Source: Leucogyrophana mollusca
Lineage: Eukaryota > Basidiomycota > Agaricomycetes > Boletales
NCBI GenBank assembly: GCA_021014945.1
Contig: MU266373.1
Location: 68,002 to 132,001, forward strand
Length of the DNA stretch: 64,000 nucleotides
Direction: 5' to 3'
In this document: positions 1-64,000 of the stretch, piece after piece
How positions within the stretch are numbered: the stretch's first letter is position 1
How the letters are laid out: each line of letters begins with the position of its first letter
Program-made: the position numbers and the translations under genes
The notes under the pieces: generated by a model
Database searches by the model: none
Told to the model about the DNA's origin: nothing
The model's input: the letters and a program-made list of their open reading frames with translations, nothing else

Positions 1-890
1 TCACTTAATGTTTGACTCATCAGTGCCCTCACAGATTTACGTGTGTCATTGCCTCCATTCAGTGCGGTCGTTATCCGTCTTCCCGAATTCGCGGTGTTGA
101 CGCAGTGGCGAAAGGAATGCCGTTTCCACGAACCTTCGTCCAGGACAAGATGCCAACCCAAAGGAGCCAGCAAAGCTGCGAAGGCAAGCAATGCGTCTCA
201 GACTCGGTTCGTATTTAGAAACCACCGAAAGACGTGGCCCCGCCGCCAAAGCCACCAATAGAGCAATGGCTATCCCCCGCGCAGAACAATATACACCACG
301 AGGTAAGGCTATCGATGGAGTTGACTTGAGGTTCGGCGTACGGCTGAGGGCCTGTGGGTGTACTGGCCTGGATGAAATTCGCATCCGAGCGTTTTTTTTG
401 TAGCTACAATAAGACAAAGTAAGACACCGAGGAACGCTCCAAGTCAGACCCGACAATCCATCATCCGGATTCCGCACCTCCGTTTCTGTGGGCTTCAAAT
501 CCATGTTCCAACGAGCAAGCTTCGCCAAAGGTGGAGTGTTTTGACCAAAGCTCGAGAGAGATGTAAAAGTTTTCGATCCACAAAGGCGACTCAGACTTTG
601 CTCGGGCTCAGCGGCAAGAGTGCTGGAAGAGTGCAGTAATTGAACTTGCAAAAACGATAGTCATTTCTTCTTCTGATGTCGTGGACTGACTTCAGGTTGT
701 TCAGTGCGTTTGCGTATCTGACAACCGCGACGATCCAAGTAGGTGGTAACAACCTGAGGTACCGGCAGTATTAATTAATAGCATGCTTATGCCACCCAAC
801 AGGCGCCAGAGAACGAAAGATAGGCTAAGACAGGCCGCATGTGAGATTAATCCTTGCTTTCTTTCGAGCTGGCTTGTGCAGCGAGAAGCC
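1..890. other. Window edge and ABC transporter upstream region; no gene recognised
   Basis: A 201-codon open frame lies on the minus strand at 46-651, but it matches nothing I recognise and shows no clear domain, so I do not call it a gene. It could be the 5' part of a gene running off the left edge. The last 150 bases before position 891 should hold the promoter of the plus-strand ABC transporter; no convincing TATA box stands out. Confidence 0.3.
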
Positions 891-3800
891 ATGAAGGGCA
901 TCCCTCTCTGCGAATCCAGCAATCTTTTCGATTTCACAGACTCATGCATGCGGGCTTCCTGGGGAGCCATAGTCCCAACAGCGTTCGTCATCTCCCTCAT
1001 TGTCTTCCCTATCTCGATACCCGGGTTCCCTCGAGCAGTCATTACGTCTGCGCGAGCCTTGTTCACGACGTATCTAACTCTTCCGGAAGCTGAGGCTTTG
1101 ACGGCAACCGATAACGACGACGGCCTTCCCAAAGTCTCTAGTCAGGCCATCCCCCTCTGGCGCACTGTCATCTTCTCCTTCGTTGGTCTTGCTCAAGCGC
1201 TCGCCTGGCTGGCAACTGGCGCCTATGTCCTAACAACCAACGCCCTATATGCCCAGTCTGGCATCTATCACATACTCACCTCATTAACTTGGGTATACGC
1301 GGCCATCAGGCCCGTATTTTGGGCGAAAGCGACGGCTTACGCCGATCTGTTCTCGCTGTATCTTATTCACTTGACCTCGGGGATTTCACTTCTTGGAGGT
1401 GCTGTGTACGAGCACAAAGTATACGGTGGACCTTTGCCGACATTGACTTTGGTGGCACTTGTACTCAACTTGGTCGCTGTGCTCGTACTTTTAAGTACCG
1501 TGGTAACGATGCCCTGTCAGCTGCCCAGTGAGCGCGTCAAGAAAGAAGACATTGTACTCATTTCTCTCGATATCCGCGCGGATATTGGCTCATGGGAAGC
1601 ACTATAGGGTCTTTCCGTTTCGCCAGAAGATTACACTACGATATGGGGCTGGATAACTTTCTCTTGGGTATACCCCCTTATCAGACGTGTAAATGCTTCT
1701 ATCATGTCTATTTTGGCCCCGCCTGATAGGTTGCACCAGGGGACATCGATGACTATGAACGAAGAAGACGTGTGGAACCTTAGCCCGACCATGCAGTCGC
1801 GGCCAGTATTCACCAAGTTCAGCACTATCTCGTAAGTGCGTTTGGTTGATTCATGCCGGTTATTTCTAACCTTTCAATGTTACTTGCCCAAGCCGTCCAT
1901 CCCTTTTCCGGCGTCTCTTGGCTGCTAATTCGCTTGATCTTATGTGGGGGGCGTCTCTCTAGCATGCACAGTGCCATGTGCTGATGCCAAAGCAGACTGG
2001 ATATGGTTCTGGCGTTATTGAGCACCGCGTTAGACTATGCCCCTCCATTTTTTTTGAAGTGAGCCACCCTCCCCTCGTAGTAACGTTAACCACACGGCCC
2101 ACGCGTCCACAGGCGGATCATCGACGCTATTGATAACCCAGCGTCAGACAGCCGCGCCCATGCTTACATATACGCACTGCTCACGTTCGTGTGTACCATG
2201 CTGCGGGTGGGCTCTTATCTTTCATCCCCTTCCCCATTCCGACCATCTCTCTTTCAGGCTCAAGCAGAGGTTCAACACCTCTGGTTTGCCCGGCGGGCCG
2301 CAGGCCGTGTGCGTAGCGAGCTCATGGCAGCGATATACGAAAAAGCCCTCAAGCGCGCAGATTACTCTGGGGTCGTCGACAAAGACAAGCATGCAAAGAT
2401 TGCAGACACCAAAGCAACTGATGCAACTGACCCTACTACAGATGACCCGAAGGCTGGCGCGGACGTCGGGAAAATCGTGAATTTGATGGCCGTCGACGCT
2501 GATAAGGTGTGTGAAAGCCATGGCGACGAAGCATCACCAAGCCAATGATTCCATCACTGAGTAGATCGCGTTCGTAGTCTCCCTCGCCTACCTCTTCTAT
2601 GTGGGCATGTACTTCTCTTTCAAGTAATGTCTATACGCTCATAGCTCCAAATTACAGTACCATTTGGAGTTCTCATCGCTGGCGCGTTCTTGTACAAGTA
2701 TGTTGCGATCCCGATGATTCATGTTGTCAGTTTGGCTGGGCTTAAAGTGAATCCCAACACAGCCTGCTCGGCATCTCAGCGTTTGCTGGCTTCTTCGTCA
2801 TTATCGCTATTTTGCCAATCAACAAATTTGTCGTGAAACGGAATATTCGGGTCTACAAAGGCTCTTCTGTCTCGCGTGACAAGCGTATGGGTGTTCTGAA
2901 CGAACTCATCAGCGCTGTAAGCATATTTCTTTGCCAAGGTGGGACGCTAACCACGGCCTGGTGCGTAGATTAAGTTTGTCAAGTTCTTTGCATGGGAGGA
3001 CCGCTGGATCAAACGTGTCATGGATGCTCGTGCGGTCGAGATAGATTGGATGGTCAAAGGTCTGAAGTGATTGGTTACTCGGCCGCTCCGTTGCTTATTT
3101 TGTATCTTTCAGCTCGAACCAATTCTGTGATATATACGGCCTTGTGGTCATTCGCACCGATGGTGGTTTCGTTGGTGTCGTTCAGTGCCTTCGTCTACCA
3201 AGGCAAAGAGTTGACTGTCGCCATTGCGTTCACCGTAAGTGCTGCTCAACCAAAATCGGACAACACCAGCTGATAGATCCGGGTTGTCGTAGTCTATCAC
3301 TCTCTTCGCCATGATAAGGCTCGTTTCCTGTGAATGTGCTAGGTGAGGGCCTGGTTAACGTAAATGCATGCAGGTTACCTCTACACAGCTTCCCCATGTT
3401 GATCGACCAGTTTGTTCAAGTAAGCTGGGTAACTTGTATTATGGCATTATGTCTTACCTTTGCCTCTCTCCAGACCCGCATCGCTCTGAACCGCATTGCG
3501 ACATTTCTTGGCGAGGACGAAGTAACGGACCAGGTATCGTCCATCAAGCAATCTCCCAACCATCACAACGCAGAGGAGAGCGAAGGTCTCGCCATCGAAA
3601 ACGGGACATTTAGATGGAACGAGGTCCCCGAAGAGAGCAAGCCCGACAATACTAAATCGAAGCCAGCGACTCTGGGCGACGATTCCGACACGGTGATCGA
3701 TTCTGGCTCGACGACTGGTCTGTCACTGTCGGAAGATCACAAGTTCGAACTGAGAGACATATCCGTACGGTTCCCCGAAGGCGAGCTGACTGTGATCACT

Positions 3801-6800
3801 GGTCCCACCGCTAGCGGAAAATCAGCTCTGCTTGTGCGTTGGGGGTTATTGGTAACATACGATTTGTTGATTGTCTTTGGCAGGTGGCACTACTCGGAGA
3901 AATGACCATAATCAGCGGAAAGCTCGTCATGTCAAAGAACACAACGAAAGTCGGTGATCATGGCTTGACGCAGTCCATTTCATATGCCGCACAGTCTCCC
4001 TGGCTCCAGCATCAATCAATTAAGGATAATATTGTCTTTGGCCACACTTACAACGAAGAAAGGTACAATGCCGTTGTGGAGTGCTGTGCACTGCGGCCGG
4101 ACTTGCGCATGTTTGAAGATGGAGACCAGACTGAGATAGGTGCCAGGTGTGCGATCATACAACCCTTGCGAGGGAACACAACTAATTTCGATGTCGTGTC
4201 ATTCCCAGAGGAGTGAGCTTGTCCGGGGGCCAAAAAGCTCGGTAAGCTGTTTGATACCTCTGCGATACATGAAATTCATGCATCTTCCAGTGTGGCTCTC
4301 GCTCGAGCAGTCTATGCTCCTGCCAAATACGTCTTGCTGGACGATCCGCTGAGTGCAGTTGTAGGCAGCCCGCCCTCCTTGCCACTTTCTTCTCTGACAT
4401 GTGTGGTATTAATTAGGACAGTCACACTGCGCGCTTTCTGTATGAGAAACTCTTCTACGGACCCTTGTTGGCCAATCGTACTGTGGTACGTATTGAACCT
4501 TGCCATAATTTCCCATTCGTTAACCGCGTTCGTTCAGATCCTCGTCACGCACCACGTTGACCTCGTATTACCCGGAGCGTTCTACCTCATTCGCATGTTG
4601 GATGGTCGAATCGACACGCAAGGCACGATCAAGGATTTGCAAGCACAAGGTGTCCTAGATCATATAAAACAAGACTCTGCAGCGGAAATGAAACAAGAGG
4701 ACCCGGTAGCAGCAAGCGAAGCACCAGCTGAGGGTCAAACACTTGAAGACGAGGCCCAGCAACCTACCGCGCTCAACAAGAAGCCTCGGAAACTGATTGA
4801 GGAGGAGCGCAGAGAAACCGGAGCAGTCGAGTTCGCCATCTACAACACATACCTGAAAGCTTCGTCCGTCCTGCTTTACCTTGCTTATTGTCTTCATCTG
4901 ATTCTTTGCCAGTTCATACTGGACCTGGGGCATACTGGCTCTGTCGATTGTATTGTCGCAGGTGAGATACACGGGATGATTACTCATGCACGCCCGCTGA
5001 TATCTCTTGAGGGTCTGGGTGTAGTGGAAAAACTCTGGATCCGAGTGAGTTTTTATTCCCAAACCTGTTGGGGTTAGACACCTATCTTTTTAGACTTGGG
5101 GCCAAGCCTACGGCGATGACTATCGACCAGATACATACGCCTTCGTCTCCTCGGCAGCGTTAACTGAGAACGGTGCTCGAGTGAATGAGATGTTGTCGTC
5201 ACTTGTCTCTCATCAGCATCCAAGCAAACTGTATCTCGCGCAATCCCCCCAATTTCCCAATGCCTACGAGCACCCCCTCTTCTACGTTGCGGTATACGGT
5301 GCCATCGGCCTCACGACTGCTCTCGTTAGTGTGACATCGACATTCGTGCAGTATACGGGTGCTTTGCGGGCTTCGCGGTCGATGTTCAAGACGCTCTTAG
5401 AGGGTGTTGTTCGGGCCACTATGCGTTGGCATGATGTGACTCCTCAAGGTTCGTCTATGTTAATTCACCCAGGTATTTCATCTGACATCTGGTAATTAAC
5501 ATAGGCCGTATGCTCAACCGATTCGGAAAGGTTGTTACTCTTCGCCGTCTCCATGAGGGAGCACCCATTAATGCATGCGCTCCCAGGACATTGAGACTAT
5601 TGATAGGGAATTGGCTAGATCGCTTTCGGATGTCAATTATTCATTGGCTACATTCGCAGCAGCCATCCTCACTGTCACGTAAGTGAACAATATTGTGGAC
5701 ATGTGTCGATGCTGAACCTCGTTTTCAGTGTTTTCTTCCCTCTCTTCCTAATCCCGGCCGCAGTTCTTGGCTACTTTTACCACAAGCTTGCAGTTGGATA
5801 CCTCAATACTGGCAGAGATCTCCGGCGCATGGAGTCCAATTCTAGATCACCGATCTACTCCGGCTTCAGTGAACTGTTGGATGGCATCGTTACAGTGCGC
5901 GCTTTCTCCGCAGAGCGTCGCTTCATGGATGGTCTCCACGAGAAGGTCGATTTCACTACTAAGGCGCGTTGACCAGAGCATGTGTTGAGCTTCCTCACCT
6001 GGATGTGCTAACTCAGTTCTCGTGATGTTTTGAACAGATGTGGTACAACTTTTGGATGACGAATCGTTGGCTAATGCTGAATTTCGACACTTTGGGAGCC
6101 TTTGCCGTTCTCATCACCACGCTCTTTGCGCTGTCCGGCTATGTCAAAGCTGGAACAGCGGGTCTGTGTATTGTTAGCGCTATGTCGTTTACCGAGAGCG
6201 TGTATTGGGCCTGCCGCTTTTGGACTACGCTCGAACTTAACCTGAAGTATGTGGACTCATACGACCCCAACCGCTGCAGCTGTTGATCTCATCCTTCAGC
6301 TCGGTTGAGCGCGTCGTTGAGTACCTTGACCTCCCTCAAGAGCCTCCCGCAATCATACAGTCCAATCGTCCCCCCGCGTACTGGCCTTCCAGCTCGAGCG
6401 ACAATAGTCTCATCGCCGCCGAGAACCTGGTCGTTAAGTACGCTCCTGAGTTGCCGCCTGTTCTACACAACGTGTCTTTCAGATTAAATGCGAAGGAGCG
6501 TGTTGGATTGCTTGGACGCACGGGTTCGTCATCGCTTCTCTAATTTAATCCTGGTGATGGTGCTGAGTGTGGCGTGGTCAGGAAGCGGCAAGTCAACTTT
6601 GGCCATGAGTATTCTTCGCTTTGTGAGTCTCCAAAGAGTGTTGCTACGCATTTCGAATGTCACATATCCACACAGGTCGATCCTGCGAGTGGACGTATCA
6701 TGATCGACGGCGTCGATATTGCCACCATCGGAGTTCATGACCTGAGATCGCGACTAGTTAGTTTTTTCACTCTTCTTGTGGTAATAACCCATGCAAACCC

Positions 6801-7631
6801 TGCTCTCGCCTTTGCCGCAGACGTTCATTCCGCAGGTGATGCTACCTCTGTGCCGCTTGCTAAGCCAAATTCAAAACAGTCATTCACAGGATGCAACGCT
6901 TTTCTCGGGTACTCTGCGCGACAACTTGGACCCCTTCGGTTCGTATCTCGCGTTTCGACGACCAGAGGTGCGGACTGTGACGGTCGTTTCTTAGGTGAAC
7001 ACGAAGACAGCGAATGTCTTGACGTCCTGTACCGTACGCACATGATTGGCGAAAGCGCTTACCAATCACAGCTCGCCTCTCGCGCCCCATCCCCCACTCC
7101 TTCAGTTTCTCTGCCAACTTCATCCGCCGCATCCACCATAACCACTAACGTGAACTCGAAGACCGCAGTCTCACTTGATACCCAAGTCTCCGCAGGAGGA
7201 ACGAACTTCTCGCAAGGCCAGCGCCAACTCATCGCAATGGCGCGCGCTTTATTAAGACGTAGTTCTATCATTATCTTGGATGAAGCAACAAGCAGTATCG
7301 ACTTTGATACGGACGCAAAGATACAAGCCACAATTCGGGAGGAGTTCGGCGAGAGCTTGCTGTTGACTGTCGCTCATCGATTGAGGACTGTTATCGACTA
7401 TGACCGCCTTATTGTCCTCGACAAAGGAGAGGTCTGTTCCGACTGTAGCATATACTTTTCGTCCCTCGTTGCTGATGCGCCTTTTAGATTGCGGAGTTTG
7501 ACACACCACTCAACTTGATACAGAAAGAGGATGGAATCTTCCGAACAATGTGCGTCAAGAGCGGTTCGTTTTTGGAGCTGGAGGGCGCTGCGAGGGCGAA
7601 GTCAGAGCGTGATGCTGCTGCTGCTAAGTAG
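891..7631 (+). CDS. ABCC/MRP-type ABC transporter (copy 1), multi-exon
   Basis: Full-length ABC exporter of the C subfamily (multidrug-resistance-associated type), which moves organic anions, conjugates or drugs across a plasma or vacuolar membrane using ATP. The N-terminus (ATG at 891) carries about five hydrophobic segments that look like a TMD0 region, followed by TMD1, NBD1, TMD2 and NBD2. NBD1 has Walker A GPTASGKS (3801-3824), signature LSGGQ (about 4218-4235) and Walker B LLDDPLSA, the Asp-Asp form usual for the weak ABCC site. NBD2 has Walker A GRTGSGKST split by an intron near 6530-6582, signature FSQGQ (near 7207) and Walker [12 protein letters not shown] Ser/Thr/Pro-rich insert (about 7070-7180) precedes the NBD2 signature. 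The stop is at 7629-7631. It is read through many short introns; I saw no forced break, so it is probably functional. A close inverted paralogue lies at 31346-38097. The substrate cannot be told. Confidence 0.88.
5505..5530 (+). other. 26-nt microexon in ABC transporter copy 1
   Basis: The 26 bases between an AG acceptor (…taattaacatag) and a GT donor (gttgtta…) encode the core of the conserved motif RMLNRFGK, found after the TMD2 coupling region in ABCC proteins. Without this exon the flanking frames (…TPQ and DIETID) do not join. An equal exon exists in copy 2. Confidence 0.75.
6821..6835 (+). other. 15-nt microexon in ABC transporter copy 1 (TFIPQ, Q-loop of NBD2)
   Basis: Fifteen bases flanked by tttgccgcag and gtgatg encode TFIPQ, whose Gln is the Q-loop residue of NBD2. 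The preceding exon ends in …LRSRL and the next begins [12 protein letters not shown], so the microexon is needed to restore the conserved order. The same 15-nt exon is present in copy 2. Confidence 0.75.
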
Positions 7632-7636
7632 ACCAG

Positions 7637-7907
7637 TCACTGCAGGCAAAACTCGATGTTTTGTTGCAGAACATGGCAAAAACATTCAACAAATAGATAC
7701 ATTTTTTCTCAAATGTTCAGTGTCATAATATTTTAAATATTTTTGCATGGAACATTTTATTCCTTTCATTGTCATTGGTGGGCTGCAATGTTCTGGCAAA
7801 ATAAATATAAAATATTTTGTGACGGAACATCAGGAAAAACATAGTTTCTGTATTTTCCATATTTTCACCATGTTCTGAGGCAAAACTTTGATTTTTGCCT
7901 GCAGTGA
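7637..7907. mobile_element. MITE-like non-autonomous inverted-repeat element
   Basis: About 270 bp, AT-rich, with imperfect terminal inverted repeats. The outer 15 bases (tcactgcaggcaaaa, 7637-7651) match the reverse complement of 7893-7907 exactly, and similarity continues inward to a shared gttttg…agaacatgg, giving roughly 40 bp arms. The interior holds AT-rich palindromic patches and no coding frame. It sits six bases past the stop codon of the ABC transporter, so it is probably within or next to its 3' UTR. I could not define a target-site duplication. Confidence 0.6.
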
Positions 7908-8034
7908 GTGTGGAAAGCAAGACGATAAACATGACAGTGTAGCGCTATAAGGCAAGGACATATATGTACCTCAGTTTGATTTTTTACAGAGCGCTAGCAG
8001 CGTAGACCACGAAACTGTGTCGGAGATTTCTTAT

Positions 8035-8430
8035 TTCCTTTACAAGGCGTTGCAATTAGTTGAAATGCCCCAATAATAATCCAGCATTAAAATACCTTGC
8101 AATAAAGTACGAGCATTTCAATAGCAATTGCCACGCAGACGAAAAATTGCAATACCGGCTGCAATGCCGGTTGCAATGCCGGCTGCAATGCACATTGCAA
8201 TCAAGGTGATATCTTGTTACTTGTTGTAACGCTGGGGAGTTATGATAAGTGGTTGGATAAATAAAAAAGTAATTGCAGTAGGTCCTACAGTATTGCCTCC
8301 ATCGTCCTCTATTGTAATTGTACTGCAACCTTGTTTCGAACTCACGACCTCGCTCGCAATTGTATGCTTAGTAAAGCTAATAGTCTACTTACCTCTCGCA
8401 GCATAACCGTTACACTACTATACCATACAT
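8035..8430 (-). mobile_element. Candidate tRNA-derived SINE
   Basis: On the minus strand the 5' end resembles a tRNA gene. An A-box-like stretch (TAGTGTAACGG, reverse complement of 8407-8417) is followed by a B-box-like stretch (GAGTTCGAAAC, reverse complement of 8333-8343). The spacing of about 64 nt is long but possible. No tRNA cloverleaf is evident, so this looks like a tRNA-related head, not a gene. The body that follows contains a 12-nt tandem repeat (8149-8196) and frequent ttgcaa motifs. The 3' end is approximate. Confidence 0.5.
8149..8196. repeat. 12-nt tandem repeat, about four units
   Basis: Four consecutive 12-mers of the form gcaatgccggyt (8149-8160, 8161-8172, 8173-8184, 8185-8196); the first and last units are diverged. 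They lie inside the SINE candidate. Confidence 0.8.
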
Positions 8431-8508
8431 ATACTTGAAACGTCCTTAAATATATCAGGCTGCTGAGCACTTGTGATCATAAATCATAAAAGAAGACAGC
8501 ATGACAAG

Positions 8509-10140
8509 CTATTTACGAGTGGATCGATGAGTACCCTTCTTAGCACCACTGCCACTGCCACGACCACGACCACGACCACGGCTAGCAACAGGTACCTCTA
8601 TGTCCACAGTGCCACTATCTCCAAACTCGCCCTCGGTGTCTGCAGGGGGTGCGGGGTCAGGGTCTTCGGTGTTGTGGTCTGTGGTATGGCTGGTAGGTGG
8701 TGCAGGGACAGGGATTGCCAGTGCCGTGGGGGCATCTCCAGCCCTGTTCTCGGGTACATACAAATCCTCATCACTATCCATATCGAGTGCTGCCATGGCA
8801 TTATCCATAGCGGCTGACAAGTCTTCCCCGGAGGCGGTTTGCTGACGTGCCGATGCTGGCTCACCGAAAACATAATTATTGATGTTTCTGACAATCTCCT
8901 GCAAGCGCCGTGTTTCCCATTTCGTGACGAAGAGCTTTTTGTACGAACGGAACATGTCGGCATAGACCATATGAGAGTCTGGACCACAGCGATCTTTTGA
9001 GAATCCCTTATCCGGTGATAGGAGGAAGATAACCTAACAAAGAAGTGAGCAGAATGCAAAAAGGATGAAAATTTCCATCTCGCACGATAACCGCACACCA
9101 CGCAAGTAGTCCTGGTGTGCACGACGTAATATTCCAGATTTTGCCATTGGGCGGTGGTCCTCCGCCACCCTTCCCCCTCGACAGAGACTGCTTGCCGAAA
9201 AGCAATACTTTCGCAGCCTGACGGCGGGTCTGTATGAGTCACGAGAGTTATTAAAATAAATTGCAGACGCACCATGGCAAAGGGTTGCCAGTTACCGAAA
9301 ACATTCTTGAGATGTGGATCGTACTGCAGATTCGGGAACAGGATGGGAGGGAATAAGATATACTTGTGAATCTCTGGATCGACGAAGAGCCTCTTTCGGA
9401 TCTCCAGAACTGACAGCCGGTCATACCCCGGATTATCGAAGTATTCGGTCGGCAGGCCCAGGATCTTCCCAGCTACATCACGAAGCTTCCGGATCTCAGT
9501 TGAACGAGATGAGCTGACTGTCGTATCAAGCTACAACGTCGTGTCGTAAATAAATGACTTGAATAGTTGTATGACAGATTTATCTTACTAATTCTGCGAA
9601 ATGACGGCCAGATACGAGGCGATGAAGATGAGACGGCAGGTGATGGTACAGCTCCACGAGTAATGCAGCCTCTTCTGCAAGGGCTGTTGTATATCGTGCT
9701 TGAGTTGTGAAGGAGGAACCGTCCGGGGACGTAGGTGGAGGTCTCCGGAGGACATCGTGACCGGGGGGAAACATCTCTAGCATGGCACCGTACATGCGGG
9801 AAAACGTGGCGACTTCGTTATCATGCACGGCTACCTCGTCGGGCACCCCAGTTTGCCGCCGCTTTGGCATCTGCGCTTTCAAAAGATGATTCTCCTGTCG
9901 TAGTGCAGTATTTTGCTCCTTGATTTCACGCAGTTGCAACTGAGCTTGCTTGAGCGCCTACACAACAGTCAGATCATGACTCGCTACGCAGCGCATGAGT
10001 GAACAGTGATGATAATCACGTACCTGTTCGAAGTCACTCTTAGAAGCGTTCGGAGGAGGAAATGCAATGTCGATGGGATCCGAATCGCTGTCTGCCATGA
10101 AACCTGCTTCGGAGACGCTTCTGCGTGATGCTGATGACAT
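8509..10140 (-). CDS. Uncharacterised lineage-specific protein with N-terminal coiled coil and Arg-Gly tail
   Basis: I cannot assign a function. Reading from ATG at 10140, exon 1 (acidic, Ser/Asp-rich) splices near 10023 to an exon encoding a Gln/Leu/Glu-rich likely coiled coil. Two more exons follow (about 9240-9530 and 9050-9240), then a last exon starting near 9046. The middle part holds motifs such as ILFPNLQYD, LLFGKQSL and NITSCTPG, a pattern I associate with large, poorly characterised agaricomycete families often found near transposons. The C-terminus has acidic and Pro-rich stretches and ends in a GRGRGRG run and basic residues, suggesting nucleic-acid binding. It lies in the same orientation as the composite pseudogene and the Plavaka transposase upstream, so it may be a transposon-associated gene. 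Splice sites are plausible and no break was seen. Confidence 0.55.
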
Positions 10141-10498
10141 TGGTCCGTACGGAGTGACAGATGAACTGAACGTGCAAAAGAATGTGAGTGCGAAACGGCG
10201 TGGGCGTACCAGGAAATCGGGCGTACTTTATATGATAAGCTTGAGCCGAACAAGGGCGGCCTGATGGCCTGTGTGCAGCATGGGCCGCATCTACTGGTTC
10301 CGCTGAATGATGCATCCTGCTTGAATATTACATGTACAACCTCGTGCACTCCACATTTGCACTTACGTCTGTGGGGTATATTCCCGTCAGGCTGTGAGGA
10401 ATGTGCATCAAGGGTAAGGGAACGTGTATCGGGGTCGGGGGAAGCGAGGAAGGCCAAGTGAGGATGGCACTGCATCGGCATTACCACCCCCACGCCGC
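10141..10498. other. Spacer between lineage-specific gene and composite pseudogene
   Basis: No conserved coding sequence recognised. It presumably holds the promoter of the minus-strand gene that starts at 10140. A long minus-strand open frame crosses it, but its translation here has no family resemblance. Confidence 0.4.
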
Positions 10499-10692
10499 GA
10501 CACCTCCACATCTGGACACCCCGCCATCCCGCGCGCTGCGTTGCATGGGCGGTCCTCCAGCATGACGGTGTCGCTGTCCACGAGCAGGAAGACCTCCCAG
10601 CGTGGCACAAGCGCGCGTTTGCCACCCATGGCTGGTACCCGCTGCGCGTCCGAATCGCGTGTTTGCCGCCCATGGCTGGTACCCCCGCTGCG
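10499..10692 (-). pseudogene. Glycosyltransferase family 2-like fragment, second part
   Basis: After ATPase WGFT, the frame continues into RSGYQPWVANARLCHAG. With a one-base shift near 10600 it then reads EVFLLVDSDTVMLED and AARGMAGCPDVEVS. This resembles the GT2 segment PWAANGR…GE..LLVDSDTVVPEDC..DAAREMAECPDV, which normally follows the FKKASN region. The DSD would be the metal-binding motif. The first part of this segment is duplicated (44-nt spaced repeat). It ends abruptly near 10499. Confidence 0.55.
10617..10692. repeat. Direct repeat of about 30 nt, spaced 44 nt, at the ATPase/GT2 junction
   Basis: The stretch gtttgccacccatggctgg… (10617-10646) recurs as gtttgccgcccatggctgg… (10661-10692) with one substitution and a two-base insertion. 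It encodes YQPWVAN-like sequence, so a short piece of the glycosyltransferase exon is doubled precisely where ATPase sequence stops. Confidence 0.8.
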
Positions 10693-11244
10693 GTGAAGCC
10701 CCAGTTGGCGTAGGCAGCGATGATGGAAGACACAAGCTGAACAATGCAGAAGGCACCGAGCAGGGCGAAGGAGGGACGTTCCATGAAGAAGAACCCGTGC
10801 GAACGTGTAACGAAGATCAAAGCCTGCGAGACGATAGCAACTTGGAGGTAGACAATCATGTGCAATTGATGGTCGTTGGCCGAGGGGTATCCGGTGCCGG
10901 AGGTGAACTCGACGCCGAACTTGTCGTAGAAAAAGCTCGCCTTCAGGATGATGGATACAAGGGCGATACTGTAGAGGAAGATCAGATGCTGCCCTAGAAA
11001 GCAGATAATAGGAGCACTTACGTCGATGCAGTGAGGTAGATACCGTAAGCAACGGCGTACGAGAAGATCTCGGCCAAGGGCCATGCGTCGGGAGTCATTG
11101 AGGGGAGGACATGGTCGACAGACAGAGTCATGATGGCGCTGTCGTTCAGGAGGGCAATGATCAGGGCTATGAAGGGAGGGAAGTCGAAGCGGGAGGCGAA
11201 GGCGAGGATGACGAAGCAGACGACGATATGGATGGTCACAGTGA
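10693..11244 (-). pseudogene. Plasma-membrane H+-ATPase fragment, second part (M5-M10)
   Basis: The ATPase resumes exactly at M5 with VTIHIVVCFVILAF, then FDFPPFIALIIALLND, IMTLSVDHVLPSMTPDAW, LAEIFSYAVAYGIYLTAST and, after an intron (10969-11021), IALVSIILKASFFYDKFGV, LHMIVYLQVAIVSQALIF, RSHGFFFMERPSFALLGAF and IAAYANWGFT. The usual C-terminal regulatory tail is missing; glycosyltransferase-like sequence follows. Confidence 0.85.
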
Positions 11245-12090
11245 CCGCCAGCAGTGCCAGCAGCCCGACCGTGCTCGTCACGAGCGTCGGCGTGAAGTGC
11301 AGCCGGTACGGCGCCGCGGTGTTGTTGATGATGTACGACCCCAATATGCCGACCCCGAGGAGGATGTTCAGCATCGGCCCGCCGAAGCACGCGGAGAAGC
11401 CCATGATGGGCGCAAAGACCTGTGCACGCGGGGTTAGCGTGTGGGCACGGGAGGGAGGGAGGGGGGCTCACGGCGACGCTCATGTTTGCGACCAGGTCCG
11501 CGAGCGAGTTTCCGATGGCAAAGATCATCAGCCCGATGATCGCATCCGAGAGACCAAAGATGAAACCGAACATCTGCCAGCGCGTCAGCCACAAGTGCAG
11601 ACGAAGCGGCCGGATGGTGCGTACCTGGAGGACGTTCACGACCTCGTCTGCGATTGCCATGATCCACACTATGGCGACCAGGAACCCCATGGAGCACCGC
11701 GCCATGCTGTAGGATGCGCACCGCCGTCCGCGAAGATGAGTACGAGAAGCCCCGTCGCGACGCCTGCTATCCCCGTACCGAGCAGCAGCCAATCCGCGTG
11801 TGCCGTCCCGCCTGCACAACCGCACCGGCGTCAGCACGCAATAGAACTGGAACGCAAACACGCACCTAACAGGACGCCCACGCCGAACAGCGGTCCGCAT
11901 GCACACTGCGCAGCCATAAGCCACTCGTTGAACTTCATCTCATGCAGGTCCTCCTGAACCTCTTCCTCGGCAATCAGCGCCCGCTCCACACCCTCCTCCT
12001 CGAAGTCGATCAGCCGCGCCTCGCTCGCCCCGGCCTGGTGGTGGTGATGATGTAGCTTCTCCTCGCGGGAATCCTGCGACTCGTAGGGCA
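11245..12090 (-). pseudogene. Na+/Ca2+-exchanger (NCX/CaCA superfamily) fragment
   Basis: Sequence typical of fungal Ca2+/cation exchangers: [82 protein letters not shown] and the second alpha-repeat region FSACFGGPMLNILLGVGI. Three introns with GT-AG ends are kept (11812-11865, 11574-11624, 11420-11471). A one-base change in phase near 11703-11712 separates …GAHPTA from MARCSMGFLVAIVW. The first alpha repeat is absent, so this piece could not transport ions. It enters and leaves ATPase sequence in frame. Confidence 0.8.
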
Positions 12091-12674
12091 TGACGCAAGC
12101 GTAGATGGGGTAGTTGCGCATACGGTGGAAGCTGACATGGGATCCGCGAATGGCGTGGACAATGGTAGACAGACCAGACTCGGTGAGGACAATGTCGGCG
12201 GCACCACGGGCAGCATCAGTTGCACCCTCGACGGCAATACCAACGTTAGCGCAAGACGGGGTAGGAGCGTCGTTGGCACCATCACCAGTCATAGCACACA
12301 TGTGACCAAGGCCCTGGAGACGCTTGACAGTCTTGTACTTGTGCTCAGGGAAGACGCCAGCGAAACAATCGGCGTCGAGGGTCGTCTCGTCGAGCGACAA
12401 ATGCTTGCCACCGGGAGCGGAACCGTCCTTGAGAGCCTTCGCGGGGTACATGTGATCACCGAGGCCGAGACGGCGTCCCGTCTCTTTGGTAATAGCGAGC
12501 TGGTCACCGGTGATCATCTTGACCTTGACACCGAGGGCGAGGGCGTGGTCGATGATCTACTTGGTATCTTCACTAGGGGGATCGAAGATGGTGAGAAGAC
12601 CGACAAGCTCGAAGCCGTGACCCTCACTTACATGATCATTACTGTCCAACTCCTCGTATGCAACGGCAAGGGCC
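12091..12674 (-). pseudogene. Plasma-membrane H+-ATPase fragment, first part (P/N-domain end to M5)
   Basis: Clear P-type H+-ATPase sequence: [44 protein letters not shown], the hinge motif [29 protein letters not shown] and STIVHAIRG, ending in [10 protein letters not shown] at the start of M5. The phosphorylation site (DKTGT) and everything upstream are missing. The in-frame TAG at 12557-12559 stands where the family has Gln in DDTKQ. Cutting just after IYAC, the next residues belong to a different family. Confidence 0.85.
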
Positions 12675-12931
12675 GCCTCCTCCTCCCGCTCGGCGGCGAG
12701 CTGCTCGAGGATGCGCTCCGCGCGCAGGCTCAGATCCAGGGCGTACGTGTTCGACGCTTTCTTGAAGCAGCTGCACTGCTCGAAGTCCCGGGTCCCATTT
12801 TGGCCCTCACTCTTTGAGTAGAATGTATGCACAGGCCGGGCGACCCAGCCCACGTTGTGCACAGCGTAGAAGTCTATCCGCGTGGCCACAATCTCCGGTG
12901 GGAGGAGGCGTGGCCTGTCATTGTCAAATGT
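12675..12931 (-). pseudogene. Glycosyltransferase family 2-like fragment, first part
   Basis: The minus-strand translation reads …LLPPEIVATR, then DFYAVHNVGWVARP, later FKKASNTYALDLSLRAE. In fungal GT2 enzymes I recall the pattern HNVGWVARP…FKKASNMNYGL.LSL, which lies upstream of the metal-binding DSD motif. The fragment lacks an N-terminus and any membrane segments. It runs without a stop into ATPase sequence near 12660. The family assignment rests on recalled motif patterns. Confidence 0.55.
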
Positions 12932-13293
12932 TATGCTTGTTCTGCCCTGCCGGGCATGTCTGTATCGCGCGCTTGATTCTCGAGGTCGACGGGGGGCGGG
13001 TGAGGAATGTCCAACGAGAACGTCCGGCGAGTGGCCCAAGGAACACACCTGCCGAGGAAAGTTCAGTAAGGAACGTCCAGCAAGGATAAGGGAAGTGAAG
13101 GTACTTACAAGGATGAGGGGAGCAAGGGACATCTGACGAGGAAAGACGAGTGAGCAGGAGCGCGAAGGCGAAGGCGGACAAGGAAGGGGGACATCTTGTG
13201 GGTCTCAATGAAGCACACAGAAGTTGGTTGGACGTTCGTCAAGAGTGGCAGAGTCGACGGTGGTGTTAAAGGACTCGTTTGAATCCAATACCC
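12932..13293. other. Purine-rich degenerate repeats between composite pseudogene and Plavaka gene
   Basis: On the plus strand this spacer contains imperfect reiterations of aggaa(t/c)gtcca(a/g)c(a/g)ag and related purine-rich units, roughly 12990-13200. No coding sequence recognised. It may hold the 3' subterminal repeats of the neighbouring transposon; no clear terminal inverted repeat was found. Confidence 0.4.
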
Positions 13294-16200
13294 TTAGAAA
13301 CCAGCTGACCGTCGCATCTCCTTCATGCGAAGGAACGTATCGGTGTCGATAGTGTCGATGACGAAAAAGTCGCCCGGCGTGGTCTTGTCCTCTGCAACAG
13401 CGGCACCACGGATAATGGATTTCACAGAGATGAACTCTGCATCTGCGCGTCTCCGTGTGCGAATGCGCCAGAGACCCAGGTCTTTGTCCTTCCGTGGTCG
13501 TTGCCCGATGGGAGCATTGTATGCGTGAATTAGTGCCGTTGGGTAAGTTGTATTAGCAATTGAGCATTCGAAGAGGAAGATTAGGCGAGCGAATGCGAAC
13601 TGATTGTTATCGACTTGATATATGACGCAATCGTAGCGAGGAGCGTTGTAAAAGCTGGGACTGCATCGGAGGTGGTCAGTGGTGAGTCGCCAGTCCACTT
13701 TTGACTCGTAGTTGACCCGCAAATACCGAAATTCGGTCACCTTCACAGGGAAAATGGTTGACACAAACACAAGGTCATACATAGCGTGTACATACCGTAT
13801 CGGTGGGCGTAAACTTGATGCGTCGTCCGTTGGGTAGTGGGATGTTATTACGAGGCAACGCATTGTTGAGATATTCAGCGAGCTTGATTCGGAAGTCCTT
13901 GAATGCCACGTCTGACTTGTGCAAGTCCTCGACGGCCGCTAGTGACTGCGGGTCCTGTCTCGCGCCCAAGCGAATGTGTGATACTTCGTCCATATTGTCG
14001 AGCTCCTCGTCGTCGTCTTTTGATGCATTATAGTCGTCGAGGATATCAAGCTGAGCGCGAATGTACTCTGCGACGAGAGAGCAATGGTCGGCTTGAAGGA
14101 TCTGTCGCATACAATCAATCAGGCGGTACATCAATTCACGGCAAGAACAGTGTACCTGACCAGCAACATTCTTGAAGTTCGTGCGAAGTAGGTATGAGTC
14201 TTTGAGAGGACCGTGCATTTTTTCATTCATCTTTGTGGTGTAATTGCGAGTGACGCCTTTGAATATGATGTCATCAAATAGATGGGAATTCGAATGTTTC
14301 TTGATGAAGTTCCAGAGTTTTGCGCCCTCTTCAGCCCCAGCTTTCGCGATGTATTTCTGTATCAGGGTTAGGAAGCTGATGTACTGTCATGACGGAAAGC
14401 TCACCTCCATAAGCTCGGAGAAGATTTTGAGAGCTTCAAGCCCAGCTGCAATAGTCTCCTCCGTGTGGACTTCGAGTGCAGCATACATATCCACGTCAAC
14501 GAAGGCACGAATACACTGTAGGAGGATATGACCAAGATTATTCTGCGATACTGTGAATACGTCGTGAGCCGCGAACACAAGTAGCTGTCGGAGAACAGGT
14601 GAGAATACTGGTGTGACACAATAACGAAGAACACACCTTAGCGATATCTTCATTTTTTGTGCCATCCGTGAATGATATTGACATGACTTGATCGAAGTGG
14701 TTCAAGTTTCGCCACCGTGGCAAAGCTTCATAACTGAGAATCACATCAGTACATCAACCATCATGAGTCGAAGATTATACTTTGTATCAATCTTGACCAC
14801 TGCATCACGACCTTCGGCTTCAACCAGGCGCTGAAACTCGGCCCACAGGTGATCAGCAAAAAGGCCACCATGGGCATGCAATCTGTCAAAAGATGTTGCT
14901 CGATAAACATCAGTGTTCGCCACTATATCAAATGCAGACTTTATAGTAGGAATGAGTACAAAGTGTGAGCAGGCATAAACTCGGACACTTACGTCTACGT
15001 CACGGAGAGCCTGAGATTTCAGCATCGTCTCCTTGTCTTCAGCTCGTTCTTGTTCCCGCACAGATCTAATCAACGCCTGTGTGTCAGCACTCGTACGCAA
15101 CGGATATGTTCGAGTCATGCTCGATAACTCTTCACGAGGGATAAGACAGACAGGACACGGGTAGTTACTTCGTAAGCCACGAATCAAGGCCATAACACAT
15201 CTGTGTAAACGCGTCAGTCAGAGCCATATCGAGCATACAAAGGTGGTATTACTGCTCTTCGTAATCAGCTGACAAGATTAGAATCAGTGGGAAGAACAGG
15301 CGGACTATGCCGTCCAAGCATTCAAACCAAAACCCTGTTTTTGAGTGAGGTGCAATCGATTCAAGAATCTTTTTGAACGATTCGTGCCAGACAGCGTTCT
15401 TGAAGTTCACGAACGCTGTTTTGCCAGCATGGGCTTTATCTTCTTTGACCTGCATTCATCGCATCAATCTATAAATTGGTCAGCAGATGACAAAACAATA
15501 TACGCACAATGGGGAGCCAGCCCACGACACGGCCACCACCCACACCATTACCATTACGGATTTCAACAGGTAGGTTAGCACAACGAGCTACGACGGGGTA
15601 GCCCTTCTCTCTACCAAATGATGAAAGTTTAGCCTTGTCAGCATATAGAATAAATGCGAAGGGCTTGCCGCCCGATGGAAGACGTGACTGAAACAAATCA
15701 TAAGTACAACAACTTGAAACAAGTTGTGAAATGTACTTGGGCGTCCCAGAACGCATTCGCTGTCCAAGGTTCATCATAAAAACGTACGAACGAGGTACCA
15801 TTGTACTTCGAAAGACGCTGAGCATCAAATACGAAATGGGGGCCAACCTGCGGGTTACGGAGCAGGTCGCAAGCCCAATCCCATAATGGGCGGTAATGGA
15901 TATCATAGTTCATGTTTTCGCCACGGAAAGGGACAGAAACTACATCCTTCGTAAACTAATCTTTGCAAAATGATAGTTAGGTAGGTTGCAACAAAGAGAA
16001 GAGAACAAACCGGTGTTAAACTGTGAGAAGCAGCACCCCACGTCTCACGTATATCGGTGTGGTTCTTGATGGTAAATCTCTCGTCTCCACGTGCACAACG
16101 CCGCAGTATTCCTATGAGCCGGTTAGTCTGATCCTTACTCATCGCGACCTCGTGGGCAAGCTCTGCAACCTCAAAGTCAATGCGTGTACGGAAAGGCTTC

Positions 16201-16797
16201 CAAGGTTCACGATCTGGGGGCGTCGCATGCTTTTGTGCACGTTCACGACGAAAATCGACGAAATGATCTATTTTGGCCGGGATCTCAGCGTGCGGATGAA
16301 ACTCAGTTTTGATGTCGTCGACCTCCAGGCGAGATGGGTTAGTGTCATCGGGAGGAAGAGACGGCGACATGATGCGCATCTCTAGAAAGCAGTCAGCTCG
16401 AGAGAAGAACAGTGTTATCCATTAAGTGACTCACCTATGTCTGTGTGGGAAGCTATGGGGCCTGGGTCGAGTGGCCACGGATTGGACTGTCCTGGGGGAT
16501 CTAAGGGATAATGTTTTATTGTAGAGATAAATCTCATACCTTGGGACGTCGATGCTGCAGCCTGAACGCCTTGAGAACGTCAACATTAACATCATGATTA
16601 ACCAACAAATACAACAATGAAAACGGCTCACCTTGTTCTTGCTCCAGCTGCCTTCTCTCCGCTCGAATGACTCTCGACATTTCTTCATTCTCGCGCCGTG
16701 TCTGAGCCTTCGCTTCGCACGATTTACGATGGGACGAGAATCCTATAGCTTTGAATTCTTGCTGACATATATCACAGTATTTCAACCGGGGGGCCAT
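13294..16797 (-). CDS. Plavaka-type (CACTA-like) transposase, multi-exon
   Basis: Transposase of the fungal Plavaka family, a cut-and-paste DNA transposon of the CACTA-like group. ATG at 16797 begins a C2H2-like zinc finger (YCDICQQEF…SSHRKSC, residues about 7-28) followed by a basic/Glu-rich helix. The conserved core includes PFRGENMNYDIHYRPLWDW, SGGKPFAFILYADKAKLSS, GYPVVARCANLPVEIRNG, GGGRVVGWLP, FWFECLDGIVRLFFPLI, LIRGLRSNYPCPVCLIP, and a C-terminal half rich in NEKMHGPLKDSYLLRTNFKN-like sequence. The YAD aspartate is a likely catalytic residue of the RNase H-like fold. Roughly ten introns of 45-80 nt interrupt it; when removed, the frames connect to the TAA at 13294-13296 and I found no forced stop. 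The element may therefore still be active, or only recently silent. Terminal inverted repeats were not located. Confidence 0.8.
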
Positions 16798-17430
16798 CGT
16801 GGGGTGGTCGGGGGGTTATATACAAGATGGCGGGTGTATATGACAATATACGGGGGCGGGATATGGACAGATGATGCGAGGTGGACACAGCGAGCGGCGA
16901 GTGGGGATTACAATCGATTGTGATCAACAAACAACGACATTGCATCCGAGAATCCACGTGACGACGCAATCTCAATAAACGTTACAAGTACGTTTCAACG
17001 GCCGACCATTGCGATCACTTTCCGAAATCTCCGACATGTCACGGCATATCAGGATACTCGCTTTACAGTAAGCACCCCTCTGAGCTGCTTTTGGCGACGA
17101 GTAACATTGCTTCTTTGCTCTGCCACCATCATGATCATGCGTGACGCATCTCACAATCTCGGGGCGCTCGCGGATCGAGTCTACACAAGTTATGCATATG
17201 TGTGACGGAGTTGGGTGATTCTTTGCCAGTGCTAATCATCAGCTGGTACAAGGTCGAATGCAGCAGTTGTTCCCCAAGTTGTCGCGTGTTGCGCCCGACC
17301 ATCAGGCTACACCTACATGATGCGCTTGTTCGTCAATACGGCGTCGTCTGGGGTGACAACAGTCTTATTACCCTGCTGCATTCAGTTGTCCTCGCTGGTG
17401 TGGTGCGAACCGCCCCATACATCTGACGAA
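16798..17430. other. Spacer upstream of Plavaka gene; no gene seen
   Basis: Contains a G-rich plus-strand stretch (16790-16870) next to the transposase start and otherwise unremarkable sequence. It should contain the transposase promoter and the right transposon end. No tRNA, ORF with family likeness or clear repeat was recognised. Confidence 0.4.
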
Positions 17431-17760
17431 TCCACGGTTTACGAAAACGACGTGGATGGTATAGACACGTCGACTGATGGGCCTGCCGTCACAGTATATA
17501 TGCGACGATCGACCTTCCAAGGATGAGGTTGCATCCACGAGGCAAAAATTGCCTGCAAAACAGCTTGAATCCAAACCGTGTCCAAGATGTCGGATATTGA
17601 GGAGACAGGTCTTCCTGACCTCGGACCCCGTGATGACGACGTAACACGCAAATGCAATGGAAGTCGTGGCGGAGATCTTATAACAGTCATCTATGATAGG
17701 TAAAGGAGGCTTGCTGACTGTGGACAGTTTAATGCACAGCACACAAAGACGCCATGCATC
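17430..17760 (-). pseudogene. Decayed fragment of a 7TM-like (DUF6533-type) protein gene
   Basis: The minus-strand translation gives KPPLPIIDDCYK, then TTSIAFACYVVI, then AVLQAIFASWMQPHPWKVDRR. All align with the gene at 41148-42290 (EPPLPIIHGCYK, STLFVCFVVIM, AVMHTILASRMQLHLRKVDRH). The middle exons present in that gene are missing here and the order is compressed, so this is an internally deleted relic. Confidence 0.6.
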
Positions 17761-18218
17761 ATGATGTGTCCATCAAGGTGCACTGCAGCCACAAGTTGTG
17801 TGGTGATGGAAACATAGACGGTATATAAAGGTCACTTCAGTGCACGTCAACCACACGTCCGTAAGACAGCCTTGCACGCACCCAAGTCCCTTGCCTCACT
17901 CCTAAGTAGTAATGAGTTAGCATCGAGCGTGCATTCGCATCGATCCTGTGATCTGTAGCAGTCGTGTGGAGGGTCGTGTGGACCAGCCTTAGAGCTGGAT
18001 TACTTTGGCCGCAGATGAGGTCGATGGCATCAGACGAGGTTTTTTCTTTCACTCAGTCGACAAGATAGATACACAGCAAGGAGTAGCCAAGACTACGCCA
18101 GGAGCAAGGTAACGTGTTTTTCGGTTCTTGTGTACAGATTAGTATATCTATGAAGGGATCAACACGACATTCGTAAATCCATTGTAGCTGCAGTAGGCTG
18201 GAAGTTGCAACAACTTAC
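17761..18218. other. Spacer between 7TM relic and EMC1 3' end
   Basis: No gene or repeat recognised. The right part should contain the EMC1 3' UTR and polyadenylation signals. Confidence 0.4.
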
Positions 18219-21200
18219 CTACTGGTACCACCGCTCCTTCAGCCTCTTCTTTGCCACCATCGGCTTAGTGACCATAATCGCGATCACCAAGCCCCCCACA
18301 GTCAACACAAGCTGTGCTTTGTTGAAGTTCTCGCTTAGAACATCAAATGTGCTCGATGGCGCAACTCGCGTGAAGAAGAGATCGAGGCCGTAGGCAAATA
18401 CCAGAGATGTTGATTCTAGGAGGGATGGCGAGGTCACGATGCGGCGGACGTTCGCGACCTGTGTGTAGAAGGGGAGATGAGAAATTAGGTAGTCTCAAGG
18501 GAAAGCGGCGAGTATGGAACTAACCTCATAGTTGTGTGACAGGATGAGGCGTGGGTCGTCAGGGAGGACGGCGTCATACTGGACGAGCATCTCCTCCATC
18601 TCTTCTGTGGTGGGCTTCTGTTTTGGTCTGCGAGGATTTAAAAGGCGACGAGGGATGGACTGCACGCTATTTTTGCGGCTGGAAACTGATTTGTTTTCAA
18701 CGGAACGAACACGAGTAAGATAAAGATGTCATTCATGAGATAACTACAAACAATACTTACCGATAATGTCCTTCGTCGTCACCCCAAATTTGGTCGATGT
18801 TGGTGCCAGTGCGGTGATCCCATGAGGCATGACATACGTCTGCTCGTACACGTTAAGCTCTAACGTCTTGTTGGAATACGACGTGATATCAGAACTGAAA
18901 AACAACACATTAGTCCACATCACCTTGTGTTACTTCCTCGTGTGTACGTACCTCCTTGTCTTCTCATCGGCCCCTCGACCCTCATACAACTCGACCGAAA
19001 CAACATGGTGCCCCTTACTTTGACCGACCCCCGCATATTCGTCGTCAAAGTACTGATACACTAGCCAATTCTCCGTCAACGCAGCCTGCACATCGCACTT
19101 TCCTTCCGCAGCAGGCAACGACGCGTGGTAAACGATGCTCCCTTTCACGCCATCCACCAAGTACACCGAGCATGTCGGCGGTGAATCCGCTAACGTGGAC
19201 GTTAGGACGGCGGTGAGGTGGGGGTTGAGGTACTTGTATAGCGTCGAGCGGTTCCCGAGGACTTTCCCGACAGATGCTACATCGCCGCGGGTATTGGGGA
19301 TCAGGGCTATGATCTCTTCCCCTGCGAGGAGGGTAATAGACCACGTGGGGTATGCGACGTAGAACTGCGACAAGTCGGGACTTAGCGTGACTTGGTGACC
19401 CAGGATCTGACGTTGGCCCGCGGAGCCAGCGCGCAGTGCAAAGTGGAGTGAGGGTGCGAGGGTCTCAAATTCTGCGAGGCTGGCAGCGGTATCGGGGTAT
19501 AACCGGACCTACGACGAGCAGAGATTAGGATGACGAGAATTGGAACTGCAAGAAAGGATTTACCTGGAGGAATTCGTCGAGGAAAGCGAGTGTCTTGTTC
19601 GCGGTTGGGAGCATGAATGCGTCTATCAGTGGTCCCGAGATCACGTCTACGCCCTCGAGGATGTCCCCAACAGTCGGAGGTGCGTCCTGCCGAGCATCCG
19701 CACCGGTCAACGCATCGATGTGGAAGAGAACAGTGTCCACCAAACTCTATACAAAGGCTCGTCAGTTCCACACCGAGATACCCAAGACAAAACCCACGTT
19801 GGTTGCTCGCCGCTGAACGACAAGCATTACCTGTGGCGTTTCCCCATCGCTCACAGTCCTCGTGACGAACATCTTTACCGGAACGATCGTCCCACCCACT
19901 TTCTTCGCCCACCCAAGGCCAAGGACACGACTCCACATAACCTTACCGTTACTTGAGTCGATGCCAAAGATTTTACCATGGGATGTCGCCGCGACGATCA
20001 CTTGTCTGAAGCCAAAAGCGTCGCGGGAGAGCGTATCTTCGGAGGATGCTGCCGAAGCGGACACTGTTGCATATGAGCCGGTCGCAAAGCGGGTGGCGAA
20101 GCTCAATAGGTACTGGGGGAGGTTCTTAGGGTAGCGTTAGTCGCCCGGAGCCAGAGAATCACAATGGCACCCCCCAACCTTTGCATCTGAAAACTGCCGC
20201 GTGATGCGTTCTAAGAAAGTTTCCTCCTCCAGTCCGACATGTGACCCAATGATTTTCTTCTCGGGGAGTTCTACGAACTCAGCGACTTGAATCGTAGCCA
20301 ATGCCTCCTCCCGAACCCACAGCATCTTGTCGTGCTGCCAAAGCTGGACAGCACCCGTAGTCGTGGTTAGGAGCATTCGTGTAGAAGAGTTTCCTTTTCC
20401 GGTGCTGACACCATCGAAAGCGATCTGGATAGCAGGTTAGCACAAAGGGCGGAATAACCCAATGCAATGTCTTACTTGAGAGAAAACACCGTGAACTTGA
20501 GTCTCGAAGGGAAAGGTGAAACCAGACGTCGAGCCCTTGCCCTCGGCCAGCTGAGCAGCAAATGTTTGGTGGACAGCTTTCTGGGGTCAGACATCAGTAA
20601 AGAAAGGCCACGCAGGATAAGGGCACTGACATTATGAGCGTTGGACCAATATACTCGAGCAATACGGGGTTCACCGTTCGCATCAAGACTTCCCATGAAA
20701 ATAGACTCGGACTGAGCTTTTGATGGTGTCTGTTCAGATAATCAGATCAAGCGACCCATCCCTGCAGTTCAAGAAGTCATAATACCGATCCAGCAAACTC
20801 CCAGATAGGTCGCAGCGAAGACGTCTGGGCGTCTAGGTGTAAGACCTGTGCGGCGCCATCGTCCTTCACGGCCATAAATTGACCGTTCCTCGTGAGTCCA
20901 ACGTCCACAATCGACTTGTACTTGAGTGCCGGGATAGCCATGATCTGGCCTTTGAGGTCAGGTTTCAACAACGCGGCTTTAATGGCACCTTGTTCCAGCC
21001 AAGCAATGCAGGGCGTCACCGCAGACCCGGAGCCTGCGCTTACCCCGAGGAAGTCGGACAGCCCGTCGGCAATGTTTGCAGGGATGTTGACGGATGCGGT
21101 GACTTCTCCACTGGAGATTGAGAGCGCTGTTACATGGAGCGTGTAGGATGCAACCGATTTTGCGAGACCGATCCCATAGACCGTGGAGTGGTCGACAATG

Positions 21201-21924
21201 ACTTGCGAATACATGATCAGAGACCTATTGAGCTAGTGAGTCAAAGCTTATCGCGGGCGAAGGCGGAACGGACCCCTGGTCAGGAGAGTTCCACGTCCAT
21301 TCGGTCTCTCCGGTTACGCTGTTAATGCTGCGTATTGTGTCGCCATTCGTTAGTGCAAGAACTCTTGGTGCGTCATCTTGTCCTCTCTCAAGGTGAATCA
21401 CAGAAGTCCCCAAGTTGCTGGGTTCGTGTAAACGGCCATTTAGTGGGTTGTGCAGCCGTTTTTCAAGTAGTAGATGTCCAGTCGGAATGTCAAACGCGCG
21501 TAACGTAGCTCCTCCCGGGCCAGATAACGAAGTCACGGCTGTGTACAAAAATTCGACGTCAGTCACCTTGCCAAAAGTTGGCCAGACGTACTATTTCCGT
21601 GGATTTTGAAAAGCATTATCGGGTCCGCCGCCTCGTAAATGCTTCTCCATACTACACTCGCGTTCGTTAGGTTGGTGGCGCCACCCTACGCGGTGTGAAC
21701 TCACCTATGGCACCGTCTGACGTGTTCAAAGCAGCCAGCACATTATTACTGGTGGCGGTGAGGACGAGGTCGTCATGAAAGATAGGTGCGATGTGAATTG
21801 AGCCATGTAATGGCACGCCGATCAGCTTGCTGTGCCAGTCCACTACTCCAACATCGGATTCGTGTAAAGCCCAGGACGTCGCGCACCATAGCGACGCGAG
21901 GAAGAGTTGGCGTAAACAGCGCAT
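18219..21924 (-). CDS. EMC1: ER membrane protein complex subunit 1
   Basis: Largest luminal subunit of the ER membrane protein complex, which inserts tail-anchored and multipass proteins into the ER membrane. ATG at 21924 begins a signal peptide (LRQLFLASLWCATSWA), followed at once by LHESDVGVVDWHSKLIGVP, a hallmark start of mature EMC1. About ten exons encode beta-propeller (PQQ-like) repeats such as VLAALNTSDGA and TNGDTIRSINSVTGETEW. A C-terminal domain follows with TENWLVYQYFDDEYAG and GHHVVSVELYEG, then AFGLDLFFTRVAPSSTFDVL, a single membrane span (QLVLTVGGLVIAIMVTKPM) and the short basic end KRLKERWYQ. The stop is at 18219-18221. Length and order fit the family. It is divergent from PPG1 across 280 bp. 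Confidence 0.9.
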
Positions 21925-22204
21925 CCCTATACCTCGAATACGCGCCCGAAATACCCAGGCGAGGGCTCTGGTTTAAAGGAAGGTTAGTAAGCTTTAAGCC
22001 TGAGCTTACTGGCGAGCTTTGCGGCCGTATGGTAAATGGTAAAGGTCAATACAGAATTGTTCCCACGCTTATAGCTCTACATCGAACGCTTCAAGCTCAA
22101 GCTCCTTGCAATAAGCCTTGTATTGAGAGCAATACTGGCCCATATACCGACCTTACAAGAACCTTACAGTTCCTCCCTCGGAGCCTTCGCTTTCTGAGCC
22201 TGGA
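21925..22204. promoter_or_regulatory. Shared bidirectional promoter of EMC1 and PPG1
   Basis: Only 280 bp separate the two divergent start codons, so both promoters and 5' leaders must lie here. No clear TATA box or known operator was recognised. Confidence 0.55.
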
Positions 22205-23504
22205 ATGCCCTCCTACAACCCCGACAAATGGATAGAACAGCTTATGGACTGCCAGCATCTCCCCGAAGCCGACATGAAAGTCCTATGCGACCGCGTTCGC
22301 TCAATATTAATGGAGGAGTCGAACATCCAACCAGTCTCAAGCCCGGTCACAATCTGCGGTGATATCCACGGTCAGTTCTGGGACTTGATCGAACTGCTAC
22401 GAAAAGGTGGGAAGGTCCCAGAGACGAGCTATATTTTTATGGCACGTATGTGTGCTTGTAGAAGAAGGGTTGAACATGCTTAATCCATCACAGGGTGATT
22501 TTGTCGACCGTGGGCACTACAGTCTAGAAACCGTTTCGCTTCTGCTCGCGCTTAAAGCGAGGTTCAGCTATTCATACGTTTCGGAGACATCGTGCTGATG
22601 TCATAGTGTTAGATACCCGGACAAGGTCACTTTACTGCGAGGAAATCACGAGAGTAGGCAAATAACTCAGGTGTACGGATTTTATGGTGAGCCAAGTGGG
22701 ATGGACAGTTTGAGACACTCACACTTTCGTGTTTCAGACGAGTGTCAGCAAAAGTACGGTAGCGCAGCGGTATGGAAAGCATGTTGTAATGTGTTTGATT
22801 ATCTGAATTTAGCCGCAGTAAGTCTACCGCCCCAGTACTCCTCACCCTCTCACTGCTAGCACAGATAATAGACGGAGAAACGCTGTGTGTTCACGGTGGT
22901 TTGTCTCCCGATATCCGAACGCTTGATCAGATCAGAGTCCTGTCACGAGCACAGGAGATACCGCACGAAGGCGCATTTTGCGGTGCGTCCGTGCCCTTGC
23001 AATGAAAATCATACGTGTTAATTTGCTCTGGCAGACCTTATGTGGTCTGACCCTGATGACATCGACAACTGGGCTGTGAGCCCGCGCGGTGCCGGATGGT
23101 TATTTGGGGGGAGTGTGACAAGAGAGGTATGTGCAAACAGTGTGTGAGGTCCACATCTGACCGACTCTCATCCCTCCAGTTCAACCACGTCAACTCGCTA
23201 CAGCTGATCGCACGAGCTCACCAACTGGTACAAGAAGGGTACAAATACATGTTTGATGACCAGCTCGTCACCGTATGGTCTGCGCCAAATTACTGCTACC
23301 GATGCGGTAATATGGCCTCGATATTGACCATACACGAAGATGGGAGCAGGAAGTTCACGGTATATGGAGCGGCGGAGGAGAATGACCGGGATAAGGGGAT
23401 GCAGACACGGAAAATGGTGAGGACCAGTCCATCTCTTTGTGCTGCAATTGGTATGTTAATCCACATGATTTATCGCGTAGAGCGCTATGCCATATTTTGT
23501 GTAG
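22205..23504 (+). CDS. PPG1: PP2A-like Ser/Thr phosphatase catalytic subunit, Ppg1 type
   Basis: Metallophosphatase of the PPP family; yeast Ppg1 acts with the Far complex, a STRIPAK-like assembly. It contains all PPP signatures: [31 protein letters not shown], the HGGLSPDI loop and [11 protein letters not shown]. The N-terminus ([20 protein letters not shown]) and the segment [15 protein letters not shown] are what I expect of Ppg1 rather than PP2A or Sit4. Eight or so exons are separated by 50-70 nt introns. A final intron (about 23417-23480) joins …TRKM to SAMPYFV and a TAG at 23502-23504. The C-terminal PYFV keeps the shape of the methylated YFL tail of PP2A enzymes but ends in Val. Confidence 0.87.
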
Positions 23505-23782
23505 CATCCATGTTTGTACTAGCACACTCGTTGGCTTGTCATGACGCAAGAAGCGAGATGCCTTGAAGTTGCATGATTGTCTTTATGCTTTCGGTAGATG
23601 CAGTCACCTTGGGAACCTCCCGAATCCCTAAGATTTAGCCAGTAGAGTTCATCAGGACTGCGCAGCTGATTCGTATCCGAGAATGGGCTTGAGATGAAAC
23701 TGACAGCAAAAAGATCACGCGCTCTGTGAACCGCCCGCTGCTCTGGGTCTTCGTCACCGTGTCCCTTGCAGCTGCCCACGAC

Positions 23783-25118
23783 ATGATTGCCCTCTGGCTT
23801 CCACCAATCCTCAAGACATTTCTCTTCCTTGTCGTCTTATACACTGCAACGTTGTCGAGTAAGCTCTTTAGGAAGAAATGGAACCCTCGAGGCTTGGTGA
23901 GGATGGCCTTCTGAGCTATTTGTGTTCGGACACTCACATCGACAGTAGCACGTCTACATTACTGGGGGAAGTCAAGGCCTCGGCCTAGCTTTGGCCATCC
24001 TAGTAGCGAAGAAGGGAGCTCATGTCTCCATCGTGGCGCGTACGCAAAGCAAGCTCGAGAAGGCATTAATAGAGTTGGAGGTAAGCGTTTAGGCTCAACC
24101 GAAGTTCCCTTGCTTATCTCGCACTCTCAGGCGGCTCGTCAAACTCCCGGTCAGATTTTTAGGGCGTATCCTTTTGCTTTGGACAACGCCGAGTCGTCTG
24201 CTGCAGCGTTAAAAGCTGCCAGCGAAGGCCATGGAGGACAGGTCCCCGACGCTGTGTTTGCCTGTGCAGGTGGCTCAAAACCGATGTTTTTCCTTGACAT
24301 GGAGGAACGGGACTTGACGCAGGGTATGGATAACGGCTACTGGGTGCAGGCCTGGACCGCATTCGTGAGAGGGGTTGCGTCATCTCTCATCCGAAGCACC
24401 TGCTAAGTGTTCTCCAGGCTGCTGCGAAGCAAATGGTCCGGCAGGGCAAGAAAGGCAAGATCGTCCTAGTTTCCTCAACCCTCGGGTTAATGTCCTTTGT
24501 TGGATATTCCTCGTATTCGCCGGCTAAACATGCACTCCGTGGTACGTGAAGACCTATCATCCCCCTTCTCGCTCACTTTGCTCATCGCAGTATTGTAGGT
24601 CTCGCTGAGGCGCTGCATTCGGAGTTGATGCTCTATGGCATCGACACGCACATTTTCTTCCCTCCGACCATGTACACACCTGGCTTTAATGAGGAGAACA
24701 GGACGAAGCCTGCTGTCACGCGGATGATTGAGTCCACCGACAAAGGATTGACGCCTGAGCAAGCAGCGTCGGCGCTGTTAACAGGTATGCTTAACGGGCT
24801 CTCCGTAACGATCCGGGTGTGACACATAATGCTTATCCTAGGAGTTGAAAACGGTGAGACCCAAATCGTTGGAGATCTGATCACGAATTTGTTCCGCGCT
24901 TCCACGCGCGGCGCCGCACCGCGCAACAACGTCGTTGTGGACATTATATACGACGCTATTGCTCTCGTGAGTCCCGTCTACCTACTTTCAGTGTCAGCGA
25001 TGTTACAACTATTGTTCTGTAGATTGGCGTTCCTATATGGCGCAGCTCTGTCGACAAGCATGTACTTGCTCATCGCCAGGAGCACCAAGAATACCTCCAA
25101 AAGAGGAGCTTCTTTTGA
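23783..25118 (+). CDS. TSC10: 3-ketodihydrosphingosine reductase
   Basis: NADPH-dependent ER enzyme that reduces 3-ketodihydrosphingosine to dihydrosphingosine, the second step of sphingolipid synthesis. ATG at 23783 starts an N-terminal membrane anchor (ILKTFLFLVVLYTATLSS). An SDR Rossmann fold follows with the cofactor motif TGGSQGLGLA, VARTQSKLEKA, FACAGGSKP, the strand KIVLVSSTLG and the catalytic YSPAKHALRG (Tyr and Lys of YxxxK). The C-terminus has a second hydrophobic stretch and ends QKRSFF with TGA at 25116-25118. Introns of about 45-65 nt lie near 23898, 24080, 24370, 24541, 24785 and 24968. The order of motifs fits fungal Tsc10/mammalian KDSR. It follows PPG1 in tandem with 280 bp between. 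Confidence 0.87.
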
Positions 25119-25692
25119 TCTTGGCTGTCGATTTACACTTCTTCTATCAGTAATGTACCTTACCTTGCTTCACACTATTGTGCTATGTGATGGGACACTT
25201 GATTCGGATTCCTCTAATAGATGCCCCACATAGATTTATTTGGCCTTACACATGTGCACCGAGAGCCCACACATTGGAAAGTGCCTCTCAAGCTGTCTTA
25301 AGAAGTTCAGAGCGGGAACTCCCCAACGCGCAATATTTAGAAGCCACCTAGGACTCGCTCCTGATATCCTGATTCCGATGAACGAGAGTTAGGACGTCCG
25401 ACCGAAGACAACGTGATTTCTAGGCAAGAACCACCACGTCGGAAGCTGTCCGAACAATGATTCAGGTTAAACGGGAAGAGTTTTGTTGGGTTTTGAAAAC
25501 GTGAGCCCGAAATCAACAAATCCGGCTTTAACCTTCGAGACCACAGACATGGAGCAACCATGGCACAGTCAATGTACAGCAACTATTCCAACGGCCCCCG
25601 TAGTACATACGATGAACCATGGTTTTGTTCAGAGGATGGAGTACGCGCAGGATCCCAGACCTTGGTAAAATCGATCGAAGCAAACACTTCTA
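25119..25692. other. Convergent intergenic spacer
   Basis: Lies between the 3' ends of TSC10 (+) and the HET gene (-). No gene recognised; it should contain both terminators. Confidence 0.45.
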
Positions 25693-27846
25693 TCATCGAC
25701 ATACCATCACCTTCCTTTCCGCTCCTCCCCAATTCATACGCTCCGTCAACTGCCCCCCGTATTCAGGTACAGAGCCAATACCGAGCCGGACATAATGTGG
25801 TCCAACAAACTGGAGCAGCAATACCCCTACTTCCGGTATCATGCCAAAATTTGTCTCGGCGAGTGGTACACACTCGACGATCAGCCCAGCTGCTTGTGGT
25901 AAATCGAACCGCAGCTCGATCCTTGTCATCGCGCCGTCTGGACGAGCTAGCGCCTGTCCCCTTCGACTGTTGGGAGTGTCAACAAGTCCCAGTGTCAGGC
26001 TCGGACCTTCGATGACCAGCGAAAAGTCATCTCTGCATGTTGAGTTCCCCGCTAGGCGTACGGTTGTACCAGTAACGGGCTTGCCGCACGATGGCCAAGA
26101 GACCGGCCACATGCTCAGCCACGACCACGAAGGAAACATGCCTCCAGGAGCAGGATCCCGAGCAGCGCATCCCGGATCCACATACCAGAGCAGTTCCGCG
26201 TGGAGATGGGTATGGTTGTGCCCATCGCTGTCGATGTCTCCGGATATCTCGCGCAGCATGTTGGTGGTACCCAGTATTGCATTGAGTCGGTCGGTACTGT
26301 AGGAAAATGCGCGTGCCGAGTAGTTTTCCCGGAGACTTTGCCATAAGGCGGCAATCCGATCACTGCTGCCCCCCTTTGGTGTATGAGGGGCGGGGCTGGG
26401 ATTCATTTGTTGCAATTCGCGCAGCGCATATTTAAACTTGCGGATATCAAACCACCGAGGCCTCAGGGGATAGCCTGTTTCCCGCTGCGGGCGCTTGCGA
26501 TCACACCAGAACGCCATGCGCTTCGGGTTGAACTCGAGAGTCCGTGTCGACATCAGTTGCTCCTGAAATGTCCACCCCCGCCAGACGTACAGTTTCCTCT
26601 GACTCGATGTAGCCTCGCGCTCGTCCATCTCCTCTGAGGCGTCTGTCAAGACGTCCCAACACCCGACACCCAGACTGCGGTTTACCAACACCTCAGTGTT
26701 TGCACCCAAGATCTGGTTGCGAGGGATGGATACGCCGGGAATCCCGTAGTCAGACGATGTGCTGCCACGCGCCACGATAGTCGTAACTGCCAAACTGTAG
26801 ATTCGACCCATTTGTGGCAGCTGGACAGCCATATCGGCGGGCGAGTCTTGCAAGATGCACAGCGCATCCACCCAGAGGAATCGGTACCCCAGCGCTCGTG
26901 TCACAAGCATAGCATCTCGAACAGTTTTTGGGAGTCTGTTGGCAGGGTCTGTATCAATGGGGAGTCGTCGCGAAAATATCTCCAGATTTCGTGATGTCGT
27001 CAGCGTCTGGTGATCCCCGCCCCATACATAACTCAACGCGACATACTCGACCGGCGCTCCAATAATATCTGTGATCTGCACCAGCCGCTTCAAGTGCACA
27101 TCGATGAACCTTGTTGACGCATGGAGCACGATGGCTGCTGCCATAGGCGGGGTCGCACCACAGTCACGGTGTTCCTCGACACATTCCCGGACCCACCTCC
27201 GGGCCAGTGCAAGGTCTGCCCACGTCGAGAGCACTCCGTGGATCTGGAACGTAGTATCCACCCACGTAGTCGTTACCGGCGCATGTCTCGCTAACGCGCA
27301 TTCATCCGAGGACTGGAGGTCGCGGAAGTAGAGCTGCTGTTTAACTGTGTTGCCGTACCAGGTGTCCGTGATTGATGTATTGGCAACGATAGGATTGCAC
27401 ACGTGTCCAGCGGGCTCATTCCAAACACCGGGGTTGGGAGAGGCGACTTCAATGGACAGGATTTCAAGCCGAAGGGCATGCGTAGGGGTTGTCTTGTGGA
27501 GTTCGATATTGGGTGGGTTTACAGCATATCGGAAAATTCGCCCACGGACGAGGGTGTAGACGCCGTGGATAAGTTCACACAGGTTACAACCACGCCGGCC
27601 AAGAGAAGGCGGGATGTCGAAGAAAAGGATTTTACCGACGTAGATCTGCGAGGAGGTGAGCGTTGAGCATGTAGCACACAGCCTGGTGGCGATGACTTTG
27701 GATGTGCTACTGTCGATGATGGTTGCGGTGTCCTGTTGGAGGCGCACGAGGGGTGTGTGCCCGGCTTCTATCATTGTGAATACCGTGCATGTCTCATCAG
27801 ATGTAGTCTGCAGAGCTTTCTCAACTCTAACAAAACCATCAAGCAT
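25693..27846 (-). CDS. HET-domain (heterokaryon incompatibility) protein
   Basis: A single open frame of 717 codons. The N-terminal part has paired cysteines (CATC, CNLC) and the motif WVRECVEEHRDCG, both typical of the region before a HET domain. The HET domain follows at about residues 267-420: VEYVALSYVWGG, LPKTVRDAMLVTRALGYRFLWVDALCI, MGRIYSLAVTTIVA. The C-terminal half carries RGWTFQEQLMSTR and SYSTDRLNAILG, the usual tail of this family. HET domains trigger programmed cell death after non-self recognition in ascomycetes; many basidiomycete copies have no known role. The start is uncertain: a C2-like coding stretch ends about 20 bases upstream with a donor site, so the true protein may have a longer N-terminus. 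Confidence 0.85.
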   Translation of the reverse strand: MLDGFVRVEKALQTTSDETCTVFTMIEAGHTPLVRLQQDTATIIDSSTSKVIATRLCATCSTLTSSQIYVGKILFFDIPPSLGRRGCNLCELIHGVYTLVRGRIFRYAVNPPNIELHKTTPTHALRLEILSIEVASPNPGVWNEPAGHVCNPIVANTSITDTWYGNTVKQQLYFRDLQSSDECALARHAPVTTTWVDTTFQIHGVLSTWADLALARRWVRECVEEHRDCGATPPMAAAIVLHASTRFIDVHLKRLVQITDIIGAPVEYVALSYVWGGDHQTLTTSRNLEIFSRRLPIDTDPANRLPKTVRDAMLVTRALGYRFLWVDALCILQDSPADMAVQLPQMGRIYSLAVTTIVARGSTSSDYGIPGVSIPRNQILGANTEVLVNRSLGVGCWDVLTDASEEMDEREATSSQRKLYVWRGWTFQEQLMSTRTLEFNPKRMAFWCDRKRPQRETGYPLRPRWFDIRKFKYALRELQQMNPSPAPHTPKGGSSDRIAALWQSLRENYSARAFSYSTDRLNAILGTTNMLREISGDIDSDGHNHTHLHAELLWYVDPGCAARDPAPGGMFPSWSWLSMWPVSWPSCGKPVTGTTVRLAGNSTCRDDFSLVIEGPSLTLGLVDTPNSRRGQALARPDGAMTRIELRFDLPQAAGLIVECVPLAETNFGMIPEVGVLLLQFVGPHYVRLGIGSVPEYGGQLTERMNWGGAERKVMVCR

Positions 27847-27859
27847 ATTACTGCTTACT

Positions 27860-28480
27860 CACCGGAACGGCGTGACTAAGGCCTACGGGATCTTCGTCAC
27901 CAAGTATTTTCCGAGCAGTAATGAGCACAGAAGTGCACGATGATACGATTTCTCCTGCCTGAGGCTGAAATACGATCGCTGGGCTGCTTTGTCAACACCG
28001 GACAAGACTAAAGACAAGTGTCATCACTCACGAAGCGACTCATCACAACGATCGAGTAAATCTCCCGCGGAGACCTCGAGCGTATGAAGAAGGTCTCCAT
28101 GTCCAGGCATTGTGGTCGATTCAAATGTCACATATATGCTAAGCCGGACTTTCCATGTCAAATCCGATGGCCTAAAGTCTTTATCGCTATTGCCAGGAAG
28201 GACGTGGCCGAGTAATAGATATCTCACAGTTGTATTGTTACGTTCCACTCTACGATGCCTTGATCCACCTGTACAGGACTGTATGCGGTCTGCCGTCCAG
28301 CGTCGCCAATCTGTACCGTCAGATGAAATCCAACTGGGATCTGCTTCAAACCAAGGTTGGTCGCCCGAATGCCTTTGAGACAGGCTTCGATGCGTGTCAG
28401 ATACTTATAAATGGATGATCGCACATACCAATCGCAAGAACACATCGAGTTACATCGAGATGCGTTTCGCACTGATGCTG
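27860..28480 (-). CDS. C2-like domain coding exons (possible 5' part of the HET gene or of a truncated gene)
   Basis: Three spliced pieces encode a beta-rich C2-like sequence: IEACLKGIRATNLGLKQIP and VEWNVTIQL, then after an intron near 28170-28228 LTWKVRLSIYVTF and GHGDLLHTLEVSAGDLLDR, then after a second intron near 27985-28030 FQPQAGEIVSSCTSVLI. This pattern resembles N-terminal C2-like domains I recall from basidiomycete TPR and STAND/NLR-type proteins. The last exon ends at HAVP followed by gtgagtaag, a good donor, 20 bases before the HET ATG. It is either an upstream domain of the HET protein or the remnant of another gene whose 3' part was lost. The 5' start is not fixed. Confidence 0.45.
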
Positions 28481-29310
28481 TGCCACCTGAATACTCTCAC
28501 CAACACCTAGGTGGCCTAAGTGCGGGAGGGGACCATCGGGAGCATCTGCCAAGAGCCTTAATATCCAGATGAGTAGACGCTGAAAGGCGAACGCAAACCA
28601 ATTTCTGAGGGAAAGGTAGCGCATGATGGCTGTCGTGAAATAGCTGTAGTGTTCGAATTTGAAGCAGTCATAGCAAGGTCAACCGGAGGCTGCACGTGTC
28701 GTCCATGCTACACTGGTGCGTTTGGAACCAAAGCCGGGGATATGTGAACTTTGATCAGGCGCGAGTTGTGCAATGAACGTCGAGTCCGTATTTTCGAGGT
28801 CTGATTAGCTCAGGCCAACTCCCTTGTAAACTGGGCGATAGCCTAATGATGGCTCACCGTCTGTGGCCGTCCATGGCCCATGGGTGTCATTTGGGCGGAT
28901 ACTACTGATCGCTTGCAGGTCAGGCTGGTCTGCCTCAGGGTCAAGGATCCGGACCCCGGTGTGTGCTTCGCATGTTGACTCGACTCGACCATGACTACTT
29001 GTTTTGGCGCAGTCACTATGGATGAATGCCTATCTTGCTGTAGAAAGGGTGAACGTCTGGGAAAAGAGTCGCGTATGTTGAATTATGCTTCCTTGGACGG
29101 TTGGGTTTTACTGAGGATTTTATCGCGTGATTTGCAGCCATCAACAGTCCTTGCGTGGCCGCGGGTTCTTCTGCAACTCAAGTTCAAGAACTAGAATAAT
29201 GCCGAAAGGCATGGCTGACGGGTCCACTGCAGTCTGCAGCTGACTAGTCTACATAGAGAATCAATGTGTTGACTCTAACCAGAAACTGCCAAATCGACGT
29301 AATCCCGGGT
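28481..29310. other. Intergenic region; nothing recognised
   Basis: Short open frames on both strands here have no family likeness. The left part may include the leader of the C2-like transcript; the right part should include the 3' UTR of the SDR gene. Confidence 0.4.
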
Positions 29311-30509
29311 CTACTGGACCAAGTACTCCTTTTTGATTCGATTGACTTGGTCTGAAAGCCCACTCAAAATCTGAATGGTCTCGTCCTGTCAAAAAGGTGC
29401 GTTATTTTTGGTACATACTCAACCTGTCCTCGAAAGGACTCACCCAGACTTTAGCCTCCATTGTCCCACCCTCTTCGCTGAGCACGTAATCTGCCACTTC
29501 AACAGTAGTCCCTCGACTAACGAACCCAGCACGCATGTTACTTTCGTCTTCCCTTCCTCCTATGGCCGCGTATACGAGCTGACGGCTGCCCTGCTCGCTG
29601 GTCCACGCAAACGCTTTCTCCATGCCTACCATCAGAATATTTGTCAATGGCTGACTGTAGATTGTCCGCCGGAGCTGCGAATAGCAGAATCCAGGATTGA
29701 CTGCAACGGCCGTCACGGAGCGTTGCGAGAGGTGCTCTGTGAGCGCGCGTACGAAGAAGACATTTAAGAGCTTCGTCTCGTAGTATCGTTGTTTCATGTT
29801 CCTGCGATATCAAGGTCAGCGACGCATTGGAACGGGACCAAGGGGGCGAACTCACTTGGGTGTAGAATACTCCTTACTCCCGAGCATCTTTAGCGGCGTC
29901 TGGGAGGACTGTATCTCGGGCCTGATTGTCGCCCAGTAATGCACGTCGCTCGAGACAATCACAAGTCTTGACGGTTCGGTAGGCGATGATGACTTCGAGA
30001 GATGCGGGAGGAGAAGGAGGGACAGGAGGGCTGTCGAGAGGTGGTTGACTTGGATCGTCGACTCCCACCCGTCTACTGTCCCCTCATACTCTGTCATCAG
30101 GATTCCGGCGTTCATGACTAGAATATCAAGCCGTCCGCCTCCTTCACGTTCAAACTTGTCGGCGAAGGCTTTCACCGAAGCAAAGTCGGCGAGATCTACA
30201 AGCCAGAGCTCGGCGCCGTTGTAACCCGTTTCATTCTCGACCTCTATTAGGGGGGTCAGCATTGAGCCCAGTTCGAATCGCGCCGAGGAGCCACAGCATA
30301 CCTGCGACAGCACTCTTGCCTTTCGCTTCGTTTCTGCACGCAGCGATCAACCTCCCAGGTTTCATCCTCGCAAAGTGCTTTGTCGCTTCCAACCCGATGC
30401 CAGTGCTCGCGCCAACAACGATAACAGTTTGCCCTGATAAGTCGGCCGTGACGACGGGCGGGACGGTCGACCATTGGTCGTAGACAAACGTGAGGATCGA
30501 CTTCTTCAT
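29311..30509 (-). CDS. Short-chain dehydrogenase/reductase, retinol-dehydrogenase-like
   Basis: Classical SDR with NAD(P) motif GASTGIG near residue 33, LVDLADFASVKAFADKF, the NAG motif in ILVMNAGILM, the Ser of RLVIVSSDVHYW and catalytic YYETKLLN (Tyr and Lys). The fold resembles fungal retinol-dehydrogenase-like or WW-domain-oxidoreductase-like SDRs. The start is ATG at 30509 (MKKSILTFVYDQW). Four exons; the last begins DETIQILSG and ends KKEYLVQ with TAG at 29311-29313. The substrate is unknown. The residues around the cofactor Arg suggest NADP but do not settle it. Confidence 0.85.
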
Positions 30510-31345
30510 GTTTCGAGCACGTATGGTCGTGGGGTGAGTCGAGGGACTTCGACCCCACAGGTGAGAACCTATATTTATACCTTTTTGCCCCTATTATTGG
30601 AGCTCAGACCGGATGAAGTTTCACCGTGCATCGTCTCGTCCGACGGGCCTGACTCATGTTGCTTATTCGTAGGGGCGAAGACGTCTCCGCGCCCCTATCG
30701 TTTTTTTTGGGCTGGAGACGCGCCAGGACACCAGATCACGTGGGGGCAATATCACCCAACTCCAAGTCACACAGTCGCGAAAATACGGACACCAGACTCG
30801 TTACCACGTGCGTACGCGCTCTACATCGCGCAGGCCACGATCCCCGCCGCACCCTATAACCAGCGATTTTGTGTCAACTCGAATATTCAAGTGGTAGGCT
30901 GACGTTCGGGCTCTGCTGTTAGACTCCAACTCGACTGGAGTCTGGACTTCCAAGAGCGAGAGCCAGGACCCAGTTTACTGCGTCAAAATTCCTTCCGATT
31001 GTTTCACTGACGCCACTTGACAATTATATGTTACTCAATGGTTGTATGTTCTGCAATATCCTTTCTGATACAGTGGGTTTCGTTCAAAATCAGACATTTT
31101 TACAGTCATGATCACTGGGTTCTCACTACTGTTTTTTTGTCTGGACCGTTGAGCTCGCACAAAGCTTGTTGGGTTTCGTCGCTCTGTTATCAAAGGTGTG
31201 TATATATGTACATCACAAGCTCATCGTATCTAGATATCCTCGATGTATTGAGAAAATGGGAATCAGAAAGGTTGTACGACTCGGTGTCTCCATTCCGTAT
31301 CCGCTGAAGCTCTGAAAGGAGTGCCCGAATACTGCGCTTCTTGCA
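30510..31345. other. Intergenic region between SDR promoter and ABC transporter copy 2 3' end
   Basis: No gene seen. The left side contains the SDR promoter, with tatttatac near 30572 as a possible TATA-like element. The open frames present have no conserved features. Confidence 0.4.
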
Positions 31346-34300
31346 CTACCTCGCTGCAGCCAGATCCCGCTCTGCCTTGGCTCTTGCAGCAGCCTCGAGT
31401 TCAGCGAAAGTGCCGCTCTTGAGGCACATGGTCCTAAATATCCCATCTTCTTTTTGGATCAGGTTCAGTGGGGTATCGAACTCTGCGACCTGAAAAATGG
31501 TACAGCCTACATCAGCTCTGGGACGACAGTGTACACCGACGGACAAACCTCTCCCTTGTCAAGGACAATCAATCTGTCATAGTCGATGACTGTTCTCAGG
31601 CGATGAGCAACAGTCAGCAACAAGCTCTCCCCGAATTCCTCTCTCATCGTAGCCTGGATCTTCGCATCCGTTTCAAAGTCAATACTGCTCGTGGCTTCGT
31701 CCAAGATGATAACGGAGCTGCGCCGAAGCAATGCACGCGCCATAGCTATAAGTTGGCGTTGACCTTGAGAGAAGTTTGTTCCCCCGGCGGATACCTGTGT
31801 GTCAAGGGAAACTGTGGTCTTGGGGTCAAGGTCGGTGGCGAGAGTGGATACGGAAGAAGAAGCAGCAGGCGAATCTGACTTGGAGGGAGAAGGGGACGTC
31901 GCGCGAGAAGTGCGCTGAGATTGGTAGGTGCTTTGGTTGATCATTTGTGTGCGATAGAGAACGTCAAGACATTCGCTGTCTTCGTGTTCGCCTGGAAGTC
32001 GGGTGTTCATGTCAAAAGATAAATGTATTAGCGAGAACGGCCACGAGGACGCACCAAAAGGATCCAGGTTATCGCGCAATGTACCCGAGAAGAGGGTTGC
32101 ATCCTGCAAAAGAGACTGGTCAGAGCTGCCCTTATAATCGCAAGTCGGAGTCATTTCATGACACCTACCTGAGGTATAAATGTCTGGCAACAAGGATTAA
32201 ACCTTAGTATTCAAGATGATTTCCATCAGAACCGGACGCACCAAACGAGACCTAAGATCCTGGATACCAATGGTGGAAATATCAATGCCGTCAATGATGA
32301 TACGCCCGCTCATAGGATCGACCTTCGTAAGCGCAGATATGTTAATGTCGAAGACCCGACAGCTGAAAAACCCCAAGCTAGACTCACGAATCGCAAAATA
32401 CTCATGGCGAGGGTCGATTTTCCACTCCCTGATAACATCGAACTCAGCATTTCCTGGTGCAACATTCCCACAAATGAACCAGTCACTTACCGGTACGCCC
32501 AAGCAACCCGACACGCTCTTTTGCATTCAATGAGAATGAAACGTTGTGCAGCACAGCTGGCAATTCGGGAGCGTATTTGACGGTGAGGTCTTCGACAGTG
32601 ATGAGGCCGTTACCGCTTGAACTTGAGGGCCAATACGCAGGAGGACGGTTGGATTCGATTGTTGCCGGTGGTTCCTGAGGCAGATCAAGGTACTCTACTA
32701 CACGTTCCACCGAGCTGACAGTGGTCCTGAGTGAGAGGCGGCGCAGAGTAAGAAGCAGGAAACATCACTGACTTCAAATCAAGCTCGAGGGTAGTCCAGA
32801 AGCGGCATGCCCAGTAGATGCTCGTTGTAAAGGACATCGCGCTCGTGATACACAGACCCGCAGTTCCAGCCCCGACATAGTCAGAAAGCGCGAACAGTGT
32901 CGTCGTAAGAACAGCGAGAGCGCCAAGAATATCGAAGTTCATTGATAGCCAGCGATTTGTCATCCAAAAACCATACCACATCTATGTTGGAACAGCCCCA
33001 TCACCATCAGCCAGGCGTGTATAAGGCATGGAGAGCAAGGAAAGCAGACCTTGGTTGTGACATCAATCTTGGTATGAAGGTCGTCCATGAACCGTCGCTC
33101 GGCAGAAAACGCGCGAACGGTCACGATGCCTTCCAATAGCTCGCCGAATCCAGAGAAAATGGGTGATCGAGAGTTCGATTCCATACGGCGGAGGTCTCGC
33201 CCTGTGTTCAGATATCCAATGGCCAACAAACGGTATAAGTATCCGAGCACTGCGGCTGGGACGAGGAAAAAGGGGAAAAATACCCTGGACAACGTGCCAT
33301 CAACATTGTGCGTCAGTCAGTCAACTGTAGGTATGGACCTACGCGATGGTGATGATGGCAGCTATGAAAGTGGCCAGCGAGTGGTTGACATTGGCAAGAG
33401 TAGACCCGAGATTACTATCGATTGTTTCAATATCCTGTCGAGTGATGCATTAGATGTACCCAGTGGCTTGAAGGGATATTGGTCACCTTGCCGAAGCGGT
33501 TGAGCATACGTCCTATAGGTTTCCGCACATCAGATACCCTATGCTGGTCGGGAATTGAATGGAGTACCTTGTGGAGTAACATCATGCCATCGCATTGTGG
33601 CCCGAACGACCCCTGTTAGAAGGCTCCGGAAGAGTAACCGAGAAGCACGTATAGTACCAGTGAACTGGACCACGGTCGCAAGCAAGCTCACGATGACATC
33701 TCCATACGCTATACAACCATAGACAGCCACATAGAAGAGAGGGTGCTCGTATACGTTTGGAAGTGCTGTCGACGATACCGGGGACTGTACCCGGTCAAAG
33801 CTGTTGGTGTAATGATTCAAATCTGGAGTCGCCGCAATTGTGCGCAGGGAATATTCGTCGTCGACAAATGGAGAAGAGACGAAACTGTATGGGACTGGTG
33901 CAGAGTCGTTGCCGTAGGCTTCGCCCCAGGTCTGGCCAAGGATAATGATGAGGGATGTCCACAGGGAGAAGTGAGCACACTCACGCGGATCCAAAATTTC
34001 TGTGCTACTGATAAAAGCTTTAATCATATCAGCAAAAAGGCCTGTTCCTGCACCACGCCAAACATACCTGCACCAATACAATCAACACCGACAATATGCC
34101 CCAGGTCCAATACGAGCTACTCAAGAGTCAGAACTTCCATAGTAACGCGGCCAGGGAGACTTACGAGGCTTTGAGGTAAGCGTTGTATACGGAAAACTTG
34201 ACGCCCCCGCTTTCTCGATGCTCGTCTTTGATGAACTTCCTAGGTTTTTTCGTGGCTTCTACAGGTTTGAAAGCATCTTCGCCAGCACTTTGAGCCTCGA

Positions 34301-37300
34301 CAGGCGCTTCGGTTTCTGCGACAGGCTCTTCTTCCTTCGTGTTCGTTGTCGAGTCCTGGGTGATAAGTTCCAGTACCCCCTGAGTGCGCAAATCCTTGGC
34401 CGTGCCTTGTGTATCAATACGACCGTCCAACATGCGAACGAGGTAGTATGCCCCTGGCAAGACGAGCTCGACGTGATGTGTGACAAGAATCTGTGCGAAA
34501 AGGTGAGCCAAATAAGTGGAGATGTAGCAATCTTAGCTTACCACAGTGCGATTGGCCAATAACGGTCCACAGAACAGCCTGTCGAATAAGAAACGCGCTG
34601 TATGGCTGTCCTAAACACACCAACTACCTTATACTTGTCCATTCAAGGCAGTCGAAAGCAATAAACTCACCACCGCACTGAGAGGGTCGTCTAACAACAC
34701 ATACTTCGTGCGAGCGTACACTGCACGAGCCAGAGCCACACTGAGCAAGGGCCATTAGTCAACTGAAATGAATGGGCCACGCATAACTCACCGAGCCTTT
34801 TGGCCACCCGACAAACTCACTCCTCTGCACAAGACTTGGTTTAGAGCTCGCCCGGTAGACATCTGACCAGAACTACCAACCTGGCACCAATCTCTGTCTC
34901 ATCTCCGTCTTCCAAAATACTCAAGTCGGGTCTGAGAGCACAACACTCTACTACCGCGTTATACCTTTCCTCGTCGTAGGGATACCCAAACAAGATGTTG
35001 TTCTTGATGGATTGATACCGCAACCAAGGGGTCTGAGCTGCGTACGAGATTGAATGCATTAGCCCATTTTCGTCCACTTTCGACGTGTTCTTCGACATGA
35101 TGAGCTTGCCACCAGTGATAGTCATTTCGCCAAGTAGTGCCATCTCCAACGAAATTCAGTTTCTGCACGTCAACAGCAACTCGAACCTACTCACCAGTAG
35201 CGCAGTCTTCCCGCTCGCAGTAGGTCCAGTAATCACGCTCAGCTCTCCTTCAGGGAATCGCACGGAGATGTCGCGCAGCTCGAATCGATGATCTTCGTGC
35301 TCCGAGACAGCAGTGGCAGAGTCGGAATCAACAGACGTCTCCGTACCCCCGCTTGGGGCTTTCGACTTGCCATTCGGCTTGGCATCGTCTGGCTTCTCGG
35401 GGACCTCATTCCATTTGAAGGTGCCATTTTCGATAGCGAGCCCGTCGTCAAGTGAGTCAAGATCTGTAGGAGTACGAGATTTCTTGATAGACGACACTTG
35501 TTCAGACACTTCGTCCTCGTTGAGGTATGTTTCAATGCGCTTCAAGGCCACCCCGGTCTGACAAAGGACAAATCTGAGTAAGGTGAAAGGCGAACGAACT
35601 AGAATAAGTATTACCTGGAGGACCTGCACGATGAAAGTAGGGACGACATTCAGAGGACGCCTAGACGAAGGAAAGAACTAAGGAAACGTGTCCGTTGATA
35701 CAAATTTCTTCACGTGCACTTACTGCACCATATCGAACAGAGCAATCGACTGGTATGTATGTCGTCAACAAATAACCCCTCCGATTTAGGGCTGGAAGAC
35801 TTACAGTAAACGCGGTAGCGACAGTGAGTTCGTTCCCCTGGTACACAAAAGCAAAGAATGAAAGCAAAGATACCATGATTGGGAGGCTATTCCAGATGGT
35901 CGAAAGCATCACCATGTTCATTCGAGCTGCAGCACAAATAATGGTTAGCATGAAATAAACACCCCATTAGAAGTCAAGCGGGCATGCCTTTCACCATCCA
36001 CTTCATCTCAATACCACGCGCATCCATCGCACGCTTGATCCAGCGATCTTCCCATGCGAAGAACTTGATGAATTTGACTGCGCCGATGAGCTCGTTGAGC
36101 ACCGCCATGCGCTTGTCGCGAGATGCGGCGAGACCCTTCTGGATACGGATGCTGCGCCTCGCGATGAAGCTATTGAGAGGCCATCCAGCGACAAGGGCAA
36201 AGAAACCAGCGAAGGCTGAGATGCCGAGGAGGCTGCGGCGCTCGAGAGTTAGTGGAATCCGAATCACAGTCGTTTGGAGACGCACTTGTACAAGAACACG
36301 CTAGCAATAATGATCTCGAACGGCGCTAGAAAATGGGGCAGCCGTTGGGATAGCCGCAGGAAAAGCAAGCGATAGACATACCTCCGTAAAGATTGTTGAT
36401 AGCAGTCATTACCATCGCGATCTATGCACCCCCGTCAGTGCCTATCAATCCGCCCATGCACGACATTTAGACACACCCGGTTGCAATCCACCGCCATCAA
36501 GTTCACAATCTTCCCGACACCAGCACCAGCCTTCGGATCATCTGCCGTGGGATTTTTTGAGCTGTCTATCCCTGCCTTTTTGTCAGCAGCTTCCTTGGCC
36601 TTGTCTTTGTCGACGATCCCCGAGTAATCAGAGCGCTTGAGAGCTTTGTCATAAGTTGCAGCCATTAATTCCGAACGGATCCGTGTCGCAGCACGTCGTC
36701 CAAACCAAAAGCGCTGTCCATCTGCCTGGGCCTGCAAAGGCTCGCAATAAGTGAGCAGAAAGTAACGAAAGGAAATCGTGACTTGCCTTGCACATGGCGC
36801 ACAAGAAAGTGAGAAAGGCATAGATATAAGCCTTAGCGCGACTGCCAGGTACCGGGTTAGCGATAGCATCGAGGATGCGTCTGTGTGGCGCCAAGCCACT
36901 AAGTCAACTTCTAGTCGACAGATTACACAGATGAAAGTTTACCTCAAGAAGAATGGTGACGCGTAGTTGAATACCGCGCTCACCAGCGTAAGCCCGAAGT
37001 CCATCCTGCAATGGCGTTAGTACAAAACTGTCGACCGAGGCGGAGAAATCTGTCACATGATATCCAGCGAATTGGCAGCCCACAGGCGCCGAAGGAGAGA
37101 CGAGCGCCTTCGGTATAGTTAGCAGACTGTCCTCGGCAACAAGTGGTTGACTTACACAATGGTGCTGAATTTCGTGAAGAGCGCGCGAGACTGTATGGTG
37201 GGACTAAGGTTCCACACATCGTCCTCATTCATAGTCGTCGAGTATCCCTGGCGTACGTTACTATACAGCGCTAAAACAAGGCGGCGAGGGTACATACACG

Positions 37301-38097
37301 TTTAATAAGGGGGTACACCCAGGTGAAGGTGGCCCATCCCCAAAGAGAGGTGTAATCTTCGGGCGCTACGGTAACACCCTAGCAGCATTTGAGTCGAAAG
37401 AAGGGGGGGGATCTCGCAGATCACTCACCACATCCTCTTTCTTAACGTAGGTGCTCGGAAGCGCAAAGGGCATCCCCATGACGACAACCAGCACCACAAG
37501 GACAGCGACCAGGTTGGCTATGAGTCCAGCAAAGGTCAATGCCGGCGGCAGTGGGACCCGAATTATTTTGTGGTCGTAAATCGCGCCTCCGAGGAGTAGC
37601 ACACCAGTCATGAGGTGAATGGTGTACAAGCTGAACAGATCGAAGTGCACCGTGGCTTTGGCTCGGAAAACGGGCTTCCACGTAGCATACAACCATGTTA
37701 GCGCAACGAGGATAGCAGGTACTCCCGACCATATGTGTGACCTGTCAATGGCCAGCGTGTAAACCCCTACGGCCAGCCAAACGAGCGTCTGAAGTAGACC
37801 AATGACAGAAAAGACGGTGTTTCTCCATAGATGCGCGGCGGGCACCTCAAAAGCGTTATCGCGGTCAGATGCAGCATCGGCTGCCAACGCTTCAGCTTCC
37901 TCGAGCGTCAGATATGTCCGGAACCGTGCCTGGCAGGTCGCGAACGCTTTTTTGGCGAACCGTGGAACTGGAACCGGAATAGAGGGAAGACAGAGAGCTA
38001 AGACGAATACTGCAGGAAGGATGGCGCTCCAAGACGATCGAATACATGGTTCCGAGAAGTCAAATGGGCCACTGTCTTCACAAAGGCGGATTCCCAT
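31346..38097 (-). CDS. ABCC/MRP-type ABC transporter (copy 2), multi-exon
   Basis: Paralogue of the transporter at 891-7631, in opposite orientation. ATG at 38097 ([10 protein letters not shown]) aligns with [10 protein letters not shown] of copy 1, and both proteins share the hydrophobic N-terminal block, TMD1, NBD1, TMD2 and NBD2. NBD1 keeps [11 protein letters not shown] and [12 protein letters not shown]2 keeps [13 protein letters not shown] Walker A (exon junction near 32483), the TFIPQ microexon, [20 protein letters not shown] and [11 protein letters not shown]. The NBD2 end is nearly identical to copy 1 over more than 100 residues, while the Ser-rich insert has diverged. TAG at 31346-31348 follows LAAAR, against AAAAK in copy 1. 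Exon structure is shared, including two microexons, so the duplication copied DNA. No break seen. Substrate unknown. Confidence 0.88.
32169..32183 (-). other. 15-nt microexon in ABC transporter copy 2 (TFIPQ)
   Basis: Acceptor cttgttgccag and donor gtaggtgt (minus strand) bound 15 bases that encode TFIPQ, matching the microexon at 6821-6835. Confidence 0.75.
33487..33512 (-). other. 26-nt microexon in ABC transporter copy 2 (RMLNRFGK)
   Basis: Bounded by aaacctatag and gtgaccaat on the minus strand. It matches the 26-nt exon of copy 1 at 5505-5530 in length, phase and product. Confidence 0.75.
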
Positions 38098-38643
38098 GGT
38101 CGCGGATACCACGGCCGTAATCTGGAACAGAACGCTCAGTTTGCGTAAATTGGAGAAAACCCAACCTTGAGGAAAAGACGACAACTGTGCACCAGTTGGC
38201 AAACTATGGTGCGACCAGAGTTCACTTGTATTATAACAGTCGGCCCTTTTGCGAGTACACATGTGATCCCCGGTCGGTGCGGATCACTGAGGCGCCGGCC
38301 GTGTGCGTCAAGGAGTTGCCGCAGTCTCAAAGTGTCGATAAGGACGTCTAAATTTACAACATAACCAGGCAACAATGCAGCGCACAGCCTTGGATAAGAG
38401 CGGGGGAATGGTGTTAAGAAGGTTTATTGGTGCTGCGCCTGCAGTCTTTTAGGAGCAAAGGTCATTTGTCCCCTTTGCCGCCTGAGCGCAAAGCTAAGGC
38501 GTAGCGTACCTCATAAGACCCCGCAGTCACCCTGCTAGTCAATCCCTCCAGCCGCACAAGAAAGTTACTCAGACATGTCGAGATCCAAAGGCGCGGACTA
38601 TTGGTATACTTGCAAGCTCTTCGTATAAAGATATGGAAGACCT
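38098..38643. other. Promoter region of ABC transporter copy 2
   Basis: No gene seen between the transporter start and the 3' end of DPM3. A minus-strand open frame extends the transporter frame upstream to about 38262, but MGIRL at 38097 aligns with copy 1 and is preferred. Confidence 0.45.
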
Positions 38644-39132
38644 TCAATCCACAGTAACACCCCTCCCTCGGAGATCGTTCTTGGCCTCGTTTATTTCCTG
38701 CAAGAAACATTTTCAGTCCTTTCATTATGGTGAAGAAAGATGACGAGATTGGACGTGGCCATTTCCTCAAAGCTTGATGGTCACTGCAGTTACTTGCCCC
38801 CTGGTAGGACTAGGCAGGGGAGCATAGACAAGTAGCTCACCTGGAGCAGCTCGGTATAAGCCTCTGGACAATCCCTAAACGTGAACAAGCCCCAGCCGAG
38901 GCTCCATAGAGAATATGAACCGAAAGAGACGAGTAGCCACCAAGGAATCTAGATGTAGGATATTGTTAGTGAGAGCTTGGTGGTCTCAGTCGGAAGGTCC
39001 ACGCACCAGAGGCAGAACCTCCTGTGCTACATCCGTGTCTACCAATGGTACCGGTAGAAAGGCGAAAAGCGTCAGAAAGTACGCTGCTGCCAGGAATGTT
39101 GAAACAAAAGCAACACGGTGGGCGCGGGCCAT
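38644..39132 (-). CDS. DPM3: Dolichol-phosphate mannosyltransferase subunit 3
   Basis: Small two-span ER protein that tethers and stabilises the catalytic Dpm1 in the dolichol-phosphate-mannose synthase complex, feeding N-glycosylation, O-mannosylation and GPI anchors. Exon 1 encodes MARAHRVAFVSTFLAAAYFL…LPVPLVDTDVAQEVLPL. After an intron comes IPWWLLVSFGSYSLWSLG and LFTFRDCPEAYTELLQ. After a second, longer intron comes EINEAKNDLRGRGVTVD and TGA at 38644-38646. All parts match the family in order and total length (about 93 residues). The gene is easily missed because each exon is short. An upstream ATG at 39213 is in frame, but MARA is the conserved start. Confidence 0.88.
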
Positions 39133-39813
39133 AATTGTTGTCCAAGAGGGCTGATTTTCTGGGATGACTGGCCCGTCGACAAATTGATGGGAAGAATACG
39201 CCGTTAAATACAAGGTCGACGCTCAGGTAATGACTTCAGGTCTTCACGGTTCGTTGCCAGCAGGTTGGCAGTTAAACTTCAAGACTCTGGCTGGCCGTAT
39301 TCACGACCCCACGTGTCAATAATACACCCGATGGTTAACTCCGAAGGCTGATTCGGACTGTCCCGACCCTCTGCTCCATCGTGACATGGCTCACAAAAAT
39401 CAAGCATGTACAATCTCAGTGCTCTGTCCAATGTCAGGGTCGACCTCGCTTTTCCGACAGCGCTTTTCGCGCTAGACTGTGCCACGGAGCCCTCGCTGTT
39501 TCTCGCCATGAGGCTGCTTCGCAAGTTCGCGGAACGTTCATCTCTTGGGAATCGAGTCATCGACAGACAAACTCGGTTCATCACAGCGAGCTTTTCCCTC
39601 TTCAATCTGAGTGTAGAAAGGAATATCGGCATCCATTACCAAAATTACGGGGGAGGATCGATCTATATACTAACCTACTAGCGTCTCGTGCCCGGTCATG
39701 TTGTCTATTGGATACTAGCTGATCAGTTGGTTTCCTCCGGGGTTATCTGCTGTGCAGCCCAATTACTCCTTGATCCCTGGATTGTACGGCCGCTGATGGA
39801 TAAATACTTCCGC
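39133..39813. other. Intergenic region; nothing recognised
   Basis: Contains the DPM3 promoter and the 3' flank of the next minus-strand gene. The open frames at 39279-39722 have no family likeness. Confidence 0.4.
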
Positions 39814-40711
39814 TCAGAAAACAGTGCCAACAAAACCAAGGACAATCCCAGCGGTCAGAGCGACCGTTAGAGTCAACCCTGCCTTTGCTACGGCATTGTC
39901 ACCACACCATACAGCTCCACATAGACCCACTATCCCGGCAGCGCCGGCTGCCCCCACAAACAACGTTGGCAGGGCGAGAAGAGTGAGTGCCAATGTAAAC
40001 TTCCATGGTCTATGTGACAATTCCTAATGAGTTACCATAACCAAATCAGAAAGCGTTCAGCTGAAAGTAAGTCTCACAACAAACCCCAGGAATGCGACAC
40101 TTACTCTGAGAGAGTTTGCCTGGACATCCATCAAGACAAATAAGAGGAAAGTTCCACACCCAACTGCAAGAAACGCTAGGCAAAAAGCTGCCAGTATGGT
40201 GACGTAGGGCATCGGCTGCAACCAGTTCGCAATGCTTGTCCCAGGTTCGGTCGTCAAGAAAGCGGCCGTCGTGCTATCGTCCTATCTGTAAGTACTTTTG
40301 TGACATCTAGAGGCGTGTCAGCAGAACACGCACGCGAGGATGAGAGATGCAACGACGTTAATATTCCCAACGCGCGAGAACAATGCTGATTTGAAGTCTT
40401 GCCATTGGGATTCATTCTCTGGCGCAGTAATCTCTCGCAATCGGTTTGTGGATGATATCCCAAGAGCAAGCAGGAAGAGGACTGCAATGGTCAGTGAATA
40501 CGATGACGTGGCCAGGGATGGGCTGCGTACCATGTCTTATTCGCCTTCCTAAGAGTGTTGGCGGCGAGAACAGAAGGGGTGGAACTTGCGTGTTTGCCCT
40601 TGGTAAGCTGATCTCTGGCTTCGTGTCCACTGGGACAGCCACAACTGCGACCGTTTCTTCAAGGGGCTTGCCCGCGGCCAGTCCAGCGGGTAAGGTATGG
40701 GTTTCAGACAT
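39814..40711 (-). CDS. Small multi-span membrane protein, unknown function
   Basis: Minus-strand exons encode at least four hydrophobic segments: SYSLTIAVLFLLALGIS, YVTILAAFCLAFLAVGCG, FTLALTLLALPTLFVGAAG and GLTLTVALTAGIVLGFVG, ending VGTVF with TGA at 39814-39816. ATG at 40711 opens an Ala/Val/Pro-rich soluble N-terminus (MSETHTLPAGLAAGKPLEE). The splice between the N-terminal exon and the first membrane segment (around 40540-40600) is uncertain; an alternative start is ATG at 40533. I do not recognise the family. Similar small four-span proteins of unknown role are common in agaricomycetes. Confidence 0.5.
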
Positions 40712-41147
40712 GGCTCAGACATGGGGATGAAGCCGTTTTGTCGTACCACCAGCCAATGTTTAAGTCATTGTCTGACATCGGCTGTGCAGCGCTTGTTGCT
40801 CCCCTGAGGCTACCCAACTCGTGTAAGGAACCTCAGCGTATTAGGGCAAATGTCATACACAATATGCCACAGAACCTCGCAGAAAGGGGGTACAGTTACC
40901 CAGCTAGCACTGAAGGCTGTGGTGATTGATTAAGGCGTTGATCGACATGGGTACGCGGTACACAGCTTGTAGGTTTCTGATAGGCAACTGTTCACCAAGT
41001 TGTCGCGCATTGTGACCAACCAGGTTAGAATTAGTCCTAGGACGCCGCAACCCGCCGCGTCCGTCATTAAAGCATCCTCTGGGGTGACGAAGGCTCTCCC
41101 TTGCTGCGCTCGGGTGCCCTCGCCGGTACGCAAGGAGCGACCCGCCC

Positions 41148-42290
41148 TCATACGTCTGGCAAACCCACACTTCTCGAAAACGACATGGGCGATAGACACA
41201 CGTCGATCGGTGGGCCTGCCAAATGTATGTGACGATCGACCTTCCGCAGATGCAGCTGCATTCGCGAGGCCAAGATAGTATGCATGACAGCTTGATATCT
41301 GCTCCGCGAGACTGTCAATGAGTGTTTCGGTCGACAGCAAAAAGGATTGCTCACGTGTTAAGCAACTCGGAGTATTGGATCTGGTGGGTTACGGTCGGGT
41401 AAATTGCTGCTGATTGAGGAAAAATTATGCAGACACACCGGAAGAAGGAATATGACGAGGACGTTCGTCACGGACATAGCTTAGAAAGGAAAAACAGCTC
41501 AGCTAGGGAGGGCATGAACCACGTGAACACAACTCACCGAACACGCTAAGGCAGTAGAAAACACCGTCACGGGTTAGCCTTTGGATGAGCGCATTGGGAG
41601 CGTAGTGGAAATGTTTATGGGCACGATACAGCGTGAGGGAAATTATGACTGCATAAACGAATTCATTGTTGTTCAAGGCGTTCGGGAATGAGGAGGCAGC
41701 TCTTACTAGCTTCCGAAATCATGATGACAACGAAACACACAAATAATGTGGAATTTGCGCCAGTTTTATAACACCCGTGTATGATAGGCAAAGGGGGTTC
41801 GCCGACTGACGATACTTGAGTCAGTCAGGAACATTGAATGACGGTAGCAGAACATACACGTTACTGAGGGTAAAAAGGGGCCCAGGATAACAACCAGGGA
41901 TGTGATACTGGCCTGTAAGATCCCAAGAAGAGTCGATGTGATTCAATCACGGTGCATTTAGAACGGGCTTACCGTCAGTGTAAAACATGATATGGCGAAA
42001 ATAACTCTACTGCCGTTCCACATCGCATAACAGCGCAACGCGAAGATGCCTGCAAACAAATCAGCATCCGCAGTGTGTACCAGAAGACGTTGAGCATACA
42101 TTCCGAGATGGTGATCGCAATGGCATGCAGGACTGGAGGTGTGATTCAGTCAAGGTCAAGAAGCGGCCGGTGGATATAACTCACTCGTCTTTGAGGTTCG
42201 CTCGGACGCTTGAATGCAATGGATTGGAAAGAATGAATCAATGATGCAATTATTAAGATAAGACAGCGTATGGTATCGACGTAGCCAAGG
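41148..42290 (-). CDS. 7TM-like (DUF6533-type) membrane protein, probably 5'-truncated
   Basis: Spliced minus-strand pieces give the middle and end of a fungal seven-span protein of the DUF6533 kind: LHAIAITISE joined to IFALRCYAMWNGSRVIFAI (the LRxYAxW signature), SITSLVVILGPFYPQ, EPPLPIIHGCYKTGANSTLF, ALIQRLTRDGVFYCLSVF joined to MSVTNVLVIFLLP, then YPTVTHQIQYSELLNT and AVMHTILASRMQLHLRKV before the stop at 41148. The usual first part, which holds the DYxLTxxxEVxxIW-like stretch, was not found upstream, so the gene may be truncated or a pseudogene. Function in the family is unknown; a receptor-like role is often assumed. A smaller decayed copy is at 17430-17760. Confidence 0.55.
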
Positions 42291-42778
42291 TGGGCGAAAG
42301 CGCGAAGCGCTTTCCGGCCCCGACGTGTGGATCCAGACCCTGTTGGGGAGACGAGGTGAGCTGCGAGGGTGGGTGGGATGCCTCGCGAACCTCGGGGATA
42401 AGGAATACACGACAGGGCAAAGGTGTAGGAGGAGATGCGAGGCGCGGAATCAGTGATGATGACGCTCAGGGTGTGGTGGGTGGGGAAAAGAAAGCTCGAG
42501 CACGACGACGAGCCTCGAGGAAAGGGCGAGCGGTGGTCGCGGCACGAGAAGAAGGAGTGCGTGCCGCGCCTGCCGCTCGCTCAAAGACTATACTCTAATC
42601 CTCCGCTCGTTCCTCGCTACGTAATAGAGCCGCAAACAGGGTGGATTACGATTGGGGGTAATGTGGATGTGATACTGTTTGCGACCTTTGGACACAAGGA
42701 CCCTACTTGAATTACTCGAAGCGGGTTAACGAGCGAGTAAAGGGATGGTTGCCAAAATTACTCAGTACAATACGATGG
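42291..42778. other. Intergenic region; nothing recognised
   Basis: Lies between the 7TM-like gene and the 3' end of cyclin C. GC-rich purine stretches occur near 42420-42580; no conserved coding sequence. Confidence 0.4.
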
Positions 42779-44270
42779 CTACCCCGCAGCTTGAGTCCTT
42801 TCGAGCATCTTATTTACCGCAACTGGCCTTCCAGACGCGGGATGCGAGAGGTCCGAAAGTCGATTCTCTCGCATCCTCGCCAAGATTTGCATCAAAATCA
42901 CTGGAGTCACTACACCAGTCCCGCCATATCTCTGGGTATCACCTGGAACCTCCGGGGCGACTGTGACGGGTGTCCCGGCACCACTGAGGCTCCCGCTCCG
43001 GCTTGCATGCGTAGTGGATGAGAATGGCGACCCCGCTTGGGTTGCCTGTCCTTGGAACGAGGTGCGGGCAGTGTTATCAGGCGGGCAATCCTCCTTGTAT
43101 CTATCCCAAAGAGTATACAGCGATATTATTTCTTGGGCGATTGTGGCGATGAGCGGCATTGAGACATTTAGGTCAGCAAAGAATCCGATAAAGTCCTGTG
43201 CAGACTTCTTCCCAGTGTTGGAGGCGTGGCTGGCTTGACGTGAGGACCGTCGAGGAGAGGTTTGATGCTCAGTCAGCTGACTTTGGACCTGTTGCGCTGC
43301 CGATGAGGAGTGAGACTGGAGCATTTCTCGTGTAGGGGAGTGTAGGACCAGCGTGAGATAGAGAGCAGTAATGGCGAGTAAATGAGGTGGATAGACCACA
43401 CAGAGATTAGAACGATATGTATCGTTGATTATTGACCTGCGAGCTGCGATATGGTCACTTGCAATGTCGTAGAAATGAAGAGAAATACCAAGCCAGTTGA
43501 AGCGCTCCATCGGGCAACTCCAGCTGCCCGTCACCACTCCCCCAGTACCGAAGCCCGTCGTCGATTCCAGCCGCAACTTCTCCAGCTTCAGCTTGTAGAT
43601 CGCTCGAGCTCTCTGTCTTGCACAGAGATAGGAGTGTACGGTACGGGTGAAAGATAGTGAGGTCGCATTCAAGGTCATCGACGAGATAGAATTCCATTTC
43701 TGCCAACTTAGAGTTGTCAGAGGGGAACGACTTTACTGAATACGGAGGTTCTGGAACGGGTAATGCCGGTAAATTTGCGTGGATGGAGGTTGAGTTATCG
43801 TGAAGACTCACGACTGAAAAATAACCGCGTTTCTGCGACCATGTTCTTGATGTGTATCGGGGACTCCTCCGCTTTGGCCGCGACATAACAACAAGCAGCA
43901 ATGACTATGAAGGGATCGGTCTCGCAATATGAGTTCTTGAGGTAGAACCTGCGAAAGAAAACAGTTGCGCTTGCGATAACACGCTGCCGCAGATTCAACT
44001 TCTTTCCAAGTTTCGCGATGACTGAAAAGTTCAGCCTTCTATCACACCTGAGAACAGCGGACTGACCATTGGCGAAAAAGATGGAGAAGAATTCGAGGTA
44101 TTCTGGATCTTCGACGTACTGAAGATCGTCTGTACGGGCTTGTCTGAGTGTAGCGCGGTCTATAATCCATCGTTTGCTATGGGTAGCCGCGGCATTACTA
44201 TGAGCATCTGCTGTCTCCTCGGGTTTGTGCGCCCTCACTAATGTGAACTGGCCCAAAAGTCTGTCGCCAT
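42779..44270 (-). CDS. SSN8: Cyclin C, Mediator kinase module subunit
   Basis: Cyclin partner of Cdk8 (Ssn3) in the Mediator kinase module, which regulates RNA polymerase II transcription. The start is ATG at 44270: MATDFWASSH joins after the first intron to YKRWIIDRATL, the standard cyclin C N-terminus. Both cyclin boxes follow, with KKLNLRQRVIASATVFFRRF, IAACCYVAAKAEESP, EFYLVDDLECDL and the second box IINDTYRSNLCVVYPPHLLA and ALYLTL. Between them and at the C-terminus are Ser/Gly/Pro-rich low-complexity stretches. The terminal region DFIGFFADLNVSMPLIATIAQEI is conserved in fungi. The end is TAG at 42779-42781. Five or six introns. No anomaly seen. Confidence 0.85.
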
Positions 44271-44937
44271 GAGATCGAGGGTAAGGATTTGTCTGACGGG
44301 CCCAAAATTGGGAGTCCTTTAGCTTGCCTTCGTTATGCAGTCAACGTTCGCTGGGTCGGTGCCAGGTGGACAAGGGTGGACATGATCAGCCAAACCACAG
44401 CACTGCCACCACAACTTTCCATGACCCCCACAATTCCAGTGACTCTAAGTACTCAAGTTCATACTCCCAATAGAACTCACATCACTCCGAACTCACGATC
44501 ATCGTACCACTGGAAGGTACTGGTGGCGTTGATATGGGTGTGAGTATATCAACCTCCTCCGTAGTATCGAGCGACTTCAGAGAATTCACCTGCCATAGTC
44601 ATCTAATCACGATATACATGACATGCCGTGAGCCAAGGTTGCCAGTTGCCCCCCTCACTTTGTGACTGAGTAGCCAAAGGTATGTATCTGCCCGTGTCAG
44701 AGCCAGAAGCAAACCATCACGCTATGTCCGAAACCGCAGACCACTGAGTCCAATGCCTGGGGACTGGCTAAATCAGTGGGCATCCGACTCCCACTACCCC
44801 ACGATATGTGTCTGGAGCATCTGGTACATAATTCACGGGTATACGGATATATATATAAATGCGGACGGCAACAAGGCCCCAGTGGACAAGCTTTCGGCTG
44901 TGTACTTTGTAAGGTGCCAATTCAGCATCCACGGCTG
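44271..44937. other. Intergenic region; nothing recognised
   Basis: Contains the SSN8 promoter and the 3' flank of the secreted-protein gene. A plus-strand open frame at 44753-45091 is antisense to the latter and is not supported. Confidence 0.4.
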
Positions 44938-45658
44938 TCAAAGAACAAACAGACTGCCAACGGCCACTGAGGTGAGCCCTACTGCCATACCTACAGCAGC
45001 CCTCATTTCCATGGCGCCGCCTTTGCCGCCTCCCGATGGAGAGCCCCCACTTGAGCCGCCGGAAGGATTGAGCTACAAATCAAATAAGTGACTTAGGGGA
45101 GAAGAGCACCACTTGGACAGACCTGGTAATTACCACCGCAATCCTGATTCCAACCTACCACAATGTCGGCGGTTAGTGGCAGTGGACACTGAGCAAACAT
45201 ATCGGAGTGGCCTTACCGTCAACCGTGTCTTGAGCGCTGCTGGCGTCGTCATAGCCCATGGATACGAGACAACTCTCACATGTAGCAAGGTTCTGTCCAT
45301 TGCCACTGGCGCACAAGCAGGAATGTAAATCAGTGGCATTCCCGCAGTTCTGTAAATGGGAAACATGAGTTGGCCAACAATGGCCGGACGATGTCGACAT
45401 TCGACCACATCGAAAGACGAACGGCTATGGTTTCCAAGACCCCGCAAGTAGAACACTGGCTAAAAGGGTTCGAGTCACTGGGGTCGGATCCACTTGTCTG
45501 GCGACCGGCCAGAGCATTGACACCAGCGGGATGGGCTCCATATACGACTGTACAAACCAGGTATCAGTTTGGAAAGGAGCTGAGCTGCAAGAATTACTCG
45601 GTGAAATACCTTGCGCGATGACAGCAAGAGCCTGGAGGAGGGGGGTAATCTGAACCAT
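44938..45658 (-). CDS. Small secreted Cys-rich protein with C-terminal GPI/TM-like tail
   Basis: Reconstructed from four or five short exons. ATG at 45658 opens a signal peptide (MVQITPLLQALAVIAQ) that splices to VYGAHPAGVNALAGRQTS. A compact cysteine domain follows: FSQCSTCGVLETIA, NCGNATDLHSCLCASGNG, NLATCESCLVSMG and DGWNQDCGG. A Gly/Ser-rich linker (GGSSGGSPSGGGKGGA) then leads to a hydrophobic end VGMAVGLTSVAVGSLFVL with TGA at 44938-44940. The last intron (donor after …GGNYQ, about 50 nt) is needed to join the cysteine domain to the tail. The layout is that of GPI-anchored small secreted proteins common in agaricomycetes; function unknown. Exon edges are moderately sure. Confidence 0.65.
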
Positions 45659-46167
45659 GTTGGTGGATTTGGATCAGTGAAACGTAGGTGTACTCTAAAT
45701 CTTCACCTCCAAGTAAAAACTTCCTTCTTATAGGGAGCTTTGAGGTGTTGGTCTGGGGCGGTGCAAAATTTTTAGGGCGCGAACGGAAAGTATGGAGACG
45801 ACCCACAGGTGGGTTACGGCCGGTCATGAGACCCGAGGACAATTTTTTATTTGATTGACGTCGACAACCCCCGACCCAGTGACTCAGCCACTGCGCTCCA
45901 CACAATATGGGGCGCATGATTTGTTGCCAGATACATTGAATAGTAGCCGGTGATCTTCCTCAGCGGCCTCTGCTCTGCCCACTCGACGCATTTGTTTCAC
46001 CTTGTCACGAACATCTCGAGATTAAGTGTGAGTGTTAGTCGCCCGAGGGGGGTCTTTGCAGCCGCGCAACGCTTCCGATCACTGATGATAGTTGTGGTTC
46101 GAGTCGTGTACGGGATCGTGTGGGTTGAACAAGCGACGTGAATTAAATGCGACCCTCCTACTTATTG
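45659..46167. other. Intergenic region; nothing recognised
   Basis: Promoter of the secreted-protein gene and 3' flank of URB1. No coding sequence with family likeness. Confidence 0.4.
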
Positions 46168-49100
46168 CTACGAACTTGATGGTCCTCCAGCGGACGAGCG
46201 TAAATTGCGGAGCACTTCTCTCCGTACCCACTCACCGACTGGACTCCTTTCCGCTCCCGCTACACCACGCCACACGAGCAGTCTATTCGTCAGCGCATCC
46301 CACTGGGAGTGCCTCTCGTAAAGAGTCATACTTGCCCGCCAGAGCTCTTCAACCATCTCGCCCCACGCCGCCAGGGGATCTGTGACTGGCGTTGTGTCAT
46401 GGAGACCGTGAGCGTGATGAGGCGGTATTACGAGTCGCCGTGAGGCTTCGACAGGACCGCCCCCGCGGTATTTTGGGCGATATACGATCGACCCTTCCAA
46501 ACGCTCCATGCAGCCGAGAATGTCTGCGAGAAGTGAATGCAGATGATTTCTCGGCTCATTCAAGAGGCTTAATCTCAGTGTGGCAGAGACCACGAGCCTG
46601 AGAGTGGAAATAGTCGACCCTGTAATGAGACCACTGAGTTATCGATGGCTTGGAGCGTCAGTGGTAGACGGTTCACCTGCTCCTGATTCAAGGACCAGCG
46701 ACAAACATCGGGACAAAGCCGCCCGCCATTCTCCATTGGTGGAGCGCTCGAACTTGAATACGTCTGCCAACGTAAGGACGTTTTCGATAATTTTAAGCCA
46801 GGCGATGGATTCACACCGCCTGCAAGTTTGGAGTTGCATTTCCATCCAAGACAGAAGAGACGACTTGAGAATCAACGACATCGTGGCTTGAGCATTGCAG
46901 GTGAGATTAGCAAGAACCTTGTTACGGGCATCAGGTTACGCCAAACTCTGATTATTGTCTTCGGGGCGTACCTCAAGGATTCCGTTCCGTAGAGCTTGGT
47001 CTCTCTCAGAGCTTTGAAACAAACTCGCTAGAAGATCCCAGGTATTGCGGCGCTTGAAAACCTTCCAGTCCTCGGTGCTCATCATTCCGTCAGAAAGGAA
47101 TCTGATGATCCAGCCCCGCTCTTTTTTCCAGTCGTCGGAGTTACTATAAAGCATGCCGTACAGCATAGGAACGTCGGTCACATCGAGCTCCGGTCGTTGT
47201 AGAAGGAATCGCGCAGTGGGTGGATAGATGAAATTGGATGGGTAGAAAATTCCCCGTAAAGAATGGAGCAGGATGAGCGACGCAAATGAAGGAAGACGTG
47301 TGGGTGCGTCATCAGAAGGAGGTGGAAGTGCATTTTTCAGAACATTGAATATGTAGAGCACTTGGGGCTTTTCTTGCATGTCTGAGGCCTGGTTTCGTGT
47401 TAGAATTTACCTGGAGATTTTGAAGGTAAAAGAACGCACTTGAAGATAATGCCACAGAGCAGCAATCTGACATAGGGATGCTTCTCGCAGATTTGGGTCT
47501 TTCGCAGAAAGACATCGTATGAGTAGGCTAATGGCGTTCGTGCGAAACACTTCGACCCAAGCCAACGCCGAAGTTGGGGGAGTCTCCGAAAGCATCTGTG
47601 CCACAAGGGATACGACGAATAATGGATCATAAACCTGGTCATCGATGACTGCGTGGCAGTCGTCATCTTCATCCATAAATCGTCTCCATATAGGGAACAC
47701 AAGGCACGTCCGCAATATCCGTATCGGTTCCAAATTCTGGACTGCTTCAATGGGTTTCGTCACGATTATATCTGAAGACGGTGACCATGTAGATAGAATG
47801 GACGACACCGATATCTTTCGCTCAGTTTCGAAAAGCTTGAATATGGATAGGAGGCGACGGTCTGCAACGCTCATCGTTCCGCCGTAGACACGGGCCAGCG
47901 GTCCAACATGCGACGCCTGGCAGGTGTTGGTAGGGTGAAGGTGGAAAAGGACCTGAAGCAGATAAATGACTGCGTCCCGCGGAAGCGATCCGTTCTTTTG
48001 AGCCTCACAGGCCTTGAAGAACTGGGGATGTTGGAGAATACTCTGCAAATATCGGTTAACTACTGCAGGCTACAAACCAAATTTAGTGGAGCATTAGAAA
48101 GAAGACTTCTCGATTTTACCTTCAATGTCGTGTGCTGTAGGAGAGATGCTGAAAGCTGGAGCACAGTAGGATCCGACAAACAATGCTGAATGGCAGCGGT
48201 TAGGACTGGCTCCACAAAGTGAGTTTTCAGCTTGGACTCGTGTTTAACAAGCAGGGCTGGGCAAAGTGGGTCAGTGCCAATAGTGGAGGTAGAAAATGTG
48301 GCCTACTTAGTTTCCTCAATACCTCTCCAGCTGCCTCGTCCTGAGTAGGGAGATTCCGCACAGTCCACTGTAACCCTCGGTCGATCAAATTGGTGACGAG
48401 GTTGCCGAGGCCATCGACCACACGTAGACGTGCAGCAAAAGCCATATAGTCGGCCGCATGGTATTCCGCAGCAGAAGAGTCTAGATTTCGTTGGATCGAT
48501 GCAACGAAAGCGGTCCGTCTTCGAACATCTCGGGTGATCAAGGAGATGATGATGCCATGGCAGAGTCGTCTCACGTCATCTGAACGTCGAGCTCGGGGCA
48601 AAAGCCGGTCAAATAAACCGAACATAACCGTGTCCCCAATCGCTTCGAGATCTTCAATATCGGAAGAGTCGAGGAAGGCGTGTAACGTTGGGGCCAGATA
48701 TTCGATCATAATGTTAGTGCACGTCACCGAGTTTAGCCAACGCGCATATTCTTGCGATGGGAGGGCATTAGAGTAAAGAAGAGCAGAAACAATCTGTGCC
48801 GTGGAAGCTGCCCACGACTTCTGGTAAAGCAATTGAACGACGTCTCCTGGGGAAAGGGCGCTCAAGGGACTGCGTCGTTGGCTAGATAGAGACGCTGTGA
48901 GGGAAGCTAGGTTAGCAGTCGATGATGAGTCGAGTGGCAGAGGGCAACCGTCGTGGCAAGGAGGGAGGAATGAGGAAACAGCCGTCGCAATCATATCCTC
49001 GAGGAGTGTAGAATCGGGAAGCAGGGATCGCAAAGCAAGGAGCTGAGCAGTTCGGCTCCTCAAGGGAAGATCGACTAAAGTATATGTCTGCATGGTCCTG

Positions 49101-52100
49101 AGTATTACTTCCAGCACTCCAAGTATCAGCGGGGTAATTTCCGCCTTGTCTCTTGCACTGATAAAATCCAGTGTAAGGAGGAGTTCTTCGGGATCCAGGT
49201 ACCGAATCCATACTTTGATCTGGGGTAGCTGCACCGTGCGGGAGTGGTATGAGAGTCGAAAGAGCCGAGGAGATGAACACTCACAGACTGTTGGATACCG
49301 GATATCGCATAGGATCTAAAGACTCCCACCCAGAACGCACTGAGCGGAGACACCAGTTTTCTGTCGGCCTCGCTGGCGCAGTCCAGAGAGGCGTCAAGGA
49401 GTTCGGAAAGGCCTAGGAAAGGGTGATCAACAGGACCTTCAACTGTAGGACAGGGGGCTTCACCTTCTTGAACCATATCTGACAGGTTTGGAGAAACGCA
49501 CAGGGATTTGAGAATTTGGCATCGTGAAAAGACAAACTCTTTCAAGTGAGCAGTTTCAGCTGGTTCTAGCGTAACCGCACTCCTCTGCATGACTGTGGAC
49601 AGCAATAGAAGTACGTCTTTCTTGTGGGAGGGGCCATTCGATGAAGTGAGGCGATGAGTGATATGGTAAATGGCCTGCTCGACGAGCGCGCGAGATGGAT
49701 GATGTGAGAAAAGGGCTTCGACCAGTATATCACGACAACGGGGATCAGAAAGATCTGCCTCGCGGCTTTGAGCGAACACCAAGTCAAAATCAAGTCTGTT
49801 TTTAACGTCAGATCAAGCCGAAATGGTAAGCAGGGGCGAGCATACTCTTCTCGGAAATCCACGAAGGAAGACCTCAAATCCATACCAATCCATAGAAGTC
49901 CCTGCGCCGGGTGTAAACTTTCGAAAAGCTCCCTGAGAGCCGGCTTGTGGAAGCGTTCGATTATAGAAGACAGCCGACGTAGTTCTGTAGGATGTAGGGT
50001 GTGACCTGCCAAACGCAACCAGTCAACAAGTTCATACGCATTTACGATGGGGTTGGTGGCTGCAGGTAAAGCACTTAGTAATATCCCAAAGAACCCTTCA
50101 TGGAAGGACGTACGCTTTTGTATCTTTTCGATCTGACGCAAGAACTCCTGAACGGGTTCACTGATACTGAGCTCCTGATATTCTTGTGGGACTCCTAAGC
50201 TGACGCGCAAGATTGAAAGTTCGCGTTGTACCGAAGCCGTTACTGTTGAGAACCCATCAACAGGAGCTATTGATGCCAGCTTATCCGAGATGGCAAGCAA
50301 AAGGCGCAGATCTTGTTGTTTGCTCGATAGTTTGAAGATAAGCTTCCGGATAAAGGTGAAGATCGCTAGAATATCAGACGGCGACATGAGCTTCATAGTC
50401 AATTTAGCGTCGAGCTGCTCGAGGACTGTCATGAGCAGAGGGCTGGGGAGAGGATCGGTGTGTTCGGGGATACTGTCCTCCGAATCGATTTGTGACGATG
50501 CTGTGACCTGCAGTAACAAATCCTGCATACTCTCGAAGTACCGATAAGGCGTCTTGAGACATCGTTGGACACAATCATCCAAAAATGTGGCGACGCCTTC
50601 AGCTTCATCGGTTAGTGGCGCGCCATCGGGGGACTCTGAGCCAGGCCCACGTCGAGTGGAGGAAAGCGATGCAAGCCAAAGGTTTGCTTCCTCGGTGTCC
50701 TCTTGGAAAACGATGCTTTCAGAGAGAATTCGACAGAGGAGAGAACGGAGAGTGGTGCGGACAGCCCTGATCTGTGTGGTGGAGAATGTTTTGAGGAGGA
50801 CATGAAGATAAGTATGCGGCGAAGAAGCTGTAAAACGTTACGCCTGTTGATTGGGCAAGGTAGATGGCGACACTTACTCATTTTACCGGACCATGTGAAC
50901 TGGTCGCTTTCCTGCAGGAGCCTGAGGAGGTGAAGCTGCTTGATTATCCGGAACGCGGAACCACCATCTGTGCTTGGTTCCTTCTCTACGTCGACTTCTG
51001 CCAGTGCAGGCGAGGAAGTGTCCCTGAGATTCTGCAATAGCTTGCCAACATCGAATCGTGCTTCTGCCGCTAGTGAGGGTAGACATCGGTGATACAGCCA
51101 CAAAAGTCTCTGCGCACTTTCTGACAGCAAAGCTGCTTTCACACAGTTTTGGGACGACTGTGCTATGTCTCCAGCTTGAGGGGGAGGTTTCTGCTGAGAA
51201 AAAGCCACGATTACTTGGAAGTCTGGAACACGGCGACGGACTTCCTTCTCAAGTTCTCTCCTCCGTTTACACCACTGGCCGTCCTCTTCGTCCTCTTCAA
51301 GAGCAGCCTCCACAACTCGGAAGGAACGTGTTACGTCAGAGAACTTGATGAGACATTTTGCGAGTGCTAAGGCCGTGCAATGCTGAACCAGAGGTGATAC
51401 GGACTGGAGACCTTTGGAAAAATGGGACTTTGTGTTCACAGAGGGAAGAACATTTTCCAGGATAGTAGAAAGTGGTGGTGGATATGGATGGTAAAGATCG
51501 CTGCCGGGAAGTAAGAATGACGCAGAAGGCACAGGCTGGGAAAGAACCAAGCCGAAAAATGCGATATTTGCGATCCATTTGGACGAGAGGCGAGGCTCCA
51601 GCGTCAAAGCAGCCGCAGACCAGTAGCTATAGACGACATAAGTGAATAGAGCTCTGATGAAGAAGGTGTGGAGGCCTGTACCTTGCTACTAGCTCCGGGC
51701 AAGCCGACATTATCTTCAAAGCAAGCTCTTGCTGTCTTGCGTCTTCGTTTACTTTAAGGGGTTTCAGGATGTTGGATAGAATTTTGTTGTGGATTTTACC
51801 GCCCCTCTGCCAGGTGCGACTGTCATCATCTTGAGAACTTGCGTCTAGATCGGTTTCTCTCGGGTACCACCCTTTGTCCTTGAAACAGATGCCTTGTCCC
51901 GGTCGCGTGCAGATTGCGAGGAGGAAGTGGTGCACCAGATCAGCAGGTACGTACTGGCCATCGGCACTCTCTGGCACAGTACGATCATATAACTTTGCGA
52001 GCTGACAAACGCGAAGGTAAAGCCCGACACCACCGAGAGGAGAGACACCATGGTGCTCACATGTGTTATTGTAGCTTCGCTGAAGAGATTTATTTTGGTT

Positions 52101-53138
52101 GTGCGTTTGATTTTAGGGTCGGACCAAAGTCCCGCCCAGCATACTTCGAGAACTCTCCGAACAACGGGATATGAGTCCTGAACTAAACCTTTGAATATTC
52201 CAAGGAAAGCGTCCCGATGTCGTTCCAAAAAGGTTGATTTGACCGCAGCCGGCGACTCTTCATCTATGAATGACAGGATGAAGAGGAGATATAGGGTACG
52301 GATGTCTGTACAGTGTGAAGTTAGCATCTACGTCTATAAAGAAGGTCTGTAACCAACCAGGTCTAGCGAGAGCGTTGCTCTGCTCTTCGCCCTTGCCTTT
52401 TCGTCGCATATGGAGAACTTTTGGTAGAGTCTTGGATCCGTGACGGTGAACAACTTGTTAGATATGATGATTCTCTGACACACACTTTACTTTCCCAGTG
52501 AAACGTATCCATGACTGATTTGCGCTCCCTTCCACCCCCAAAAGCCGACATTGCGTTGAAGAGCTTCAAAGTGACTAGTATAAGCTCATTATGAGAGCCC
52601 CCGATGTACGAATTGAGCCTGCGCATCCATTGTGGCAAGAGCAGGGTTTTGATGATAGGGATTCCATAAGAATGGTATGGGAAGTGAGATGATAGTAGCG
52701 TCAGCATGTTAGATAGTAAAGAGATAGGAAGAGCTAGCGTAGAAGTCTGCGTTTGGAGGAAGAAGTTAGGGACCGACGACGGGTGGTGTTCAAAGATACG
52801 AACCTGGCTCATGTGTTCCCAGGTCTCAAAGATGTCATGAGCACCCGGAGACATATCCATCCACTGCTTTATAAGGGACAGACGCCCGTCCTGAGGGGAA
52901 ACAATTTCGCCATGCCGAAGAGTCAACTGGTTCCGCAGAGCAATCAGAGCTGGCGAGTATGTGAGTGTATGACGAACACGATCTTCATGACCTACACACC
53001 GTCTGTGGAAGTGGTTTGATCCTGGTTTCGAAGAGCCTGCCGGACGTCATATGCGTTCATGAACGTGAAACCCTTGTGCGCGTTTTGATCGACCTTTGCC
53101 CGCTTTTGCGGACGTTCGTTCAATTCATTGCGAGACAT
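46168..53138 (-). CDS. URB1: Nucleolar pre-ribosomal-associated protein 1 (Urb1/Npa1), large multi-exon
   Basis: Very large alpha-helical scaffold that binds early pre-60S particles in the nucleolus and is needed for large-subunit biogenesis. About a dozen exons, each 200-1000 nt with short introns, span seven kilobases. The start is probably ATG at 53138 (MSRNELNERPQKRAKV, basic). The diagnostic Npa1 region follows: LTLRHGEIVSPQDGRLSLIKQW and MDMSPGAHDIFETWE, then long Leu-rich helical repeats. The C-terminus has NHLHSLLADILGCMERLEG, DPLAAWGEMVEELWRASM and PVGEWVRREVLRNL, as expected. The stop lies at 46168-46170. No break was forced. An earlier in-frame ATG at 53312 exists but its extension is not conserved-looking. 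Confidence 0.85.
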
Positions 53139-53808
53139 TTCCGAGCGACTTGGCCTTCCAAGCGATGGTTGATGTTCGATAATCGCCTTCGACGATCTTC
53201 CGAGGTGGAAAATCCCAAATAAGAGCCAGTGAAGTTGAAGCTCGAGCCAAAGCCGAACGGTGAGTCTACAATTTGGAAGGACCGCAGGCAACTTGTCCAT
53301 CACAGCTCTCATTTGGTGGCAGTGCTACAGTACAAATTTTGGGCAAGCTCCAGTTTGACTCCAGTTAGACCAACGCACGGATTCCGTCTAGTAGTAGAGT
53401 TCTCTGCCTATAGAGCCATCTACTTAAAGACTTCCAGCATTTCGACATAAGTCTCCAGTCGATATATTCGTTTATAAGTCCAGCATGGCTCCTCGTTGAC
53501 TTGAAGCGCCTACATTGACAGGTAAATGGAGGGTATACTCGCGCTCAACTCCCCTGGCGAAGGACAGACCGCGTCAGTGTACTCGATAAGCTTGCACACT
53601 AGCCTCGCGCAGGACCCTCTTGAATTCATACGCAGACCAGTGTCTTGGTAAAAGGTTGACGAAAATTCCTTCTAACCAATGGCTACGTCGTTAGCGGGCA
53701 TACCGGAAGCAGCAGGAGAATAATCCCAACTGATCAGCGGTTACAGGTATTCCGCGCCTTTCGGTCAGACTGTCAGAGTATATGTCAGTAACAACAATTG
53801 GGGCCGGG
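53139..53808. other. Intergenic region; nothing recognised
   Basis: URB1 promoter and PPR gene 3' flank. No tRNA, repeat or coding sequence recognised. Confidence 0.4.
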
Positions 53809-55875
53809 TCAAATGACACGTACGCTCCGCGATTTCTTTAGAGCCCACCGGTAACGGGAGGCGGTGAAAAGGCGACCATATGGTGGGTACGAGTTACAAT
53901 TGGGAGACTTGGGACGAATGGGACCCTTAGGTAGCGGAGGAATCATCCCATGCCTCGTGCTTGATAGAATTGGGCCCACAGCCTCACCCCATACCCAGTC
54001 CGTTCTCACCATAGCTTTCTTGAAGAGCGAAGCCAGCAAGACTCTGTGAAGAATGCGTGCGAGGGGAACGGCGGAGAAGGGGGTGATTGGGAACACGAAT
54101 TCCTCGCCTGTGAGCATGGAAACTGTAGGCATTCGGTGCGATCGCTGGCGAGTGCGAGAGATGCACGAGGGGTTATGAGAATGTGATGGTGGTGGCGGGT
54201 CCGTGGCGGACAACGAATGGCCTTGTGAGAATGTCACAGGGGTGTCATCTAGGTCGTTGTCCAGTGTACGCCTGGGCTCTCCGAGGCGTAAAAGATGGGC
54301 GACAGTAGCAGGACCGACCGAAACTCGCACATTGCTGTCACCATCCTGAATATTCCTTGTCTTCTGCATAAGTTCCCGTGGACCGGCATCGCTACCAGGC
54401 TCCATTTGAAGCAAGAAGTCGGCGAGACGATATTCGCCGGGCTGGCGAACATGCCCGAGCTCGCGCTTGATACGAAGGACGATGTTGGTGATTACTATCA
54501 AATAGGTTTGCAAGATGGGGCGGACATTGAGAGCTCGAAGTGAACGTAGTAGAGTGAACGCCGCAGGATAATCTTCGAGCCTCATGAATGTACGCAGAGC
54601 CGTGTGCAAGGCAGATGGTGATATCACATTCGAATAGCCGCAGCCTCTGAGTTGCATGAAGTGGCACTCAAGCATGTCGCGGAATAATTGTCGAGGGGGT
54701 ACGGTGTTGTGTGCGCGCTTGTGTTTACGAGATCGGGAACCGCGTTGGTAACTCGTCAACTTCGTGACCCTAAAGAGCATTTTGAAGGTGACGTCGTTTG
54801 GCATGAGTGACACTGAGCGCTTTTTCATGATGACATGATACAAAGCGAAGGCCTCGACGTAGCGTTGTTGTATGAGCAACGATCGCATGAGTGAGTTGAA
54901 GATAGAAATGTCTGGGAAGACCCCTTCTCTTTGCATCCGATGCAACACAGCGGAGAAGGCTTGAGTGTCCTGAGGATCGATATCCTTCAAAGCGTCTAGT
55001 ATTCCAGCGTAAGGAGAAACCTCAGGTTTCTTGCCCTCCGCGCGACATTCTTTCTCAAATCTCTCCAACCACTGTTGTGCGTCCTTCGACTGTCCAACGC
55101 GCAGATTGGCGCTGACAAGCTCGTTGACAAGCTTTGGTGAGGTACTCAAGGCTGACCGTCGTGTAGTAACGTATGCTTCCGCCAAACTGTTGACCGTCTG
55201 AACCGGTGTTTCCGTGCCATATAACAGGAGATCCAGAAGCCCCAGAAATGCTTCTAAGTCAAAGGACTCCTCTGCAAAGAGCTCCTTCAAAGAAGAGTCC
55301 ATGACCTCTCCCCCGAGACGAGCCTGGACGATAGAGATCGCGTGCATCCTCACGCGGATGGATTCAGGTGGCAGGAAGCCTTCGAGAACCATCCGGTTGT
55401 ACAAGGCAACGGCGGAGTCGAATAGACGCCTGTGAAGCAAGAATTTGATGATGCTATTGAATGCAAGGAAGCGGTAAGAATTATTGAACTCTGTAGATGA
55501 GAGGCTCCTGTTTAGGTAGCTTTTGAGGATGTCGGTTCGTTGAGAGCTGAAGAGTCTATCTGCACGTAATAGCAGCCTTCTAACGCTGGCTCTTTGCACT
55601 CGACGCAGTCTTGAGTTCCCAGTATCGTCTTGCCTACTAGCAACGGTGTTCCGTTCTCTGGGGGATTGAGAAGCCGATTGAACATCTTGTATGTTGACAT
55701 GGGCGTCATTCCTGGTAGACGAGAGAGACGTAGAGAGCAGCTTAGAGGAGGGAGGCCCTGCTAAGAGTATGCGGTACGTGGGCCTTGTAGTCAAAGAACG
55801 ACGAACTATCGCTACAAAGTTCTGAGGAAACGAAGGCATACAAACTGAAAAGCCGGAAGGCGTTACAATGGTCAC
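53809..55875 (-). CDS. Pentatricopeptide-repeat protein, probably mitochondrial
   Basis: A single intronless frame of 688 codons. The N-terminus from MPSFPQNFVAIVRRSLTTRP, 11 codons after the first Met, is Arg/Ser/Thr-rich with no acidic residues, as in a mitochondrial presequence. Helical-hairpin repeats of PPR type follow, such as FNSIIKFLLHRRLFDSAVAL, SPYAGILDALKDID and IFNSLMRSLLIQQRYVEAFA. A further block starts with ALHTALRTFMRLEDYPAAFT. PPR proteins bind organelle RNA and act in its processing or translation; the target cannot be read here. It is divergent from thymidylate synthase with 110 bp between starts. An array of eight ATG triplets lies in its likely 5' leader. Confidence 0.8.
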   Translation of the reverse strand: MTIVTPSGFSVCMPSFPQNFVAIVRRSLTTRPTYRILLAGPPSSKLLSTSLSSTRNDAHVNIQDVQSASQSPRERNTVASRQDDTGNSRLRRVQRASVRRLLLRADRLFSSQRTDILKSYLNRSLSSTEFNNSYRFLAFNSIIKFLLHRRLFDSAVALYNRMVLEGFLPPESIRVRMHAISIVQARLGGEVMDSSLKELFAEESFDLEAFLGLLDLLLYGTETPVQTVNSLAEAYVTTRRSALSTSPKLVNELVSANLRVGQSKDAQQWLERFEKECRAEGKKPEVSPYAGILDALKDIDPQDTQAFSAVLHRMQREGVFPDISIFNSLMRSLLIQQRYVEAFALYHVIMKKRSVSLMPNDVTFKMLFRVTKLTSYQRGSRSRKHKRAHNTVPPRQLFRDMLECHFMQLRGCGYSNVISPSALHTALRTFMRLEDYPAAFTLLRSLRALNVRPILQTYLIVITNIVLRIKRELGHVRQPGEYRLADFLLQMEPGSDAGPRELMQKTRNIQDGDSNVRVSVGPATVAHLLRLGEPRRTLDNDLDDTPVTFSQGHSLSATDPPPPSHSHNPSCISRTRQRSHRMPTVSMLTGEEFVFPITPFSAVPLARILHRVLLASLFKKAMVRTDWVWGEAVGPILSSTRHGMIPPLPKGPIRPKSPNCNSYPPYGRLFTASRYRWALKKSRSVRVI

Positions 55876-55985
55876 TGTGTGATGGTTGTGACGGGTCGCG
55901 TTTAGTAGCGTGATTGTGACGCGTAGGTATAGAGAAACACGATCTTCCGTCTTCCTTCCTTACCATCATCATCATCATCATCATC
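55876..55985. promoter_or_regulatory. Compact bidirectional promoter of PPR gene and thymidylate synthase
   Basis: Only 110 bp separate the divergent start codons. It contains a (CAT)8 run at 55964-55987 whose last unit overlaps the thymidylate synthase ATG. No TATA box or MluI cell-cycle box (ACGCGT) was seen in exact form. Confidence 0.6.
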
Positions 55986-55987
55986 AT
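55964..55987. repeat. (CAT)8 trinucleotide repeat abutting a start codon
   Basis: Eight CAT units end at the A-T of the thymidylate synthase ATG (55986-55988). Read on the minus strand it is eight tandem ATG codons. Confidence 0.95.
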
Positions 55988-56954
55988 GGGCAGTGTAAAT
56001 ATCGCCAATCTCGAACACGAAGAGAATCAATATCTCAGTCTTGTTAGACGCGTAATCGATACTGGAGAGTCTCGCCCTGATAGAACGGGCACCGGGACTT
56101 TGTCTATCTTCGCACCATCAAATCTCCGTTTTTCGCTCGCAGACGCGACCCTTCCCCTCCTCACCACGAAGCGGACGTTTCTACGTGGAATAGTAGAGGA
56201 ACTGCTATGGTTTGTGCGCGGAGCTACGGATGCGAAGCTGTTGTCCCAGAAGGGCATCAAAATCTGGGACGGCAACGGGTCGAAGGAGTTCCTCGAGAAG
56301 CGAGGCTTAGGACATCGGCGGGAGGGTGACCTGGGCCCTGTTTATGGATTCCAGTGGCGGCACTTTGGGGCGCAGTACGCGGACTGTGACACGGACTATT
56401 CCGGTAAAGGCGTCGATCAGTTGAAAGAGTGTATACGGAAGATCAAACAAGACCCCACTGATCGACGGATCATACTAAGTGCATGGAACCCTGCAGGTAG
56501 GTATTCTTCATCTGCGGCTGGACGATCGCTTAATCTACTTTTGGTAGATATCCCATTGATGGCTCTCCCGCCTTGCCATATGATGTGTCAATTCTACGTC
56601 CATCTCCCCTCCTCGCCTTCCTCGAAACCAAAACTATCATGTCTGATGTACCAGCGCTCCGCCGACCTCGGGCTCGGCATACCATTTAACATTGCATCTT
56701 ATGCGCTTCTCACACACATGGTCGCCCACGTCACCGATACTGACGCGCACGAGCTTATAATCCAACTTGGTGACGCTCACGTCTACAAAGATCATGTCAG
56801 TGCGCTGGAGATACAGCTCGTCAGGGAGCCAAAACCTTTCCCGAAGATTCGCTGGCGAAGAAAGGTGGAGGACATTGACAATATGGACTCGGAAGATATT
56901 GTCGTCGAAGGATACGACCCCCACCCAAGTATTGCAATGAAAATGAGTGTATAG
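55986..56954 (+). CDS. CDC21: Thymidylate synthase
   Basis: Makes dTMP from dUMP using methylene-tetrahydrofolate; essential for DNA synthesis. Motifs in order: [10 protein letters not shown] near the N-terminus, [43 protein letters not shown], the active-site Cys in [30 protein letters not shown] and [18 protein letters not shown]. One intron of 51 nt (56497-56547, gtaggt…tggtag) falls after NPA. It has no stop and is a multiple of three, so the unspliced frame also reads through, giving 322 codons; the spliced product is about 305 residues, the family norm. The stop is at 56952-56954. The last 65 or so codons are duplicated at 60640-60836. Confidence 0.92.
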
Positions 56955-59900
56955 AAATGGACGGGCAAGCTAATGTGTATGTATGAGAAGATATACTCTC
57001 GGGTGTCGAGTCATGTGTAGGCTATCTACAGGCATTTCCGCACTTGAGGCCCCCGTTTCAAGTGGGAAACATCTACGCAAATATTGTCTAGGCACCTTGA
57101 TCTTCCTTTGACTGGCGACCATCCTACACCAAACCCACCCTATCGTCGTCCATCTTTTGTAGGCAAACCATGGTGGCCTCGTTCTTGGGAAGCCCGTCCC
57201 CTGCGAAACCTTTTAACGTGAGCCCACTTGCAGAGGATGCCATAACGAGGTGGATAGTGTCTGAGATATCGAATGAAGCGACAGCATGATCATGCTTCAT
57301 CCTTCCCCTCAAGCTGTATGCCACAGTAGCAAAAGTCAAAGCCGTGACTAACGTGATTGGAATCGCCGCAAGTAGTTGTGACGTGGCTCCCCGGCGAGCC
57401 CAGCCGATGGTCGATACCTGCATGCTTCCTGTGATGTTGGTGGTCATGTTATTGGGGATATGGTTTTGCGGGAAACTGCCTTTTGCAGAGAACCCAGATC
57501 GAAGGAACTACATCACGAAGTCAGCGTCGCCAGTTGACTCGCGCCCAGGACGCAGTGCTCACAGTGGCAGTGAATTCTACGACTCCACGCCAATAATCTT
57601 CCTGTCACGGTCCACTGTCATCAGTCTTCAAACAGAGGGGGGAATCGCAGTCGCTTACCAATTCACTGTATATCTGCGTTGTGTCGTTGACGGAGATGGT
57701 GGTATTCGCGGTGGCCGAGTAAATGGAGAACAGAGAATCCCCGATAGAATTCCCGACTAAACCTTGGGCGTTACGACCTTGCCAGGAGATTACCCCTGCA
57801 ATGAAACTGAGGAGATTCACGTTGTCTGTCTCGAATTCGCGGGATTCGACGACTCGGGCGACGTTGATGAGGCCACCAGAATACTGGACGCTCACGTTTG
57901 TAAGGAGTGGAATTACCTGGCAGACAGTGGGGGGTAGGAAGCTGTATTTGTAAAATCCCTGTGAAACGACGACTTAAATGCGAAAGGACACCGTTAGGTG
58001 GCTGAAGGATGAGTGGTGAATCTTCTTACACACCGAAGCGTTGGTAGGCAGAGGAGTTTGTTCCTGGGCATACGACCGACGGAAGAAACCCGCTTCCCGC
58101 TACGTTTGGCTGGTCGGAAGAATTGGTTTGCGTCACATATCTCTGGACCGTCGGACTGCCTAGATTGAATAGGCATGAAGTGTGTTGAGCAATCAAGCCC
58201 AGATGATATAGGCTTACCTCCACTGCAGTTTGCGGTCGAGTTCCATTGCCGCAAGTAGAACAAGATAGACGAGTCATTGGCATGCACCGGGATGGAAATG
58301 TAGGGGTTACTCAGGGAAAGCTGTTGTGTTGCCGAATCGCCACTCAGATTTCGTGATTCGCAGCTGACGTTTGCTGAAAGGCCCTGTTGATACATCGTGT
58401 AGTTCCGTGAAAACCCTGGGGGGATAGACTGCTCAAAACGTCCTCCGTCAGGAGCAGTATTGACGGGAACTTGACCACCGGAAAAGGAAAGACGTGTTTG
58501 ATCAGGCGTTTCGTTCGAGCCCGCGTAAGAGGCAATAGCGGGAATGACGCCTCCTAGACGGGAGACCGGCAGAGCAAGTCGTCAGTATTCCCAACCAAAC
58601 ATAACTGATTGAAATCATCTACCGGTCGACAGATTGTATTTCGCTCCGTTGAAATTGAAAGTGCCAGGTAGCCCAAAATTAATCCCAGCTGCAGCGACTC
58701 CACTCAAGATCCCTCCAATATCGATGATTTCAAATGAGTTGTCGTGAACTGTGAGTTGAGTACAATGAACGTGTCCTTTGGGGTGGTCAACATAGACAGG
58801 ACTCACTTTCCACAGCGGCCCCGGCAAGCTCTTGACCCAAGAGGTCTGAAAAGGCGTCTCCCGCGACGTCCAGTTCCGTACCACTCATGCCTATCTCCAC
58901 ATTGATGAGTGTTGGTGCCAAGAGTGTGGTCCAACTGATGAAACGTAAAGTGAGCACTCCTCGCGCGAGAGATCTGAAAGAAAAACACACCCCGCGGTTA
59001 AAGACGTGAGAACTGCAAATATGAGCCATGTGAGGGCAGTTAAACGGAGATGTCTGGGTTTCCAGATGTGCGTGCCTTTCGTTAAGGCAATGCCGGCGGT
59101 AAGAGTGATCAACGATATCGGCTGCGACATACGATGCCTCAAGGCATCCTTGACGGCAGCAGTAAATAGGCTTGTAAGAAGAGTGATTGTGCGTTGGCGC
59201 TTGATCGTTACAAAGCAGAAAACATTTCTCACAATGCAGTCGTCACGGACAACATCGTCGCAATCAGCGTCGTAACCAAGGTCATCTCGCTCGGGAAACG
59301 ATGTGCGAAATCGGCAATACGGTCAGGCAGGGGGATGTACTCGTAGCAAAGAACCGCCGCCAGGAAGGCCCAGCCAAACGTCAAGACAAATACTTGAGCA
59401 ACGATCACGAATATCTGCCATATACGAAGCCTCGAGAATGATGCAAGAAGGCTGCTCTGTGATTCCGGGGCCGTTGGCAGCTGAGGAAGACTGTTCCTCG
59501 CGTCGTCGTTTGACGCCTTTGAGAATCTGCGCTTGAACATATCCTGGAACGTCGTGTCAGTGTGTGGTCATTTCGAGTGTTCGTGGGGATCTCTTTATAG
59601 CGGTAGCACTACGACCGTCCATGAATCGATCCGGGAACACCCTCCAGGATGTACCAACGTGGTTTCGGAGAAGTAATCAGTCGGAGCTCGAGCATTCACC
59701 CGGAAACATGGTAGCAATGAGGCTTGATACAGACAATGGGAACAGCCTGAGGATTTGCTGCCGAAGAACGAAGCGCCGTACGGCAAGACTGAGGCAATGA
59801 TGTGGCAAATTGCCTGCGACACCAGCTAGTTAGCCCTCGTTGAGAAGGTCCCATTACAAGCGAGCAGGCCTGCAAGCTCGCAGAACTAACGGAAAGAGGC

Positions 59901-60006
59901 AGAAATCGCAAGCTGGGCGTCAGAAGTATGGGCACATTTCCGCGGGTACCCAAACGTAAAGTTTGCCCAGTAAAGGGGTTTTGGCTTTGGTTTACTGGTA
60001 AGTCAG
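56758..60006. repeat. Tandem segmental duplication, unit 1
   Basis: From taatcca in the thymidylate synthase exon (56758) to ctggtaagt (about 60006) the sequence is repeated at 60640-63865, offset by about 3.88 kb. Coding and intron sequence are alike, with scattered substitutions and small indels, such as about 13 extra bases near 57105-57118. Confidence 0.9.
57124..59540 (-). CDS. Uncharacterised multi-span glycoprotein-like membrane protein (copy A)
   Basis: ATG at 59540 (MFKRRFSKASNDD). An N-terminal cytoplasmic tail is followed by membrane spans IWQIFVIVAQVFVLTFGWAF, TLVTTLIATMLSVTTA and LRLTALTWLIFAVLTSLTAG, with SQPISLITLTAGIALTKGTHI between. A large, likely extracytoplasmic region with N-glycosylation sequons comes next, holding SFEIIDIGGILSGVAAAGI, LPGTFNFNGAKYNLST, FSRNYTMYQQGLSANVSC and NLLSFIAGVISWQGRNAQG. 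A last span (LLAAIPITLVTALTFATVAY) precedes a short tail. About eight introns. This plan is familiar from multicopy agaricomycete families without known function. The stop is at 57124-57126. Copy B is at 60968-63413. Confidence 0.7.
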
Positions 60007-60639
60007 TTTAACTGGGACATTTTACCAAGGTCCCGTAAAACGGTGAGGTCACGTGCCGAGTGCATTGATTTCGAGGGGTTGGCTGGGGTTGGGTTGGGCT
60101 CTGGGGTCCGGCTTTTGCTCTGGCCTTGTTATGGCGTGTCCCTTTTACGACGGGATGTCCTATGAGTTTGAGCTACTGTCGGATGGCCGATGGATGAGCA
60201 AGTGGGTGTTCAAATACTTTGCAAATGGAGACTTGACACTCACTTTATAGCATTCCAATTGTGAGCGCAGAGATTGTCTTTGGCAACACAATCACGTCGT
60301 CCTTCCGCTCTTCCCCCCCTGCCGTACAACTCTCACCTCTGAATGTCATCTATGGGAAGCATTTACACTGTTCGGGTCCCTGGGGTCCTGCCAGCTCTTC
60401 GATAAGTGTGGCAGATTAAAATTGACTGGCGCGGCTAGCCCTCCGCGAGGGAGCGGTTCGTTTATTTAATTGTGGGTTAATTCCGGAACTCTACTTATCC
60501 AATCTCTTACATACTTGGCTTGATGTATAAGAAGTTTAGAATTATCAAGTGATTTCATGGCCGAATTTTTCGTCTTAACTCCCTTGATCACCTTAGTGAT
60601 GGATTAAGGCGCGTTAAGGAGTTTGTACATTGCTTGATG
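59541..60639. other. Upstream region of copy A, inverted-repeat arm and duplication junction
   Basis: 59541-60006 is duplicated upstream of copy B. From 60007 the sequence is unique until an inverted-repeat arm at about 60369-60505. The stretch 60506-60639 is AT-rich and leads to the duplicated thymidylate synthase end. A small plus-strand open frame (60053-60250) has no family likeness and is not called. Confidence 0.6.
60369..60505 (+). repeat. Inverted repeat, left arm
   Basis: The stretch from gttcgggtccctgg to ggaactctactta matches the reverse complement of 63862-64000 with few differences over about 135 bp. It includes the small palindrome ccctccgcgaggg. The paired arms enclose copy B and the thymidylate synthase fragment. 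Confidence 0.85.
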
Positions 60640-60836
60640 TAATCCAGCTTGGTGACGCTCACGTCTCCAAAGATCATGTCAGCGCGCTGGAGATACAGCT
60701 CATCAGGGAGCCAAAACCTTTCCCGAAGATTCACTGGCGAAGAAAGGTGGAGGATATTGACAACATGGACTCGGAATATATTGTCGTCGAAGGATACGAC
60801 CCCCACCCAAGTATTGCGATGAAAATGAGTGTATAG
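60640..60836 (+). pseudogene. Duplicated 3' end of thymidylate synthase
   Basis: Encodes the last 65 or so residues of thymidylate synthase, from [18 protein letters not shown] to the natural end MKMSV and its TAG, with few changes (Tyr to Ser, Val to Ile, Arg to His, Asp to Tyr). The active-site half is missing, so it cannot be an enzyme. It marks the left end of the second duplication unit. Confidence 0.9.
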
Positions 60837-60967
60837 AAGTAGTCAGGCAAGCTCATGTGTATGTATGATAAAATATACTCCCGGGTATCGGGTCGTGTGT
60901 AGACTATCTATAGGCATTCTGTACTTGTGAAGCCGTTTCAAGTAGAGAACATCTCCGCAAATGTTGT

Positions 60968-63413
60968 CTAGGTATCTTGATCTTCCTTTGAGTGCACCAA
61001 ACCCAGCCTTTCGTCGGCCATCTCCTGCAAGCAAACCATGGTAGCCTCATTCTTCGGAAGCCCGTCCCCTGCGAAACCATCTAGCGCGAGCCCACCCGCA
61101 GAAGACGCCATAACGAGGTGGATAGTGTCGGAGATATCGAATGAAGCGACAGCGTGATCGTGCTTTATCCTTCCCCTCAAGCTATATGCCACAGCAGCAA
61201 AAGTTAAAGCCGCAACTATCGTGATTGGAATCACCGCGAGTAGGTACGTGGGTCCCCGGCGAGCCCAGCCGACGGTCAATACCTGCATGGTCCCTGTGAT
61301 GTTGGTGGTCATATTACTGGGGATTTGGTTTTGCGGGAAACTGCCTCTGGCAGAGAACCCAGATCGGAGGAACTACGTCAAGAAGTCAGCATCGCCATTT
61401 GAATGAACGCCCAGGATGTGGTATTCACGGTGGCAGTGAATTCTACGACTCCACGCCAATAATCTTCCTGTCACGGTCCACTGTCATCAGTCTTCAAACA
61501 GAGGGAGGAATCACATTCACTGACCAATTCACTATATACCTGCGTTGTGTTATTGACGGAGATGGTGGTATTCGCGGTAGCTGAGTAAATGGAGAACAAA
61601 GAATCCCCGATAGAATTCCCGACTAAACCTTGGGCGTTACGGCCTTGCCAGGAGATTACCCCAGCAATGAAGCTGAGAAGGTTCACGTTGTCTGTCTCGA
61701 ATTCGCGGGAATTGATGACTTGGGCGACGTTGATAAGGCCACCAGAGTACTGGACGCTCACGTTTGTAAGGAGTGGTATCACCTCACAGACAGTGGGGGG
61801 TAGGAAGCTGTATTTATAAAACCCTTGGGAGACGACGACTAAAAAGCGAAAGGTAGTGGTCAGGTGGTTGAAGGATTAGTGGTGCATCACTTTACACACC
61901 GAAGCGTTGGTAGGCAGAGGAGTTTGTTCCTGGGCATACGACCGACGGAAGAAATCCACTTCCCGATACGTTTGGCTGGTCGGAAGAATTGGTTTCCGTC
62001 ACATATCTCTGGATCGTCGGACTGCCTAGATTGAACAGGCATGAAGTGTCTTGAGCAATCAGGCCCAGGTGAATTGCCGACAGAGACTTACTTCCACTGC
62101 AGTTTGCGGTCGAGTTCCATTGCCGCAAGTAGAACAAGATGGACGAGTCATTGGCATGCACCGGGATTGAAAGATAGGGGTTACTCAGGGAGAGCTGTTG
62201 TGTCGCAGAGTCGCCACTCAAATCTCGAGATTCGCAGCTGACATTTGCTGAAAGGCCCTGCTGATACATCGTGTAGTTCCGTGAAAACCCTGGAGGAATG
62301 GACTGCTCAAAACGACCTCCATCAGGAACAGTATTGACGGGAACTTGACCACCGGAAAAAGAAAGGCGGGTTTGATCGGGCGTTTCGTACGAGCCCGCGT
62401 AAGAGGCAATAGCGGGAACGATGCCTCCTAGACGGGAGACCGGCAGAGCAGCTCGTCAGTATTCCTAATCAGAAGTATTGATTGAAATCATCTACCGGTC
62501 GACAGATTGTATTTCGCTCCGTTGAAATTGAAAGTGCCAGGTAGCCCAAAATTGATCCCGGCTGCAGCGACCCCACTCAAGATCCCTCCAATATCGATGA
62601 TTTCAAATGAGTTGTCGTGAACTGTGAGTTGAGTACAATGAACGTGTCCTTTGGGGTGGTCGACATAGACAGGACTCACTTTCCACAGCGGCCCCAGCCA
62701 ACTCTTGACCCAAGAGGTCTGAAAAGGCGTCTCCCGCAACATCCAGTTCCGTACCACTCATGCCTATCTCCATATTGATGAGTGTTGGTGCCAAGAGTGT
62801 GGTCCAACTGATGAAACGTAAAGTGAGCACTCCTCGCGCGAGAGATCTGAAAGAAAAACACACCCCGCGGTTAAAGACGTGAGCACTGCAAATATGAGCC
62901 ATGTGAGGGCAGTTAAACGGAGATGTCTGGGTTTCCAGATGTGCGTGCCTTTCGTTAAGGCAATGCCGGCGGTAAGAGTGATCAACGATATCGGCTGCGA
63001 CATACGATGCCTCAAGGCATCCTTGACGGCAGCAGTAAATAGGCTTGAAAGAAGAGCGACTGTGCATTAATGCTCGATCGTTACAAAACGGAAAACATTG
63101 CTCACAATGCAGTCGCCACGGACAACATCGTCGCAATCAGCGTCGTAACCAAGGTCAACTCGCTCGGGAAGCGATGTACGAGATCGGCGATACGGTCGGG
63201 CAGGGCGATGTACTTGTAGTAAAGAACTGCCGCCAGGAAGCCCCAGCCGAAGGTCAAGACGAATACTTGAGCAATGATCACAGATATCTGCCATATATGA
63301 AGCCTCGAGAATGATGCACGAAGGCTGCTCTGTGATTCTGGGGCCGTTGGCAGCTGAGGAAGGCTGTTCCTCGCGTCGTCGTTTGACGCCTTTGAGAATC
63401 TGCGCTTGAACAT
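60968..63413 (-). CDS. Uncharacterised multi-span membrane protein (copy B)
   Basis: Tandem duplicate of copy A with the same start (MFKRRFSKASNDD at 63413), spans, glycosylated region and exon structure. An in-frame ATG four codons earlier (63425, MFQDMFKRR) is present only here. The C-terminus differs: where copy A stops after RVGLV, copy B reads on to HSKEDQDT and a stop at 60968-60970, because copy A carries extra bases there. Substitutions are mostly conservative (LRIWQIFVIVA against LHIWQISVIIA), and no stop was forced, so both copies may be made. Function unknown. Confidence 0.68.
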
Positions 63414-63861
63414 ATCCTGGAACATCGTGTCAGTGGGTGGTCATTTGGAGTTCGTGGGGATCTCTTTATAGCGGTAGCACTACGACCGTCCATGAATCGA
63501 ACCGGAAACACCCTTCAGGATGTACCAACGTTATTTTGGAGAAGCAATCAGTCGGAGCTTGAGCATTCACCTGAAAACATGGTAGCAATGAGGCTTGATA
63601 CTGACAATAGGCTGCCGAAGAACGAAGCGCCGTACGGCAAGACTGAGGCAATGATGTGGCAAATTGCCAACGACACCAGCTAGTCAGCCCTCGTTGGAAA
63701 GATCCATTACAAGCGAGCAGGCCTGCAAGCTCGCAGAACTAACGGAAAGGGGCAGAAATCGTAAGCTGGGCGTCAGAAGCATGGGCATTTTCCCGTGGGT
63801 ACCCAAACATAATCAAGGGTCTGCCCGGTAATGGGATTTTGACTTCGGTTCACTGGTAAGT

Positions 63862-64000
63862 AGAGTTCCATAAATATCCCACAGTTGAATGAACGAACCA
63901 AAAATGCTGCGCTCCCTCGCGGAGGGCTCGCCGCGCCAGTCAATTTTAATCTGCCACACTTATCGAGGAGCTGGCAGGACACCAGGGACCCGAACAATGC
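63862..64000 (-). repeat. Inverted repeat, right arm (runs off the window)
   Basis: Reverse complement of 60369-60505. Its inner edge (agtagagttcc) lies directly at the end of the second duplication unit, which suggests that a mobile or fold-back element set this border. The outer edge lies beyond 64000. Confidence 0.85.

Follow-up and report, generated by a model that had tools for sequence, protein, structure and literature searches.

How does a glycosyltransferase (GT) come to be split by a proton ATPase that is itself split by a cation exchanger, all on one strand and over less than three kilobases? This question is raised by positions 10499-12931 (minus strand) of a 64,000-nucleotide stretch of the genome of the wood-rot fungus Leucogyrophana mollusca (Boletales; C47:68002-132001 of G000), hereafter the window. 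The initial annotation, made from the letters of the window, had proposed such a nested three-gene chimera. With a comparison of the minus strand of this region against the whole genome (32.3 Mb, 545 contigs), we located the donors and, beyond the initial annotation, a container: the chimera sits within an old PlavakaA-type DNA transposon of 9,019 bp, bounded by TIRs, between the transposase region and a second ORF. We consider it probable that this element was filled by repeated repair of internal breaks with ectopic filler, resulting in a nested capture from several donors.

Five segments from three donor genes

BLAST against the same genome resolved the chimera into five collinear minus-strand segments in the order GT-ATPase-exchanger-ATPase-GT (Table 1). 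The proposal of three separate and mutually nested genes is supported: the segments map to three loci, C299 (GT2), C10 (H+-ATPase) and C8 (exchanger), all on contigs other than that of the element. In the genome-wide comparison the chimera itself is present once. In Pfam searches, the GT parent carries Glyco_trans_2_3, the exchanger parent carries Na_Ca_ex (PF01699) and the ATPase parental exon is a P-type ATPase, with plasma-membrane ATPases (5ksd, 7vh5, 1mhs) as its top PDB relatives. The alignments extend over 12977-12821 (77.2%), 12796-12672 (81.3%) and 10653-10483 (78.2%) for C299, over 12673-12094 (92.4%) and 11241-10692 (94.4%) for C10 and over 12095-11241 (93.5%) for C8. An additional GT match upstream of 12977 (L014rc 1742-1768) was dropped, the neighbouring sequence aligning as the start of the same exon.

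Table 1. Features of the transposon and of the chimera that it carries, in window coordinates
Feature	Position	Strand	Evidence and remarks
PlavakaA-type DNA transposon, 9,019 bp	8018..17036		Perfect 13-bp TIRs, TG/TG flanks; ends coincide with homology ends at C225 (8018) and C330 (17036/17037)
Left TIR TGTCGGAGATTTC, preceded by TG (8016-8017)	8018..8030	+	Terminus shared with C225:45091, subterminal sequence similar
Second ORF region of the element	8511..10052	-	64-67% DNA identity with C225 from TIR to 10052
Downstream copy of the imperfect direct repeat on either side of the GT block	10394..10462	-	
3' block of the GT2 fragment, its first part present twice at a spacing of 44 bp	10483..10691	-	L014 (C299), 78% over 10653-10483
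Repeat D2 in the 3' GT block	10600-10640 / 10644-10684		
H+-ATPase fragment, 3' part, one inferred parental intron	10692..11241	-	L012 (C10), 94.4%; resumption at 5094/5093
Cation/Ca2+ exchanger fragment, 852 bp, three inferred parental introns	11242..12093	-	L013 (C8), 93.5%
H+-ATPase fragment, 5' part	12095..12671	-	L012 (C10), 92.4%; exchanger boundary ambiguous by 2 bp
GT2 glycosyltransferase fragment, 5' block	12672..12997	-	L014 (C299), 77-81% DNA identity; parent protein P0236
Upstream copy of the imperfect direct repeat on either side of the GT block	13066..13154	-	
Plavaka transposase region, split by introns and/or decay over several ORFs	14004..16797	-	PF18759; C330 69-73% over 14004-17037
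Right TIR TGTCGGAGATTTC, followed by TG (17037-17038)	17024..17036	-	Terminus shared with C330:22537, subterminal sequence similar

The three donors are not equally close. Differences amount to 79/433 (18%) for the GT piece, 75/1118 (6.7%) for the ATPase and 48/853 (5.6%), plus seven gap columns, for the exchanger. The outer GT piece appears to be the oldest, being the most diverged from its donor, while the ATPase and exchanger divergences do not separate and give no order between these two. Since 38 of the 79 GT differences fall at third codon positions, part of this divergence probably dates from a time when the GT source still functioned as a gene. Among the 120 relatives compared for the 5' GT block, C299 ranks first with 104 bits and 61% identity, although its lead is modest: the others reach no more than 94.7 bits and 59% identity among the 12 listed. 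Given this margin and an identity of only 77-81%, it is possible that a lost GT paralogue closer than C299 was the true donor.

These divergences also bear on the reality of the structure. The draft state of the assembly, in 545 contigs, and the repeats in which the contigs of the element's two nearest relatives end could suggest an assembly chimera or collapsed repeats. However, the segments are some 6-20% diverged from the only other genomic copies found, and reads from the parental genes cannot yield them; because the pieces diverge in this way from their donors, an assembly join is extremely improbable. The GenBank contig bearing the protein P0001, discussed below, is probably the same assembly and lends no independent support to the structure.

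A PlavakaA-type transposon as container

The scan for TIRs was guided by the published Plavaka termini, those of PlavakaA being TGT..ACA with a 2-bp TSD (PMC12730594). The window element has these ends and is flanked by TG on both sides, a 2-bp match expected by chance once in 16. The scan passed 32 TGT, 1 CATCA, 32 CAC and 6 CA pairs; the pair 8018/17036, one of the 32 TGT pairs, does not rank first in the number of matches over 20 bases, and a matching 2-bp flank occurs in two of the 12 pairs listed. What distinguishes it is its perfect 13-bp run and the fact that, among the pairs listed, it alone meets the ends of homology with related sequences. An inverted-repeat pair at 9568/18714 was rejected as the element boundary, the C225 homology passing 9568 unbroken. 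C225 has the left end only and C330 the right end only, with 2-bp flanks that differ from each other; that both ends in the window belong to one element we infer from the pairing of the TIRs, from the TSD and from the overall layout.

Genome-wide, the terminal 13-mer gave 45 matches with at most one mismatch, versus 29 for a reversed control. Two of the six exact matches (C73, C85) show no further resemblance to the element, and among 30 loci extracted five resemble it, two of these being the element itself; C59 is a more distant relative. No complete second copy of the element was found in the genome, C225 and C330 running into high-copy repeats: past the homology, their contig ends have 40 and 12 matches, themselves included. 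In a comparison of its two flanks with C270, a match was obtained on the right side alone, so that no empty site was seen.

The assignment to Plavaka also rests on the transposase region, where PF18759 matches C47:83232-83438 (window 15231-15437) with 38.8 bits for a cut-off of 26.3. ORF 14741-15193 alone scores 24 bits, under the cut-off, and ORFs 13294-13863 and 15903-16379 have no Pfam match. The former of these two presumably resembles the C-terminal part of a Plavaka transposase. The four ORFs tested in the second ORF region have no Pfam match either, and the name DUF6698, considered for this ORF, was therefore set aside. By homology, the transposase region extends down to 14.0 kb and the second ORF up to 10.05 kb, which delimits the spacer occupied by the chimera. 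The GT block is flanked by imperfect direct repeats of about 70-90 bp, both pyrimidine-rich, with a local score of 42 versus a maximum of 35 in 300 block shuffles; they may mark the entry of the first piece. In the genome as a whole, Plavaka domains have at least 96 matches, distributed over 50 contigs.

The surroundings of the transposon hold other repeated sequences. About 110 bp left of its TIR lies a palindromic MITE-like element (7634-7910) whose inverted arms of 77 nt are 74% complementary; C92, C48 and C91 hold three further copies that are 96-97% identical to it. It follows an ABC-transporter-like gene region on the plus strand (about 1310-7631; ABC_tran in ORF 6574-7518), with relatives giving long matches of 64-68% on C165, C231 and C47:99438-105676. 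To the right, 17263-17729 and 40984-41817 form a diverged direct repeat, and a related C270 sequence starts near the right end of the transposon. A further segment, 23770-25123, is repeated at C47:59253-60625 (78%) and C17:151142-152183 (73%).

Junctions and resumption of the interrupted genes

The initial annotation held that each gene continues after its interruption roughly where it left off. For the ATPase, the return is exact: 12673-12094 corresponds to L012 5673-5094 and 11241-10692 to L012 5093-4544, so that the gene stops at parental base 5094 before the 852-bp exchanger insert and restarts at 5093 without duplication. A base-by-base alignment of the junctions found no target duplication at this insert, and the ATPase bases lost at J1/J2 number 0-3, a range set by alignment ambiguity. 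The GT does not return in this way, as 125 parental residues are skipped between its 5' and 3' blocks; in the 101 of the 120 relatives listed, parent included, where both blocks align, the median is 106 (range 22-172). Adjoining pieces overlap by 2 bp at J0 (GT to ATPase), 2 bp at J1 (ATPase to exchanger) and 1 bp at J2 (exchanger to ATPase), overlaps that may be due to chance, and J3 is blurred by a local duplication of GT sequence with a spacing of 44 bp.

Short junction overlaps, together with the similar divergences of the ATPase and exchanger, could also speak for a single replication-based event, in which all five segments from GT to GT were copied in succession by template switching (MMBIR/FoSTeS). 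We regard this as unlikely, since the ATPase and exchanger pieces have remained much closer to their parents than the GT piece to its own and a return to the very next ATPase base would be unexpected of free switching. The base-exact return would better fit an insertion at a simple break.

A copy of genomic DNA in decay

The pieces keep parental introns, three in the exchanger part and one in the ATPase part, recognised by their GT-AG ends and by frame changes. Because these inferred introns are kept, we take the pieces to be DNA copies, which speaks against processed cDNA. Processed retrocopies and class 1 TSIs are intronless and accompanied by a TSD and poly(A), whereas here introns are kept and the exchanger insert has no TSD. 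Capture by a Helitron or a retrotransposon would recall the stepwise gathering of fragments reported for maize Helitrons (PMC3288121). Helitrons have no TIRs and are recognised by a 5'TC end and a 3' hairpin-CTRR end. Such a capture is nevertheless very unlikely for a block which sits between the TIRs of a DNA transposon and, as regards retrotransposons, has kept its introns.

The presence of introns changes the account of the frame. The initial annotation had counted one nonsense codon and two frameshifts as signs of a dead gene; some of the apparent frameshifts are in fact kept introns, while the nonsense codon (one was counted in the ATPase exons compared) and true exonic indels, in the exchanger part included, remain. 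The ATPase exons show 68 differences from the parent, of which 25 are synonymous (37%; 17/44, 1/11 and 7/13 by part), 42 nonsynonymous and one a stop. A synonymous share of 26-27% would be expected without selection, and the small excess may stem from the parental branch alone. Coding constraint on the chimera thus looks weak or absent, and this, with the true indels and the nonsense codon, supports its reading as a pseudogene on the grounds of sequence comparison.

The opposite reading would be that of a functional or recently functional fusion gene with its frame kept by selection. Four in-frame junctions had been announced; J0, J1 and J2 are in phase, while at J3 only the second of the 44-bp-spaced GT copies is in phase and the first is not. 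That three of the four junctions are in phase, that both inserts (852 and 1,980 bp) are multiples of three, that synonymous changes slightly exceed expectation and that GenBank predicts a partial protein from the chimera could all be taken in favour of such a gene. However, the odds of the in-phase junctions lie between 1/27 and 1/81 and were judged after the fact; the phases are best read as chance, and with coding constraint apparently weak or absent the argument from frame carries little weight. A nonsense codon, exonic indels and 42 nonsynonymous changes among 68 in a highly conserved protein family, as well as a predicted protein which leaves out most of the exchanger insert, make a functional fusion highly improbable.

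The predicted protein in question, P0001 ('putative plasmamembrane-ATPase, partial', window 10692-12517), derives from the pseudogene. In its model, the exchanger insert is for the most part taken for an intron, with few exchanger residues kept at the joins; this intron is a prediction and no evidence of splicing. A search for this chimera in other proteins used the J1 and J2 ORFs as queries against 5.8 billion sequences, within the length limits of the search, and gave 2,416 and 252 matches, the best 120 of each being listed. The listed matches comprise 235 distinct proteins, of which 147 resemble the ATPase piece and 88 the exchanger piece, and none matches both at an E-value of 0.01. P0005 and P0037, with 99% and 90% coverage of the J1 query, are both ordinary ATPases.

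A probable stepwise filling of the spacer

The mechanism that we favour, repeated break repair inside the element, would have begun when the spacer between the Plavaka transposase and the second ORF took up host DNA, a GT2 exon fragment being the first to arrive. A later break in this fragment, accompanied by the loss of GT sequence, would have been filled with about 1.1 kb copied from a plasma-membrane ATPase gene, and a further break in the ATPase filler, at the cost of 0-3 bp, with 852 bp from a cation/Ca2+ exchanger gene. Alternatively, ATPase and exchanger could already have been joined on arrival. The fillers would have been copied from genomic DNA and end-joined with overlaps of 1-2 bp, after which the block would have decayed under little or no coding constraint. 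We infer the order of the events, the repair pathway and the location of the breaks within the element rather than during transposition. By analogy with known systems, kept introns, the absence of a TSD, the 1-2 bp overlaps and the position in the interior of a TIR element match the filling of a gap at an internal break, a fit and not a proof.

Going further, one could imagine that Plavaka elements of mushroom-forming fungi carry a break-prone spacer that traps host-gene fragments, the youngest filler being hit repeatedly, and that they give rise to nested chimeras of which some are transcribed and spliced. Such a generalisation is speculative and at present rather unlikely. The locus nevertheless tells what to look for on the 50 contigs with Plavaka domain matches, namely fragments of host genes enclosed by Plavaka TIRs. 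It also calls for caution with the L. mollusca GenBank entry 'plasmamembrane-ATPase, partial', a model drawn from a pseudogene inside a transposon.

Comparison with known systems

The view that no described element has this layout holds only in part, since the container belongs to the Plavaka-type DNA transposons and TIR elements with gene fragments have been described. Nested capture of host genes by Plavaka was not reported among the best-ranked matches in the open-access literature searched, and captured host-gene fragments in Plavaka were absent from the titles and abstract openings of the best-ranked open-access matches. Plavaka families with TET/JBP genes share the TGT..ACA termini and 2-bp TSD of PlavakaA and the presence of an extra gene; as presented in PMC12730594, the dioxygenase gene is carried by PlavakaB families, whereas here fragments of three other genes lie in a PlavakaA-type element. 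In Pyrenophora tritici-repentis, transduplication likewise placed additional host-like genes between the TIRs of fungal DNA transposons, there as whole ORFs amplified in many copies (PMC3538342), here as a single set of decayed fragments.

Class 2 templated sequence insertions also bring distant genomic sequence to a break, without TSDs and with NHEJ features (PMC5110952). They were found in human, measure 73-414 bp in the assay and, in the passages of that source used here, come with no description of nesting; an RNA template is favoured for them, in contrast with the introns kept here.

Plant Pack-CACTA and Tgm-Express are CACTA-related DNA transposons that similarly hold fragments of several host genes (PMC8903248, PMC1947982). 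Pack-TYPE elements are non-autonomous (PMC8903248) and mobilised in copies, while the chimera is single and sits beside a transposase region, and Plavaka is a distinct lineage. Nesting with a base-exact resumption is not described in the PMC8903248 passages on Pack-CACTA, and the word 'nested' occurs nowhere in that paper.

Close parallels also come from the Pack-TIRs of animals, where single-copy TIR transposons with host-gene fragments and short microhomologies have already been described (PMC8277862). According to this source, microhomology (median 2 bp) is found at one breakpoint or more in 67.6% of cases, single-copy elements are explained by gap filling and 59.8% of the Pack-TIRs are intrachromosomal. 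The window element likewise has host-gene fragments between TIRs, parents elsewhere in the genome and a DNA-level copy with inferred introns; its overlaps of 2, 2 and 1 bp at J0, J1 and J2 could be microhomologies of this kind or chance, and J3 is blurred. It differs from the animal cases of PMC8277862 in its fungal host, its three mutually nested donors, their location on other contigs, which is a point against the favoured mechanism, and the transposase region that it has kept. By this analogy, the container may be regarded as a fungal counterpart of the Pack-TIR and Pack-CACTA elements: a base-resolved case of apparently stepwise, nested capture, which shows how a fungal DNA transposon can collect and scramble the genes of its host.
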